A model generated the notes under the pieces. It saw only the letters and a program-made list of their open reading frames with translations. It was not told where the DNA came from and ran no database searches. Source: Clostridia bacterium (lineage in GTDB: Bacteria; Bacillota; Clostridia; Oscillospirales; Acutalibacteraceae). From it: a stretch of 51,241 nucleotides of DNA. Made by a program: the position numbers and the translations under genes. Below are positions 1-51,241 of this stretch, piece by piece. How positions within the stretch are numbered: the stretch's first letter is position 1; each line of letters begins with the position of its first letter. The stretch lies in NCBI GenBank assembly GCA_017454485.1, contig JAFTCX010000064.1:1-51241 (forward strand), in the 5' to 3' direction.

Positions 1-1
1 C

Positions 2-400
2 GGCGCGCACATTCGGACGTTGCTTTTAACTTTCTTCTATCGCTACATGAAACCGCTGATTGAACACGGGCACGTTTACATTGCGCAGCCGCCGCTTTAT
101 CAGATTCGCAAGGGCAAAAATCATTGGTACACATATTCAGACGACGAACTTGCGAAAAAACTTGACGAAGTCGGGCGCGACGGTGCGACGATTCAGCGCT
201 ACAAAGGTTTGGGCGAAATGAACCCCGAGCAACTTTGGGAAACGACAATGGATCCTGCCGAAAGGACAATGTTGCGCGTTGAGATTGAGGACGCGGCAGA
301 GGCAGACGAACTTTTCACAATTTTAATGGGAGATCAAGTCGCACCTCGCAGGCAGTTCATTGAAGAAAACGCATTGCTTGTAAAAAATCTTGATATTTAA
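2..400 (+). CDS. gyrB: DNA gyrase subunit B, 3' fragment
   Basis: C-terminal ~132 residues of the ATP-binding subunit of DNA gyrase, which introduces negative supercoils. The reading frame is open from base 2, so the 5' part lies outside the window. Visible landmarks are the toprim-end [14 protein letters not shown] segment, the IAQPPLY motif and the strongly conserved [11 protein letters not shown] box followed by a [10 protein letters not shown] tail, all typical of GyrB rather than ParE. Base composition is clearly more AT-rich than the genes to the right of ~1950. The family assignment is certain; the host is not. The tail resembles Negativicutes or general Firmicutes GyrB. No gyrA follows. 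Confidence 0.95.
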
Positions 401-416
401 ATTGAGGCGATTAAAA

Positions 417-1151
417 ATGTTTAAGAGAATAATAAATCTTACGCTGACAATTTTTTTATCGTTATGTATTGCAACTGTCGACGCGGCAACTCCCGAATAC
501 GGCGCCGATGAAGCAGTTTTGGCTTACGCGGAACTTTATACCTTCGGCACTTCCGAACATGTCGCGGCAACGGGTCTGCCTGAAGAGTACGCAGAAGAAA
601 TTAAAAAAAATATGCTGCTTTATTTAATGACGCCTTTTCAAAATTATCCTCTCAACAAAGAAAATTTTGAAACAGTTCAATCTAAACTTTTGGAAAAACT
701 TCACGAGCTCATAAAAATTTCTGCGCGGTTGAAAGTTGATGACGCCGAAAAACCCGTCGTCGAAATTACAACGAATCATTTTGACCAAAAAGCCATAAAT
801 AAATTAAAAGTGCAAGACTCTGATTTTATGACGCTTGACGTTATGACGCAGATGAGCGAGCCGCAAGTTTTAATTGCGGATTCAAAATTTCAAGGTATGG
901 CGCTGAAGTCAATCCTAAATATTATTGATAATCTTCCTGTCGCAGAACCCCAAATTTCCGACGTAACTTGCAAATTAATCGAGTATGAGGGCAATTTTTA
1001 TTGGATGCCCGAAGATATTAAGGCATTGAGTAAATTTGTTGATCCCGTATTCAAAATTAAACCGACAGATCCGAAGAAGATTAACGAATTTATTATGCAG
1101 CTTTGGGGCAATCCGTTTCCTTCCAAGAATGAAAATTCTACGGAGGGCTGA
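417..1151 (+). CDS. secreted protein of unknown function
   Basis: A 244-residue protein with a clear Sec signal peptide (MFKRIINLTLTIF..., cleavage near VDAA, about residue 24). The ATG at 417 is chosen because a GAGG element lies upstream and the signal peptide begins there; an in-frame start at 390 would overlap gyrB. The mature part is rich in Lys, Asp and Glu. It has a motif near AYAELYTFG and a WMPEDIKAL segment near residue 200 and shows no membrane helix after the signal. Such proteins are usually exported solute- or wall-associated proteins. I do not recognise the family with confidence (a weak resemblance to DUF5105-type exported proteins). It sits 16 bp after gyrB and 10 bp before azlC and shares their AT-rich composition. 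Confidence 0.75.
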   Translation: MFKRIINLTLTIFLSLCIATVDAATPEYGADEAVLAYAELYTFGTSEHVAATGLPEEYAEEIKKNMLLYLMTPFQNYPLNKENFETVQSKLLEKLHELIKISARLKVDDAEKPVVEITTNHFDQKAINKLKVQDSDFMTLDVMTQMSEPQVLIADSKFQGMALKSILNIIDNLPVAEPQISDVTCKLIEYEGNFYWMPEDIKALSKFVDPVFKIKPTDPKKINEFIMQLWGNPFPSKNENSTEG

Positions 1152-1161
1152 TTAAAATTTT

Positions 1162-1860
1162 ATGACGCAAGAAAATCGGCAAGCGTTATCGGATGGCTTT
1201 CGTGACGGCATACCGATAGGATTGGGATACTTCGTCGTAAGTTTTACGCTTGGAATTGTCGCCCGTCAAGTCGGAATGACGCCGTTTGAAGGATTTTTGA
1301 TGAGCCTGCTGAATAACGCCTCCGCCGGTGAATATGCCGCACTTGCCGTGATGATAACCGACGCGCCGTATATGGAACTTGCAATTTTGACGCTGATAGC
1401 CAATGCACGATATGTTTTGATGAGCGCGGTACTCAGTCAAAAATTTTCACCCGATACGCCGTTTTATCACAGAATTTTTGTAGGTTTCGACGTGACGGAC
1501 GAAATTTTCGGAATTGCGGTAGCGCGTGAAGGGAAATTAAATCCTTTCTACAATTACGGCGCGATGTTGACGGCATTGCCGGGCTGGTCAATCGGCACGG
1601 CGCTGGGAATTGTCGCGGGAAACATTTTGCCGCCGTCGGTAGTCAGTGCGTTATCGGTCGCACTTTACGGAATGTTTTTGGCGATAATAATTCCGCCGTC
1701 GCGAAAAGATAAAATTGTTGGCGTGGCGGTTATCGCAAGTTTTGCGTTAAGTTATTTTTCGTCGATATTTTTCAGCGACATTTCGGCGGGGACGCGGACA
1801 ATTATTTTGACGGTTTTAATTGCGGGAATTGCGGCGATAATTCGACCGATAAAAGATTAA
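1162..1860 (+). CDS. azlC: AzlC-family branched-chain amino acid exporter, large subunit
   Basis: A 232-residue polytopic membrane protein of the AzlC/BrnF (YgaZ) family, the large subunit of two-component branched-chain amino acid exporters. Family features are the N-terminal segment GFRDGIPIGLGYF and the early helix around FTLGIVARQVGM. Next come NNASAGEYAALAV, the helix-2 ARYVLMSAVLSQ element and a later FVGFDVTDEIFGIAV. About six hydrophobic segments follow. AzlC normally works with the small AzlD subunit encoded immediately downstream, often overlapping. Here nothing resembling azlD follows: 43 bp after the stop a 7-bp tandem repeat starts, and beyond it lies DNA of different composition. 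The partner may have been lost at a join rather than being truly absent. Confidence 0.9.
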   Translation: MTQENRQALSDGFRDGIPIGLGYFVVSFTLGIVARQVGMTPFEGFLMSLLNNASAGEYAALAVMITDAPYMELAILTLIANARYVLMSAVLSQKFSPDTPFYHRIFVGFDVTDEIFGIAVAREGKLNPFYNYGAMLTALPGWSIGTALGIVAGNILPPSVVSALSVALYGMFLAIIIPPSRKDKIVGVAVIASFALSYFSSIFFSDISAGTRTIILTVLIAGIAAIIRPIKD

Positions 1861-1903
1861 TCTTGTAATTTGTAAGATTTATTGTTAAACTAAAATTACT
1901 CTT

Positions 1904-1944
1904 CCCTAGTCCCTAATCCCTACTCCCTAATCCCTACTCCCTAA
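1904..1944. repeat. heptanucleotide tandem repeat (GGGATTA/GGGAGTA type)
   Basis: About six units of 7 bp; on the minus strand they alternate TAGGGAT and TAGGGAG, giving regularly spaced GGG runs with 4-base gaps. This is a potential intramolecular G-quadruplex on the minus strand. It lies 4 bp beyond the TGA of the minus-strand GH2 gene and marks the switch from AT-rich DNA on the left to GC-rich DNA on the right. Confidence 0.9.
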
Positions 1945-1948
1945 ACGC

Positions 1949-3700
1949 TCAATACTTCATCTTCTCATTGATCGCCTTGACCGCATCTTCGTCGAGCTTT
2001 ACGATCTCGCGGTCATAGGTCAGCAGGCCGTTGACCTCAAATTCCACGTCGGACACCTGGGTGTAAACGGTGGCGGAAAGTCCTTTTTTGATGGCCGGAA
2101 TCACCTGATGCTCGTGCAGCTTGACATAGGCCTTCGTCAGGCTCTCCTTGCTCCTGTACATCTGATAGCCGAAGCTCTTTTTCAAATTCCAAACATGGTC
2201 GGGATAGATCTGGCTGTAGCCGCCGTATTCGCTGAGCACAAACGGTCTGCCGTCATATTTCGGCGTTGTGACCGGCCAGATATAGCGGTGGATGGAGCGC
2301 AGGTCCGCCCCCTGTTGGTCATACCAGCCGCTGGCGTGGTCAACGATGCGCGTCGGGTCCTTCGCCTTGACCTCGTCGCCGATGCGTTTGGCGTCGAACT
2401 GGCCCCAGCCCTCATTGAAGGGCACCCAGGTACCGATGCAAGGCGCGTTATACAGCGCGTCCATCATTTCGAACAGCTCCTCTTCAAACTGGATGCGCCA
2501 TTCGATGCGGTCGCGGTTAAAAATCTTATATTTATCGTCCTTCATGGAGACGTTGACAAACGGGCTGATAAAGCTGATCGCGTTCGGCAGCACACCGGCG
2601 TGAAACACGTTGAGCGCTTTGCCGCCGGAGACCATGTCCTGCCAGACGATCATGCCCAGCCGGTCGCAGTGATAATACCAGCGTGCAGGTTCGACCTTGA
2701 TATGCTTGCGCAGCATGTTGAAGCCGAGTTCCTTCATCTTTGCGATATCGTAGATCATCGCCTCGTCGGTCGGCGCCGTCAAACCGCCGTCGCTCCAATA
2801 GCCCTGATCGAGCAGTCCGCGCTGAAAATACGGCTCATTGTTGAGGAACAGGCGGCTGTAGCCCTGAAACATGCCGATGGAAAACTTGCGCATACCGAAA
2901 TAGCCCTTGACGCTGTCCTCGCCGAAGGTCAGCACAAAATCATATAAAAACGGCGATTCCGGCGACCAGAGCTTGCAGCCCGGCAGCGCGATTTCATCGC
3001 ACGCGGCAAGGTCTTTTTCCGCAACGACCGTCTGCCCGTCAAGCACCCGGATGTGCAGCGTGCCTTCGCCCAAACAGTCGGTTTCGATCTTCAGCGTTTC
3101 GCTGTCGATGTCCGGCGTCAGGCGGTAGCCCTTGATATATGCCTGCGGCACGGCTTCGAGCCAGACCGTTTGCCAGATGCCGCTCGTTGCGGTGTACCAG
3201 AAGCCGTGGGAATAGCTCGCCTGCTTGCCGCGGTTTTGCCAGCCGTCGTCCGTCGGGTCATACACATGCACGACCAGTTCGTTTTCGCCGTCCTGCAGCG
3301 CATCGGTGATATCTGCGGAAAACGGGCAGTAGCCGCCGGTGTGTTCGGCAACGAGGGTGCGGTTCACATAGACCTTGCACTGCCAGTCCACAGCGCCGAA
3401 ATGCAGCAGCACACGCTTTCCGGAAAAGGCTTCGGGCAGCGTGAAGGTTCTGCGGTACCAAAGGCGTTCATCGCTGTGCAGCTTTTTGCAGACCCCGGAA
3501 AGGCAGCTTTCCAGCGCAAACGGCACGCGGATCTTGCCGTCAACGTGGCTGATCCATTCCGCGTTTGCCCCGGTGATCTCATACTCATACAGACCGTTGA
3601 GATTCATCCAGAGCTCGCGCACCATCTGCGGACGCGGATATTCCGGCAGCGGCAGATCGCACATGGCGGCGTCTGCCCAGCGGGTTTTCAATGTCATCAT
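1949..3700 (-). CDS. glycoside hydrolase family 2 enzyme (beta-galactosidase/beta-glucuronidase-like)
   Basis: A 583-residue GH2 retaining glycosidase without signal peptide, so probably cytoplasmic and acting on imported oligosaccharides. Domain order: N-terminal jelly-roll sugar-binding domain (about 25-185, with RRTFTLPE and the HGFWYTATSGIWQTVWLE signature), an immunoglobulin-like domain (about 190-280), then a (beta/alpha)8 barrel. The acid/base Glu is seen in FNEGWGQ near residue 430 and the nucleophile Glu in LSEYGG near residue 491. Substrate cannot be read from sequence; the neighbouring GH28 and GH95 enzymes suggest plant or host glycan breakdown. The ATG at 3700 follows AGGAGG by 7 bases. 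It lies 22 bp after the SH3 protein gene and probably shares its transcript. The heptad repeat begins 4 bp past its stop. Confidence 0.9.
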   Translation of the reverse strand: MMTLKTRWADAAMCDLPLPEYPRPQMVRELWMNLNGLYEYEITGANAEWISHVDGKIRVPFALESCLSGVCKKLHSDERLWYRRTFTLPEAFSGKRVLLHFGAVDWQCKVYVNRTLVAEHTGGYCPFSADITDALQDGENELVVHVYDPTDDGWQNRGKQASYSHGFWYTATSGIWQTVWLEAVPQAYIKGYRLTPDIDSETLKIETDCLGEGTLHIRVLDGQTVVAEKDLAACDEIALPGCKLWSPESPFLYDFVLTFGEDSVKGYFGMRKFSIGMFQGYSRLFLNNEPYFQRGLLDQGYWSDGGLTAPTDEAMIYDIAKMKELGFNMLRKHIKVEPARWYYHCDRLGMIVWQDMVSGGKALNVFHAGVLPNAISFISPFVNVSMKDDKYKIFNRDRIEWRIQFEEELFEMMDALYNAPCIGTWVPFNEGWGQFDAKRIGDEVKAKDPTRIVDHASGWYDQQGADLRSIHRYIWPVTTPKYDGRPFVLSEYGGYSQIYPDHVWNLKKSFGYQMYRSKESLTKAYVKLHEHQVIPAIKKGLSATVYTQVSDVEFEVNGLLTYDREIVKLDEDAVKAINEKMKY

Positions 3701-3722
3701 CGTCGTTCCTCCTAACAATCGA

Positions 3723-5066
3723 TCATTTCAGGTAAGCAGCCGAGACCCAGCCGGAAACACCGTGGGTGGTGTCGGTCACATAGACCCAGCCGGAAACACT
3801 GCTGCTTTCGCCCTTCACGAGCACCGGGTAGCCCTCCGAGATGGAGCGGATCACACCGTAGGAGGTGCCGGGACCCTTGCGCAGGTTGAGGCCCTCGCCT
3901 TCCGACGCAACGGATTTGGATTTCGGGCTGCTGTAGGTCACATCCGGGCTGACAACGCCGGAAACGCTCTTTTCGCTCGTTGCAACCGGACGGGATGTGC
4001 CGACGTAGGTCTTGCTGACCCAGCCGGACACGCCGTAGCGGTTGGAGTAAACATAGTAATAGCCGTTCTCTTCGCCGGTCACAACCACATCGGCGCCCAC
4101 GGAAAGGCTCAGCAGACTCGAAGCGCTGCGGCGCGGTGCGGTGCGCAGCGCAACGCCGTTGGTCGTCACATACAATGTGCGGCGCGGCGTGGTGGTGGCA
4201 GGACGCTGCACCGTGGTGGTCGGCGCCGCCGTGGTGGTCGGACGTGTGGTCGTCGGGCGCGTTGTCGGGCGCGCTGTGGTGGTCACGCGGCGCGTTGTGG
4301 TGGTGGAAGCACGCCGTGTGGTGGTCGTGTTCGCCGCGCGGGTCGTGGTCGTCGTTTCACGGGTCGTGGTCGTCTCTTTTGCGGTGGATTCGAACGCCGA
4401 CGGCGCAGTCAGCTCGTTGTCGTCGGTCAGCTCGGTGTCATCCGTATCGTCGATATCGTCGGTATCATCGGTATCGTCCGTATCGTCTGTTTCATCGGTG
4501 TCGTCGGTCGTGTCGGTCGGCTCCGTGGTGGAGGTCCAAAAGACATCGTCGGTCGTGCCGTCTGTCGAAACCGTATTGCTCGGCGCGGCGGTCGTGGAGG
4601 GCTTTTGATCGATCACGAACGTTTTGACCGCATAGGCGGCAACGGCAGCGACCAGCAGCACAACGATCACGGCGATCCACGCTTTGCCGCGTTTTTTGCC
4701 GCCGCCCACCAGAAGATCGTCCGCGTCGTCATCCTCATAGAGCTCTTGCGTCTCGGACGGCTCCTCGGTCGGGGTGATCACCGTTTCGGCCGGTTCCGGC
4801 GTCTGTGTCGGCTGCGCATCCTGCGCGGCAAGCACTTCCGGCGCGGTATAGGGGGAAACATACACCGGCACGGCGAACTCTTCACGCTCCGGCTCCGGCG
4901 GCGCAACCGGCGTTACCGGCTCCATGGAAACCGGTTCAGCTTCCTGCGCGGGTGCGTTTTGTTCCGCCGGGGGAACAAAGTCGTTGTCCAGGTTCATGAT
5001 CGTGCCGCATTCCGGGCAAAAGGATGCTCCGTTCGGCAATTCGCTGCCGCAATAGCTGCATTTCAT
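3723..5066 (-). CDS. membrane-anchored zinc-ribbon protein with Thr-rich stalk and two SH3-like domains
   Basis: A 447-residue protein. Residues 3-20 form a zinc ribbon (two CxxC pairs, CSYC and CPEC), cytoplasmic by topology. A Pro/Glu-rich linker follows, then one transmembrane helix (about 129-148). Outside come an acidic block of repeated Thr-Asp-Asp units (about 185-215), a Thr/Arg-rich stalk (TTTTRR and TTTRP repeats, about 230-300), and two bacterial SH3 domains (about 310-370 and 395-447, with RTAPRRSAS and LNLRKGPGTSYG). SH3b domains usually bind peptidoglycan, so a wall-sensing or wall-tethering role is plausible but unproven. ATG 5066 is preferred because AGGAGT sits 8 bases upstream; an in-frame GTG at 5075 abuts the ribosome site. 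First gene of the transcript that continues into GH2. Confidence 0.8.
   Translation of the reverse strand: MKCSYCGSELPNGASFCPECGTIMNLDNDFVPPAEQNAPAQEAEPVSMEPVTPVAPPEPEREEFAVPVYVSPYTAPEVLAAQDAQPTQTPEPAETVITPTEEPSETQELYEDDDADDLLVGGGKKRGKAWIAVIVVLLVAAVAAYAVKTFVIDQKPSTTAAPSNTVSTDGTTDDVFWTSTTEPTDTTDDTDETDDTDDTDDTDDIDDTDDTELTDDNELTAPSAFESTAKETTTTRETTTTTRAANTTTTRRASTTTTRRVTTTARPTTRPTTTRPTTTAAPTTTVQRPATTTPRRTLYVTTNGVALRTAPRRSASSLLSLSVGADVVVTGEENGYYYVYSNRYGVSGWVSKTYVGTSRPVATSEKSVSGVVSPDVTYSSPKSKSVASEGEGLNLRKGPGTSYGVIRSISEGYPVLVKGESSSVSGWVYVTDTTHGVSGWVSAAYLK
4412..4520. repeat. in-gene 9-bp tandem repeat encoding Thr-Asp-Asp units
   Basis: Imperfect repeats of a 9-base unit inside the SH3 protein gene encode the acidic TDD stretch. 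A second simple-sequence tract (about 4190-4400) encodes the TTTTRR stalk. Both are likely to vary in length between strains. Confidence 0.8.
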
Positions 5067-5129
5067 TGAAATCACTCCTATGTTTCAAAATTCCTTGGTT
5101 TCTTACAAATGCATAAAATTCCAAATTTG

Positions 5130-5158
5130 ATTGTATCATATTCCCGCGTTGATTGCAA
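5130..5158 (-). promoter_or_regulatory. sigma-A promoter for the SH3 protein / GH2 transcript
   Basis: On the minus strand TTGCAA (5153-5158), a 17-base spacer and TACAAT (5130-5135). It sits 64 bp upstream of the chosen ATG and is divergent from the GH28 promoter. Confidence 0.6.
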
Positions 5159-5183
5159 GAAAAAAACACAAAAACATGCAAAG

Positions 5184-5212
5184 TTGACAACTGCCGCGCG
5201 CAGCGGTATAAT
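5184..5212 (+). promoter_or_regulatory. sigma-A promoter of the GH28 gene
   Basis: Consensus TTGACA (5184-5189), 17-base spacer and perfect TATAAT (5207-5212), 25 bp before the GH28 start codon. No clear operator is visible. Confidence 0.8.
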
Positions 5213-5236
5213 AAAAGGCAAATGGGAGGCGATTTT

Positions 5237-6631
5237 ATGGCAGATTATCCGGTTTCGGCGTTCGGCGCAAAGGGCGACGGAACAAGCAACGACACGTTGG
5301 CGATCCAGCGCGCGCTGGACCAATGCTTTGAAAACGGCGGCGGCCGCGTGATTCTTGAAAGCGGGCACACCTATGATTGCAACTCGCTGTTTTTGCGCAA
5401 AAATGTTGATCTGCACCTTGAAAAAGGCGCGATTTTGAAAGCGACGAGCGACCTTGCGGGCTATGTGCGCCCGAACGAACAGATCAACGACCCGAAAACG
5501 GCGCTGATCGGCAACCCTGTGACGGGCAAGCCCAGTTTTGTGTTCCTTTACGGACTTGGTGCGGACGGCTGCAGCATCAGCGGCGAGGGCACGATCGACG
5601 CGAACGGGGGCGCGTTTTTGCGCAGAAAAGACCGCTATTATGTCACCGGCGATTTTTATCCGCGCCCGACAACGATCTATGTGGAGCACAGCAACCACAT
5701 CACGTTTCGTGATTTCACCGTTGTGGGCGCGCCGTTTTGGACGCTGCATCCCGCCGGCTGCGACGATGTGCTCATTGACCGCATCCGCATCCTCAACGAT
5801 CTGGACGCCGCAAACTCCGACGGCATTGACCCCGACCACTGCTCCAATGTGCGCATCCTCGGCTGCCACATCGTGTGCGCCGACGACTGCATTTGTTTGA
5901 AAACGAGCAAGGGCAACGCGGAATACGGCCCGTGCAAAAACATTGTCATTGACGGCTGCACATTGACCTCCACCTCCGCCGCAATCAAGATCGGCACCGA
6001 GGGCGTGGGCGATTTTCGCAATGTACTTGTGTCAAACTGCGTCATCAGCCGTTCCAATCGCGGACTTTCCATCCAGATTCGTGACGGCGGCAATGTGGAA
6101 AATGTCAGCTTCAGCAACATCTCTATCGAAACGCGGCGCTTTTGCCCCGATTGGTGGGGCACGGCGGAGCCGATTGTGCTCACCTCGTTCAACCGCGACG
6201 AAAACACAAACAGCGGCACGATCAAAAACATCCGCTTTTTTAATGTGACAACGAGCGGCGAAAACGGCGTGCTCCTGCACGGCGGCAAAGCGGCAAAAAT
6301 TTCGGACGTCACCTTCGACCACTGCCGCGTGCATGTGACAAAAACAAGCAAGTGGCCGTGCGGTTTGTATGATCTGCGCCCGTGTCTGGAATTCGGGGTA
6401 GAAAAAAGCACCAACGCGGCGTTTTTCCTGCGCGGGTGCAAAAATGTTTCGATTGAAAATTCCACCGCTTCCTTCGGGAATCTGTGCGAAGATTACAAGC
6501 ACGCGATTGACGCCGAGGATGTGGAAGGTCTGACGCTGCTGCGTTTTGACGGGAAGGCGGCAAACGGCGAAGAAGCGGTGAAACTTTCGCATTGTGCACT
6601 TTCGCACTGCGAAAGCGCACAATGCGAATAA
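5237..6631 (+). CDS. glycoside hydrolase family 28 (polygalacturonase-like)
   Basis: A 464-residue right-handed beta-helix enzyme of family GH28, which hydrolyses galacturonan or rhamnogalacturonan links in pectin by inversion. It starts with the typical SAFGAKGDGTSNDT motif. The catalytic aspartates are in NSDGIDPD (about 193-200) and CADDC (about 214-218), followed by AIKIGTEG, which takes the place of the classical GHG segment. There is no signal peptide, so it should be intracellular and act on imported pectic oligosaccharides. ATG 5237 follows GGGAGG by 6 bases. The last ~14 residues (LSHCALSHCESAQCE) look unnatural: they are encoded by an inverted repeat, and the stop codon merges into a GGAATTC heptad array. 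The original C-terminus may have been replaced. Confidence 0.88.
   Translation: MADYPVSAFGAKGDGTSNDTLAIQRALDQCFENGGGRVILESGHTYDCNSLFLRKNVDLHLEKGAILKATSDLAGYVRPNEQINDPKTALIGNPVTGKPSFVFLYGLGADGCSISGEGTIDANGGAFLRRKDRYYVTGDFYPRPTTIYVEHSNHITFRDFTVVGAPFWTLHPAGCDDVLIDRIRILNDLDAANSDGIDPDHCSNVRILGCHIVCADDCICLKTSKGNAEYGPCKNIVIDGCTLTSTSAAIKIGTEGVGDFRNVLVSNCVISRSNRGLSIQIRDGGNVENVSFSNISIETRRFCPDWWGTAEPIVLTSFNRDENTNSGTIKNIRFFNVTTSGENGVLLHGGKAAKISDVTFDHCRVHVTKTSKWPCGLYDLRPCLEFGVEKSTNAAFFLRGCKNVSIENSTASFGNLCEDYKHAIDAEDVEGLTLLRFDGKAANGEEAVKLSHCALSHCESAQCE
6586..6629. repeat. inverted repeat inside the 3' end of the GH28 gene
   Basis: A 12-base arm TTCGCATTGTGC near the start and its complement GCACAATGCGAA at the end, with an inner TTTCGC/GCGAAA pair. 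It encodes the odd Cys/His/Ser-rich C-terminal tail and runs straight into the heptad array. Confidence 0.75.
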
Positions 6632-6673
6632 TTCGGAATTCGGAATGCGGAATTCGGAATTGCGGTCGCGGGG
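6631..6673 (+). repeat. GGAATTC heptad array with GCGGTCGCGGGG tail (left copy of an inverted pair)
   Basis: About five 7-bp units (GGAATTC/GGAATGC) followed by GCGGTCGCGGGG. The same sequence occurs in inverted orientation at 7480-7524, so the two copies bound an ~0.9-kb segment carrying the leader RNA and the DUF1273-like gene. Confidence 0.85.
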
Positions 6674-6772
6674 CAGGGTACGGTTCCTTTTCCGTTCGCG
6701 CCGCGACTGGCACGGGATGAAACGGTTTTTGCCCGATGATTGTTGAAAGAATCTTTTATGGGAAAATTGTTT

Positions 6773-6802
6773 TTGTGCTTGCTTTTTTATGAAAAGTATG
6801 AT
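6773..6802 (+). promoter_or_regulatory. probable promoter of the rod-like leader RNA
   Basis: TATGAT (6797-6802) preceded at 18 bases by a weak TTGTGC (6773-6778). It would start transcription at about 6810, just at the foot of the 21-bp inverted repeat. Confidence 0.5.
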
Positions 6803-6810
6803 AAAGTGAA

Positions 6811-7009
6811 AATACCACACAAAAAATTTCATAGAGGTGTTTTGCCAACGCGCTTTTTCAAAGTGTAAACCATGTTTTTTCTTTTGAAAAAACATGGACT
6901 TCATGATTTCGCGGTTTGCATTTTGTAAAGCGTATGAAATTTTTTGTGTGGTAGCAAAACGAAGTTTGTGTTTTTCGTGTGTGCAGGCTTCGGTTTGCAC
7001 ACACTTTTT
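6811..7009 (+). ncRNA. structured leader RNA (6S-like rod) with intrinsic terminator
   Basis: A ~200-nt region that folds into a long rod. The closing stem is a perfect 21-bp pair (6813-6833 with 6933-6953). Next comes a bubble (about 10 x 13 nt), then a stem around GCCAACGCG and CGCGGTTTGC. The tip is a hairpin at 6870-6897 built on CCATGTTTTTTC and its complement. A terminator hairpin (6977-6985 with 6996-7004, then T5) follows. The Shine-Dalgarno of the next gene starts only 7 bases after the terminator, and I see no promoter between them. The RNA is therefore either a cis-acting attenuator/riboswitch-type leader or a free small RNA with leaky termination. The closing stem, central bubble and terminal stem resemble 6S RNA, but I see no family-specific sequence that settles it. 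The 5' arm CACACAAA can also pair with TTTGTGT at 6964 and GTGTGTG at 6977, so alternative folds are possible. Confidence 0.6.
6977..7009 (+). terminator. intrinsic terminator of the leader RNA
   Basis: A 9-bp stem GTGTGTGCA/TGCACACAC with a 10-base loop, followed by TTTTT. It lies directly in front of GGAGG at 7016 and so can control expression of the DUF1273-like gene by readthrough. Confidence 0.85.
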
Positions 7010-7028
7010 ATTTTCGGAGGAATGCAAG

Positions 7029-7394
7029 ATGGAAAAAACAAAAATCGCCTGTCTGAGCAAGCGCAAAGTCATCAAACGAAACGATCAATTTGAGCTGATT
7101 CTGCGGCGCTATCCCACATCGCATCTGGCCGTGGGCGTCAATTCGCCGCAAGAGGTTGCGTTGGCGGAGCAGCTGCTGGCGCTGAAAGAGACTGCGCCGG
7201 ATTTGTTCATTGAATGCGTTTTAGCATATGAAACCGTTGCAAACGATTGGGACGAACCGTTGCGCGACCGGTTTTTCAGCGTGATGGAGCGCTGCGACAA
7301 AGAAACCATGCTGCAAACGCAGTTCACTGCAGACAGCTTAAACAAGATGGAGGAATATCTCAAAAAAGATGCCGATATCATCTTTGTGTTTTAA
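7029..7394 (+). CDS. degenerate SLOG/DUF1273 (YpsA-like) protein
   Basis: A 121-residue protein with GGAGG 8 bases before the ATG. The order of elements matches DUF1273/YpsA proteins of the SLOG nucleotide-binding superfamily. There is an acidic helix (PQEVALAEQLLALKETAP), a strand/loop with WDEPLRDRFFSVMERCD at the family W-x-E-x-x-R-x-R site, TADSLNKMEEYL in place of the usual T-x-x-C-x-x-R-N-R-Y, and a final strand ADIIFVF. The N-terminal glycine-rich ligand loops (TGHR and SGGALGxD) are missing: the matching stretch reads CLSKRKV and VGVNSPQE. Nucleotide binding may therefore be lost. It has no promoter of its own beyond the structured leader, and its stop codon touches a perfect 16-bp inverted repeat. 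The family call is an inference from motif order. No function is assigned. Confidence 0.6.
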   Translation: MEKTKIACLSKRKVIKRNDQFELILRRYPTSHLAVGVNSPQEVALAEQLLALKETAPDLFIECVLAYETVANDWDEPLRDRFFSVMERCDKETMLQTQFTADSLNKMEEYLKKDADIIFVF

Positions 7395-7430
7395 TCAATC
7401 AGGGGCGGCCATAAGCCGCCCCTGATTGAT
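7394..7430. terminator. perfect 16-bp inverted repeat after the DUF1273-like gene
   Basis: ATCAATCAGGGGCGGC, a 5-base loop, then its exact complement ending at 7430, starting in the stop codon. No U-run follows on either strand, so it may act as a 3' stabiliser or barrier between the convergent ilvN and DUF1273-like genes rather than as a classical terminator. Confidence 0.6.
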
Positions 7431-7479
7431 CGGTTCGGAAACCTTCGTCGCGGGAAGCACGCGCTTTCCACACATCATT

Positions 7480-7524
7480 CCCCCGCGACCGCAATTCCGA
7501 ATTCCGAATTCCGCATTCCGCATT
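7480..7524 (-). repeat. GGAATTC heptad array with GCGGTCGCGGGG tail (right, inverted copy)
   Basis: Inverted counterpart of 6631-6673. On the minus strand it begins in the ilvN stop codon (TAATGCGGAATGCGG), continues as GGAATTC units and ends with GCGGTCGCGGGG. Confidence 0.85.
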
Positions 7525-8020
7525 AAGCCTGCTTTGCCAGCGCTGCGCTGCCGCGCTGCAGCGCAACGATGCCCGTGCGGCACATCTCAAGGATGCCGAG
7601 CGGCCGCAACACGTCGATAAACGCCTGAATCTTGTTCGGTTCGCCCGTGACCTCGATCATGATCGCGTCGGTGGAATAATCGATGATCTTGCCGCGGTAA
7701 ACGTCGGCGGCGGTCATGACCTCGCTGCGTGTGGCGGCGCTGTTTTTCACCTTCACCAGCAGCAGCTCGCGCTCCACGGAATCGCCGCTTTCCAAAAGCT
7801 GCACCTGCCGGACGTTGTGCAGCTTTTTGAGCTGATTGATGATCTGCGTGCGGCTGTATTCGTCGCCCTGCATGGTGATCGTGATGCGCGAATAATCGGG
7901 GTTTTCCGTTTCGCCCACGGTCAGTGTGTCAATATTGAAGCCCCGGCGCATGATCAGACCCGCCACGCGGGTCAGCACGCCGTATTTGTTCTCTACATAA
8001 ACTGCGATCACATTGCGCAT
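7523..8020 (-). CDS. ilvN: acetolactate synthase small (regulatory) subunit
   Basis: A 165-residue regulatory subunit of acetohydroxyacid synthase, which carries valine feedback inhibition of the first common step of branched-chain amino acid synthesis. An ACT domain occupies about residues 3-75 (VYVENKYGVLTRVAGLIMRRGFNI, with the N-terminal loop that binds valine), followed by the C-terminal subunit domain (ELLLVKVKN ... GKIIDYSTDAIMIEVTG). The ATG follows GGAGG. The gene lies 13 bp downstream of ilvB in the T-box operon. Its stop codon is also the first triplet of the inverted heptad array, so transcription runs directly into the repeat. Confidence 0.95.
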   Translation of the reverse strand: MRNVIAVYVENKYGVLTRVAGLIMRRGFNIDTLTVGETENPDYSRITITMQGDEYSRTQIINQLKKLHNVRQVQLLESGDSVERELLLVKVKNSAATRSEVMTAADVYRGKIIDYSTDAIMIEVTGEPNKIQAFIDVLRPLGILEMCRTGIVALQRGSAALAKQA

Positions 8021-8033
8021 AAAAGTTCCTCCG

Positions 8034-9734
8034 TTATTCCGTCATGGTCGTGATGATGTTGTCGATGGATTCGTCCTGCGGCAGCATGGGCAGCACCGGT
8101 GTTTGCGGGTCGATCTGAAGATCGAGCAGCACCGGCGTTTTGCTTTGCATGGCCGATTTGAACGCCGTTTCAAACTGCGCGAGCGTTTCCACGCGCACAC
8201 CCTTTGCGCCAAACGCTTGCGCGAGCTTGACGAAATCGGTTTTCCGCGCAAAAAGGCTCGTTCCGGCAAAACGCTTTTGATAAAACAGATGCTGGAGCTG
8301 ATGCACCATACCGAGCGTGCGGTTGTTGAACAGCACGATCACGAGCGGCAGCTTTTCCGTCACCGCCGTTGCAAGCTCGGTCAGATTCATGCCGAAGCTG
8401 CCGTCGCCGGTGAGCAAAACGGTTTTTTTCTTTGTGCCGATGCACGCGCCGATTGCAGCGCCGAGCCCGTAGCCCATGGTGCCAAGGCCGCCGCTGGAAA
8501 CAAGCGAATGCGGCGTGCGCAAGGCAGCAAACTGCGCCGTCCACATCTGATGTTGGCCGACGTCGGTCGCAAAAACGGTGGTTTCGTCTGTGTAAGCGTT
8601 GATGATCTCAAAAATGCTGCGCGGCGAAAGCTCGCTTTCCTGCAAACGCTCCGCCGCAAGCAGGTCGGCGGTTTCTTTTTCGCGCAAATGCTGCACCTGC
8701 CGCATCCATTCGGGGTGCTTCGCCGGCTTGACACGCGCACAAAGGCGCGGGAACAAAACGTGCAGGTCGCCCTGAATGCCGAGATCGAGCGGAACGTTTT
8801 TGCCAAGCTCCGCAAGATCAATGTCAAGCTGAATGACGGTCGGCCGCGTTTGAATGCGTTCCAGACTGCCTGTGGCACGGTCGGAAAAGCGCACGCCCAC
8901 AGCGAGAATCAGATCCGCCTGCCGGCTTGCCGCCGTGGAAGCGAAGCGCCCGTGCATCCCCTGCATCCCGAGAAAGCGCGGCTCGTCCGTCGGCACAGCG
9001 GAAAGCCCCATGAACGAGCAGCCGATCACGGCGTCGATTTTTTCCGCCAAAGCAACGATCTGCTTGCCGAGTTCGCAGCCGAGCGCGCCGCCGCCGATGT
9101 AAAGATAGGGCTTTTGCGCTTTTGCAATCAGCGCTGCCGCTTTGTCCAGCACGGTATCGTCCACGCGTTCCTTCTGCGACAGCGGCTGTTCTTTTGCCGC
9201 AGTAAACACGCAAAGCGCCTGCTGCACATCCTTCGGAATGTCGATCAGCACCGGCCCGGGACGGCCTTCTTTTGCAATTTGAAACGCTTCGCGCACCGTG
9301 TCCGCCAACGAACGCACATCTGTCACAAAAAAGTTGTGCTTCGTGATGGGCACAGTCACGCCGGTGATGTCCACCTCCTGAAAGCTGTCGCGGCCGATCA
9401 TCGACGTTGCGACGTTGCCCGTAATGGCCACCATGGGCACCGAATCGAGCATTGCCGTCGCAATGCCGGTCACAAGATTTGTTGCGCCCGGTCCGCTGGT
9501 TGCAATCACCACGCCGACCTTGCCCGTGCTGCGCGCATAGCCGTCCGCCGCGTGCGCAGCGCCCTGTTCGTGCGCCGTGAGAATGTGGCGGATCCGGCGC
9601 TTTGCGCGAAACAGCGCGTCATAGATATCAAGCACTGTGCCGCCCGGATAGCCGAACACGTCTGTCACGCCCTGCTCGATCAGCGTTTCAATCAAGATCT
9701 GCGCCCCGCTCAGGCGCTTTTTTCTTTGTGTCAT
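8034..9734 (-). CDS. ilvB: acetolactate synthase large (catalytic) subunit
   Basis: A 566-residue ThDP- and FAD-dependent catalytic subunit joining pyruvate with pyruvate or 2-oxobutyrate. The N-terminal pyrimidine-binding domain carries the catalytic Glu in TAHEQGAAHAADGYAR (about residue 50). The central domain has GRPGPVLIDIPKDVQ, and the C-terminal domain has the ThDP/Mg motif GDGSFGMN followed by LFNNRTLGMVHQLQ. The start at 9734 is preferred over longer in-frame starts because those would run back into the T-box terminator and the ATG follows GAGGAAG. The length fits the biosynthetic enzyme rather than the catabolic AlsS. It is cotranscribed with ilvN. Confidence 0.97.
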   Translation of the reverse strand: MTQRKKRLSGAQILIETLIEQGVTDVFGYPGGTVLDIYDALFRAKRRIRHILTAHEQGAAHAADGYARSTGKVGVVIATSGPGATNLVTGIATAMLDSVPMVAITGNVATSMIGRDSFQEVDITGVTVPITKHNFFVTDVRSLADTVREAFQIAKEGRPGPVLIDIPKDVQQALCVFTAAKEQPLSQKERVDDTVLDKAAALIAKAQKPYLYIGGGALGCELGKQIVALAEKIDAVIGCSFMGLSAVPTDEPRFLGMQGMHGRFASTAASRQADLILAVGVRFSDRATGSLERIQTRPTVIQLDIDLAELGKNVPLDLGIQGDLHVLFPRLCARVKPAKHPEWMRQVQHLREKETADLLAAERLQESELSPRSIFEIINAYTDETTVFATDVGQHQMWTAQFAALRTPHSLVSSGGLGTMGYGLGAAIGACIGTKKKTVLLTGDGSFGMNLTELATAVTEKLPLVIVLFNNRTLGMVHQLQHLFYQKRFAGTSLFARKTDFVKLAQAFGAKGVRVETLAQFETAFKSAMQSKTPVLLDLQIDPQTPVLPMLPQDESIDNIITTMTE

Positions 9735-9760
9735 CTTTCTTCCTCCCCACGAAGAAAAAC

Positions 9761-10015
9761 AAAAAGGCTCCCGTCTCTCAAAGAGACGAAAGAGCCGTTG
9801 TTCTTCCGCGGTACCACTCTTTTTCGGCCAAAGGCCGCACTCGGGCGCTGACACGCCTTGCTCTGTAACGGGAGCGCCCGTTTGCAGCTACATCTATTCC
9901 CTGCAACCGCTCTGCGGCGACTTCGGTTCGGCCTTTTCAATGCCTTGCAGCAACCGGCATCTCTCTGAGAAAAGCACCCGAACGTACTCCTCCGCTTCCT
10001 CGCGTTTTCATGTTT
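9761..10015 (-). promoter_or_regulatory. T-box leader of ilvBN, specifier probably GUC (Val)
   Basis: Minus-strand leader with the diagnostic T-box sequence AGAGTGGTACCGCGG (9806-9820) ahead of an intrinsic terminator (9761-9796, stem GGCTC..CGTCTCT/AGAGACG..GAGCC, then T5). Stem I shows AGAGAG and GGTTGCTGCAAGG distal elements. In the specifier loop AGTA faces GAA, flanked by the helices GCGG/CCGC and GTTCGG/CCGAAC. The triplet after GAA is GTC (9919-9921), a valine codon followed by a purine. Uncharged tRNA-Val would stabilise the antiterminator and turn ilvBN on. T-box identity is secure; the specifier reading is by hand. Confidence 0.92.
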
Positions 10016-10020
10016 GTAGG

Positions 10021-10049
10021 ATTATAGCACGCTTTGCAGCGTTTGTCAA
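10021..10049 (-). promoter_or_regulatory. sigma-A promoter of the ilvBN T-box operon
   Basis: Minus strand TTGACA (10044-10049), 17-base spacer, TATAAT (10021-10026): a full consensus match just upstream of the T-box leader. Confidence 0.85.
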
Positions 10050-10050
10050 G

Positions 10051-12537
10051 TCATACAAAACGGTAGTGCTTACCCTTTTCAACGGCAAACGAAGAAACGC
10101 CGTTTGCAAAGGAGACCTCGATCTCCCTGCCCTCGGTTTCGCCGTCAAGCTCGTGCACAAGCATGATCTTGCCGTCATATTTCATTGCGCACCTGCCGTC
10201 CGCGTTTGCGTGCAGCGTGCCCTGCTTCAGCCGTCCGTGCGTCCACTCTGCGTCAACAGTAAAACCGCCGCGCGCACAAAGCCCGGTAAAGCTGCCGGTG
10301 GTCCATTCTCTCGGCACTGCAGGCAAAATGCGCAGCACACCGCCGTGGCTTTGCAGCAGCATTTCCGCAACGCCGGCGGTAAAGCCGAAGTTGCCGTCGA
10401 TTTGGAACGGCGGATGGGTGCCGAAGAGGTTTTTGAGAATCGTTGTTTCCACTGTCTGCGCGATGATGCGCGCACACGCGTCGCCGTCGCCGAGTCTTGC
10501 GCGGCAGCAAAGCCGGTGCGCGAGCGCCCAGCCGGTTGTTTTTTCGCCGCGCCAATCCAGCGATTTTGCCGCGCCCGCTTGCAGCGCAGGCGTTGTTTCA
10601 TCGATCAGATCGAACGGATACAGACCCAGCAGGTGCGAGATGTGGCGGTGATGCTTTTCGGTGTCTGCGCGCTCTGCGCGGGAAAAGCTGTCTTCGTTCC
10701 ACCACTCCTTGACCACGCCCTTTTTGCTGAGCGAAAGCGGCTGCAAACGATCCTTTTGCGCGGCGATTTTTTGCAGCAGCGCGTCGTTGACCGCTGCGCC
10801 TTCGCCGCCTTCTTTCAGCGCCGCAGCGCCCTTGAGGACCGCGTCAAACAGCGCATAGACGATCGTTTGCTCAAATGTGCCGCCGATGCTCAGCGGACCT
10901 TGCTCCGGCGAAAAGCACGGCGACATCACAAGCCGCCCGGAGCGCACGTCTTCACGCAGCACATTGGAAAACAGCAGCGCCGCCTCCTCCATGGTCGGAT
11001 AGATCACCTCGCGCAGCGTTTCAATATCGCGTGTGAATAAGTAATGCTCGAACATCTCCACCGCTGCCCAGGCGCCGCAGACCGTTGCCCAGCCCCAGCG
11101 CCAGTTGTGCCCGGGCACGCAATAGCCGAAGGGATTCGCCCAGGTGTTCGCAATCCAGCCTGTGGGGGCGTCCGGGTCGCCGCTGCCGATGCCGTAGACC
11201 TTTTGGGCGGCAAGGCGGCCGGGCTTTCGCAGCGAAGCGATGAAATCGAGGAACGGCACGGCGGTTTCGGCAAGATTTGTCACGAACGCCGGCCAGTAGT
11301 TCATTTGCAGATTGATGTTGAGGTGATAATCGCAGTTCCAGGGCGGATCGTTTTTCGCGTTCCAGATGCCCTGCAGATTCGCCGGCAGTGCGCCGTCGCG
11401 CGAAGAGGCGATCAGGAGATAGCGCCCGTACTGGAACAGCAGCGGGATGAGCGCGTTGCGGTATTCCTCTTTTTTCTCAAACTTTTTCAGCAGGTTCTCC
11501 GTCAGATACACGTTCTGCTCCTGCACTTCGCCCAAAGAGAACGTCACACGGTCATAAAGCTTGCGGTAATCGTCAAGATGCGCACGGTACAGCGTGCCGA
11601 ACGAAACCTCGGTTGCGGCGTTCAAACGCGGAATCACCTTATCGCGCAGCGGATCGCTCCCGTCGCTAAAGTTCGGGAAGGTGTTTTGATAATCCGTTGC
11701 CGCAGCGGCGAAAAAGACCACGCAGGTCGTGTTTTCCACGCGGATATGTCCGTTTTCAAGCGCAGTGACCGTGCCGTCCTTGACGAGGAATTTTACGCCG
11801 AATGCGTAGCGCAGGCTGTTCTTGCCGTCGCCGTCGGGCGCTGTGAGGCCGTGGTTGTCGTTGACGGTGCCGGTGAGAAGGATCGCGTCGTCGATCGCGG
11901 CGCATTCGCCCTTTTGCTCGGAGACGAAATAGGCGTCAAAGCTGAACGTCGGCGGCTCCGGGGGAAGCTGCGGCTCCGGCGTTTTCTCTGTTCCCTTCTC
12001 CTTCGCCTTTTCCTTTTCGCTTTTCGGCACCTTGCGCTCACGATATGCGCTTTCGAGCCGACCGACAAAGACCTGATGAGGATGGGAGACGAAATAATGG
12101 CGCGAATACATCAGATTCGAACGGCGGTAGGTCACCATGGCCGAAGCGGTGTCCAGGTCGAGGTCGCGCACATAGTGGTCGCTTCCGCCCATTTCGTCAA
12201 ACTGCAGATACAGCGAGCCGAGCGCCTGATAAGCGCCGAACGCGTCCGCGTTTCCCTGCAGCTTTTCCATCGCCGCCCGCGCCGCAGCGGTTCTGCCTTC
12301 AAAAAGCAGATCCTGCACCTCTTTGACAGCCTTGCCCTCATCAAAGCCGGAAAGCCCAGCGTTCCAGCCCTTTGCAGTCGGGCCGCCGGACCAGAGGGAT
12401 TTTTCGTTGAAGGAGATCAGCTCACAGTCCGGGCGGCCGAACACCTTTGCGCCGAGACTGCCGTTGCCGAGCGGCAGCGCCTCGTTTTCCCAGCCGAAGT
12501 AGCTGAAATTTGCGGGGGAATTATAACACAGAATCAT
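10051..12537 (-). CDS. glycoside hydrolase family 95 (alpha-L-fucosidase/galactosidase-like)
   Basis: An 828-residue GH95 enzyme. The N-terminal domain opens with WENEALPLGNGSLGAKVFG and SLWSGGP, typical of the family. The helical (alpha/alpha)6 catalytic domain contains LPANLQGIWN, WNCDYHLNINLQMNYWPA, a SPCFSPEQG segment and GWALAHRLCCRARLGDGD, with a C-terminal QIDGNFGFTAGVAEMLLQS. GH95 removes alpha-1,2-fucose (or L-galactose) from host or plant glycans. No signal peptide is present, so it is probably intracellular. A charged low-complexity insert of about 30 residues (KSEKEKAKEKGTEK then Pro-rich, near residue 175) interrupts the N-terminal domain. AGGAGT lies 7 bases before the ATG and overlaps the flavodoxin stop, so translation is probably coupled. 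Confidence 0.92.
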   Translation of the reverse strand: MILCYNSPANFSYFGWENEALPLGNGSLGAKVFGRPDCELISFNEKSLWSGGPTAKGWNAGLSGFDEGKAVKEVQDLLFEGRTAAARAAMEKLQGNADAFGAYQALGSLYLQFDEMGGSDHYVRDLDLDTASAMVTYRRSNLMYSRHYFVSHPHQVFVGRLESAYRERKVPKSEKEKAKEKGTEKTPEPQLPPEPPTFSFDAYFVSEQKGECAAIDDAILLTGTVNDNHGLTAPDGDGKNSLRYAFGVKFLVKDGTVTALENGHIRVENTTCVVFFAAAATDYQNTFPNFSDGSDPLRDKVIPRLNAATEVSFGTLYRAHLDDYRKLYDRVTFSLGEVQEQNVYLTENLLKKFEKKEEYRNALIPLLFQYGRYLLIASSRDGALPANLQGIWNAKNDPPWNCDYHLNINLQMNYWPAFVTNLAETAVPFLDFIASLRKPGRLAAQKVYGIGSGDPDAPTGWIANTWANPFGYCVPGHNWRWGWATVCGAWAAVEMFEHYLFTRDIETLREVIYPTMEEAALLFSNVLREDVRSGRLVMSPCFSPEQGPLSIGGTFEQTIVYALFDAVLKGAAALKEGGEGAAVNDALLQKIAAQKDRLQPLSLSKKGVVKEWWNEDSFSRAERADTEKHHRHISHLLGLYPFDLIDETTPALQAGAAKSLDWRGEKTTGWALAHRLCCRARLGDGDACARIIAQTVETTILKNLFGTHPPFQIDGNFGFTAGVAEMLLQSHGGVLRILPAVPREWTTGSFTGLCARGGFTVDAEWTHGRLKQGTLHANADGRCAMKYDGKIMLVHELDGETEGREIEVSFANGVSSFAVEKGKHYRFV

Positions 12538-12540
12538 AGG

Positions 12541-13023
12541 TTACTCCTGACAAAAGCGTTTTGCCCAAAGGGAAAGTTCGCTTTGGGCAACGTCTGCGGA
12601 AAACACACGCGCGTCGGCGACCGCACCGCAGCCGTTCAAAAACGGGAGAAGCTTTTCGGCGGTCTTTCCGATATTGCTGCCGCCGGACGTGGCGAACAAA
12701 ACGACTGTTTTGCCGCTCCAGTCATAGCTTTTCGCGAAGGATTCGATGACGTTCGGCGCGCCGTAGTACCAGATCGGAAAGCCGAGGAACACGGTGTCGA
12801 AATCCGCCCAGTTTTCCACCGACGAAGCAAGCGGAATGGTTTTTTTGCCGATCTTTTCGCGGTTGCAGCGCGAGAGCGGATTTGTCCATTTCAGATCGGC
12901 GGCGCTGTAGGGCACAAGCGGACGAATTTCAAACAGTTCGCCGTTTGCCGCCGCAGCGAGGGCGGACGCAAGCTTCGCCGTGGTTCCGCTTGCGGAAAAG
13001 TAAGCGACCAATGCTTTTTTCAT
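12541..13023 (-). CDS. flavodoxin
   Basis: A 160-residue FMN-binding electron carrier. The N-terminal strand and phosphate loop read ALVAYFSASGTTAKLA (about 4-19), the mid-protein FMN-ring loop FLGFPIWYYGAPN (about 83-95), and the third loop LFATSGGSNIGKTAEKL. This is the arrangement of the short flavodoxin-4 family common in gut Firmicutes. The ATG at 13023 follows GGAGG. It sits between dut and the GH95 gene with a 3-bp gap to GH95, so it belongs to this operon. Which reaction it feeds is not evident. Confidence 0.9.
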   Translation of the reverse strand: MKKALVAYFSASGTTAKLASALAAAANGELFEIRPLVPYSAADLKWTNPLSRCNREKIGKKTIPLASSVENWADFDTVFLGFPIWYYGAPNVIESFAKSYDWSGKTVVLFATSGGSNIGKTAEKLLPFLNGCGAVADARVFSADVAQSELSLWAKRFCQE

Positions 13024-13072
13024 ACGATCATCAACCTCCAAAAAGAACGCCGGTCAAACGGCGTATTGTCAT

Positions 13073-13507
13073 TTATTTTCCGGTCGAACCGAACCCGCCG
13101 CTGCCGCGCACGGTATCGGACAAGGTCTGTACCTGCGCATATTCGGCCGCCAAAAACGGCACAACCACAAGCTGCGCGATGCGCTCGTTCGGCAGCACCG
13201 TTTGCGGTGCGCTGCCGTGGTTGAACAGCGCCACCATCAGCTCGCCGCGGTAATCGCTGTCGATGACGCCGACTTTATTCGCCGGCGCAAGGCCGCGTTT
13301 GCTCGCCACAGAGGAACGCGCAAAAACAAGACCGACATAGCCTTCCGGAATTTCCAGCGAAAGCCCGGTCGGAATCAGCGTTGTTTGCCCGGGCAAAAGC
13401 ACGGCCTCTTCTTCCAGGCAGGCATACAGGTCTGCCCCTGCCGCCCCGGCGGAAGCGCGCATGGGCAGCACGGCGTTTTCACGCAGTTTTTTTACGGGAA
13501 TTTTCAT
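13073..13507 (-). CDS. dut: dUTP diphosphatase
   Basis: A 144-residue trimeric dUTPase that hydrolyses dUTP to dUMP and keeps uracil out of DNA. The five classical motifs are present: AGADLYAC, ARSSVASKRGL, GVIDSDYRGE, NERIAQLVVVP and the C-terminal RGSGGFGSTG that closes over the nucleotide. The full length matches the family. The start at 13507 is chosen from GAGG upstream and the MKIPVKKL opening. It is 10 bp downstream of the YhhN-type gene in the same operon. Confidence 0.97.
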   Translation of the reverse strand: MKIPVKKLRENAVLPMRASAGAAGADLYACLEEEAVLLPGQTTLIPTGLSLEIPEGYVGLVFARSSVASKRGLAPANKVGVIDSDYRGELMVALFNHGSAPQTVLPNERIAQLVVVPFLAAEYAQVQTLSDTVRGSGGFGSTGK

Positions 13508-13517
13508 ACGCCGCACC

Positions 13518-14267
13518 TCAGCCCAGCGGGACATAGCTGCGCACGATGAAGATGCTCGCGCCCAGCAGAATCTGCGCGGCAAAATAGGTGCCGATGTTGA
13601 AAATCTTCAGCGGACGGTTCTTTTCCTGCCCGCCGAACAAAATCAACCCGAGCGTTGCATCCGACAGCAGGAACAGCACCGCGCCCACGCCGATGAACAA
13701 AAACACCAGCGCCATATGGTCGTTGAGTCCCCATGCCCATTCGCCGATGCAGTAGCGCCACGCTTTGACGACCATGAACGAGATCGTCACGGCATACAGC
13801 ACCACGGGGATGACCAGATAGAGCTTTTGACGAATCTGCTTTTTATAGGCGTAAAACGCCAGCAGACCGACGAACGCGAGCACGAGCAGAATTTCATACC
13901 AGGTGAAAAAGCCCTTGTTCGGATACGTCGTTTGTATTGCGTGATGGAACGCGAGGAGATAGAAGATGTGGCCGCCGAGGAAGGCGAACAGTCCGATGCC
14001 GAAGACATAGATTTTGTCCGTAATCAAATGCAGGAACAAGTCGCCTGCCCAGCCGAACGCAAGCCCCCAAAGAATCAGCTTTGCGTAGTCGGTGTGATTG
14101 CCGGAAATTTTCATCGCCAGCAGACCCGCCGCAAAAAACAGCGCGGAGCAGACCATTTTATAACCGAACGATTTCCAGCATTTTTTCGGCCAGGAATATT
14201 TCAAAAACAATGGGACAAAGATGAATTCCAGCGCCACGCACAGCGCATAGAGAATTTTGAGAAACAT
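13518..14267 (-). CDS. YhhN/TMEM86-family membrane protein (lysoplasmalogenase-like)
   Basis: A 249-residue membrane protein with about eight helices. The family signatures of YhhN/TMEM86 are visible: LAFGWAGDLFLHL (about 68-80), FLGGHIFYLLAFHH (about 96-109) and LFLLSDATLGL near residue 205, containing the conserved Asp residues. Characterised members hydrolyse the vinyl-ether bond of lysoplasmalogens. Many anaerobic Clostridia make plasmalogens, so that role is possible here. The gene is 19 bp after the serine hydrolase gene and 10 bp before dut. Confidence 0.82.
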   Translation of the reverse strand: MFLKILYALCVALEFIFVPLFLKYSWPKKCWKSFGYKMVCSALFFAAGLLAMKISGNHTDYAKLILWGLAFGWAGDLFLHLITDKIYVFGIGLFAFLGGHIFYLLAFHHAIQTTYPNKGFFTWYEILLVLAFVGLLAFYAYKKQIRQKLYLVIPVVLYAVTISFMVVKAWRYCIGEWAWGLNDHMALVFLFIGVGAVLFLLSDATLGLILFGGQEKNRPLKIFNIGTYFAAQILLGASIFIVRSYVPLG

Positions 14268-14286
14268 ACGCTTTCCTCCCGGAAGA

Positions 14287-15876
14287 TTATTTGATCTTGC
14301 CGATGTGGATCATATCCACCAGCGGCGTGAGATACGGCATCACCGTTTCGATGGGCTTGCGCAGTGCCGGAGATTTGAACACGGATTTGACTGAGCCGAC
14401 AAGGTTTTCCACCATCGCGCTTGTGTCGGGCAGCGCGGTCGGCTTGAGCGTGACAAGCTCACCGTGGAATTTCAACACCAGCTTTCGCGCGGCGGCAGCT
14501 TCCATCGGGCGGATGATGATCTCCAGCTCATTTTCGTTGTTCCAACAGCCGATGGCGCAGCTTGTAAACGGCATCTGGCCGAGCACGATGTTGTCGAAGC
14601 GGTATTCCCCGTCCATGCCGACATGGATGCGGTTGACTTCGCGCCCCTCCGACCACGAGAAGATCAGCTCGTTTTCAAGCGGCTCGATGGCGATGTTGGT
14701 GATGTTGCCGGCCTTGTCCTTGCCCATGAACGTCGCCGTCAGCGGCAGTGTGCTGACCGGGAAGCCGATCGCGTTGAGCAGCAGCGGCTTGTTGAACACG
14801 ATGCGGCGCCCCTTGAGCTTTTGCTCCATCGGGGAACGCGGCTTTGCGCGCAGCTTTTCATAGGGCGGAATGGTGATCTCGATCGGTGCGGCGGATTTGT
14901 CAACATCGGTGAACGCCTTCGGGAAATGCTGCCATACAACGTCGCGCATCGCCTGCTCGTTGATTTCGCCGCAGTTGACGACCACCACGGCGTCCAGATC
15001 TTCAAAGGCGATGCCGAACTGGCTGAACATACCGTCGGCGCGGAAGCCGTGGGGATAGCCGCCGCAGCGCCAAAAGCCGTAGCCGTAGCCCTGCTTGGTG
15101 TCAAGCTGATCCTTGCTGTTGCACGTTTCGGTCTGTTTGGTCGTCGCCTTTTCCGCCCAGCCCTCCGGCAGCACCTGCTTTCCGGCATAGACGCCGCCGT
15201 TGAGATAGGTCAGCATGAACTTTGCGAGATCCATCGGGCGCAGCATCAGACCCCAGCCGCCGGCTTCAATACCGCGCGGACAGGTTTCCCAAAACGGGCG
15301 CTCAATGCCCAGCGGCTCAAACAACCGCGGCATCAGATAATCCACCACGCTCATGCCGCATTTTCTGTGGATGATGCAGCACAGCAAATACAGGTTTTCG
15401 TTGATGTAAAAGAACTCCGTGCCCGGCTCGGTCATCCAGTTGGAGCCGATGATATCCTCAAACCAGCGGTCCTTGGTCTTATCCATCAGCGGCGTCACGG
15501 AAAGGCCGCTGCGCAGCGTCAGCAGATCCTCCACCGTCAGCTTTTCAAGATACGGGCTGCTCTGCACCTTGCGCGCTTCGGGGAAGATATCCACAAAGCG
15601 CGTATCCAGCGAAAGAATGCCCTCGCCGATGGCAAAGCCGATGGCGGTCGCGGTCACGCTTTTGCTGACCGAGTACATCGCATGGCGGAACTGTGCGGTA
15701 AACGGTTCACGATAGACCTCGGCGGCCACCTTGCCGTGCCGGATCACGATCACGGAGTGCAGCTCTTTGCCGAGGGTCATGCAATGGTCAATAAACGCCT
15801 GAACCTCTCTGGAGCTGACGCCCACGGATTCCGGTGTTTTTGCGCGCGGAAGTTCAGTGGTATTCTTTTTCGGCAT
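14287..15876 (-). CDS. beta-lactamase-fold serine hydrolase
   Basis: A 529-residue protein of the class C beta-lactamase/esterase-like (Beta-lactamase, PF00144) superfamily. The catalytic SxxK is in MYSVSKSVTATAIG (about residue 71) and the second motif YxN in FFYINENLY (about residue 158). A GFRADGMFSQ segment fills the third-motif position. About residues 360-529 form an extra beta-rich C-terminal domain. No signal peptide is seen from the chosen start, so the protein may be intracellular; substrate is unknown (esterase or peptidase are both possible). ATG 15876 follows AGGAGAAG. It overlaps the end of the upstream GDPD-like gene by 23 bp, indicating translational coupling. Confidence 0.88.
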   Translation of the reverse strand: MPKKNTTELPRAKTPESVGVSSREVQAFIDHCMTLGKELHSVIVIRHGKVAAEVYREPFTAQFRHAMYSVSKSVTATAIGFAIGEGILSLDTRFVDIFPEARKVQSSPYLEKLTVEDLLTLRSGLSVTPLMDKTKDRWFEDIIGSNWMTEPGTEFFYINENLYLLCCIIHRKCGMSVVDYLMPRLFEPLGIERPFWETCPRGIEAGGWGLMLRPMDLAKFMLTYLNGGVYAGKQVLPEGWAEKATTKQTETCNSKDQLDTKQGYGYGFWRCGGYPHGFRADGMFSQFGIAFEDLDAVVVVNCGEINEQAMRDVVWQHFPKAFTDVDKSAAPIEITIPPYEKLRAKPRSPMEQKLKGRRIVFNKPLLLNAIGFPVSTLPLTATFMGKDKAGNITNIAIEPLENELIFSWSEGREVNRIHVGMDGEYRFDNIVLGQMPFTSCAIGCWNNENELEIIIRPMEAAAARKLVLKFHGELVTLKPTALPDTSAMVENLVGSVKSVFKSPALRKPIETVMPYLTPLVDMIHIGKIK

Positions 15877-17065
15877 AATGATCTTCTCCTTTGTTTCCCT
15901 GCTTTTTATGCATATAAATTTGAACGGCGAGCACCAGCACAGCGAAAAAGAGCACTGTGAGCACTTTGCCGGTTGTGATCTGAAGGGCACCTTTGCGCGT
16001 TTCGTTTTCTCCGCGCAGCACCCGGGACGCCAACGCGTTTTGCAGCGCGGAAAGCGCCGACTGGCGCGCCGAAAGCGAAGCGTTTTCGCCTTTTGCCCCC
16101 TCCCCTGCCGCGATTGCGCTTGAAAGCGCTTTGGCGCTTTGTGCGCTCAAAGCGGAAAGGTCGGTCTGCTTTGCGGTTTCCATCGCAGAGAGCAGCGCCG
16201 GTTTTGTTTCTTTTTGCTGAGCGATATAGGCGCAAAGGCTGCGGATGTTTCCCGTTTCGATTACGGAGAAACCCCGGGAGATCATGTCGTCCCAGCCGGT
16301 CACGCTGTCGTCGCGCTGTCCGCACAGCTCCTTGCTTGTCATATTCACCATCGCGCGGCAGTTGCCGTTGGTTGAAAAGCGGTCGGCTGTGAATTTTTGA
16401 AAGCTGACGCAGAAATAGTTTTTGTTTTGATATTGCACCATCGGCAGCCCCGCCGCCGAAAGACGCTTTAAAAACGCATCGGCATTCATGACCACGTTGC
16501 CGCGATAGACGCCGAGCAAACGGATGTCGGGGTTCTCCTCCACGAAAGAAACGATCGTCTTTGCCGGCAACGCAACACGCGGAAAAACGGCGTTTGTCAG
16601 CGCGTGTTCACGCAGATAACCGCACAGCGCATCCAGCGCGGAAACGTCAAAATCGACAATCAGTCCGGCGCTGCCGTCAAGGGACGCGGCCACTGCGTCG
16701 AGCGTCGGCACAAGCTGTGAAGATGAGGCGCCGAACAGCGCGATCTGCATCTGTAAAAGGGTCTGCGTTTCATTCACAAGCGCCTTTTGTGCGTCCGTCA
16801 ACAACACAAACTGCCCGTCCGCCGTTTTTGTTACGGCAACGGAAACAAGATCTGCACCCGCTTCGGCGGCGGCAAGAATCGCTTCCGGCGTGTTGGGCGT
16901 GTGCGCGGTTGTTTCGCCGCGATATGCCACGGCGAGCAGACCGCCCTGCGGCTTCGTCACATCGGCAGCGTGCGCCGTGAACAAAACACCGAAAAGCACG
17001 GCGCAAAACAGCAGCAGCGCCATGCAGTTTTTGAAACCGGATGAAAACACAGAATACTTTCTCAT
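15854..17065 (-). CDS. secreted, membrane-tethered GDPD-like pseudoenzyme
   Basis: A 403-residue protein with a signal peptide (about 1-33, ending TAHA), a ~230-residue TIM-barrel-like region resembling glycerophosphodiester phosphodiesterases, a helical Ala/Ser-rich stalk (about 280-360) and a C-terminal membrane helix (about 363-383) with a short basic tail. The GDPD pattern is recognisable but the catalytic residues are gone. HRG has become YRG (AVAYRGETT), the ENT loop is PNT, and the metal-binding E-x-D reads SVAVTK before TADGQFVLLTDA. It is therefore probably a non-catalytic binding protein outside the membrane. No Shine-Dalgarno precedes ATG 17065, and a promoter ends 9 bases before it, so the mRNA may be leaderless. 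Confidence 0.7.
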   Translation of the reverse strand: MRKYSVFSSGFKNCMALLLFCAVLFGVLFTAHAADVTKPQGGLLAVAYRGETTAHTPNTPEAILAAAEAGADLVSVAVTKTADGQFVLLTDAQKALVNETQTLLQMQIALFGASSSQLVPTLDAVAASLDGSAGLIVDFDVSALDALCGYLREHALTNAVFPRVALPAKTIVSFVEENPDIRLLGVYRGNVVMNADAFLKRLSAAGLPMVQYQNKNYFCVSFQKFTADRFSTNGNCRAMVNMTSKELCGQRDDSVTGWDDMISRGFSVIETGNIRSLCAYIAQQKETKPALLSAMETAKQTDLSALSAQSAKALSSAIAAGEGAKGENASLSARQSALSALQNALASRVLRGENETRKGALQITTGKVLTVLFFAVLVLAVQIYMHKKQGNKGEDHYAEKEYH

Positions 17066-17073
17066 AATAGAGT

Positions 17074-17102
17074 TATTATAACACGAACGCCCCCGCTTTA
17101 CA
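17074..17102 (-). promoter_or_regulatory. promoter giving a possibly leaderless mRNA
   Basis: Minus strand TTGTAA (17097-17102), 17-base spacer, TATAAT (17074-17079). The ATG at 17065 begins only 9 bases after the -10 box, so transcription would start at or within 1-3 bases of the start codon. Confidence 0.6.
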
Positions 17103-17124
17103 AGCGAAGGCGATAAAATTCGGC

Positions 17125-19512
17125 TTATCTGCCAAAAACGCGCTTGGCAAAATGTACACTTTGCATGGCGTCTTTGGCGTAATAGGTGGCGCCGATCAAA
17201 TCGGCATAATCCTGCGTGAGCACCGCGCCGCCGACGAGTGTTTGCACCTGCGGCGCCCGTTCGCGCAGCAGCGCCACTGTTTCCTGCATGGAATCCAGCG
17301 TTGTTGTCATCAGCGCCGAAAGCCCCACCAGGCGCACATCATATTGCAGCGCCGCTTCCAGTACCTTTTGCGGCGGCACATCCTTGCCGAGATCGAGCAC
17401 CTCAAAGCCGTAGCTTTGCAGCAGCACCTTGACGATGTTTTTGCCGATATCGTGGATGTCGCCCTGCACGGTGGCAAGCAGCACGCGGTCCCTGCTTTCT
17501 TCGCTTTGCGGCAGTTTTTGCGCCGCAACGGAAAACGCGGCGTTTGCGCTTTCTGCGCTCATGAGCAATTGCGGCAGGAACAGAACGCCCTTTTCAAAGC
17601 GTTCGCCGACCAGATTCAGCGCCGGAATGATCTGCGTTTCAATCACCTGCAGCGCGTCTTCTTTTTCCAGCAGCTCCTGCGCCGCAGCGGCAGCCTTCGC
17701 GGAAAGCCCCTTCACAATGGCATACATCAGCTCCGGCAGCTCGTCTTTTTTCTGTGTCTGCGGTGCGGCGGACGCCGAAACGGCAGCGCGCGGATGCGCC
17801 GCAGCAAACGCGATGTAATCCTCGCAGTGCGCATCGTTTCCCGCAAGCATCACACAGGCACGCAAGGTGCGCATGATCTCGTCGCTGCAGGGGTTGAGGA
17901 TCGCGCAGTCCAGCCCGTTTTCCAGCGCCATCGCCAAAAACGCGGCTGTCACCGCCGGACGGTCCGGCAGCGCAAAGGAGATGTTCGACACGCCGAGACA
18001 GGTCTTGACGCCCATTCTTTTAATCAGCCGGATCGCATCGAGCGTCACACGGCCGGCGTTGTCGTCGGAGGAGACCGCCATACACAGCGGGTCCACGATG
18101 ATGTCTTTTTTATCGATACCGTAGCGTGCGGCCTCGTCAATGATTGTTTTGGCAAGCGCACAGCGGCCCTCGGCGGTTGCGGGAATGCCGTCTTCGCCGA
18201 TCGTCAGCGCAATGACCGCGCCGCCGTATTTTTGCATCAGCGGAAACACGGTATCCATGCTCTTTTGCTTGGCGTTGACCGAATTGATCAGCGGCTTGCC
18301 GTTATAGATGCGCAGCGCCTGTTCGAGTGCGGACGCCCGCACGGTATCGATCTGCAGCGGCAGGTTCAGCACGCTTTGCAGCTCCTTCACGGTTTTGACC
18401 AGCGTGGCGGTCTCGTCGATCTCCGCAAGGCCGACGTTCACATCGAGCACCTCGGCGCCGCTTTCCTGCTGGGCAATGCCCTCGCGCACAAGGTAATCGA
18501 GATCGCCGCGCCGCAGCGCGTCCTTGAGCTTGGGCTTGCCGGTGGGATTGATCCGCTCGCCGATCACGACCGCTTTTTTGCCGAAGGTCACGGCGTGCGT
18601 ATAGGAGGAGATGACCGTGGTTTCTTTTTTTTGCGGCGCAGAAAAAGGCACATCCGCCGTCTTTTGCAAAAGCAGACGGATAAACTCCGGCGTTGTGCCG
18701 CAGCAGCCGCCGAGCGCCTGCACGCCGAGCTGCGCGATTTCACGCATGATGAGCGAAAACGCTTGAGCGTCCACGTCGAACACCGTGTGTCCGTTTTCCA
18801 CCCGCGGCACCCCGGCGTTCGGGTTGATGATGACCGGCAGCGACGCGTGCTCCAGATATTGCCGCGCGATATCGACCATCTGCTGCGGGCCGAGCGAGCA
18901 GTTTGCGCCAAGCGCCTGCACGCCGAGCGATTCCAGCGTTGCAACCACAGACGCCACGTTTGCGCCGGTGAGCAGATGCCCCGTTTCGTCATAAGCGTTT
19001 GTCACAAACACCGGCAGTGTGGAATTCTCCTTTGCGGCAAGCACAGCGGCCTTCGTCTCATAAAGATCGCTCATCGTTTCGATCAAAATCAGATCAAAGC
19101 CGCATGTTTCGGCAATGCGCACGCTTTTTGCAAAGCATTCCACCGCCTGTTCAAACGGAAAATCGCCGAGCGGCTCGAGCATTTTGCCCAGCGGACCCAT
19201 GTCAAAGGCGAGGTAAACGCTGCTTCTCTCGCCGTCAAAAAGCGCTTTCGCCTCCTGCATGGCGGCGAAGGCGGCGGGGATCATCGTTTCGAGGTTGTCA
19301 AATTTCAGACAGTTTGCGCCGAAGGTGTTGGAGGTGATGACGTTTGCCCCGGCGTTCATATAGGCAAGATGGATGTCGCGCAGCACATCCGGGTGCGTCA
19401 GATTCCAGTTTTCCGGCATTTCACCGCTCGGAAGACCCGCTTTTTGCAAAAGCGTGCCTATACCGCCGTCAAAATACGTGCGGCGTTTGTAAATGCGTTC
19501 AGTGAGTTTCAT
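17125..19512 (-). CDS. metH: cobalamin-dependent methionine synthase (lacking the activation domain)
   Basis: A 795-residue MetH transferring a methyl group from methyltetrahydrofolate via cobalamin to homocysteine. Domain order: homocysteine-binding domain (about 1-300; zinc ligands in GANC and GGCCGTT), pterin-binding domain (about 320-580; GERINPTGKPKLKDA and DVNVGLAEID), cap (about 595-680) and B12-binding domain with the axial His in DIHDIGKNIV (about residue 695). The SAM-dependent reactivation domain is absent from this chain and is encoded by the overlapping upstream gene. ATG 19512 follows GAGGG and overlaps that gene by 14 bp, indicating tight coupling. Last gene of the C1/methionine operon. 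Confidence 0.96.
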   Translation of the reverse strand: MKLTERIYKRRTYFDGGIGTLLQKAGLPSGEMPENWNLTHPDVLRDIHLAYMNAGANVITSNTFGANCLKFDNLETMIPAAFAAMQEAKALFDGERSSVYLAFDMGPLGKMLEPLGDFPFEQAVECFAKSVRIAETCGFDLILIETMSDLYETKAAVLAAKENSTLPVFVTNAYDETGHLLTGANVASVVATLESLGVQALGANCSLGPQQMVDIARQYLEHASLPVIINPNAGVPRVENGHTVFDVDAQAFSLIMREIAQLGVQALGGCCGTTPEFIRLLLQKTADVPFSAPQKKETTVISSYTHAVTFGKKAVVIGERINPTGKPKLKDALRRGDLDYLVREGIAQQESGAEVLDVNVGLAEIDETATLVKTVKELQSVLNLPLQIDTVRASALEQALRIYNGKPLINSVNAKQKSMDTVFPLMQKYGGAVIALTIGEDGIPATAEGRCALAKTIIDEAARYGIDKKDIIVDPLCMAVSSDDNAGRVTLDAIRLIKRMGVKTCLGVSNISFALPDRPAVTAAFLAMALENGLDCAILNPCSDEIMRTLRACVMLAGNDAHCEDYIAFAAAHPRAAVSASAAPQTQKKDELPELMYAIVKGLSAKAAAAAQELLEKEDALQVIETQIIPALNLVGERFEKGVLFLPQLLMSAESANAAFSVAAQKLPQSEESRDRVLLATVQGDIHDIGKNIVKVLLQSYGFEVLDLGKDVPPQKVLEAALQYDVRLVGLSALMTTTLDSMQETVALLRERAPQVQTLVGGAVLTQDYADLIGATYYAKDAMQSVHFAKRVFGR

Positions 19513-20110
19513 CTTCGTCCCTCCTGATGCCGATAACGGCGGTGACGGATTTGACCGGCGACATGAAAAACGTTTCGGAAAGCGTGATGCCGAGCTTGCG
19601 CTGCGCGTCCAAAAACTGCAGCAGATCGGCCTGATGGCGCAGCGCCACGCCGCCGTAGCCCGGCGAAAAGCGCGGACAGGTCTGCCGCCCTTGCGAGAGC
19701 GCTTCATTCACTTCGTTGCACCAGCCCTCCACTGCGGCGGATGCCAGCGCATCGAACACCGCCGCTTTCGCCGGGTCGGTCTTTTGCAGACGCAGCATGG
19801 CACGATCCACCCCGGCGCCGAGCGTTGCGGCAAACACAAACGCTTTTTTGCAGCCGGAAAGGTTCTTGGCCAGCGCAGCGCTTTCCACCTTACAAAAGGA
19901 AAACGTCACCAGCGCTTCATCGCTTTGAACCGGCGACGTTCTCCAAACCGCTCTCGGGGCGGCAACCGCACGCAGTTCGCGCTCACAAACGTCAAACAGC
20001 GCTTCGGCGTCCGGCGCAAGCACGCCGCGATAGCCGAGATAGCGTGCCGCTTCCCGGCGGTTGATGCGGATCGTCTGCGCGTTGCCGACAGACAGAAAGA
20101 CCTCGCTCAT
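19499..20110 (-). CDS. methionine synthase activation domain protein
   Basis: A 203-residue stand-alone version of the MetH reactivation domain (Met_synt_B12 family). It binds S-adenosylmethionine and supports reductive methylation of cob(II)alamin. The SAM-binding motif R-x-S-P-G-Y is seen in CPRFSPGYGG (about 149-158), and the conserved MSPVKSVTAVIGI segment closes the domain. In many Clostridia MetH is split in this way. It overlaps metF by 4 bp and metH by 14 bp, so the two MetH parts are made together and probably assemble. Confidence 0.9.
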   Translation of the reverse strand: MSEVFLSVGNAQTIRINRREAARYLGYRGVLAPDAEALFDVCERELRAVAAPRAVWRTSPVQSDEALVTFSFCKVESAALAKNLSGCKKAFVFAATLGAGVDRAMLRLQKTDPAKAAVFDALASAAVEGWCNEVNEALSQGRQTCPRFSPGYGGVALRHQADLLQFLDAQRKLGITLSETFFMSPVKSVTAVIGIRRDEDETH

Positions 20111-20964
20111 CGCAGCAGCTCGCTGACGTTTTGCAAAATTGCCTCTGCCACGTCGGGTTTGTTCATCGAATAAATATGAACGGCGTTCACGCCGTTGGCG
20201 TAAAGATCAATGATCTGCTGTGTGGCATAGGCGATGCCGGCCTGCTTCATCTGCTTCGGGTCATTTCCATATTTATCGACGATGCGGCAGAAACGCTGCG
20301 GCAGCGCCGCGCCGGAGATGCGGCAGATGCGCTTGATGGAGCTTGGATTCGTCACCGGCATGATGCCGGCGACCACCGGCACCTGGATGCCGGCTTCGCG
20401 GATGCGGTAGAGAAAATTATAAAGAATATCGTTGTCGAAAAACATCTGCGTTGTGAAAAATTGACACCCCGCGTCCTGCTTTTCCTTGAGATGACGCACA
20501 TCATCAAAGCTGTTGTCGCTTTCCGGGTGCGTTTCCGGGTAGCAGGCGCCGCCGATGCAAAACGAACCGTCCGCCGCAACCTCGGCAACCAGCTCGCTGG
20601 CATAGTGATAATCGGTCTCATGATGATCCGGCACACGGTCGCCGCGCAGCGCCATGATGTTTTCGATCCCGTAATCCTTGAGCGTCTGCATCTGGCGGTG
20701 CACCTGCGCCTTTGTGGAATTGATGCAGGTCAGATGCGCGAGCACGGGCACGCCGGTCAGATTCTGCACATCGGCAGACAGCGCCGCCGTATAATCGGAG
20801 GTGCCGCCGCCGGCGCCGTAGGTCACGCTCATGAACGCAGGCTTCAACGCCGCGATGTTCATGGCGGCGTTGAATACGGTGTCGATCTTGTCCGTTGTTT
20901 TCGGCGGAAAGACTTCAAAGGAAAGCGTCGGCTTTCCGCTTTTCAGCAAATCTATGATTTTCAT
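20107..20964 (-). CDS. metF: methylenetetrahydrofolate reductase
   Basis: A 285-residue FAD-dependent reductase producing 5-methyl-THF for MetH. Family motifs: FEVFPPKT near the N-terminus (catalytic Glu), AFMSVTYGAGGGTSD, HLTCINST, NIMALRGDRV and the flavin/folate site FFTTQMFFDN. Its length is the short bacterial type without the eukaryotic regulatory domain. The ATG follows AGGTGATC. It lies directly upstream of the activation-domain and metH genes, so the operon makes the methyl donor, the synthase and its reactivation partner from one transcript. Confidence 0.97.
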   Translation of the reverse strand: MKIIDLLKSGKPTLSFEVFPPKTTDKIDTVFNAAMNIAALKPAFMSVTYGAGGGTSDYTAALSADVQNLTGVPVLAHLTCINSTKAQVHRQMQTLKDYGIENIMALRGDRVPDHHETDYHYASELVAEVAADGSFCIGGACYPETHPESDNSFDDVRHLKEKQDAGCQFFTTQMFFDNDILYNFLYRIREAGIQVPVVAGIMPVTNPSSIKRICRISGAALPQRFCRIVDKYGNDPKQMKQAGIAYATQQIIDLYANGVNAVHIYSMNKPDVAEAILQNVSELLR

Positions 20965-20972
20965 ACGATCAC

Positions 20973-22334
20973 CTAATTTTTCAAGCTGTGCATCGGCGCC
21001 GGAATGCGGCCGCCGCGGGAGATGAAGGTTTCGGCGGAAAAGGGATGCACATCCATGACAGGCGCAGAACCGAGCAGACCGCCGAATTCCACCACATCGC
21101 CGACCGTTTTTCCCGGTGCCGGAATGACGCGCACCGCCGTTGTTTTGCAGTTGACCACGCCGACCGCCGCCTCGTCTGCAATGATGGCAGACAGCGTCGC
21201 CGCGCTTGTGCTGCCCGGCACAGCGATCATGTCAAGCCCCACGGAGCACACGCAGGTCATCGCTTCGAGCTTATCAAGCGACAGCGCGCCCATTTGCGCC
21301 GCCTCGATCATGCCCTCGTCCTCGCTGACGGGGATGAAAGCGCCGGAAAGGCCGCCGACATGGCTGCTGGCCATCACGCCGCCCTTTTTGACCGCGTCGT
21401 TGAGCAGGGCAAGTGCCGCCGTTGTGCCGTGCGTGCCGCAGTGCGCAAGACCCATTTCCTCCAGAATGCGCGCCACGGAATCGCCCTTTGCAGGCGTCGG
21501 CGCAAGAGAAAGATCGACGATTCCGAACGGGACGCCCAGCCGTTCCGAGGCTTCCTTGGCAACAAGCTGACCCATGCGGGTGATTTTGAAGGCTGTTTGC
21601 TTGATCGTTTCCGCCACAACATCGAACGGCTGCCCCTTGCAGCTTTGCAGAGCATGATAAACAACGCCCGGGCCGGAAACGCCGACATTGATCACGCACT
21701 CGCCTTCTCCAACGCCGTGGAACGCGCCCGCCATAAAGGGATTGTCCTCCACAGCATTCGCAAACACAACCAGCTTTGCGCAGCCGAAGCCGCCGGCGTC
21801 CCTTGTGCGGTCGGCCGTCTGCTTGATGATCTCACCCATGCGCGCAACAGCGTCCATGTTGATGCCGGCCTTTGTGGAGGCCACGCAAACGGAAGAACAT
21901 ACGCGCTCCGTTGCCGCCAGCGCAGACGGGATCGACGCGATCAGCTTTTTGTCGCTTTCGGAAAAGCCCTTTTGCACCAGGGCGGAAAAGCCACCAATAA
22001 AATTCACGCCGCAGTCCTTCGCCGCCCTGTCCATCGCCAGCGCAATGGGCGTATAGTCGTCCGCCGTGCAGGCAGCGGCAACCAGCGAGATCGGCGTGAC
22101 GGAGATGCGCTTGTTGACGATGGGGATGCCGAATTCGGTTTCGATCTGCTCCCCGACCGCCACCAGACGCCGCGCCTTTTGCATGATTTTTGCATACACC
22201 TTCTCGGCGCAGCGCTGCACATCCGCGTCGGCGCAGTCCAGCAGAGAGATACCCATGGTGATCGTGCGCACATCGAGGTGCTGCTTGTCGATCATGTCCT
22301 GGGTGCTGACGATATCTTGCATATTATACAGCAT
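20973..22334 (-). CDS. DUF711/PFL family protein (UPF0210)
   Basis: A 453-residue protein of the UPF0210/DUF711 family. Visible signatures are [14 protein letters not shown] at the N-terminus, [15 protein letters not shown], the long conserved block [23 protein letters not shown] (about 222-244) and [23 protein letters not shown]. Structures of this family relate to the pyruvate-formate-lyase fold, but the chemistry is not established. The pairing with a short ACT-domain gene just upstream, 9 bp away, is highly conserved in Firmicutes. Here the pair leads the methionine/C1 operon, which hints at a metabolic-sensing role. Confidence 0.92.
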
Positions 22335-22343
22335 GGCGTCACC

Positions 22344-22613
22344 TCAGACTCGGTGCATCCGCGTGAAAATATCTTCGCGCTGGATGCGCACAACCAACCC
22401 CATCGATTCCCCGATGGCCGCAAGTGTGTCGCTCAGCTCGGAAAAGCCGAGCTTGCTTTTTTCCAGCTCCACCAGCATCGCCATGGTAAAGAACTCCTGC
22501 ATAACGGTCTGGCTGATATCAAGAATGTTGACGTCGTTTTCCGCAAGGCAGGTGCAAACACGGGCAATGATGCCGGTGGTGTCCTTGCCGGTCACGGTGA
22601 TTATGGCACGCAT
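22344..22613 (-). CDS. ACT domain protein (UPF0237)
   Basis: An 89-residue single ACT domain (RAIITVTGKDTTGIIARVC, then VNILDISQTVMQEFFTMAMLVE). Family members bind small ligands, usually amino acids, but the ligand here is unknown. GGAGG lies upstream of the ATG. It is the first gene of the operon with the DUF711 gene, metF, the activation protein and metH. Confidence 0.93.
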   Translation of the reverse strand: MRAIITVTGKDTTGIIARVCTCLAENDVNILDISQTVMQEFFTMAMLVELEKSKLGFSELSDTLAAIGESMGLVVRIQREDIFTRMHRV

Positions 22614-22648
22614 GGGACCACTCCTCCAAAAGAAAGTCTATCTCTTTT

Positions 22649-22676
22649 ATTATAAAGCATCGGCAAAATTTGTCAA
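22649..22676 (-). promoter_or_regulatory. sigma-A promoter of the ACT-DUF711-metF-metH operon
   Basis: Minus strand TTGACA (22671-22676), 16-base spacer, TATAAT (22649-22654). The 5' leader is only about 30 nt, so there is no room for a SAM riboswitch or T-box, which would be common for methionine genes. Confidence 0.75.
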
Positions 22677-22691
22677 GAGCTCGGGGCATAG

Positions 22692-22717
22692 AAAAAGTGC
22701 CCGCCGAAGCGAGCACT
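22692..22717 (-). terminator. terminator of the secreted orphan gene
   Basis: Minus-strand hairpin AGTGCTCGC-TTCG-GCGGGCACT followed by TTTTT, 16 bp past the stop codon at 22733. Confidence 0.85.
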
Positions 22718-22732
22718 TTGGGTTTTGGGTTC

Positions 22733-24274
22733 TTAGAACTTGAAGATGCTGAACAAGCTCTTGAAGAAGTCGCTGAGGGACTTGAACAGGTTGGAGAAGA
22801 TGCTGCCGAAGCCGCCGCTGCTGGAGCTGGAGCTGCCGCCCTTGGAGCTGCCGTCACCGACAACATAGTTCGGATATCTCACATAGATGCCCGGTTCAAG
22901 CGCGATGACAACCTTCACGAATTCGCCGATGTCGGTGTCGTCAGCCGCATACAGAGCAACGCTGTCGTTGACAACTTCTGTCGGAGTCGCACTGATGATC
23001 TTGCCGACGATCTGGTTGTTGGCATTGATCGCAACCGCGTTCTTGCCCTTTTCGATGGAGAAATATGTGCCATAGGTCTTCACGACGCCTTCGGTGTCGA
23101 TAACCATACGCCATGCATGAGACTTCGCATACATCACAGCAGCGTCTTTGATGACAGCGTTCATTTCCTCAGTGTTGGACCACCAACCGGTCGTGTCGCC
23201 GATCTTGTTCCAGGTGCTGGAGGACTTAGCCTGTGCAAGCTTCTTGACAAGGAATTCACCGCTCTCACGCATCACAGCAAGAGCATGGATCGCGAAGTCC
23301 CAAGCGCGCTCGTCAGCTTTTTCTTTGGTCTCGGCTTCGTCCGCGTCCAGAGCTTCCGCCTTCTTCGGCATCAGCAGAGCGCCGGCTTTCGCAGTGGCGA
23401 CATAGGGAGGAACGCAGTCTTCGATTTCAACAAGCTCAGCAAGAGAGGTCATGTATTCATAGAGGTTCTGGGTGTTGAACACTTTCTTGCCGATGGTGCC
23501 GGACAGATGATACACAGTGTCGATGACAGCAGTGATCGTGTTGGTCTTCATCGCAGCGGAGATACCGGTCTCGATGCCGTCGATCGCAGCTTCTGTGACA
23601 AGCTCAGCGATGATGCGGTTACGGGACTGCTCAAAGGTTTCGCTCATCATACCCTTGATGTTGCGGGCAGCGTTCTTGATGGTGTCTGCATGGTCGCCGC
23701 TCACGTTGGCAATGATGTAGTCGAGCAGTTCTGCATAGTAGATGCTGGCAGACTGGATGGAGAGCACTCTTGCATAAGCTTCCACGTATTTCTTATAGAA
23801 ATCGTTTGCCATGGTGCCGAAGTTGATGACGTTTTTCAGCACGTTCATCGCGGTGCCCCACTCGCTGCTGTTGGCAAGGTCAAGCACTTTTGTGAAGCTG
23901 TCGATCTTCTCAGCGATCTCGGCGCCCTTCTGCACTTTGGAGAGGATGTCAAGAATCTTTTCAAAGGTCTTGTTGTGATATTCTGCTTCAACCTTCTCAA
24001 TGAGATTCATCAAGATGCCTTCGGCATATTTCACGTCTACATTGTCTGTGAAAGCGTTGCGCCAGGCGTCATCATAGGTTGCAAAAACGCCCATTGCAAT
24101 TCTTTCCGACTTGAATTCGTTGTTTTCTTTGACATAGCTGATGTGACGATAAAGGCTGGCGTTTTCAATGTCAGCAACGATCGCGTCAGTCGGGTCTACC
24201 TTTGCAAAAGCGGCAAAAGGAACGACACTCAGCAGCATCAAAGATGCGAGCAGGATTGCGAGTACTTTTTTCAT
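22733..24274 (-). CDS. large secreted protein of unknown function with amphipathic C-terminus
   Basis: A 513-residue protein with a clean signal peptide (MKKVLAILLASLMLL..., cleavage after FAAFA, about residue 24). The mature part is predicted largely helical, with many Lys/Glu/Ala heptad-like stretches, no Cys cluster, and a segment resembling colicin- or toxin-like helical bundles only in composition. It ends with a Ser/Gly linker (about 478-490) and a 25-residue amphipathic tail in which Phe recurs every 3-4 positions (FGSIFSNLF then SLSDFFKSLF). The tail could insert into or associate with membrane or wall. Codon usage is even and typical of a highly expressed gene. It is monocistronic with its own promoter and terminator. 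I do not recognise the family. Confidence 0.8.
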   Translation of the reverse strand: MKKVLAILLASLMLLSVVPFAAFAKVDPTDAIVADIENASLYRHISYVKENNEFKSERIAMGVFATYDDAWRNAFTDNVDVKYAEGILMNLIEKVEAEYHNKTFEKILDILSKVQKGAEIAEKIDSFTKVLDLANSSEWGTAMNVLKNVINFGTMANDFYKKYVEAYARVLSIQSASIYYAELLDYIIANVSGDHADTIKNAARNIKGMMSETFEQSRNRIIAELVTEAAIDGIETGISAAMKTNTITAVIDTVYHLSGTIGKKVFNTQNLYEYMTSLAELVEIEDCVPPYVATAKAGALLMPKKAEALDADEAETKEKADERAWDFAIHALAVMRESGEFLVKKLAQAKSSSTWNKIGDTTGWWSNTEEMNAVIKDAAVMYAKSHAWRMVIDTEGVVKTYGTYFSIEKGKNAVAINANNQIVGKIISATPTEVVNDSVALYAADDTDIGEFVKVVIALEPGIYVRYPNYVVGDGSSKGGSSSSSSGGFGSIFSNLFKSLSDFFKSLFSIFKF

Positions 24275-24321
24275 GGGTATCTCCTTCTTTCATTTAAATA
24301 TTTAGGTTTTATCCTAAGATG

Positions 24322-24350
24322 ATTATATGTCAAACGTGAACAAAAGTCAA
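24322..24350 (-). promoter_or_regulatory. promoter of the secreted orphan gene
   Basis: Minus strand TTGACT (24345-24350), 17-base spacer, TATAAT (24322-24327); GAAGGAG precedes the ATG. A second TTGACA lies inside the spacer too close to the -10 box to be used. The rest of 24351-24483 shows no gene. Confidence 0.75.
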
Positions 24351-24483
24351 ATGATTTATTAAAAATTATTCAGATTCGTGAAAACTGCACAAGCCATCAG
24401 AACAAAACTCCACAAAAATGCACGAATATGTTTTTCTTTTTTGTGAAAAAATGAATCTCATACCCGTCTCAGAACAGCAGGGC

Positions 24484-24519
24484 GAAAAAGCAACGGCGGC
24501 ACCGCAGAAAGTGCCGCCG
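24484..24519 (-). terminator. terminator of the malic enzyme gene
   Basis: Minus-strand stem CGGCGGCAC/GTGCCGCCG with an 8-base loop, followed by TTGCTTTTT. Confidence 0.8.
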
Positions 24520-24558
24520 AAAAAGGCTTTAAAATGAAGATCAAAATGGAGAATCCGC

Positions 24559-25731
24559 TCAGATGCGTGCAACGCCGGAATCGATCGCAGCCTGGGCAAC
24601 CGCTTTGGCAACGGCGTCCTTCACGCGCTCGTCGAACGCCGCCGGAATGATGTATTCCGGATTCAGCTCTTCGTCGGAAACGAGGTTCGCCAGCGCATAG
24701 GAAGCGGCGACCTTCATTTCGTCGTTGATGTCGCTTGCGCGCACGTCAAGCGCACCGCGGAAGATGCCCGGGAACGCAAGGACGTTGTTGATCTGGTTCG
24801 GGAAATCGCTGCGGCCGGTGGAAACAACGGCTGCGCCGGCTTCCTTAGCTTCGTCCGGGAAAATTTCCGGAGTCGGGTTTGCGCAGGCAAAGATGATGGG
24901 ATCTTTCGCCATGGTGCGGACCATGTCCTTGGTCAGCGTGCCGGGGCCGGAAACGCCGATAAACACATCTGCGCCCTTGATCACATCGGCGAGCTTGCCC
25001 TTTTCCATCGCCTGGTTGGTGATCTCCGCCATCTCTTCCTTGATCGGGTTCAGACCCTCGCGGCCCTTATAGATCGCGCCGGTGCGGTCGGTCATGATGA
25101 CGTTCTTGAGACCCATGCTCATGAGCAGCTTGATGATCGCGATGCCCGCAGCGCCTGCGCCGGAGGTGACGATCTTCACGTCTTCAATCTTTTTGCCGAC
25201 GATCTTCAGCGCGTTGAGCAGACCGGCGAGGGTGATGATCGCGGTGCCGTGCTGGTCATCGTGGAAGATGGGGATGTCGCAGCGCTCTTTGAGCTTCTTC
25301 TCGATCTCGAAGCAGCGCGGAGCGCTGATGTCTTCAAGGTTCACGCCGCCGAAGGAACCGGCAAGCAGCTCAACGGTATGCACGATTTCGTCCACATCCT
25401 TGCTTCTCACGCACAGCGGGATGGCGTCAACGCCGCCGAACGCTTTGAACAGCACGCATTTGCCTTCCATGACCGGCATACCGGCTTCGGGGCCGATGTC
25501 GCCGAGACCGAGCACAGCTGTACCGTCAGTGACGACAGCAACGGTGTTCCAGCGGCGGGTCAGCTCATAGGACTTGTTGATGTCCTTCTGAATTTCCAGG
25601 CAGGGTTGTGCAACACCCGGCGTATAAGCCAGAGACAGCGCGTCCTTGCTGTCCACAGCGGCGCGGGGTGTGACTTCGAGTTTTCCTTTCCACTCATAGT
25701 GCAGTCTGAGGGATTCTTTTGCGTAATCCAT
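24559..25731 (-). CDS. NAD(P)-dependent malic enzyme
   Basis: A 390-residue short bacterial malic enzyme converting malate to pyruvate and CO2 with reduction of NAD(P). The N-terminal domain has LSLAYTPGVAQPC, WNTVAVVTDGTAVLGLGDIGP and PVMEGKCVLFK. The metal/substrate site is in LEDISAPRCFEIE and IPIFHDDQHGTAI. A Rossmann domain follows (VTSGAGAAGIAIIKLL), with CANPTPEIFPDEA and SDFPNQINNVLAFPG. There is no phosphotransacetylase extension. CGGAGG precedes the ATG. It lies 50 bp after a malate/lactate-type dehydrogenase gene and may share its transcript, giving a small malate-handling module. Confidence 0.95.
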   Translation of the reverse strand: MDYAKESLRLHYEWKGKLEVTPRAAVDSKDALSLAYTPGVAQPCLEIQKDINKSYELTRRWNTVAVVTDGTAVLGLGDIGPEAGMPVMEGKCVLFKAFGGVDAIPLCVRSKDVDEIVHTVELLAGSFGGVNLEDISAPRCFEIEKKLKERCDIPIFHDDQHGTAIITLAGLLNALKIVGKKIEDVKIVTSGAGAAGIAIIKLLMSMGLKNVIMTDRTGAIYKGREGLNPIKEEMAEITNQAMEKGKLADVIKGADVFIGVSGPGTLTKDMVRTMAKDPIIFACANPTPEIFPDEAKEAGAAVVSTGRSDFPNQINNVLAFPGIFRGALDVRASDINDEMKVAASYALANLVSDEELNPEYIIPAAFDERVKDAVAKAVAQAAIDSGVARI

Positions 25732-25781
25732 GGGTATTACCTCCGATGTAATAAATATACAGTTTTATATTGCCCGGAGAA

Positions 25782-26891
25782 TCAGTTTTCCCACGGGAAT
25801 TTGTAATCGAGCTTCAGATCGTCACGGACCTTGGACATTTCCGCCTGCACAGATTCGTTGATGGGCACGCCGCTGTCTTTTCTTTGCAGCCAGACGTTCC
25901 ATTCCTTTTCGTTCGCAGACCAAATGCGCTCAGCGCCCGGCTGCTTCTTGGAAGCACGGACAGAGCGGATGATCTCGCCGGCCTTTTTGCGGCAAAGCTC
26001 TTCGCCGAGGAAGTGGTCGGTGTCGATCGCGATGAAGAAGTGACCGAGGTGATACGGACGCTTGTTGCCGTTTTCGTCCTTGCCGTCCAGATCTTTGCCG
26101 TAAAGGCCGTCCTGCAGCACGGAGGAGAGCAGTTCCACAACCATTGCGTAGCCGTAACCCTTGTAGCCGCCGAGTGCTTCGCCGATGCCGCCGAGGGTGG
26201 CAAGGGCTGCTGTGCCGTTGCGGATCTTGGAAAGCGCCACGCCGGCGTCGCCTTCCACAGCGTTGCCGTCGATGTCGATGATGGTGCCCGGATGGACGTC
26301 TTCACCGATGCGGGCATAATACTCGATCTTGCCGTTCTGGGTGATGGAGGTCGCGCAGTCGATGATGAAATCGAAATCCTCGTCGGTCGGGATGCCGATG
26401 GTCAGCGGGTTCGTGCCGAACATGCCTTCCACACCGAAGGTCGGCGCGACGGACGGACGGGCGTTTGTGCCGGTGATGCCAATGCAGCCCTGTTTGCAGG
26501 CCATGGTCGGATAGTAGCCGGCGATGCCGTAATGGCAGGAGTTGCGGACAACGACCATGCCGAGACCGTACTGCTTCGCCTTGTCGATCGCCATCTGCAT
26601 GGACTTGTAGCCGATGACCTGACCCATACCGTCATGGCCGTCAACCACTGCGGTGCAGGGGGTCTCTTTGATGATTTCAAAATTGGTAACCGGGTTCTGG
26701 ATGCCGTCGTTGATGCGGTCGATGTAGATCGGCTTAAAGCGGTTGCAGCCGTGAGACTCGATGCCGCGCTTGTCGGATTCGAGCAGCACATCAACAACGA
26801 TCTTTGCGTCGTCAGCAGGAACGCCGACGCCTTTGAACGCATCTTCCATAAAGTTGCGTGCAGTGTCCCAGTCAAGAATTACTTTTCCCAT
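25782..26891 (-). CDS. malate/L-lactate/ureidoglycolate dehydrogenase family protein
   Basis: A 369-residue NAD(P)-dependent 2-hydroxyacid oxidoreductase of the Ldh_2 (LDH2/MDH2) family, which is unrelated to Rossmann malate dehydrogenases. Family motifs: ESDKRGIESHGCNRF near residue 45, VVRNSCHYGIAGYY (catalytic His), GITGTNARPSVAPTFG, FGTNPLTIGIPT and GGYKGYGYAMVVELLSSVLQDG. Substrate among malate, lactate, sulfolactate or ureidoglycolate is not settled by sequence; the malic enzyme downstream favours malate. The start at 26891 follows AGGAGTG. It lies 58 bp after glpK. Confidence 0.9.
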   Translation of the reverse strand: MGKVILDWDTARNFMEDAFKGVGVPADDAKIVVDVLLESDKRGIESHGCNRFKPIYIDRINDGIQNPVTNFEIIKETPCTAVVDGHDGMGQVIGYKSMQMAIDKAKQYGLGMVVVRNSCHYGIAGYYPTMACKQGCIGITGTNARPSVAPTFGVEGMFGTNPLTIGIPTDEDFDFIIDCATSITQNGKIEYYARIGEDVHPGTIIDIDGNAVEGDAGVALSKIRNGTAALATLGGIGEALGGYKGYGYAMVVELLSSVLQDGLYGKDLDGKDENGNKRPYHLGHFFIAIDTDHFLGEELCRKKAGEIIRSVRASKKQPGAERIWSANEKEWNVWLQRKDSGVPINESVQAEMSKVRDDLKLDYKFPWEN

Positions 26892-26949
26892 GTGAATCAC
26901 TCCTATAAATAATATACATTTTAATTATCCGTGAAAGTCACGGCGCTTT

Positions 26950-28467
26950 TTACTCTTTGTCTTCCCAATTCATTGCGCGGGTGACGGCCTTTTTCCAGCC
27001 GGCGTAGTACTTGTTGCGCACTTCCATCGACATCTCAGGCTCAAAGATGCGGTCGATCTCGCGGTTTTGCTCAATGTCCTCCAGGCTGTCCCAAACACCG
27101 ACGGCAAGACCGGCAAGATATGCCGCGCCGAGCGCTGTGGTCTCCACACACTTCGGGCGGTCGACCTTCGTCTGCGCCATGTTCGCCTGAATGCGCATCA
27201 TGATATTGGACACGCTTGCACCGCCGTCCACGCGCAGGTCAGTGATGTCGATGCCGGAATCCGCCTTCATCGCTTCGAGCAGATCGGTCATCTGATAGGT
27301 GATGCTTTCCAAAACGGCGCGCGCAATGTGGGCGCGGTTGACGCCGCGGGTCAAACCGACGATGCAGCCGCGGGCATACATATCCCAATACGGTGCGCCG
27401 AGACCGGTGAACGCGGGCACAAGGTAGCAGCCGTTTGCGTCGGGCACTTTTTCAGCCAGCTCATCGCAGCGCTTCGGGCTGTCGATCATCAGCAGCTCGT
27501 CGCGCAGCCATTTGATGACGGAGCCCGCGTTGAACGCCGAGCCTTCGATGGAATAGGTGGTTTTGCCGTTCAGGCTCCATGCCACGCCGGTGAGCAGCTT
27601 GTTTTTGGATTCCACACGCTTTTCGCCGGTGTTCATCAGCAGGAAGCAGCCGGTGCCGTAGGTGTTCTTTGCCATGCCGGGCTTGAAGCACGCCTGACCG
27701 AACAGTGCGGAGGGCTGGTCGCCGATGGCGCCGCAGATGGGCACGCCTTCGAGCTCTTCCATGCCGACAAAGACGTTGTTGCTCACCCAGCCGTACACCT
27801 GGCTGGAGGGCACGGGTGTGGGCAGAATGTTCATCGGGATGCCGAGCTTTTTGCAAAGATATTCGTCCCATTCCAGCTTGTCCACGTCGAACAGCATGGT
27901 GCGGGAGGCGTTGGAATAATCCGTCACATGGGTGCGGCCGCCGGTGAGGTTCCAGATCAGCCAGGTTTCAACGGTGCCGAACAGAAGCTGACCGGCTTCT
28001 GCAAGCGCCTTTGCACCCGGGACGTTGTCAAGGATCCATTTGATTTTTGTTGCGGAGAAATAAGCGTCCACAAGCAGACCGGTGTGCGCCGTGATATAAT
28101 CGCAAAGCTCCTGATCCTTCTTGATCTCCTCACAGAATTCCGCCGTGCGGCGGCACTGCCAGACGATGGCGTTATAAACGGGCTTGCCGGTCGCGCGGTC
28201 CCAAAGGATCGTTGTTTCGCGCTGGTTGGTGATGCCGATGCCGGCGATCTCTTTGGGATCGAATTTGCCGCTGGCCAGCACCGAGGTGATCGACGTGATC
28301 TGGCTGTAAAGAATCTTCAGCGGATCGTGCTCCACCCAGCCGGCCTTCGGATAGATCTGGTCAAATTCGTTTTGCGCTTTTGCAATGATGTTGCCGTGCT
28401 TGTCAAAGACGATGGCGCGCGAGCTGGTTGTGCCCTGATCCAGCGCCATTACGTATTTTCCTGCCAT
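26950..28467 (-). CDS. glpK: glycerol kinase
   Basis: A 505-residue FGGY-family kinase making glycerol 3-phosphate. The N-terminus MALDQGTTSSRAIVFD forms the ATP phosphate loop, GWVEHDP and TNQRETT(I)LWDRATG are classical GlpK motifs, and the second lobe has GTGCFLLMNTG and the signature DGGASVSNIMMRIQAN. The length is standard. It is preceded by a consensus promoter and AGGAGG. No glycerol facilitator or GlpD gene is next to it; instead the malate-type dehydrogenase and malic enzyme follow on the same strand. Confidence 0.97.
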   Translation of the reverse strand: MAGKYVMALDQGTTSSRAIVFDKHGNIIAKAQNEFDQIYPKAGWVEHDPLKILYSQITSITSVLASGKFDPKEIAGIGITNQRETTILWDRATGKPVYNAIVWQCRRTAEFCEEIKKDQELCDYITAHTGLLVDAYFSATKIKWILDNVPGAKALAEAGQLLFGTVETWLIWNLTGGRTHVTDYSNASRTMLFDVDKLEWDEYLCKKLGIPMNILPTPVPSSQVYGWVSNNVFVGMEELEGVPICGAIGDQPSALFGQACFKPGMAKNTYGTGCFLLMNTGEKRVESKNKLLTGVAWSLNGKTTYSIEGSAFNAGSVIKWLRDELLMIDSPKRCDELAEKVPDANGCYLVPAFTGLGAPYWDMYARGCIVGLTRGVNRAHIARAVLESITYQMTDLLEAMKADSGIDITDLRVDGGASVSNIMMRIQANMAQTKVDRPKCVETTALGAAYLAGLAVGVWDSLEDIEQNREIDRIFEPEMSMEVRNKYYAGWKKAVTRAMNWEDKE

Positions 28468-28498
28468 AGTATTTTCCTCCTAAAACAGCATTCAAATA

Positions 28499-28527
28499 AT
28501 TTTACCTAAAAAAAGCATTTTTGTCAA
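28499..28527 (-). promoter_or_regulatory. promoter of glpK
   Basis: Minus strand TTGACA (28522-28527), 17-base spacer, TAAAAT (28499-28504). Confidence 0.75.
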
Positions 28528-28576
28528 TATCTATTCCGAAAACAGTCAAAAAGGGAGTGTTTTATTTGAACAGTAC

Positions 28577-28607
28577 CCGCTGATTCCGTCGGAATGTGAA
28601 TCAGCGG
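28577..28607. repeat. inverted repeat between divergent promoters
   Basis: Perfect 10-bp arms CCGCTGATTC/GAATCAGCGG with an 11-base loop, between the glpK promoter and the glycine-riboswitch promoter. There is no U-run, so an operator or a terminator remnant are both possible. Confidence 0.5.
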
Positions 28608-28643
28608 ATACAAAAAGAATCTTGTCTTTTTTGCGTTTTCCCC

Positions 28644-28672
28644 TTGATTTTCCAATGCATCTTTGCTATAAT
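28644..28672 (+). promoter_or_regulatory. promoter of the glycine-riboswitch transcript
   Basis: TTGATT (28644-28649), 17-base spacer, TATAAT (28667-28672). Confidence 0.75.
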
Positions 28673-28699
28673 GCATTCAAACTGAAAAGGAACCCCGTA

Positions 28700-28876
28700 T
28701 GATGCTTGCAGGAGATGCGCATTTGCGCGACCGAAGGAGTCAAACTCTCAGGTGTCGGCAGCCAAGCAGCCGACCGGACTGTAAGCGGACGGAACTTTGG
28801 AGAAGCTGCGTTTTTTGCAGTGCCGAAGGTGAAAGCGCCTCGCGTGAATCTCTCAGGCAAAAGGACAAAGTTGGTT
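28700..28876 (+). promoter_or_regulatory. tandem glycine riboswitch
   Basis: Two successive glycine aptamers. The first shows ACCGAAGGAGTC and AACTCTCAGG (to about 28752) and is joined to the second at CGGACTGT. The second shows TGCCGAAGGTG, AATCTCTCAGGC and the hallmark AAAAGGACAAAG ending near 28871. They sit in the 5' leader of a sodium/alanine-glycine symporter gene. A downstream terminator hairpin (28938-28965) supplies an expression platform. For a transporter leader, high glycine more likely switches importer synthesis off, though the direction cannot be read here with certainty. Confidence 0.92.
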
Positions 28877-28937
28877 TTTCTTGCGCCGCTGCCCGTTTCG
28901 GGCGGTTTTCGGCGTGATGAAATCGCTTTTGTTTGAG

Positions 28938-28965
28938 CGGACCGCGTTGACACGGTTCGTTTTTT
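28938..28965 (+). terminator. terminator hairpin downstream of the glycine aptamers
   Basis: Stem CGGACCG/CGGTTCG with an 8-base loop, followed by TTTTTT, 47 bp before the symporter start codon. It is probably the regulated terminator of the riboswitch. Confidence 0.7.
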
Positions 28966-29011
28966 GTTTGATCAAAAAATGTGCACACGCACAGTGAAAG
29001 GAAAGAACCCC

Positions 29012-30565
29012 ATGGAAAACTTTTTTGACAAACTCGCTGCCGTCAACGACGCCATCAACGGCTTCGTCTGGGTCAGAATCGGCCTTGTGCTGCTGATCGG
29101 CACCGGCGTCATCATGACCGTTGTCACCCGCTTTTTCCAGGTGTCCCACATCGGTCACTGGTGGAAAGAGACCATCGGCAGCATCTTCGGCAAAGGCAGC
29201 GCTTCGCGCGCAAAAACCGACAAAAAGAGCATCTCGCAGTTTCAGGCGCTTTGCACCGCGCTTGCCGCAACGATCGGCACCGGCAACATCGCCGGCGTTT
29301 CCGCCGCCATTGTGATCGGCGGCCCGGGCGCCGTGTTCTGGATGTGGGTCGCTGCCTTCCTCGGCATGATGACGAACTATTCCGAAAACGTGCTCGGCAT
29401 TTACTACCGCCGCCGCAACCGTGACGGCGAATGGTCGGGCGGCGCCATGTATTACCTTGCGGACGGTCTCGGCAGCAAAAAAGGCATGAAGGGCATCAGC
29501 AAGGTGCTCGCCGTGCTGTTTGCGATTTTCGCCATCCTCGCCTCCTTCGGCATCGGCAACATGGGACAGGTCAACAAGATCACGCTGAACCTGCAGTCCG
29601 CGTTCTTTAAAAACCCCGAAGCGCTGGGCACTGTCGGCGGCATTCCCGTCATCAGCATCCTCATCGGCGTGGCGCTCATGATCCTTGCCGCCCTCATCAT
29701 CCTCGGCGGTCTGCAGCGCATCGCCTCCTTTGCGGAGCGCGTGGTGCCGTTTATGTCCATCATCTATGTCATCGGCGCACTGATTATCTGCATCATGAAC
29801 TACCGCAACATCGGCGCCATGTTCGCCGCGATCTTCAAATTCGCCTTCGGTGTGAAAGCGGCGGTCGGCGGCGCGGCAGGCATCGCGATCAGCCAGGTCA
29901 TCACCCAGGGCTGCAAGCGCGGCGTGTTTTCCAACGAGGCCGGTCTCGGCTCCTCCGTGATGGTCCATTCCTCCTCCAACGTCAAAGAGCCTGTCCGTCA
30001 GGGCATGTGGGGCATCTTTGAGGTGTTCTTTGACACCTTCGTTGTCTGCACCATGACCGCCATTGTTGTGCTCTCCTCCGGCCATATCGACCTTGCGACC
30101 GGCTTTGTCAAGCAGGGCGTCAGCGACGCGACCCTGGTTGCGCAGGTCTTCGGCGAATCGTTCGGTTATCTCGGCGAAATATTCATCGCCATCGCCATGC
30201 TGCTGTTCGCGTTCACAACCGTGCTCGGCTGGTCGCAGTACGGCACCAAGGCTGTGGAATATCTCTTCGGCACAAAATCCACCGTGGTTTATAAGATCAT
30301 CTTCGTGCTGATGATCATCTCCGGCGCTGTCATGACGTCCTCGCTTGCGTGGGATATTTCCGACACCTTCAACGGCCTGATGATGATCCCGAACCTGATC
30401 GGCGTTGTGGCGCTCTTCCCCGTGGTTTCGCGCATCACAAAAAACTATGTGAACCGCGTGATCAAAAACAAAGACGAAGCGCCCATGCTCTCCTATGACC
30501 CGCAGATCGAACGCGAGATGGCGGCCGCAATGGCGCAGGACGCAGCGGCACAGAGCGAGGACTGA
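29012..30565 (+). CDS. sodium/alanine-glycine symporter (AGCS family)
   Basis: A 517-residue polytopic membrane protein of the AGCS family (AlsT/YaaJ-like), which imports alanine or glycine with Na+. Signatures: FQALCTALAATIGTGNIAGVSAA (about 74-96; the substrate-binding helix), GPGAVFWMWVAAFLGM, the long motif SNEAGLGSSVMVHSSSN (about 310-326) and the late TTVLGWSQYGTKA. About eleven helices. ATG 29012 is preferred over in-frame upstream starts because AAAGGAAAG precedes it and the upstream starts fall in the riboswitch platform. The riboswitch argues that glycine is a physiological substrate. The acetyltransferase gene follows after 3 bp. Confidence 0.94.
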   Translation: MENFFDKLAAVNDAINGFVWVRIGLVLLIGTGVIMTVVTRFFQVSHIGHWWKETIGSIFGKGSASRAKTDKKSISQFQALCTALAATIGTGNIAGVSAAIVIGGPGAVFWMWVAAFLGMMTNYSENVLGIYYRRRNRDGEWSGGAMYYLADGLGSKKGMKGISKVLAVLFAIFAILASFGIGNMGQVNKITLNLQSAFFKNPEALGTVGGIPVISILIGVALMILAALIILGGLQRIASFAERVVPFMSIIYVIGALIICIMNYRNIGAMFAAIFKFAFGVKAAVGGAAGIAISQVITQGCKRGVFSNEAGLGSSVMVHSSSNVKEPVRQGMWGIFEVFFDTFVVCTMTAIVVLSSGHIDLATGFVKQGVSDATLVAQVFGESFGYLGEIFIAIAMLLFAFTTVLGWSQYGTKAVEYLFGTKSTVVYKIIFVLMIISGAVMTSSLAWDISDTFNGLMMIPNLIGVVALFPVVSRITKNYVNRVIKNKDEAPMLSYDPQIEREMAAAMAQDAAAQSED

Positions 30566-30568
30566 ATC

Positions 30569-31216
30569 ATGCTTGACAACCGCAACGGCACGCTCTATAA
30601 TCCCGTGGAGCCATGGCGCAAGCAGCGCAAGAAAACCGCGCATGATTTGAACCGCAGATTCAATTCTCTTGACGAAGAACAGACCGAACAACGGCAGCAA
30701 GTGCTGCAGGCGCTGCTCGGCGAAGTGAACGAAGGGGTGTTTTTCAACGGCCCGATCACCTTCCATTACGGCGTCCACACGCACATCGGTGCGCACACCT
30801 TCATCAATTTCAACTTCACCTGTCAGGATGACACCGACGTTTTCATCGGCGAACACTGCGATTTCGGTCCGAACGTCACCATCGTCACGCCCTGCCACCC
30901 GATGCTGCGTTCTGAGCGCGAGGCGCTGCTTTGTCCCGACGGAACCGCGCGGCGGCTCTGCTACGCCAAACCCGTGCACATCGGCAACGGCTGCTGGCTG
31001 TGCGCAAACGTGGTCGTCTGCCCCGGCGTTACGATCGGCGAGGGCTGTGTGATCGGCGCGGGCAGCGTTGTCACACGCGACATTCCGCCGCATTCCTTTG
31101 CCGCAGGCAACCCCTGCCGCGTGATCCGCACACTGACCGAAGCGGACTCTCTGCGCTGCCATCCGGAAATCCTCGGCGACTGCGCGGTGATTGACGGAAA
31201 TAATAAAAAGAATTAA
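30569..31216 (+). CDS. sugar O-acetyltransferase (maltose/galactoside acetyltransferase-like)
   Basis: A 215-residue left-handed beta-helix acetyltransferase. The N-terminal MAC-type helical domain (about 1-60) is followed by hexapeptide repeats (THIGAHTFINFNFTCQDD, IGEHCDFGPNVTIVTPCHP with the catalytic His, IGNGCWLCANVVVCPGVTIGEGCVIGAGSVVTRD) and the closing AAGNPCRVIR. Such enzymes acetylate maltose, galactosides or other sugars to detoxify excess. It is in an operon with the symporter and so falls under the glycine riboswitch, an unusual association for a sugar acetyltransferase. Confidence 0.9.
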   Translation: MLDNRNGTLYNPVEPWRKQRKKTAHDLNRRFNSLDEEQTEQRQQVLQALLGEVNEGVFFNGPITFHYGVHTHIGAHTFINFNFTCQDDTDVFIGEHCDFGPNVTIVTPCHPMLRSEREALLCPDGTARRLCYAKPVHIGNGCWLCANVVVCPGVTIGEGCVIGAGSVVTRDIPPHSFAAGNPCRVIRTLTEADSLRCHPEILGDCAVIDGNNKKN

Positions 31217-31232
31217 ACTGACGCAAAACCGC

Positions 31233-31262
31233 TTGACAAGCGCGAATAATTTTTCGTAAAAT
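31233..31262 (+). promoter_or_regulatory. promoter of the glutathione peroxidase gene
   Basis: TTGACA (31233-31238), 18-base spacer, TAAAAT (31257-31262), 30 bp before the ATG with AGGAGG between. Confidence 0.7.
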
Positions 31263-31291
31263 GAAACAGAATTTAATAGGAGGTCATACTC

Positions 31292-31834
31292 ATGAGCATT
31301 TATGATTTTATTCTGGAAGCGCCGAAGGGCGTTCAGGTTCCGCTCAAGGACTTTGAAGGCAAGGTGATGCTGATTGTCAACACCGCCACCGGCTGCGGCT
31401 TCACCCCGCAATATGAGGATCTGGAAGCGCTGTATGAACAGTTCCACGACAAGGGTCTGGAGATCATCGACGTGCCGTGCAACCAGTTTGCAGGTCAGAC
31501 GCCGGGCACCGACGACGAAATTCACGAGTTCTGCACGCTGAAATATAAGACGCAGTTCCCGCAGATGAAAAAGAGCGACGTCAACGGCGAAAACGAGCTG
31601 CCGCTGTATACCTTCCTCAAGGAGCAGCAGGGCTTCAAGGGCTTCGGCAGCGGGCCGAAAGCGCTTGCCATGAGCGTCATGCTCAAGGGCATCGACAAGG
31701 ATTACAAAAAGAACCCGAACATCAAATGGAACTTCACCAAATTCCTTGTGGACCGTCAGGGCAACGTGGTTGCGCGTTTTGAGCCGACCGAAAGCATGAA
31801 GAACGTTGCCGCGGCTGTGGAAAAGCTGATTTGA
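31292..31834 (+). CDS. glutathione peroxidase family thiol peroxidase
   Basis: A 180-residue cysteine-type GPx that reduces peroxides, in bacteria usually with thioredoxin. The peroxidatic Cys is in NTATGCGFTPQYEDLE (about residue 36). The glutamine motif is in DVPCNQFAGQTPGT, and the tryptophan of the catalytic tetrad is in IKWNFTKFLVD. The resolving cysteine is probably the one in HEFCTLKYKT. The length is standard. It is monocistronic, ended by a bidirectional terminator at 31888-31921. A G-rich heptad array starts immediately after its TGA. Confidence 0.95.
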   Translation: MSIYDFILEAPKGVQVPLKDFEGKVMLIVNTATGCGFTPQYEDLEALYEQFHDKGLEIIDVPCNQFAGQTPGTDDEIHEFCTLKYKTQFPQMKKSDVNGENELPLYTFLKEQQGFKGFGSGPKALAMSVMLKGIDKDYKKNPNIKWNFTKFLVDRQGNVVARFEPTESMKNVAAAVEKLI

Positions 31835-31870
31835 GAAGGGATAAAGGGAATGAGGGATTAAGGGATTGAG
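31835..31870 (+). repeat. GGGATTA-type heptad/octad array after the GPx stop
   Basis: Four GGG runs spaced by five bases (GGGATAAA, GGGAATGA, GGGATTAA, GGGATTGA), beginning right after the stop codon. This is a G-quadruplex-capable pattern. The inverted partner lies at 31974-32055, and the pair bounds a ~100-bp piece holding the terminator. Confidence 0.85.
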
Positions 31871-31887
31871 TTTCTCTTCCGAACGTA

Positions 31888-31921
31888 AAAAAGAACTGTG
31901 AAGTGATCGCAGTTCTTTTTT
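31888..31921. terminator. bidirectional terminator between GPx and queH
   Basis: AGAACTG/CAGTTCT stem flanked by an A-run on the left and a T-run on the right, so it can terminate both convergent genes. Confidence 0.75.
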
Positions 31922-31973
31922 GTTATATGTGATGCATTTGACCGATCCCGGCGCACGCAAACTCAATTGATTT

Positions 31974-32055
31974 CCTTAATCACTTATTCTCTTAATCACT
32001 TAATCACTTAATCCCTTAATCCCTCAATCCCTCAATCCCTTAATCCCTCATCCCC
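31974..32055 (-). repeat. GGGATTA/GTGATTA heptad/octad array overlapping the end of queH
   Basis: On the minus strand seven GGG runs with ~5-base gaps (GGGATTAA, GGGATTGA) degrade into GTGATTAA and GAGAATAA units. The array starts within queH and supplies its last codons and stop. Confidence 0.88.
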
Positions 32056-32670
32056 TTCGCTCCTCGATTGCGCATTGGAAAACACGCAGCCGCAGTAGTT
32101 CTGCCGATATAAATGATATTCCCGCGACAGAACAATGGAGCGCTGGTAGCCGCCCTTTTTCTTGAAGTTGGACGGCAGATGGCGCACACCGAATTTTTCC
32201 GCCGCACGCTCCCCTTCTTCGTTGAGCACATCAGCGTCTTTCAACGGGCTGATCGACAGTGTGGTCGTAAAATAATCGAAGCCGCCCGCCTGCGCCTGCT
32301 TTGCCGCTTCCTCCAGCCGCAGCCGAAAGCAGACCCGGCATCGCGCGCCGCCTTCGGGTTCGTTTTCCAGTCCGCGCACTGCGTCATAATACCGCTGCGG
32401 TTCAAACGTGCCCTCCAAAAAGGTGATCGGGTGCTTCGCCGGCAGCGTCGCACACAGCCGCCGCGCCTCCTCCACACGATGGGTGTACTCCTGCGCAGGG
32501 TAGATGTTCGGATTGTAATAAAACAGCGTGATCGAAAAGAATTGCGAAAGATATTCCAGACAGTAGCTGCTGCACGGGGCGCAGCAGGCGTGCAACAGCA
32601 GCGTCGGCACCTCGCCCGCCGCCGCGTGGCGCTCAATCAGCGCATCCAGCTCTTTTTGATAATTACGCAT
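32032..32670 (-). CDS. queH: epoxyqueuosine reductase QueH
   Basis: A 212-residue iron-sulfur enzyme that reduces epoxyqueuosine to queuosine in tRNA, the non-orthologous replacement of QueG (formerly DUF208). Cys motifs: LLLHACCAPCSSYCLEYL (about 25-42), GARCRVCFRLRLEEAA (about 116-131) and QNYCGCVF near residue 195. The family YNPNIYPAQEY and the TTTLSISPLKD segments are also present. ATG 32670 is chosen from the family N-terminus; longer in-frame starts run into the TPP riboswitch region on the other strand. The last residues (DEGLRD) and the stop are encoded by the GGGATTA repeat array, so the natural C-terminus has been altered. Confidence 0.93.
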   Translation of the reverse strand: MRNYQKELDALIERHAAAGEVPTLLLHACCAPCSSYCLEYLSQFFSITLFYYNPNIYPAQEYTHRVEEARRLCATLPAKHPITFLEGTFEPQRYYDAVRGLENEPEGGARCRVCFRLRLEEAAKQAQAGGFDYFTTTLSISPLKDADVLNEEGERAAEKFGVRHLPSNFKKKGGYQRSIVLSREYHLYRQNYCGCVFSNAQSRSEGDEGLRD

Positions 32671-32722
32671 AAAATCACCGCAGGCATTGTAGCATATTCC
32701 GCAAAAAAATGCAACCGCGCCC

Positions 32723-32751
32723 TTGACAACATTTGCGCGCGGTGCTATAAT
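32723..32751 (+). promoter_or_regulatory. promoter of the TPP-riboswitch/thiT transcript
   Basis: TTGACA (32723-32728), 17-base spacer, TATAAT (32746-32751). Confidence 0.85.
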
Positions 32752-32763
32752 GCATTCAATAAA

Positions 32764-32850
32764 TGTTACAGGGGTGCTACGGCTGAGATCACTGCTAAGT
32801 GAAACCCAACCTGATCCGGATAATGCCGGCGTAGGGACGTAATGAAACGC
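32764..32850 (+). promoter_or_regulatory. TPP riboswitch (THI element)
   Basis: The canonical thi-box is visible: ACAGGGGTGCT, GGCTGAGATCAC, ACCCAACCTGATCCGG, ATAATGCCGGCGTAGGGA. It lies 60 bp ahead of thiT; TPP binding should repress expression of the thiamine transporter. Confidence 0.97.
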
Positions 32851-32910
32851 CTTGTGATGTTTAGAATTCACGGGCGTGTTTTTTTCGCCCAAAAAGAAAG
32901 GAAGATTCTC

Positions 32911-33525
32911 ATGTCGAATCAAAAATCATCCATCTCCCCCGTGCAGCGGCTGGCGGAATGCGGCATCATGCTCGCACTGGCCGTCGTGCTCAACGAATTC
33001 ACGCCGATCAAGCTGCCCTATGGCGGCTCGGTGACGTTCTTTGCGCAGCTTCCGATTGTGATCATCGGCTACCGCCACGGCGTAAAATGGGGTCTGTTCA
33101 CCGGCCTTGCCATGGGCATCATCGAGATGCTGTTCGGGCTTGCAAACTTCTCTTATGTCACCGGCATCGCGGCTTACCTCATCCTCATTTTCGCCGATTA
33201 CATCGTCGCGTTTTCCGCGCTCGGTCTGGGCGGCATTTTCCGGAACAAAATTCACAATCAGGCGCTTTCACTTGCGGCGGGCGGCGCACTCGTTTCGATC
33301 ATCCGCTTCATCTGCCACTTCATTTCCGGCGCAACGATCTGGGGCGGCTACGCGGAGGACACGCCGGTGCTGATCTACTCGCTGACCTACAACGGCTCCT
33401 ATATGCTGCCGGAGCTCATCATCACCGTGGTCGGCGCACTGATCGTCGGTTCCCTGCTCGACCTGCGTGCGCCGAGACTGCGTTCGCTGAAAAAGGCAAA
33501 GACGGCAAGCGCGACGGAAGAATAA
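32911..33525 (+). CDS. thiT: thiamine ECF transporter S component
   Basis: A 204-residue membrane protein with six helices, the substrate-binding subunit of an energy-coupling-factor transporter for thiamine. Typical features: RLAECGIMLALAVVLNEF, KLPYGGSVTFFAQLPIVI, YRHGVKWGLFTGLAMGII and the late WGGYAEDTPVLIYSLTYNGSYMLPE with thiamine-contacting aromatic residues. The TPP riboswitch confirms the substrate. No EcfAA'T genes are nearby, so it presumably shares the genomic energising module. The start is fixed by AAGGAAG before ATG 32911. Together with the thiamine pyrophosphokinase gene at 41663 it completes thiamine salvage to TPP. Confidence 0.96.
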   Translation: MSNQKSSISPVQRLAECGIMLALAVVLNEFTPIKLPYGGSVTFFAQLPIVIIGYRHGVKWGLFTGLAMGIIEMLFGLANFSYVTGIAAYLILIFADYIVAFSALGLGGIFRNKIHNQALSLAAGGALVSIIRFICHFISGATIWGGYAEDTPVLIYSLTYNGSYMLPELIITVVGALIVGSLLDLRAPRLRSLKKAKTASATEE

Positions 33526-33542
33526 GACGAAATTGAATCTGA

Positions 33543-33576
33543 TGACCGCTCCGAAGTTCGGGACGGTCATTTTTTT
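33543..33576 (+). terminator. terminator of thiT
   Basis: Hairpin GACCG-CTCC...GGGA-CGGTC followed by seven T, 18 bp after the stop codon. Confidence 0.88.
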
Positions 33577-33577
33577 G

Positions 33578-33606
33578 TTGACAAAAGAAATGATCTATGA
33601 TACAGT
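33578..33606 (+). promoter_or_regulatory. promoter of the second rod-like leader RNA
   Basis: TTGACA (33578-33583), 17-base spacer, TACAGT (33601-33606). The predicted start falls at the foot of the 17-bp inverted repeat at 33610. Confidence 0.7.
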
Positions 33607-33609
33607 ATA

Positions 33610-33798
33610 GTTGCCAAACAAAGTTCAGCTATATAGCTTGACTTTTCCTTTCAGTTTAATATTAAAACAACGGGTGCTCTTTTTGTAAAAAAGTGCAGCC
33701 CGCTTCCCGTTGTTTTGTATTAAACGATCGAAAAGGAAGAACTTTGTTTGGCGACAAAGGGATGCACTTTTCATGCGTCCTTTTGGGCGCATTTTTTT
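33610..33798 (+). ncRNA. second structured leader RNA (long rod) with intrinsic terminator
   Basis: The transcript from the promoter above folds into a nearly continuous rod. The closing stem is GTTGCCAAACAAAGTTC (33610-33626) with GAACTTTGTTTGGCGAC (33739-33755), 17 bp with one wobble. A one-sided bulge follows that includes the palindrome AGCTATATAGCT. Next come stem CTTTTC/GAAAAG, a small loop, and a stem of ~19 bp (33654-33674 with 33706-33725) ending in ACAACGGG/CCCGTTGT. The tip is TGC-T-CTTTTT/AAAAAG-T-GCA. AAAAGTGCA (33689-33697) is also fully complementary to TGCACTTTT (33763-33771), just before the terminator hairpin (33773-33798). That gives a possible pseudoknot or antiterminator. 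No promoter lies between this RNA and the next gene. No similarity in sequence to the rod at 6811 is apparent, only in design. Confidence 0.6.
33773..33798 (+). terminator. intrinsic terminator of the second leader RNA
   Basis: ATGCGTCC-TTTT-GGGCGCAT followed by seven T, ending about 20 bases before the Shine-Dalgarno GGAAGGAGG of the lipoprotein gene. Confidence 0.88.
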
Positions 33799-33834
33799 GT
33801 GTCTTAAATCGCTAAAGGAAGGAGGTGTGCAAAA

Positions 33835-34242
33835 ATGGCAAGAAAAACTTCAGCAATCAATAAAAGCCTTTTGTTTTTACTGTCAATCATCCTTTTATTT
33901 ACGCTTTCAAGCTGTAAATCAAAGCCAAATCCCGTTCAGCAAGCACTTCAAGGAAGATGGGTGTATGGTTGGAACGCAAGTGCCATAGGGGTAGACTATT
34001 ATAAAATGTATGAGTTTACCGAAAGCGGTGTGACCCATCTTTTCATTCGCGATGATGGAAATGGTATTGTAGAAGAAGACCATGGCACTTATAAAATTAC
34101 AAAAGACGCTATCATTCTCACATTCGAAGGAAAAAGTCAAGTACAAATGGACTATACTTTTGAGAACGGTAGCTTAAAACTTACAGTACACAGAGGCTCT
34201 GTTGAAGAGAACTATGTAAAAATGAACAATGAACAGGAGTAA
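33835..34242 (+). CDS. small lipoprotein, lipocalin-like
   Basis: A 135-residue exported lipoprotein: signal sequence with lipobox LSSC (Cys at about residue 27), then a ~105-residue domain. It starts with a G-R-W motif (LQGRWVYGWNA) and continues in alternating strands (YKMYEFTESG, HGTYKITKDAIILTFE, MDYTFENGSLKLTVH). The pattern recalls lipocalin-like/DUF5640 beta-barrels that bind small hydrophobic ligands. That is inference from the GxW start and the strand pattern. AT-rich compared with flanking genes, suggesting acquisition. GGAAGGAGG precedes the ATG. Expressed behind the second leader RNA and followed after 6 bp by a membrane-protein gene. Confidence 0.75.
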   Translation: MARKTSAINKSLLFLLSIILLFTLSSCKSKPNPVQQALQGRWVYGWNASAIGVDYYKMYEFTESGVTHLFIRDDGNGIVEEDHGTYKITKDAIILTFEGKSQVQMDYTFENGSLKLTVHRGSVEENYVKMNNEQE

Positions 34243-34248
34243 TTAAAA

Positions 34249-34671
34249 ATGAAAAAAACGGGAAAAGTATTTGATGTTTTAACCATTTTTGTTGGTTTAC
34301 TCTTTATCGCAGCAGGAGTATATTTGTTTTTGATTGGAAATGATCACAACCCAAGTGGAAGCGGTCTCATTAAAGCATCAACATCAATTCAGTTTGGAGC
34401 TGACTTTTATACAACATCAGCACAGTACACAGGTCTGGCAGCTAATGTCTTGGTGGATCTGTTTGATCTGGTACGTTACGCCTTTTCGGCATGCTTTGTC
34501 TTATCAGGTCTTCTAATTGATTGCCGCGCAGGAAAAGCTCTTACAAAAGAAAAGAATAAAAAGACAAAACTAACGAACGTCCCAGTACAAACAACAAGTA
34601 TGAATTCTTCGGTGTTTCCGGCACCAATTTATCACGGCGCAGAGGGAAGTATCCAACAGCCAAAGCAATAA
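34249..34671 (+). CDS. small membrane protein of unknown function
   Basis: A 140-residue protein with two hydrophobic helices (about 10-30, VLTIFVGLLFIAAGVYLFL, and about 72-92, VRYAFSACFVLSGLLI). Between them is an extracellular-type loop with STSIQFGADFYTTSAQYTGLAAN, and a Lys/Gln/Ser-rich C-terminal tail of ~45 residues follows. AGGAG stands before the ATG. It shares the AT-rich composition of the upstream lipoprotein gene and its transcript, which ends at the hairpin GCCGCTCC/GGGGCGGT (34678-34700). I do not recognise a named family; an assembly partner of the lipoprotein is an inference from adjacency. Confidence 0.7.
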   Translation: MKKTGKVFDVLTIFVGLLFIAAGVYLFLIGNDHNPSGSGLIKASTSIQFGADFYTTSAQYTGLAANVLVDLFDLVRYAFSACFVLSGLLIDCRAGKALTKEKNKKTKLTNVPVQTTSMNSSVFPAPIYHGAEGSIQQPKQ

Positions 34672-34677
34672 CAAATG

Positions 34678-34700
34678 CCGCTCCGTTCGGGGCGGTTTTC
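34678..34700 (+). terminator. terminator of the lipoprotein/membrane protein operon
   Basis: Hairpin CCGCTCC-GTT-CGGGGCGG followed by TTTTC. Confidence 0.75.
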
Positions 34701-34728
34701 ATTTATACCACTCCCCTGCAACAGAACA

Positions 34729-34760
34729 ATTCCACATTCCACACTCCAAATTCCACATTG
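34729..34760. repeat. ATTCCAC-type heptad array
   Basis: About four 7-bp units (ATTCCAC, ATTCCAC, ACTCCAA, ATTCCAC) squeezed between two terminators. This is a third sequence variant of the heptad repeats in this window. Confidence 0.8.
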
Positions 34761-34762
34761 AA

Positions 34763-34797
34763 AAAAAGCAGCCGAACAACTCGACTGCTTTTTTATT
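34763..34797. terminator. bidirectional terminator after rplL
   Basis: AAAAAAGCAGCCGA / TCGACTGCTTTTTT hairpin: A-run on one side and T-run on the other, serving the minus-strand rplJL transcript. Confidence 0.8.
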
Positions 34798-34808
34798 TGA
34801 AGTCAATC

Positions 34809-35186
34809 TTATTTCAGGGTCGCCTTTGCACCGGCTTCTTCGAGCTTTGCCTTCGCAGCTTCAGCGTCGTCCTTGCTCATCGCTTCCTTGATGACCTTCG
34901 GAGCGCCGTCAACGGCTTCTTTCGCTTCCTTCAGACCAAGGCCGGTCAGTTCGCGGACAGCCTTGATGACAGCGATCTTGTTTGCGCCGATCTCGGTCAG
35001 CTCAAGATCAAATTCCGTCTTTTCTTCAGCAGCAGCGCCGGCAGCTTCCACCGGGCCCGCAGCGACGACAGCCGCAGCAGCGGACACGCCGAATTCGTCT
35101 TCCACCGCGTGAACGAGGTCAGCGAGTTCGAGCACGGTCAGGGTTTTCAGTTCTTCAATGATCGCAGTAATCTTTTCAGATGCCAT
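34809..35186 (-). CDS. rplL: 50S ribosomal protein L7/L12
   Basis: A 125-residue acidic stalk protein that recruits translation GTPases. N-terminal dimerisation helices ([30 protein letters not shown]), an Ala-rich flexible hinge (about 35-55), and the C-terminal domain with [36 protein letters not shown]. Follows rplJ by 38 bp, as usual. Confidence 0.98.
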
Positions 35187-35224
35187 GGTAATTTACCTCC
35201 ATTTAATTCAAAAGTTGAGTGTTG

Positions 35225-35779
35225 TTACGCTTCTGCGGGCGCTTCTTCAGCGGCCGATGCTTCTTCAGCAGCAGGAGCGGAGTCTTCGCCGTCTTTGTCG
35301 ACGATCGCCTGAATGGCGCGGGCGAAGGCGGAAATCGGCGCCTGGAAGGCACCCAGCACTTGGGCAAGCAAAACGTCGCGCGGCGGCAGCTTTGCAAGGC
35401 CGGAGATCTTGGCAACGTCGATCACTTCACGATCGAGGAAGCCGTTTTTGATTGTGAAATCCTTGTGTGTGTCTGCAAACTTGCTGAGAATGCGAGCAGC
35501 AGCTACGTAATCATCTGCGCTTGTGGCGATGGCGGTCGTTCCGTCCAGGACGGTTTCCAGACCGTTCAGCTCTGTAGAAGCAATGGCAAGACGAAGGAGC
35601 GTGTTTTTGACGACGGTGTATTCCACGCCGGCCTCACGCAGTTCCTTACGCAGCGCGGTGTCGTCGGTCACGGTGATGCCCTTGTAGTCGACGATGACGC
35701 CGGCGCAGGCAGCGTTCAGACGTTCCACAAGCGCGGCTACGACCTGCTGCTTCTGTTCCAAAACTTTAGCACTTGGCAA
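35225..35779 (-). CDS. rplJ: 50S ribosomal protein L10
   Basis: A 184-residue stalk base protein that anchors L7/L12 dimers and autoregulates this operon through its leader. MPSAKVLEQKQQVVAALVERL and YKGITVTDDTALRKELREAGVEY are typical; the C-terminus is an Ala/Glu-rich helix. The start codon is TTG (35777-35779), supported by GGAGGTGA six bases upstream and by the conserved N-terminus. Confidence 0.97.
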   Translation of the reverse strand: MPSAKVLEQKQQVVAALVERLNAACAGVIVDYKGITVTDDTALRKELREAGVEYTVVKNTLLRLAIASTELNGLETVLDGTTAIATSADDYVAAARILSKFADTHKDFTIKNGFLDREVIDVAKISGLAKLPPRDVLLAQVLGAFQAPISAFARAIQAIVDKDGEDSAPAAEEASAAEEAPAEA

Positions 35780-35799
35780 ATGAAGTCACCTCCTGAAAT

Positions 35800-35932
35800 T
35801 ATTTTGTGCAACAGAAAAGCCCTTTCTCCAAACCGAAGAAAGGGCACAGTAAGACAACTTATTGCGCAGTCTCCTCGGCAGGCGGCAAAAGCCTTTCAGT
35901 TAAAACACCTGCTGTCTTTGGTGAACAGCTTG
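35800..35932 (-). promoter_or_regulatory. ribosomal protein L10 leader
   Basis: Untranslated leader of rplJ with a conserved purine-rich kink-turn type region (ACTGAAAGGCTTTTGCCG, GAGGAGACTGCGCAATAA). It ends in a hairpin GCCCTTTCT/AGAAAGGGC (35819-35845) followed by TTTTC, an attenuator. L10 or L10-L12 binding is expected to repress rplJL. Confidence 0.85.
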
Positions 35933-35935
35933 ATT

Positions 35936-35964
35936 ATTATACCGCATCGCGTTGGCGATGTCAA
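35936..35964 (-). promoter_or_regulatory. promoter of rplJL
   Basis: Minus strand TTGACA (35959-35964), 17-base spacer, TATAAT (35936-35941): full consensus. Confidence 0.88.
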
Positions 35965-35976
35965 GTATTTTTGAAA

Positions 35977-36687
35977 TTATTTTTCAGCGGCAGCGGAACC
36001 AACCTTGTTCGGGTTGACACGGATGCCAGGGCCCATGGTTGCAGCAACAACGCAGGAGCGGATGTACTGACCTTTGGCGGCGGCCGGCTTCGCCTTGATG
36101 ATGGCGTCCATCAGCGTGGTGAAGTTCTCGTTCAGCTTTTCGGTGCCGAAGGAGGCCTTGCCGATCGGGCAGTGGATGATGTTGGTCTTGTCCAGACGGT
36201 ATTCGATCTTACCGGCTTTTGCTTCGGTCACAGCCTGCGCCACGTTCGGGGTCACGGTGCCGGCTTTCGGCGACGGCATCAAACCGCGGGGACCGAGCAG
36301 CTTACCGAGACGGCCGACGAGACCCATCATGTTCGGGGTCGCGATCGCAACGTCAAATTCCATCCAGCCTTCGCCCTGAATCTTCTGCACGAGATCCTCA
36401 GCGCCGACCACGTCTGCGCCCGCAGCTTCGGCGGCCTTTGCGTCGTCGCCCTTGGCGAAGACTGCAACGCGGACGGTTTTACCTGTGCCGTTGGGAAGCA
36501 CCACGGCGCCGCGCACCTGCTGGTCAGCGTGACGGGAGTCAACGCCCAGACGGATGTGTGCTTCGATGGTTTCATCGAATTTCGCGGTCGCGGTTTTGAT
36601 GCTCAGCTCCAACGCTTCGGCAGGATCATAAAGGGAAATTTTGTCGAACAGCTTTGCGCTTTCAACATACTTTTTACCATGTTTCAT
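35977..36687 (-). CDS. rplA: 50S ribosomal protein L1
   Basis: A 236-residue L1-stalk protein that helps release deacylated tRNA from the E site. [15 protein letters not shown], the [20 protein letters not shown] strand, and VPNMMG-like [30 protein letters not shown] are unmistakable. It follows rplK by 67 bp. Confidence 0.98.
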
Positions 36688-36754
36688 AGTTCATCCTCCT
36701 ATAGAGTGGTTCATCGGAATAGTTCCTCCCACCCGGAATCATGATTGTGAATCG

Positions 36755-37180
36755 TTAATCAGCGACAACAACGCCCATGCTGCGGCATGTGCCGGCGATC
36801 ATGCTCATCGCGGTCTCAATGCTTGCAGCGTTCAAATCGGGCATCTTCTGCTCGGCGATTTTACGAACCTGCTCACTCGTGATGGTTGCGACCTTCGTCT
36901 TGTTCGGAACGCCGGAACCGCTGTCGATGCCGCATGCCTTTTTGATCAGCACTGCCGCCGGCGGGGTCTTGGTGACGAACGAGAATGTGTGGTCGGCATA
37001 CACCGTGATGACAACGGGGATAATCAGTCCGATGTCATTCTTTGTGCGCTCGTTGAATTCCTTTGTGAACGCCATGATGTTCACACCGTGCTGACCGAGT
37101 GCCGGACCAACAGGCGGTGCCGGCGTTGCTTTACCGGCCGGAATCTGGAGCTTGATTAAGCCTACTACCTTTTGAGCCAT
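36755..37180 (-). CDS. rplK: 50S ribosomal protein L11
   Basis: Exactly 141 residues, the standard bacterial length, from ATG 37180. It forms the GTPase-associated centre with 23S r[28 protein letters not shown] and the C-terminal rRNA-binding MPDLNA motif with GTCRSMGV are visible. An earlier in-frame start (37243) has no ribosome site and no family support. Confidence 0.98.
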
Positions 37181-37318
37181 TTTTTGCACCTCCAAAAAAA
37201 TGTGGTTGATGGCGATTCGCGGAAAGTTTTGCGAATCTCCCACAGGGAGCAGCGCTCCCTCATCATAACACGGCTTTCGCCGTCAATGACTTTGTGTTTG
37301 TGTTCCGGTTTCCCGGGT

Positions 37319-37885
37319 TCAGATTGCGGGTTCGACCTGAGAAAGGTCAAGTTCCACCGGCGTTTCACGGCCGAGCATGGAAATCATCACGACCACGATC
37401 TCTTTCGAAAGGTCGATGCTGTCCACAATGCCGCTGTAGCCGTCGAACGGACCGCTCTGAATGTTGACAAGGTCGCCGACCTTGTAGTTGACCTCTACTG
37501 ACTTCTTTTCGATGCCGAGTGCGGCAACTTCCTCTTCTGTCAGCGGAATCGGTTTGCTGCCCGGGCCGACAAAGCCCGTGACGCCCCTGGTGTTGCGGAT
37601 CAGGTACCACGCCTCGTCGGACATGGCGAGCTCCTCATCCTCAAACTCACTGCGCCGTCTGTAGGAGCAAGCGACTTTGACGAGCACATAGCCGGGGAAC
37701 ATTTTGCGCTCGATTTCTCTTTTTTGTTCGTCCTTGATCTCCGTCACCGTTTCCATCGGAACACGGACTTCAAAGATCTGATCCTGCATCCTGCGGTTTT
37801 CGACCGCGGTCTCAATGTTGGATGCAACCTTGTTTTCGTAGCCTGAATACGTGTGTACCACAAACCATCTGGCGTATTCTGACAT
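37319..37885 (-). CDS. nusG: transcription termination/antitermination factor NusG
   Basis: A 188-residue factor coupling RNA polymerase to Rho or ribosomes. NGN domain (ARWFVVHTYSGYENKVASNIE at the start, MFPGYVLVKVACS, WYLIRNTRGVTGFVGPGSKPIPL) and C-terminal KOW domain (YKVGDLVNIQSGPFDGYSGIVDSIDLSKEIVVVMISMLGRETPVELDLSQVE). It is 18 bp downstream of secE in the usual order. Confidence 0.98.
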   Translation of the reverse strand: MSEYARWFVVHTYSGYENKVASNIETAVENRRMQDQIFEVRVPMETVTEIKDEQKREIERKMFPGYVLVKVACSYRRRSEFEDEELAMSDEAWYLIRNTRGVTGFVGPGSKPIPLTEEEVAALGIEKKSVEVNYKVGDLVNIQSGPFDGYSGIVDSIDLSKEIVVVMISMLGRETPVELDLSQVEPAI

Positions 37886-37903
37886 TGTGACACCTCCCGC
37901 TGC

Positions 37904-38449
37904 TTATTCGGCAGCTGTTGTCTCAGCTTCAGTCTCTTCCTGAGCTTCGTCAGCCTGTGCGCTTTCGGCTTCGGTCGTATCCGCTTCGTCTGCCTTTGTT
38001 TCTTCTTCGGCTTCGGCCTTTTCATCTGCGGCCTCTTCACCTTCCGCCGCTTCGGCTTCGGTGTCTTCGCCTTCGGCTGTTTCGCCGTCCACCGTTTCGC
38101 TCACAGACGTCTCGTCGCCTGTTGCAAGCTTTTTCAGTCCGGTGATGCCGGCGGAAAGACCGGTGTCGATGCCCCAGATGATCAGAGAAACGATCACCAC
38201 AACGAGCAGTACCACGCCGGTGCTTTTCAGCACGGTTTTGGCGTCGGGCCAGACGATCTTTTTCGTTTCGCCGCGCACGTCTTTGAAATAACGCTTGAGG
38301 CTCTGGCCGGTACGGGAGAAGAAACCGGGACGATCTGACTTTTTGGCGGCTTTCGCAGCCTTGGCAACTTTCGCAGCAGCTTTGCTTTCTTCGGTTTCGG
38401 CCTTCACAACCTCAGAAGTCTCGGCAGCCTTGTTTTCTTTGTCAGCCAC
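37904..38449 (-). CDS. secE: preprotein translocase subunit SecE with long acidic C-terminal extension
   Basis: A 181-residue protein, far longer than the usual 60-75 residues of Gram-positive SecE. The core is normal. A charged Ala/Lys-rich N-terminal part (about 1-42) precedes the SecE signature RYFKDVRGETKKIVWPDAKTVLKST (about 53-77). The single membrane helix follows (VVLLVVVIVSLIIWGID, about 79-96). After the helix comes a ~70-residue tail made almost only of Glu, Ala, Thr and Asp, placed outside by topology. The SecE role (clamping SecY in SecYEG) is certain from motif and gene order. The tail's role is unknown. Similar Glu/Ala/Thr linkers appear in the cyclophilin lipoprotein at 38798. 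Confidence 0.95.
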   Translation of the reverse strand: MADKENKAAETSEVVKAETEESKAAAKVAKAAKAAKKSDRPGFFSRTGQSLKRYFKDVRGETKKIVWPDAKTVLKSTGVVLLVVVIVSLIIWGIDTGLSAGITGLKKLATGDETSVSETVDGETAEGEDTEAEAAEGEEAADEKAEAEEETKADEADTTEAESAQADEAQEETEAETTAAE

Positions 38450-38467
38450 TGTAGCGTACCTCCCGTC

Positions 38468-38617
38468 TTATTTTGTTTCCTTGTGGAGCGTATGTTTCTT
38501 GCAGAATCTGCAATACTTGTTCATCTCCAGTCGGTCCGGATTGTTCTTTTTGTTTTTCATCGTGTTGTAGTTGCGTTGTTTGCACTCCGTGCAGGATAAT
38601 GTGATTTTCACGCGCAT
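38468..38617 (-). CDS. rpmG: 50S ribosomal protein L33
   Basis: A 49-residue zinc-ribbon type L33 with four Cys: [11 protein letters not shown] near residue 9 and YCRFCKKH near residue 37, so it is the zinc-dependent C+ form. GGAGG precedes the ATG. First gene of the rpmG-secE-nusG-rplK-rplA transcript; it is too short to be found by length-limited searches. Confidence 0.96.
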
Positions 38618-38729
38618 GACGGCACCTCCATTAAACTTGGATTATTTTCGGTCCTTCACTTTTGCAAAAGACCTTTCAGGCCTCCCTCTCTCGCGGCACA
38701 AAAAGAAAGCCCTCGACAGAGGTAGAGTT

Positions 38730-38758
38730 ATCATAGCACAAACTCACCCGTTCGTCAA
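38730..38758 (-). promoter_or_regulatory. promoter of rpmG-secE-nusG
   Basis: Minus strand TTGACG (38753-38758), 17-base spacer, TATGAT (38730-38735). The -35 box lies in one arm of an inverted repeat AAAGCCCT-T-GAC / GTC-G-AGGGCTTT. With a following T-run (38700-38706) the repeat may also terminate the upstream cyclophilin transcript. Confidence 0.65.
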
Positions 38759-38797
38759 GGGCTTTTTTCAATTTTTTTTGGTTTTTCCTGACAATCG

Positions 38798-39586
38798 TTA
38801 CACGATCTCGGCGCTTTGGATCACGATGTCCTCCACCGGGGACGTCGGCACACGGTCAAAGCCGTTGGACACGCGCTCAATTTCGCAGAACGCGTCCACG
38901 GTGTCCATGCCGTCGATCACCTTGGCGAACGCAGCGTAGTCGCCGTCAAGGAAGGTGGCGTCGTCATAGCAGATGAAGAACTGGCTGGAAGCCGAATCCT
39001 TGACCGTCGTGCGTGCCATCGACACCACGCCGCGCGTGTGGCTCAGTGTGTTCTGGCTGAAGCCGTTGGATGCAAACTCGCCTTTGATGGACGGGGTGTC
39101 GGCACCCTCGCCGCCCTGCGCCATAAAGCCGGGATAGATGCGGTGGAAGGTTGTGCCGCTGTAATAGCCGCTTTTCACAAGACGGATGAAGTTTTCGGCG
39201 GTCTTCGGCGCGTATTCGGGATACAGCTCCATGGTGAAGGTACCGCCGTTTTCCATGGTGAATTTTACTTTGGTGTGTTCCATATCTGTCGTCTCCTTTT
39301 TGCCCTGCTCGGAAGGCTGTGTTTCTGTTGCTTTGTTTTCGGTTGCCCCGTCGGCTGCCGCAGCGCTTTCGCCTTTAGTATCCTTTGCAGCTTTGGTTTC
39401 GGCTGCCGCACCGCTTTCGCTTTTGGCGTCCTTTGCAGCTTCGGCAGTCTGCGTCTGTGCTTCGGCCGCAGACGTTGACGAATCCGCAGGCGTCGTGTCT
39501 TCGGTCGCTGTTTTGCCGCAGGCGGAAAACACGCCGAGCATCAGCAGCAGACAAAGCAGCAGCGCAAGGGGTTTGAATTGTTTCAT
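38798..39586 (-). CDS. cyclophilin-type peptidyl-prolyl isomerase lipoprotein
   Basis: A 262-residue exported lipoprotein. Signal sequence with lipobox FSAC (Cys about 23), an ~80-residue disordered Ala/Glu/Thr/Lys linker, then a cyclophilin domain (about 103-262) with ELYPEYAPKTAENFIRLVKSGYYSGTTFHRIYPGFMAQGG and SASSQFFICYDDATFLDGDYAAFAKVIDGMD. The active-site Arg (FHR) and FxxQ (in adapted form FMAQ) are present. It likely assists folding of exported proteins at the membrane face. The start at 39586 is chosen because the promoter begins transcription near 39610, which leaves no leader for the in-frame ATG at 39606. Confidence 0.92.
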   Translation of the reverse strand: MKQFKPLALLLCLLLMLGVFSACGKTATEDTTPADSSTSAAEAQTQTAEAAKDAKSESGAAAETKAAKDTKGESAAAADGATENKATETQPSEQGKKETTDMEHTKVKFTMENGGTFTMELYPEYAPKTAENFIRLVKSGYYSGTTFHRIYPGFMAQGGEGADTPSIKGEFASNGFSQNTLSHTRGVVSMARTTVKDSASSQFFICYDDATFLDGDYAAFAKVIDGMDTVDAFCEIERVSNGFDRVPTSPVEDIVIQSAEIV

Positions 39587-39616
39587 GCAATCGCCGCTTT
39601 CTTTCATATAGGTGCT

Positions 39617-39644
39617 ATTATAATGAAAAAACAAAATTTGTCAA
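39617..39644 (-). promoter_or_regulatory. promoter of the cyclophilin gene
   Basis: Minus strand TTGACA (39639-39644), 16-base spacer, TATAAT (39617-39622). Confidence 0.85.
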
Positions 39645-39653
39645 CCGAAGCGG

Positions 39654-39682
39654 ATGACAAAAAGGAAAAAATATGCTATACT
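39654..39682 (+). promoter_or_regulatory. promoter of the rRNA methyltransferase gene
   Basis: ATGACA (39654-39659), 17-base spacer, TATACT (39677-39682); divergent from the cyclophilin promoter 10 bp away. Confidence 0.7.
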
Positions 39683-39717
39683 TTTTCACACAAATCTCAG
39701 ATAAACAGGGTGATCTC

Positions 39718-40944
39718 ATGAAAACAAGCCGCAGCTTTCCCGCCGTCACGGTCACGCCCAAGGGCGAGCGCTTTCTCAAGGAGGGGCGCGTCTGGGTCTT
39801 TGACGCGGAAGTGACGGACCTGCAAGGCGATTGCAGCAACGGCGATCTGGTGGATGTGGTGAATGCCAAGGGACGCTATCTCGGCACCGGGTTTTATAAC
39901 AGCAACTCCAAAATCCGTGTGCGCATTCTTTCCAAAAACGCCAACGACACCTTTGACGCCGCCTTTTTTGCGCGGCGGCTGCGCTACAGCTTTGATTACC
40001 GCAAGGTTGTCATGGGCAGTGACTTTACCTGCTGCCGCCTGATCTTCGGCGAAGCGGACGGCTTTCCGGGGCTCACAGTGGACCGCTTCGGCGATGTGCT
40101 GGTCACACAGACGCTTTCGCTCGGCATCGAGCAGCGCAAGGGCATGATCTTTCCGCTGATGGCGCAGATTTTGTCGGACATGGGTGCGCCGGTGCGTGCG
40201 ATCTATGAGCGCAACGACGTTGCCATCCGCGAAAAAGAAGGGCTGCCGCAGTCCACCGGCTTTTTTGAAGCGCCGGGACTTGAAACAGACCTTCCCGGCA
40301 CGCTGATCCTCACGGAAAACGGCATCGACTACGAGGTGGACTACATGCACGGGCAAAAGACCGGCTTTTTCCTCGACCAAAAATATAACCGCCTTGCTGC
40401 CGGCAAGCTCGCGGCAGGCAAGACGGTGCTCGATTGTTTTACCCACACCGGCGCGTTTGCACTGAACTGCGCCAAGATGGGCGCAAAAGCCGTCACCGCC
40501 GTGGACATCTCCGAAGAGGCTGCCGCACACACCCGCGCCAACGCCCAACGTAACGGCTTTGACAACGTGGATGTGCAGTGCGCAAACGTGTTCGATCTTT
40601 TGACAGAGCTCTACGCCGACAAAAACAGTCCGTATGACTATATCATTCTTGACCCGCCGGCGTTCACAAAAAGCAGCAGCACCGTCAAAAGCGCCATGCG
40701 CGGCTATAAGGAGATCAACCTCAAAGCGATGAAGCTGCTCCCGCGCGGCGGCTATCTTGCCACCTGCTCGTGCTCGCATTTTATGACCGACACCCTGTTT
40801 CGCCAAATGCTGCACAGCGCCGCGGCGGACGCGGGCGTTTCTTTGCGGCAGATTGAAGCGCGTCAGCAAGCCCCCGACCATCCGATTCTTTGGAATGTGC
40901 CGGAGACGGATTATTTGAAATTCTACCTGTTTCAGGTCGTCTGA
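39718..40944 (+). CDS. class I SAM-dependent rRNA methyltransferase (RlmI/RlmK family)
   Basis: A 408-residue enzyme with an N-terminal PUA-like RNA-binding domain (about 1-80, with KGERFLKEGRVWVFDAEV and GRYLGTGFYNSNSKIRVRILS) and a C-terminal Rossmann methyltransferase. SAM motif I is in VLDCFTHTGAFALNCAKMGA (about 235-254), acidic loop VDISEEAAAHTRANAQRNG, and motif IV in ILDPPAFTKS (about 310-319). Characterised relatives make m5C or m7G in 23S rRNA; the exact position modified here is not predictable. Start 39718 follows AGGGTGA; an in-frame upstream ATG at 39673 overlaps the -10 box. Confidence 0.92.
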   Translation: MKTSRSFPAVTVTPKGERFLKEGRVWVFDAEVTDLQGDCSNGDLVDVVNAKGRYLGTGFYNSNSKIRVRILSKNANDTFDAAFFARRLRYSFDYRKVVMGSDFTCCRLIFGEADGFPGLTVDRFGDVLVTQTLSLGIEQRKGMIFPLMAQILSDMGAPVRAIYERNDVAIREKEGLPQSTGFFEAPGLETDLPGTLILTENGIDYEVDYMHGQKTGFFLDQKYNRLAAGKLAAGKTVLDCFTHTGAFALNCAKMGAKAVTAVDISEEAAAHTRANAQRNGFDNVDVQCANVFDLLTELYADKNSPYDYIILDPPAFTKSSSTVKSAMRGYKEINLKAMKLLPRGGYLATCSCSHFMTDTLFRQMLHSAAADAGVSLRQIEARQQAPDHPILWNVPETDYLKFYLFQVV

Positions 40945-41157
40945 TTATTGCTTTCTTTTCTGCACCTTGCGCTTTTTGCCGTTTGCGTCGATGATATAGG
41001 TGTTTTCAAGGTTTGCAACCAGACTTTCACGGAACGAGGCGATGTAGAGCTCACGCAGCATTTTTTGCTCGTCGCGCTCCTCGTCGGTCAGTCCCTGCGG
41101 CGTTTTTGCCTTTCGTGCCAACGCGTTGATGCGGTCAATTTGAGCCTGTGTTACCAT
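40945..41157 (-). CDS. DUF896 protein (YnzC-like)
   Basis: A 70-residue DUF896 protein: N-terminal helical hairpin (QIDRINALARKAKTPQGLTDEERDEQKMLRELYIASFR) and a basic tail. Family members in Bacillus lie in the SOS-linked yneA region; function is unclear. GGGAGTG before the ATG lies inside the end of the upstream ArsC-like gene, so the two are coupled. Confidence 0.92.
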   Translation of the reverse strand: MVTQAQIDRINALARKAKTPQGLTDEERDEQKMLRELYIASFRESLVANLENTYIIDANGKKRKVQKRKQ

Positions 41158-41164
41158 GCTTTTT

Positions 41165-41509
41165 TCACTCCCATGTTTTCCAGATGTCGGGGCGGTCGCC
41201 GACGGTGGCCTGCTTGCCGTTGCGCACAATCGGCATTTTGAACAGCGTTTGATGCTCCAGCAGCTTTTCTTCCTTCGCTTCCTCTCCCGCGAGGTATTTG
41301 ATCAGCGTGGCCTCCTGCGCCTTGCTTTTTTCGTCGATCAGCTCCTCCACCGAGCATTTCAGCGCCGTGCGGATGGAACGCAGCTCCCCCTTGCTCATGC
41401 CGAATTTTGCAAGGTCGATAAACTGGAATTTGATGCCCCGCTCCTTGAAAAAGCGCTGGGCTTTTTTGGTGTCAAAGATTTTCGCCGTGCCGTAGATTTG
41501 AATATTCAT
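41165..41509 (-). CDS. ArsC/Spx-family protein lacking the active-site cysteine
   Basis: A 114-residue thioredoxin-fold protein of the ArsC/Spx/YffB family. The fold pattern is clear: IQIYGTAKIFDTKKAQRFFKERGIKFQFIDL at the start, the K-x-x-x-L helix elements, and MPIVRNGKQATVGDRPDIWK with the conserved Arg of the C-terminal sub-motif. The position that normally holds the redox or catalytic Cys (consensus YGxxxCxTxKKA) is Phe/Asp here (KIFDT), and no other Cys replaces it nearby. It is therefore unlikely to be an arsenate reductase and may be a binding protein, for example an Spx-like RNA-polymerase partner. AGGGGG precedes the ATG. Confidence 0.85.
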   Translation of the reverse strand: MNIQIYGTAKIFDTKKAQRFFKERGIKFQFIDLAKFGMSKGELRSIRTALKCSVEELIDEKSKAQEATLIKYLAGEEAKEEKLLEHQTLFKMPIVRNGKQATVGDRPDIWKTWE

Positions 41510-41662
41510 GGCCGCGCCCCCTTTTTCTGTGCTGCCTAAAACTATAACATAACCGCGCCGTTTCGTCAAGTGCGAAAAGCTGAAAAGCGTTACAGGACAC
41601 AAGGGCGTTCTTGACAAAAAGATGCAGGCTATATATAATAGAAACGAAGGGAGCGACCTTGG

Positions 41663-42283
41663 ATGAATCAGCACTGCACCATCATCTGCGCCGGCGAAGT
41701 CGGACAAATCGACGTTCCGCCCGGCAGCTTTGTCATCTGCGCCGACGGCGGGCTTGCGCATGCAAAAAAGCAGGGCATCTCCCCTGCCCTCATCGTCGGC
41801 GATTTCGATTCCTTCGGCGCGATTCCGCAGGGGGAAAACGTCCGCGTGCACCCCGTGGCAAAGGACGAGACCGACTCTTTCCTTGCCGCTGAATACGGGA
41901 TGGCGCAGGGCTGTACCGATTTTTTGATCTACGGCGGCCTCGGCGGACGGTTTGACCACACCTTTGCCAACATTCAACTGCTGCACCATCTTTGCGTGTG
42001 CGGCTGCCGCGGAACACTCATCGGCGCAGACGGCACGCACATCACCGCCATCCAAAATGAAACGCTCCGTTTTGAATCGTCACTGACGGGCAGCATCGGC
42101 ATTTTTTCGCTGAGCGAAGAAAGCCGCGGCGTCACGATCAAAAATTTTCGCTATGAAGCCGAAGACGTCACGCTGAACAACCACACCTCTTTGGGCGCGA
42201 GCAACGCCTTTTGCGGAAAGACCGGCGAAATCAGCGTGCGCGACGGCATTTTACTCATCACATGGAAGGAGCCTATCCCATGA
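41663..42283 (+). CDS. thiN: thiamine pyrophosphokinase
   Basis: A 206-residue enzyme converting thiamine to thiamine diphosphate with ATP. Motifs: VICADGGLAHAKKQGISPALIVGDFDSFG (about 24-52), the acidic KDETDSFLAAEYG (about 67-79), IYGGLGGRFDHTFANIQLL and the C-terminal SLGASNAFCGKTGEISVRDGILLI that closes the active site. With the riboswitch-controlled ThiT at 32911 it gives salvage of external thiamine. The stop overlaps the start of the nitroreductase gene (ATGA), so the two are translationally coupled. Confidence 0.95.
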   Translation: MNQHCTIICAGEVGQIDVPPGSFVICADGGLAHAKKQGISPALIVGDFDSFGAIPQGENVRVHPVAKDETDSFLAAEYGMAQGCTDFLIYGGLGGRFDHTFANIQLLHHLCVCGCRGTLIGADGTHITAIQNETLRFESSLTGSIGIFSLSEESRGVTIKNFRYEAEDVTLNNHTSLGASNAFCGKTGEISVRDGILLITWKEPIP

Positions 42284-42933
42284 CATTACGCGAAGCGATT
42301 GATGCGCGCCACAGTGTGCGCCGCTATCTTGAAAAGCCCATTGAGCCGGAGAAAAAAGAAGCATTGCAGCAGGAAATTGACCGCTGCAACGCAGAAAGCG
42401 GACTGCATATTCAGCTCATCACCGACGAGCCGGAAGCGTTCACCGGCGCTTTGGCGCGCTACGGCCATTTTTCCGGCGTGTCGAATTACATTGCCCTTGT
42501 CGGCAAAAAGAGCAAAACGCTGGGCGAACAGGCCGGCTATTTCGGTGAACGCGTGGTGCTGCTGGCGCAGCAGCTCGGGCTGAACACCTGCTGGGTCGCG
42601 CTGACGTTCAGCAAGCGCAAATGCAAGGCTGTGATTGAAAAGGGCGAAAAGCTGGCGCTGGTCATCGCGCTCGGCTACGGCGCAACGCAGGGCAAAGCCC
42701 GCCCGACCAAGGCGGCGGCCGACGTTGCGGACCTCACCGGCGCGCCGGACTGGTTCCTTGCGGGCGTGGAAGCCGCGCTGAAAGCGCCGACGGCAGTCAA
42801 CCAGCAAAAGTTCCGTTTCCTGCGCAGCGGCGACGATGTGCAAATTGAGGCCACCGGCGGCGTTTACAGCGACGTCGATCTTGGCATCGTGAAATATCAC
42901 TTTGAAATCGGCGCAGGACGAAAGCCGCAATAA
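42280..42933 (+). CDS. nitroreductase family protein
   Basis: A 217-residue FMN-dependent oxidoreductase of the nitroreductase fold: AIDARHSVRRYLEKPIEPEKKE at the N-terminus (FMN phosphate contact by Arg), YFGERVVLLAQQLGLNTCWVALTF in the middle, and ALKAPTAVNQQKFRF late. This is the single-domain type with a swapped C-terminal FMN site, common in Clostridia. Substrate unknown. Coupled to thiN by a 4-bp overlap. A hairpin AGTCCGCCACAGG/CCTGCGACGGACT followed by TTTTTG (42978-43012) ends the transcript. Confidence 0.88.
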   Translation: MTLREAIDARHSVRRYLEKPIEPEKKEALQQEIDRCNAESGLHIQLITDEPEAFTGALARYGHFSGVSNYIALVGKKSKTLGEQAGYFGERVVLLAQQLGLNTCWVALTFSKRKCKAVIEKGEKLALVIALGYGATQGKARPTKAAADVADLTGAPDWFLAGVEAALKAPTAVNQQKFRFLRSGDDVQIEATGGVYSDVDLGIVKYHFEIGAGRKPQ

Positions 42934-42977
42934 AGATTCATGCTGCCCGAAGCGCTGTTCAAAAAACAACATGAAAG

Positions 42978-43012
42978 TCCGCCACAGGATGCCTGCGACG
43001 GACTGTTTTTGT
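42978..43012 (+). terminator. terminator of thiN-nitroreductase
   Basis: Imperfect 12-bp stem with an ATG-type loop followed by GTTTTTG. Confidence 0.75.
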
Positions 43013-43063
43013 TCTGATCACGAAGGAGGGCAAAAGCCCCTTCAGGAAGGTACATTGGTGTGC

Positions 43064-43195
43064 TCAGTCTTCCGTGTACATGATACCCAGAAAATCCGGA
43101 ACGCCCAAAGGCATGAGCACCTTCATCGCCAATCCATATGCAATTTCAAACGGCGTCAGCAATGGCAGTGCAAACAGAAGCAGTATTTTCCACAT
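43064..43195 (-). CDS. 43-residue hydrophobic micro-protein
   Basis: A short open frame with AAGGGGA before its ATG. It encodes a hydrophobic protein (WKILLLFALPLLTPFEIAYG then MKVLMPLGVPDFLGIMY) that ends in the acidic TED. It could be a single-span membrane peptide. It lies 67 bp downstream of the CxxC surface protein on the same strand and may share its transcript, which ends at a GGGGC/GCCC hairpin near 43030-43045. No homologue is known to me. Confidence 0.5.
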   Translation of the reverse strand: MWKILLLFALPLLTPFEIAYGLAMKVLMPLGVPDFLGIMYTED

Positions 43196-43262
43196 AATAC
43201 CATTCCCCTTTCAGAATCACTTTTCGTAAAAACGATTTGCAAAACCCGCCGGAAAACCCGCG

Positions 43263-44390
43263 TTATTTTCCGACACCCGGCAAAATTTTCGCAAAGATCG
43301 CTTGAACAAACGTAAACACCGAATGTACAAAACCGATCCACATGGTTTCATGCTCAGTCTGGCCGCACCAGGGGCAAGCATTGTCCGCTGCGGGCTGTGC
43401 AGGTGTGTCGGGTGCGTCAGGTGTGGTCGGTACAACCTTTTCAATCGTTTTGCTCTCGCGGCTGAGTTCTACGCCGCAATCGGTGCAGTAAACAACAATG
43501 TCAAAGCCGCCGGCCTGCTCTGTTGAGGGCGCAACATAGTTTTCCACAACCGGCGTTCCGGGAACATGCGCACCGGAAGGGGCAAGCTTCTCCAGCGTGA
43601 CAGTCTCGCGGCTGAGTTCTTCTTCACAGACAGCGCAATATGTCACAAGGTCATAGCCGCCTTCTGCCTCTTCTGTTGGAAGCACAAAATTTTCAACGGC
43701 GGCTGCGCCGGGTGTGTGGCCGAGGGCGGGAATACGAACACCCCAATTCCGGTTACGCGCACCGCACTCCTTGCATTGCTCAAGAATGGTGCAAGTACCG
43801 GGCTGCGTGCAGGTTGCGGTGATATCCGTCATCTCCTGCGCTTCATAGTTGTGATTGTAGCCGCCGCGACCGACGATGAATACGGGATAGTGCGGAACTG
43901 TAAAGCTGTAAATTCCGGTGTTTGCGTCATAGGTCAGGTTATATTCTTCCAGTGTGTCAGGAAAACGGTAATCACCCAGCGTGTATGGTTCAATCACAAT
44001 TTCCGATAAATAAGAACACTTTGCCTCTGTCATCGTGAATTTTACGACTGTTCCGGCAGGCGCGGTATACATACCGTTTCCGTCAACATTGATGTAGTGA
44101 ATGGTATGGTCGCCGCCTCGGTCATATCGAAACATGGAATAGCCATCAAGACCGGTTGTCACGGACTCAAAACCACAAACAGTGCATGTTTCTGTTTTCT
44201 TGCAGCTATCCTTCGTCGGTCCGATTGAGCCGGTATAGCGATAGATTGGCTCGCCGAAGGTGTGCACCTCACAAGGTTCCGTGTTTTTGTTTTCCGCGCT
44301 TGCCGAAAACGCCACGCAGCAGACAACAAACAGCACTGTGAGCAAAGACAGCAAAAGGGTGATGGGCTTACGGGTAAACGGTTTTTTCAT
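43263..44390 (-). CDS. secreted cell-surface protein with CxxC repeats
   Basis: A 375-residue exported protein: signal peptide (about 1-32, ending SASA), a beta-rich middle (about 60-185), then three related Cys modules. These are CTQPGTCTILEQCKECG, then YCAVCEEELSRETVTLEKLAPSG, then YCTDCGVELSRESKTIEKVVP. Each of the last two is preceded by the same linker (V-E-N-F/Y-V...GG-x-D). After a Pro/Thr linker comes CPWCGQTEHETMW and a hydrophobic C-terminal segment (FVHSVFTFVQAIFAKILPG). I recall this CxxCG-plus-aromatic-tail ending in many Oscillospiraceae surface proteins. Anchoring is an inference. ATG 44390 follows AAGGAGGAACC. Confidence 0.8.
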   Translation of the reverse strand: MKKPFTRKPITLLLSLLTVLFVVCCVAFSASAENKNTEPCEVHTFGEPIYRYTGSIGPTKDSCKKTETCTVCGFESVTTGLDGYSMFRYDRGGDHTIHYINVDGNGMYTAPAGTVVKFTMTEAKCSYLSEIVIEPYTLGDYRFPDTLEEYNLTYDANTGIYSFTVPHYPVFIVGRGGYNHNYEAQEMTDITATCTQPGTCTILEQCKECGARNRNWGVRIPALGHTPGAAAVENFVLPTEEAEGGYDLVTYCAVCEEELSRETVTLEKLAPSGAHVPGTPVVENYVAPSTEQAGGFDIVVYCTDCGVELSRESKTIEKVVPTTPDAPDTPAQPAADNACPWCGQTEHETMWIGFVHSVFTFVQAIFAKILPGVGK

Positions 44391-44487
44391 AATGGTTCCT
44401 CCTTCATCTGCCATCGGCAGAACAATAAAATTTCTAATTTAGTTTATCACACATCAAAAAGGAAGTCAACAAAAACAGTGACTTTTC

Positions 44488-45861
44488 TCAGATCACGGCG
44501 TCCTTGAAGCTCTCGCCGAGCAAAATATTGTTCAGCGCGTCGCGCAGATCGAGCGTAAGCGTGCAGCGTTTCAGATGCACAAGCGCGTTTGTAACGCCCA
44601 TCACAAGCCGGTAATACGCCTTGTCGCTGACGCCTTTGCCCTGTGCGTCAAGGATGGACAGCCAGGTTTCGCCCACAAATTCCTGCAATGGCTTGTCCCC
44701 GTAAACAGCCAGCGCCGTGCGGTCGATGTAGGTTCTGCAGCCCAGCGCGCAAAGCAGCCGGTATACTGTGTTTGCCGTCGCTTTGAAATACAGCCGCGCG
44801 AGCGGGTGCAGCGGATAATACAGCTTTTCAAAGTTTTCGCCCTTGAGTCCCATCGCGCACAGGCGGTCGGTGAATTCCCGCTTTGTCAGCGCGGCGCCCT
44901 CCACAAGGCGGTCAATCAGCGCTGTGGCGTGCGCGGCAAGATAGCGCTGCGCGTCGATCGTTTTGCCTTCAAACGTAAAGCTTTTCAGCGTTTCCACATC
45001 AATCTTCAGCCCGGCGTCCGTGACTGTGACATACACCATCGGCGCGGGATAGCCGACCAGCGCGCCGACGTTGACCTCGGTGATCGTGTTGCCCTTTGCG
45101 GAGGTGAACGAACCGATGCACTGGATGTGGGAATGGCCGACAAACATATAGCGCAGTCCCGCGTCCGCCAAACGCGACGCAACCGCCTCCCGGTCGCCCA
45201 CGCAGGTGCTGCCCACGCCGGTGATCATCGGGTGCACGTGTGTCATCAGCAGATGGTGCTCCATGCCGATGAGCACTTTGCCGTCCGCCTGCGCCTGTGC
45301 AATCTGCGCTTCGATCCACTGAAAATGCGGTTCGGAAAACCCGGCGGCGCCGCTGCCGTTCTGGTCGTCGTTGAGTGCGAGAATGCGCACGTTTTCGCCG
45401 ACATCCACGGTATAGGAGCAGGTGCCGAGGTGAGTGATGAATTCGCTGTTTGCCTGACGCGGCCCGAAGTCGAAATAAAAATCGCGCAGCTCCTCATGCC
45501 CCATCACGGGCACATCATGATAGACCGCGTTGCCGGAAAACTTACGCGGGTTGCCGTCGCAGCACCAGTCATGCGTGGCAGTGATCACAAAAACGTCCTT
45601 TTTCTTTTGCAAAGCATAGAGCTTTTCGCGCATTTCTTCGTGACAGACGCGCTCGCCGTCGTTCGTGATGTCGCCGGCCAGCAGCACCGCGTCCGCGTCG
45701 CTGTTTGCAATCGCGTCAAACGCCGCGTCAATGATTGCGCCGGTTTCAAGCAGGCACTTCTGATCCGAGCCGCTGCGCAGATAATACGCCCGGCCGCCGT
45801 CGGCAAGCGTTTTGGAAAAATGGTGGGTATCCGCAATAAAAACAAGCTTGGTTTCCTTCAT
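44488..45861 (-). CDS. calcineurin-like metallophosphoesterase
   Basis: A 457-residue cytoplasmic phosphoesterase. Metal-binding motifs in order: D-x-H (FIADTHHF, about 8-15), GD (VLLAGDITNDGE, about 60-71), the GNH(D/E) equivalent in TATHDWCCDG (about 95), MEHHLLMTHVH (about 198-208) and VGHSH (about 237-241). The C-terminal ~180 residues are helical and specific to this subgroup. Substrate unknown (phosphodiester of nucleotides, lipids or sugars). Its ATG is 1 bp beyond the stop of the transporter gene (TAACATG), so the two are coupled, and the transported substrate may be what it hydrolyses. Confidence 0.88.
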   Translation of the reverse strand: MKETKLVFIADTHHFSKTLADGGRAYYLRSGSDQKCLLETGAIIDAAFDAIANSDADAVLLAGDITNDGERVCHEEMREKLYALQKKKDVFVITATHDWCCDGNPRKFSGNAVYHDVPVMGHEELRDFYFDFGPRQANSEFITHLGTCSYTVDVGENVRILALNDDQNGSGAAGFSEPHFQWIEAQIAQAQADGKVLIGMEHHLLMTHVHPMITGVGSTCVGDREAVASRLADAGLRYMFVGHSHIQCIGSFTSAKGNTITEVNVGALVGYPAPMVYVTVTDAGLKIDVETLKSFTFEGKTIDAQRYLAAHATALIDRLVEGAALTKREFTDRLCAMGLKGENFEKLYYPLHPLARLYFKATANTVYRLLCALGCRTYIDRTALAVYGDKPLQEFVGETWLSILDAQGKGVSDKAYYRLVMGVTNALVHLKRCTLTLDLRDALNNILLGESFKDAVI

Positions 45862-45862
45862 G

Positions 45863-47377
45863 TTATGCCTCCTGTTCCGCAGCCAGCGCCGCGCGGCGTT
45901 CCTTGATCTCCTCCATCATCTTGCGATGGCTTTCCCCGGTGATGTTATAAAAATGCATCGGCAGCAGCATCAGCAGATAGCCCAGCGCGGGCACAAGGAC
46001 GGTCATCAGAAACAGCGCCTTGTTGGTTGCCGCGTTTTGTGCAATGGAGCCCTCCTCATGGCTGATGTAGCCGGTCAGACCGAGCACACGCAGGCCGATC
46101 GTGGAGGAAAACGTGTTTTCGATCTTGCCGGTGAACGACATGATGGACAGCATGACGCCCTCCACACGCGTGCCGGTTTTGTATTCGATATAGTCAACGG
46201 TCTCGGCCTCCATCTCCTTTTGGATGAGGTTCTTGAACTCCATCGGGATGGCGAGAAGTCCTGTGAACAGCACGACGAGCACACCGGTGAACAGCGAAAC
46301 AGACGCGCCGGTTTCCTTGCCGAGCAGCCCCTTGTAGGTTGTCAGCGCAAACAGGGCGCTGAGCACAATCGCAAGCACACAGCAGACCTGATAAAACTTT
46401 TTCGGGTCGGCGCGGCGGCCGAGCTTTTCCATGATCAACGGCACCGCAACAGCGGCGATCAGGCTGCCGGGAAATTTGATGACGTCGATGAAAAGGTTAT
46501 ATTTGTCGTTGCTCATCAGGTCGTAGACGAAATAGGTCGAGACCTGCTCCGGAATTTTGCAAAGCACAAAGAAGATGTTGCCGAGAAACAGCATCAGCAG
46601 CGGACGGTTTTTGAACAGCAGGCGGAAGCACTCCTTCACAGACGGCGCGTCCTCCTTGTGTTCGGCGCGTTCATGCGTGTTGGCGTAGGTCAGCCGCGTG
46701 AGGATGACGATGCCCGCCGCGGCGATGATCGCGCTGGTGAGATAGGATTGCGGCCGGTGATCCTTGAAATAGGGCAGCAGACCTGCACCCGCCACAAAAA
46801 CCATCGGAATTGCGCCGCCGACGGAGCGCACGATGGACGAAACGCCGAACAGCTTTGTGCGCTCGATCCCGCTGGGCGTGATGGAAAACGCAAGCGCTCC
46901 CATCGGGATGTCGAACGCCGTGTAGGTCACGTCGAGCAGCACAAACAAAATTGTGGTATAGGCGATGTTGAACCAGGTCGGCATACTGGACGAGCCGAGG
47001 AAAAACAGCACCATGACCAGCGCCACAAGCAGCGGCGCCCATTTGATATAGGGGCGCATCTGTCCGTTTTTTGTGCGCGTGCGGTCAACGATGACGCCCA
47101 TGACGGGGTCGTTGATCGCGTCAAAAATGCCGCAGTAAAAGCGGATACGGCCGGCGACTTTCATCGCGCTGCCGGCGCCGCGTTCGCGTTCCAGCCGCGA
47201 AAAAAGCACGTTCGTCAAAAAGTAGTTGACATATTTGGAGGACGTCATACCCGTGTTCATGCCCTGCGCACCGCGCCCGAGCGCATAAGAGAGCGTCTCT
47301 TTCCAGCTCAGGACCGTCTCTTCACCGACGTCCTTTTTGATGATCGGACTGTTCAAAAATGTTTTCAGCTTTCCCAT
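45863..47377 (-). CDS. MFS/GPH-family sugar-cation symporter-like transporter
   Basis: A 504-residue membrane protein with about twelve helices of the glycoside-pentoside-hexuronide (MelB-like) group: SYALGRGAQGMNTGMTSSKYVNYFL, the cytoplasmic loop DAINDPVMGVIVDRTRTKNGQMRPYIKWAPL (the family D-P-x-x-G and RTRTK elements) and later KDHRPQSY. Sugar specificity cannot be read. Between helices the loops are longer than in MelB. GAGG precedes the ATG. Forms a two-gene operon with the metallophosphoesterase. Confidence 0.88.
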   Translation of the reverse strand: MGKLKTFLNSPIIKKDVGEETVLSWKETLSYALGRGAQGMNTGMTSSKYVNYFLTNVLFSRLERERGAGSAMKVAGRIRFYCGIFDAINDPVMGVIVDRTRTKNGQMRPYIKWAPLLVALVMVLFFLGSSSMPTWFNIAYTTILFVLLDVTYTAFDIPMGALAFSITPSGIERTKLFGVSSIVRSVGGAIPMVFVAGAGLLPYFKDHRPQSYLTSAIIAAAGIVILTRLTYANTHERAEHKEDAPSVKECFRLLFKNRPLLMLFLGNIFFVLCKIPEQVSTYFVYDLMSNDKYNLFIDVIKFPGSLIAAVAVPLIMEKLGRRADPKKFYQVCCVLAIVLSALFALTTYKGLLGKETGASVSLFTGVLVVLFTGLLAIPMEFKNLIQKEMEAETVDYIEYKTGTRVEGVMLSIMSFTGKIENTFSSTIGLRVLGLTGYISHEEGSIAQNAATNKALFLMTVLVPALGYLLMLLPMHFYNITGESHRKMMEEIKERRAALAAEQEA

Positions 47378-47418
47378 CGTTTTTTCCTCGACTTTCCAAT
47401 GAGCGGTTTTTCAAACAA

Positions 47419-47464
47419 CAAAACCCACATAAGGTTCGTATAAGAACATTATATGGGTTTTTTC
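47419..47464. terminator. bidirectional terminator between ECF-S and GPH genes
   Basis: AAACCCACATAA/TTATATGGGTTT stem with a 15-base loop and T-runs outside on both strands. On the minus strand it terminates the ECF S-component gene. Confidence 0.75.
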
Positions 47465-47482
47465 TGCCTCTGTCAATACAAA

Positions 47483-48091
47483 TCAGCCGCGCGCGCGTTT
47501 TTTCAGTTTGAGCAAAACCGGCGTCAGCGCCGCGCCGAGCACCGCGTTTGCCGCAGCCTCAACCAGAGAATTCACACCGGCAAACGCCGCCGCAAACGCC
47601 AGCAGATTCTTTGCGCCCGTGCTTTCCATGAGCGACGCCACATAGTCGGTTTTGCCGAACAAAAGCACGAACAGGCCGACAAACAGCACAGTGTTCAACA
47701 GCGAACCGCACAAAAAGCTGAGCGCACCGCTGACAGGCGAGGGCACGTTCTTTTTGGAAAGCGCCGAAAACAGCCAGACCGCACAAAAGCCCAGCGCAAG
47801 ACGCGGCAGCAGGCAGACGATTGCGGTAAAGACCGGGTTGATCGACAGCATTGTCGCGCCGAACGCGCTCATGCCGAAGCATTGCAAAAAGCTGGAGATG
47901 CCGAAGGCGGCGCCGAGCAACAGCCCGCCCCATTTGCCGAGCAGAATGCCGCCGGCCACCACAGGCGCAACGAGCAGCGTGATCTCCACGATACCGATTT
48001 TGAGATAGCCGACAGGGGTAAACGACATCACGGCGATGATGGCGATGAACACAGCGGAGAGCGTCAGAAAGAAGATGTTTTTTTGTTTCAT
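47483..48091 (-). CDS. ECF transporter S component
   Basis: A 202-residue membrane protein with six helices, a substrate-binding subunit for a vitamin ECF transporter. FFLTLSAVFIAIIAVMSFTPVGYLKIGIVEITLL and the loop GGILLGKWGGLLLGAAFGISSFLQCF are typical of the general ECF_trnsprt family (PF12822), in which pantothenate-type PanT and relatives fall. Substrate is not decided. ATG 48091 follows AGGAGG by 6 bases; longer in-frame starts run into the GAATTC heptad array and would give a nonsense N-terminus. No recognisable riboswitch lies upstream (48092-48301). Confidence 0.85.
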   Translation of the reverse strand: MKQKNIFFLTLSAVFIAIIAVMSFTPVGYLKIGIVEITLLVAPVVAGGILLGKWGGLLLGAAFGISSFLQCFGMSAFGATMLSINPVFTAIVCLLPRLALGFCAVWLFSALSKKNVPSPVSGALSFLCGSLLNTVLFVGLFVLLFGKTDYVASLMESTGAKNLLAFAAAFAGVNSLVEAAANAVLGAALTPVLLKLKKRARG

Positions 48092-48110
48092 AGGGAACCT
48101 CCTGTGGGAA

Positions 48111-48154
<44 letters not shown>

Positions 48155-48274
48155 CAAAAAGCAATGCTTTTCATGATTTTCCCGCGAAAACAACGAGTTT
48201 CGGTTGAATCGTTCGTCGATGATATGAGCGGAGTTGCTTTAACATTTTTGGCGCATCGCCGCAGGCGGCGCCCC
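48155..48274. other. intervening segment of the short inverted-repeat element
   Basis: About 120 bp between the two arms, upstream of the ECF gene. It has no open frame and no recognised RNA motif, only a GC-rich hairpin (GCGCATCGCCGCAGGCGGCGCC) near the right arm. The whole 48112-48301 unit looks like a miniature version of the 0.9-kb repeat-bounded unit at 6631-7524. Confidence 0.5.
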
Positions 48275-48301
48275 ACAATTCCGAATTCCGAATTCCGCAT
48301 T
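48275..48301 (-). repeat. GGAATTC heptad array (right, inverted arm)
   Basis: On the minus strand TTAATGCGGAATTCGG, GGAATTCGG, GGAATTGTGGGG. It starts at the last T of the pnp terminator. Confidence 0.85.
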
Positions 48302-48333
48302 AAAAAAGGGTGCGCGATCCGCGCACCCTTTTT
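48302..48333 (-). terminator. terminator of pnp
   Basis: Minus-strand AAAAAGGGTGCGC-GGATC-GCGCACCCTTTTTT, directly after the pnp stop and directly before a heptad array. Confidence 0.9.
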
Positions 48334-48334
48334 A

Positions 48335-50515
48335 TCAGTTGTGTCGATTGTTGTTTCTTCTGCGGCCCCCGTCACGACGCGGTTTGCGCGGTGCTTCGTC
48401 GTCGTTTTCCGGTGTCAGGCCTTCAATTTCGATCAGTGCGTCACGGCGGGACAGGTTCAGACGACCCTGATCGTCGATCTCGGTGACCTTCACGATCACT
48501 TCGTCGCCGACGTTCACGCAGTCTTCGACCTTCTCCACGCGCTTGACGTCAAGCTTGCTGATGTGCACAAGTCCCTCTTTGCCCGGGGCGATTTCAACGA
48601 ACGCACCGAATGTCATCAGGCGGGTCACGACGCCGCGATAAATAGCGCCGATTTCGGGATCCTTTGCGATGGTTTCAATGATGGTCAGCGCACGCTGCGC
48701 ATCCTCAAGCGACAGGGAGGAAACGAAGATCGTTCCGTCCTCTTCCACATCGATCTTGCAGTTGCATTCGGCGCAAATCTTCTGAATGACCTTGCCCTGC
48801 TTGCCGATGACATCGGCGATCTTTTCCACGTCGATCTTGGTCGTGAGCATCTTCGGCGCATACTTGGAAAGCTCCTTGCGCGGTTCGGCGATGCACGGCA
48901 GCATGACCTCGTCCAGGATCTTGCAGCGGGCAACATAGGTCTTTTCAAGCGCTTCCTTGATGATTTCCGGCGTCAGACCGTGGATTTTCAGGTCCATCTG
49001 AATGGCGGTGATACCGTTCTTTGTGCCGGCAACCTTGAAGTCCATATCGCCGAAGAAGTCCTCAAGACCCTGAATGTCAACCATCGTCATGAAGCGGTCG
49101 CCTTCGGTGATCAAGCCGCAGGAGATGCCGGCCACAGGCGCTTTGATCGGCACGCCGGCCGCCATCAGCGACAGTGTGGAGCCGCAGACGGATGCCTGCG
49201 AGGTGGAACCGTTGGAGGAGAGCACTTCGCTCACCAGACGCAGGGTATACGGGAATTCTTCCACCGAGGGGATCACCGGCAGAAGCGCGCGCTCTGCAAG
49301 GGCGCCGTGACCGATTTCACGTCTGCCCGGGCCGCGCGACGGACGGGTTTCGCCGACGGAATAGGACGGGAAGTTGTAATGGTGCATATAACGCTTGCTG
49401 TCTTCCTTGTCAAGGCCGTCCAGCAGCTGCGCGTCGCTCATGGTGCCGAGCGTGGTCACGGTGAGCACCTGGGTCTGTCCGCGCGTAAACATGCCGGAGC
49501 CGTGCACGCGGGAAAGCAGGTCGATTTCGGCGTCCAGCGGGCGCATATCGTTGATGCCGCGGCCGTCCACGCGCTTGCCCTCATCGAGCAGCCAGCGGCG
49601 CACGACAAATTTTTGCAGCTTATACATGCATTCGTCGATCTTCTCGATCTCTTCGGGATAAACCTCGTCGAATTTTTCATGCACGGCGGCATACACGGGC
49701 TTGAGCCGTTCGTCGCGGATACGCTTGTCGTCGGTGTCGAGCGCTTCCTTCACCATATCGATGGCGAAGCTCTTGATCGCCTCGAACATCGCCGGATCGG
49801 GATCCTGGGATTCGAACGGGATCTTTTCCTTGCCGACTTCCTTCTGGATGCCCTTGATGAACTCAACGATCTCCTGGTTGACCTTATGGGCATACATGAT
49901 GCCTTCAAACATCGTTTCGTTATCGACTTCCTTGGCGCCGGCTTCGATCATGGCAACCAGATCGGAGGTGGAAGCAACGGTGACAGCCATTTCGCTGCGG
50001 TCGCGCTCCTCCTCGGTCGGGTTGATGACGAATTTGCCGTCTACAAGACCCACGGACACACCCGAGATCGGGCCGTCCCACGGAATGTCGGAGATGGAGA
50101 TGGCAATGGACACACCGATCATGGCGGTGATTTCCGGCAGGCAATCGGGATCCACGCTCATCACGGTGGCAACCACGCCGACGTCGTTGCGCATATCCTT
50201 CGGGAACAGCGGGCGGATCGGACGGTCGATCACGCGCGCGCAAAGCGTCGCCTTTTCGCTGGCGCGGCCTTCTCTGCGCTGGAAGGAGCCGGGAATCTTA
50301 CCCACGGAATACAACTTTTCTTCAAAGTCCACGGAAAGCGGGAAGAAATCCACGCCCTCACGGGGCTTGGCGGACATGGTTGCGGTGCAGAGAATCTCCG
50401 TTTCACCGTAACGGATCAGGCAGGAGCCGCCGGCGAGACCTGCCATTTTGCCGGTTTCCACAACAAGCGGACGGCCGGCGAGGGTCGTTTCGAATTTTCT
50501 GAATTCTGGGAACAT
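48335..50515 (-). CDS. pnp: polynucleotide phosphorylase
   Basis: A 726-residue 3'-5' exoribonuclease using phosphate. Two RNase PH domains (first about 1-145 with GSCLIRYGETEILCTATMS; second about 310-540 with RGINDMRPLDAEIDLLSRVHGSGMFTRGQTQ and DHMGDMDFKVAGT-like FFGDMDFKVAGTKNGITAIQMDLK). A KH domain (about 555-615, VIGKQGKVIQKI) and an S1 domain (about 625-695, YRGVVTRLMTFGAFVEIAPGKEGLVHISKL) follow. The tail ends in an Arg/Asn-rich stretch (RRDGGRRRNNNRHN) likely to touch RNA. Downstream of rpsO in the classical order; the 165-bp gap carries the rpsO terminator. Confidence 0.98.
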   Translation of the reverse strand: MFPEFRKFETTLAGRPLVVETGKMAGLAGGSCLIRYGETEILCTATMSAKPREGVDFFPLSVDFEEKLYSVGKIPGSFQRREGRASEKATLCARVIDRPIRPLFPKDMRNDVGVVATVMSVDPDCLPEITAMIGVSIAISISDIPWDGPISGVSVGLVDGKFVINPTEEERDRSEMAVTVASTSDLVAMIEAGAKEVDNETMFEGIMYAHKVNQEIVEFIKGIQKEVGKEKIPFESQDPDPAMFEAIKSFAIDMVKEALDTDDKRIRDERLKPVYAAVHEKFDEVYPEEIEKIDECMYKLQKFVVRRWLLDEGKRVDGRGINDMRPLDAEIDLLSRVHGSGMFTRGQTQVLTVTTLGTMSDAQLLDGLDKEDSKRYMHHYNFPSYSVGETRPSRGPGRREIGHGALAERALLPVIPSVEEFPYTLRLVSEVLSSNGSTSQASVCGSTLSLMAAGVPIKAPVAGISCGLITEGDRFMTMVDIQGLEDFFGDMDFKVAGTKNGITAIQMDLKIHGLTPEIIKEALEKTYVARCKILDEVMLPCIAEPRKELSKYAPKMLTTKIDVEKIADVIGKQGKVIQKICAECNCKIDVEEDGTIFVSSLSLEDAQRALTIIETIAKDPEIGAIYRGVVTRLMTFGAFVEIAPGKEGLVHISKLDVKRVEKVEDCVNVGDEVIVKVTEIDDQGRLNLSRRDALIEIEGLTPENDDEAPRKPRRDGGRRRNNNRHN

Positions 50516-50639
50516 AAACGTACCAACCTTTCTTTATTTTTTGCAAGGTCGGAACAGCAATAAATTCAGCCGTTGAAGCGCTTCAAAAGCTCAATTTAGT
50601 GCTAATCCGTGCCCTGCATGTTTCATAAATTTTACGCAA

Positions 50640-50672
50640 ACAGCAGACACGGAAACCCGTGCCTGCTGTATG
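50640..50672 (-). terminator. terminator of rpsO
   Basis: Minus strand CAGCAGGCACGG-GTTT-CCGTGTCTGCTG then TTTGCG: a strong stem with a weak U-run, so partial readthrough into pnp is possible. Confidence 0.7.
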
Positions 50673-50680
50673 TGTGCTTC

Positions 50681-50947
50681 TTATTTACGCAAACCAAGAC
50701 GTGCAACGATCGAACGATAGCGCTCGATGTCGTTCTTCTGCAGGTAAGCCAGCAGGTTTCTTCTGTGACCGACCATTTTCAACAGACCGCGGCGGGAGTG
50801 ATGATCCTTTTTGTTGATCTTCAGATGCTCGGTGAGCGTGTTGATGCGGTGTGTGAGAACGGCGATCTGCACTTCGGGGGAACCTGTGTCGCCCTCATGC
50901 GTTGCGTACTCTTTGATGATTGCGGTTTTTTCTTCTTTCGTGATCAT
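50681..50947 (-). CDS. rpsO: 30S ribosomal protein S15
   Basis: An 88-residue protein binding 16S rRNA ([41 protein letters not shown] and the invariant [22 protein letters not shown]). The length is standard. It precedes pnp, the usual pairing in which pnp is expressed partly by readthrough. Confidence 0.98.
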
Positions 50948-51143
50948 GATGTTTCACCTCAATAAAATATTTCATTCGCCGAACCCCCGGGGAGCGGTCG
51001 GTGAAGTCCGCAGCCTGAGAAGAAGGCACAATGCTGAAAGATTATAGCACACGTTTTCAAAAAAGTAAAGGGGTTTTGGGAAAAAAGTGGATGGGTAGAT
51101 GTGTAGGTTTACAATTGATGTGAGACAAAAGAGTATAGAAAAA

Positions 51144-51206
51144 GTGATTGAGTTTTGTTAGAATAAGTTTACCACAACCACAACTAACAAGAAGGGACTC
51201 AATCAC
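51144..51206. repeat. inverted repeat in front of a truncated ORF
   Basis: Arms GTGATTGAGT (51144-51153) and ACTCAATCAC (51197-51206), with a nested GTTAG/CTAAC pair. The right arm ends 1 base before an ATG and covers the ribosome site, a common way to keep transposase translation low. Confidence 0.7.
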
Positions 51207-51207
51207 C

Positions 51208-51241
51208 ATGACAAGTATAACACAACCGAAGATCAAAAGTC
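51208..51241 (+). CDS. 5' end of an ORF cut by the window, probable insertion-sequence gene
   Basis: Only eleven codons are visible (MTSITQPKIKS). The preceding AAGAAGGG, the inverted repeat over the start site and the position at the very end of the sequence (assemblies often break in repeated elements) suggest a transposase gene. The family cannot be named from this fragment. The 50950-51140 stretch before it has no gene; it holds the rpsO promoter region and A/T-rich filler. Confidence 0.4.
   Translation, partial: MTSITQPKIKS

Follow-up and report, generated by a model that had tools for sequence, protein, structure and literature searches.

A leader RNA with mutually exclusive helices ahead of a degenerate YpsA/SLOG-type gene: a probable transcription attenuator from a multi-copy RNA family of Clostridia

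How is a gene read that begins only 20 nt behind a large structured RNA with a promoter and a terminator of its own? The question is raised by a locus on contig JAFTCX010000064.1 of a Clostridia bacterium (assembly GCA_017454485.1), whose 51,241 nucleotides are called the window here, and in which promoter, RNA, terminator and a degenerate YpsA/SLOG-type gene span 6779-7394 (Table 1).

Layout of the RNA unit and its gene

Several elements of the original prediction are borne out by the analysis. The rod is closed by a perfect 21-bp stem (P1), and the fold of copy 1 is much more stable than that of shuffled sequences (-79.8 versus -44.0 kcal/mol, sd 4.25, z -8.4). The intrinsic terminator lies ahead of the degenerate SLOG-type gene as proposed, and the 121-residue reading frame with its Shine-Dalgarno sequence is confirmed. 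A generic promoter scan found nothing at its threshold for copy 1, though the postulated promoter gains support from comparison, as the extended -10 element ends 5 nt ahead of the first RNA nucleotide in 110 of the 121 copies compared. The RNA very probably governs the downstream gene, as had been suggested. A second, divergent copy lies in the same window ahead of a lipoprotein-like reading frame; it is missing from the matches listed by the genome-wide search, and its tail forms a duplex of -18.2 kcal/mol with the terminator 5' arm (T5). Low-scoring matches on the reverse strand were set aside as mere echoes of the palindromic rods.

Table 1. Features of the two RNA copies and their surroundings (window coordinates)
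Feature	Position	Strand	Basis or remark
Heptad array and hairpin, dispersed repeat	6629-6712	.	repeat search, folding; outside the RNA unit
Promoter, copy 1	6779-6807	+	TTGCTT, 17-nt spacer, extended -10 TGA-TAAAGT; sequence and copy comparison
Leader RNA, copy 1	6813-7008	+	covariance model R1, 150.7 bits, copy 1 being one of the 22 sequences used to build R1
P1 5' arm	6813-6833	+	perfect 21 bp with 6933-6953
P3 5' arm (apical hairpin)	6870-6881	+	inverted repeat I9, partner 6886-6897; P3 covariation
Centre	6888-6902	+	pairs with P3 5' arm or tail; covariation, duplex tests
P1 3' arm	6933-6953	+	perfect 21 bp with 6813-6833
Tail	6960-6976	+	alternatives: 6961-6975 with centre 6888-6902; 6960-6969 with 6983-6992 (terminator 5' arm and loop)
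Intrinsic terminator with U-run	6977-7009	+	6977-7004 in the terminator scan; alignment
Degenerate YpsA/SLOG-type gene, 121 aa	7029-7394	+	PF06908; GGAGG at 7016-7020
Inverted repeat I8, possible terminator	7394-7430	+	16 bp, perfect; 3' of the gene
Hairpin and heptad array, dispersed repeat, inverted orientation	7440-7525	.	repeat search, folding; outside the RNA unit
Promoter, copy 2	33578-33606	+	TTGACA, 17-nt spacer, extended -10 TGA-TACAGT; sequence
Leader RNA, copy 2, divergent	33612-33796	+	R1, 47.3 bits
Centre, copy 2	33687-33701	+	
Tail, copy 2	33759-33771	+	
Lipoprotein-like reading frame, 135 aa	33835-34242	+	

What kind of protein stands behind copy 1? It had been read as following the DUF1273/SLOG pattern, and this holds for its middle part: residues 34-120 match positions 44-132 of the 168 in the Pfam YpsA profile (PF06908), so that both domain ends are absent, and the score of 25.3 bits stays below the curated cut-off of 27.7. 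A sequence search against the PDB placed designed TIM barrels in the top rows and YpsA (2nx2) at E 0.11. The YpsA relatives elsewhere, members of the SLOG superfamily, are longer than the 121-residue protein and in several cases carry a GHRP-like N-terminus, and they do not have the RNA, which was found within about 1.5 kb at none of 29 such loci save for one partial 19-bit match. The further claim that the RNA is a partner of SLOG-type genes therefore fails, as it co-occurs convincingly with none of these relatives and is followed by many unrelated genes, mostly for exported or membrane proteins.

Spread of the RNA and the genes behind it

The covariance search with the rod that the original prediction called for did recover an RNA family, but one that precedes many unrelated genes instead of SLOG-type genes. 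The covariance model matched in 141 of 398 genomes and 57 of 135 genera of the organism's own taxonomic family, in 125 of 394 genomes sampled from the order and in 73 of 291 sampled from the class, and in a phylum sample of 249 genomes the organism's own genome was the sole match. In an earlier count of 22 of 34 genomes, one is the own genome, and the matches in three or more others (G013, G027, G028) are marginal and probably spurious. The number of RNA copies in a single genome goes up to at least nine. The following counts refer to 125 copies, the better-scoring part of the matches listed, and seven weaker copies of the own genome were kept apart.

The start codon of the downstream gene lies 15-25 nt 3' of the RNA in 67 of 125 copies as compared with 0/125 in an opposite-strand control; the 41 class-wide loci among them, which took no part in model building, give 22/41 and the remaining set 45/84 (controls 0/41 and 0/84). 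A co-directional reading frame with a Shine-Dalgarno sequence within 250 nt follows 112 of the 125 copies (control 52/125), and 45 of these 112 start outside the 15-25 nt interval, at 27-244 nt. Among the seven weaker own-genome copies, the start is at 15-25 nt in two and at 29-158 nt in four, and one has none. The proteins encoded are mutually unrelated and belong to no common pathway, and most are secreted, lipoprotein or membrane proteins. An N-terminal hydrophobic segment was found in 78 of 108 of them versus 52 of 270 background proteins (length limit at least 120 aa for background and 60 aa for downstream reading frames). Defence families are sparse among 74 downstream proteins, with four families of one member each (best E 6e-8), and an NCBIfam anti-phage phosphoesterase model matched three of the 74.

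Is the RNA already known? At gathering score Rfam 15 left it unmatched in the window and at 24 loci, the matches in the scanned sequences being tRNA, SRP, T-box, glycine and TPP riboswitch and L10-leader, none of them on the RNA. It also remained unmatched at E <= 0.05 at three loci, and a relaxed threshold gave 19 low-scoring matches on the window stretch, none above gathering score. Copy 1 is thus apparently a member of a widespread leader-RNA family of the class Clostridia that is uncatalogued relative to Rfam 15. With T-box and riboswitch leaders it shares 1) the position of a structured leader ahead of different genes in one genome and 2) competing terminator and antiterminator helices with the terminator just 5' of the ribosome-binding site, but it differs from them in having no Rfam match, targets without a common pathway and a chain of exclusive helices made of P3, centre and tail. 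A T-box is present in the same window at 9779-10009. The SLH motif is, according to PMC6429828, a riboswitch candidate and leader RNA that occurs in Clostridia among others, is associated with surface proteins and precedes SLH-domain genes in about 60% of its copies, and hence resembles our RNA as a Clostridia leader ahead of surface-protein genes. Our RNA does not precede mainly SLH-domain genes: with proteins above 300 aa cut at 300, the SLH domain (PF00395) was listed for a single protein among 35 behind class-wide copies, and for the remaining 74 it is absent from the 25 families shown out of 60. It is by gene association that the RNA was compared with the motif, with which it may still prove identical. 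In the portions covered of PMC8040213 (its 3161 candidates being outside the comparison), PMC11109978, PMC8632094, PMC2864571 and PMC6429828 the RNA was not found described.

Mutually exclusive helices and the proposed attenuator

How could such an RNA control the gene behind it? Four helices of the RNA exclude one another, P3, centre:tail, tail:terminator-arm and the terminator, and in all of them cognate pairing is better than permuted pairing. The combination of P1, centre:tail and terminator has 95.1% of cells paired and a covariation of 0.270 versus 0.136 after shuffling (0/500 as high), P1 and P3 together reach 0.344 versus 0.123 (0/500), and in P1 seven of 15 pairs counted are changed on both sides within the family. 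Duplex energies at fixed alignment columns give -16.3 for cognate and -12.2 for permuted centre:tail pairs (z -11.7, 0/5000), with relatedness only partly removed. The same holds for the pairing of the tail with the terminator 5' arm and loop (z -11.4, 0/2000, relatedness again partly removed), for which, at fixed columns as well, none of 5000 permutations was as good on the 41 class-wide RNAs. For centre:tail we relied on the fixed columns because they are free of a parser's choice of centre. An alignment of the copies was fitted to the R1 structure, which contains P1, P3 and the terminator but neither of the tail helices. A first centre/tail parser misplaced some tails and gave 16/2000 permutations as low in subtype B, and a second one gave 0/5000 with 73 unique pairs from 81 RNAs, one RNA being dropped, but favours the cognate partner because it chooses the centre according to how well this fits the tail of the same RNA. 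Within the 22-row genus alignment, pairing in the antiterminator helix amounts to 86.9%, and its covariation is weak at 0.303 versus 0.270 (18/500 shuffles as high). Two other antiterminators that would use the terminator 3' arm were considered and rejected, one formed with the 5' arm of P3 (z 0.2 in subtype A, -1.2 in subtype B) and one with the 3' arm of P1 (z -2.1 and -0.7, respectively).

At the level of sequence, comparison of the copies thus establishes the family, its conserved promoter and terminator, the gene spacing and the cognate complementarity of the four helices. With a co-directional downstream gene, an intrinsic terminator ahead of it and an exclusive antiterminator helix, the RNA has the sequence features expected of an attenuator. 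We consider it likely that copy 1 is a transcription attenuator from a so far unlisted Clostridia leader family and that, within this same explanation, the YpsA-like gene is one of many unrelated genes under the family's control. From the helices we infer a switch that would operate in the cell on a ligand, a protein or a physical signal. Transcription would start at the foot of the long rod P1-P2-P3. The centre, i.e., the strand 3' of the apical hairpin, would have two options, to remain in P3 or to bind the 3' tail, which alternatively could bind the terminator 5' arm and loop. With the centre held by P3 the tail would be free, the antiterminator would form and the gene would be read; with the centre taking the tail, the terminator would form and transcription would stop ahead of the Shine-Dalgarno sequence. 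The minimum-energy fold contains the terminator in copy 1 and the tail:T5 pairing in copy 2, so that energy on its own points to no single default state. In this way the family would control numerous unrelated genes, most of which encode secreted, lipoprotein or membrane proteins.

Other readings of the locus and what the RNA may mean

Alternatively, the RNA could be a stand-alone small RNA working in trans. The gene would then be read only by leakage, and it would lie where it does merely because promoter, RNA and ribosome-binding site were copied as one piece. Promoter and terminator are indeed complete, the tail sequence is conserved across copies, tandem copies (L016 and L106) have no complete gene in between, and 13 of 125 RNAs lack a downstream reading frame by the rule used, an upper bound because at least one of them sits at a contig end. 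We nevertheless hold this to be unlikely, since the 15-25 nt spacing has no counterpart on the opposite strand, the downstream genes are strongly biased to exported and membrane proteins, and a tail complementary to its own terminator arm would be needless for such an RNA.

Even less probable is a mobile or repeat element, a cassette of RNA and gene perhaps moved by the heptads, that has no regulatory role. The original prediction had the unit framed by inverted heptad arrays, and these exist (6629-6673 and 7481-7525, 45 nt, 93% complementary, with the tail GCGGTCGCGGGG), but they are a dispersed repeat, because nearly all of the 151 matches of a 906-base query to the own genome hit the array ends, each of which folds into a separate hairpin. 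Nor do they bound the RNA at most sites: arrays flank both sides in three of nine own-genome copies (the one at 33612 excluded) and six are unframed. At the orthologous site of a sister species (MAG RUG13829) the same RNA and gene have on the left a short AATTCGC-like stretch without the GCGGTCGCGGGG tail and on the right a single heptad. The heptad-bounded mobile SLOG unit was therefore abandoned; a literature search on heptad repeats found nothing related. What speaks for mobility, besides the framed copies, is the occurrence in multiple copies, a gene body at the rpoC site that differs although the RNA ahead of it is the same, and the YpsA-like gene, which is 98.9% identical between the two species against 89.5% and 88.8% for the long flanks and so hints at a recent exchange. 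On the other side, phage records gave no match, no viral contig had the exact pattern of one RNA subtype, a co-directional reading frame stands behind 112 of 125 copies, and the covarying switch helices argue for selection on RNA structure.

That the rod is the 6S RNA of the genus, which it resembles in shape, in its length of about 190 nt and in having its own promoter and terminator, can practically be dismissed, as had been anticipated: RF00013 has no match in the own genome (assembly 87% complete) and none on the RNA loci scanned with Rfam, positions not being compared one by one, and it occurs once each in 28 of 39 genomes searched, whereas the leader RNA is multi-copy.

If the attenuator reading is true, a common regulatory RNA of Clostridia, carried by between about one quarter and one third of the class, order and family genomes sampled, has so far been uncatalogued, and its chain of four exclusive helices would be easily testable in vitro. 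The family would then define a regulon made up of surface and membrane proteins, of which many are orphans, and provide a direct handle on their common signal. It could further be imagined, more tentatively and at somewhat less than even chance, that these leaders form a new riboswitch-like class of Clostridia, with many copies per genome, in which one envelope-related signal switches a large and otherwise unrelated set of exported and membrane proteins by strand exchange between P3, tail and terminator. The downstream gene set itself suggests no ligand, and the signal might be the status of export, an RNA-binding protein or a small molecule.

The leader RNA and its family

The original prediction had placed inverted arrays, a 21-bp stem and a terminator in the region 6631-7524, and all of these are present when the sequence is read directly. 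The first leader RNA copy has a folding z of -8.4. The open reading frame behind it, described earlier as a degenerate SLOG protein, indeed aligns with the central part of the YpsA/SLOG profile slightly below the cut-off, with both domain ends missing.

Features of the window
Feature	Position	Remark
Heptad arrays	6629-6673, 7481-7525	inverted, one on either side of the locus
Leader RNA, copy 1	6813-7008
Centre	6888-6902	strand 3' of P3
Tail, pairing with centre	6961-6975	RNA 3' strand
Tail, pairing with T5 and loop	6960-6969
T5 (terminator 5' arm) and loop	6983-6992
YpsA/SLOG-type ORF	7029-7394
Leader RNA, copy 2	33612-33796
T-box leader	9779-10009	Rfam match; upstream of ilvB-like gene
Glycine riboswitch	28787-28878	Rfam match
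TPP riboswitch	32760-32855	Rfam match
L10 leader	35804-35939	Rfam match
Further heptad/octad arrays	1903-1944, 31836-32048, 34729-34759, 48111-48301

Of 34 genomes of the genus searched by DNA, 22, own genome counted, gave matches at E <= 0.01, at least three of them marginal. Twenty-two copies were aligned, folded and turned into a covariance model, R1; 15 of the 36 predicted pairs showed changes on both sides in at least one sequence. R1 matched 141/398 genomes of the family, 125/394 of the order sample and 73/291 of the class sample, these samples overlapping with each other and with a phylum sample of 249 genomes, which served also as specificity control and in which only the own genome matched. 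Because at most 6, 6, 9 and 11 candidates per genome were scored (family, order, class and phylum, respectively), copy numbers are lower bounds, and several genomes of the class sample carry at least nine copies. Searched alone, the own genome gave eleven matches at E <= 0.01, of which nine remain after removal of two opposite-strand echoes; copy 2 was reported by the window search with R1 and is absent from the genome-wide list. BLAST of the own genome revealed a further copy (C90:28522-28689) upstream of a BspA-type leucine-rich-repeat protein. Leaders also occur in tandem, with four copies at one locus (L016) and three at another (L106), where each has the same promoter and a Shine-Dalgarno sequence plus ATG behind it, the first two being followed by no more than a short remnant of an ORF.

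Rfam 15 left the leader RNA unmatched at the gathering score in the window and 24 loci and at E <= 0.05 in three loci. No description of the family was found in the literature, in a comparison that did not extend to the candidates of PMC8040213. The SLH motif (PMC6429828) comes closest in theme and differs in its gene association, the feature on which the two were compared.

Promoter, spacing and downstream proteins

Flanks were examined for 125 distinct copies, the better-scoring part of the matches listed: 84 from the family and 41, which played no part in building R1, from the same class outside the order. A co-directional ORF with a Shine-Dalgarno sequence starts within 250 nt downstream of 76/84 and 36/41 copies, in 45/84 and 22/41 at 15-25 nt past the last modelled U; the remaining 45 begin at 27-244 nt. 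Applied upstream of the RNA to the opposite strand, this rule yielded 34 and 18 ORFs, and no start fell at 15-25 nt. For seven weaker own-genome copies, counted separately, the ORF distances are 22, 22, 29, 47, 133 and 158 nt; the seventh copy lacks an ORF. At the other end of the RNA, 121 copies were compared: in 110 the -10 element ends 5 nt 5' of the first nucleotide, and 96 attain a promoter score attained by 0.5% of letter shuffles. A second promoter cannot fit into 15-25 nt; together with the fixed promoter distance this implies that transcription should start at the foot of helix P1 and would have to read through the terminator before the gene. At four loci (L018, L019, L022, L033) a conserved, probably structured GGGTGCCGGCAG-like stretch directly follows the leader and precedes an ABC-transporter-like gene; an Rfam scan of L019 and L033 gave no match to it.

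Two sets of downstream proteins, 74 and 35, were scanned with Pfam, longer ones over their first 300 residues, and no domain was common to all. BspA-type LRR_5 was commonest (11/74 and 11/35), SHOCT occurred in 9/74 and 1/35, and most families had a single member. An N-terminal hydrophobic segment, called by a simple hydropathy rule that stands in roughly for export or membrane insertion and does not predict signal peptides, was found in 78/108 downstream proteins versus 52/270 other ORFs of the same loci set (Fisher p 5e-22).

Proposed competing helices

How could the RNA control passage through the terminator? The rod helices P1, P2 and P3 each pair better within than between molecules in both subtypes of the RNA, A and B, and column covariation is seen for P1 and P3. 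The centre is complementary to the tail: at fixed alignment columns cognate pairings average -16.3 kcal/mol versus -12.2 for permuted ones (z -9.1 for subtype A, -5.1 for B, -11.7 together; 0/5000 permutations as low in each case). The tail is also complementary to T5 and the loop (z -7.4, -6.3 and -11.4 in the same order; 0/2000 permutations as low in each), and in the 41 class-wide RNAs 0/5000 permutations were as low. In the genus alignment the tail:T5 helix is 86.9% paired versus at most 58% when slid, with weak covariation. Two other conceivable antiterminators were dropped, having no clear cognate excess over permuted pairings. P3, centre:tail, tail:T5 and the terminator would form a chain of competing helices, through which the leader RNA probably works as an attenuator, a type of mechanism already known. 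A signal would act on one or the other end of this chain.

Gene exchange behind the RNA

A specific partnership of the RNA with SLOG genes was not borne out. YpsA relatives are present in 36/398 family genomes, own one counted, and of 29 such loci examined from other genomes none carries the RNA, save for one 19-bit partial match. Three relatives from other genera (L182, L183, L184) likewise miss the usual N-terminal GHRP-type motif, so that a degenerate YpsA branch exists independently of the leader RNA.

The proposal of a mobile, array-framed unit fared no better. The arrays, both ends of which fold as separate hairpins, are part of a dispersed repeat, nearly all of the 151 own-genome matches to the locus sequence falling on the array ends. 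Heptad/octad arrays of this kind resemble the cyanobacterial heptamers known as short tandem repeats; of the further arrays in the window, two lie in inverted pairs roughly 100-150 nt apart. The sister-species MAG RUG13829 has the same gene order (pectinase-like, RNA, YpsA-like, ilvN-like), with just a short AATTCGC-like stretch on the left and one heptad on the right. Its locus (L039) also holds, at about 2040-2165, a ~120-nt insertion with inverted ends 3' of the YpsA-like gene that is missing from the window.

Identity between window and RUG13829 is unequal: 98.9% for the YpsA-like gene, 88% with 23 gap positions for the RNA, and 89.5% and 88.8% for two long flanking BLAST matches. At the rpoC site (L071, L121) promoter and RNA are 91.6% identical between these two sister species and the gene body behind differs, the two genes sharing a C-terminal FFQRIIQW..DLFARLF and a similar N-terminal signal-like segment, which on sequence comparison is a swap of the gene body. 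Both observations argue that genes behind the leader RNA are exchanged, with the heptad arrays as at most putative agents.
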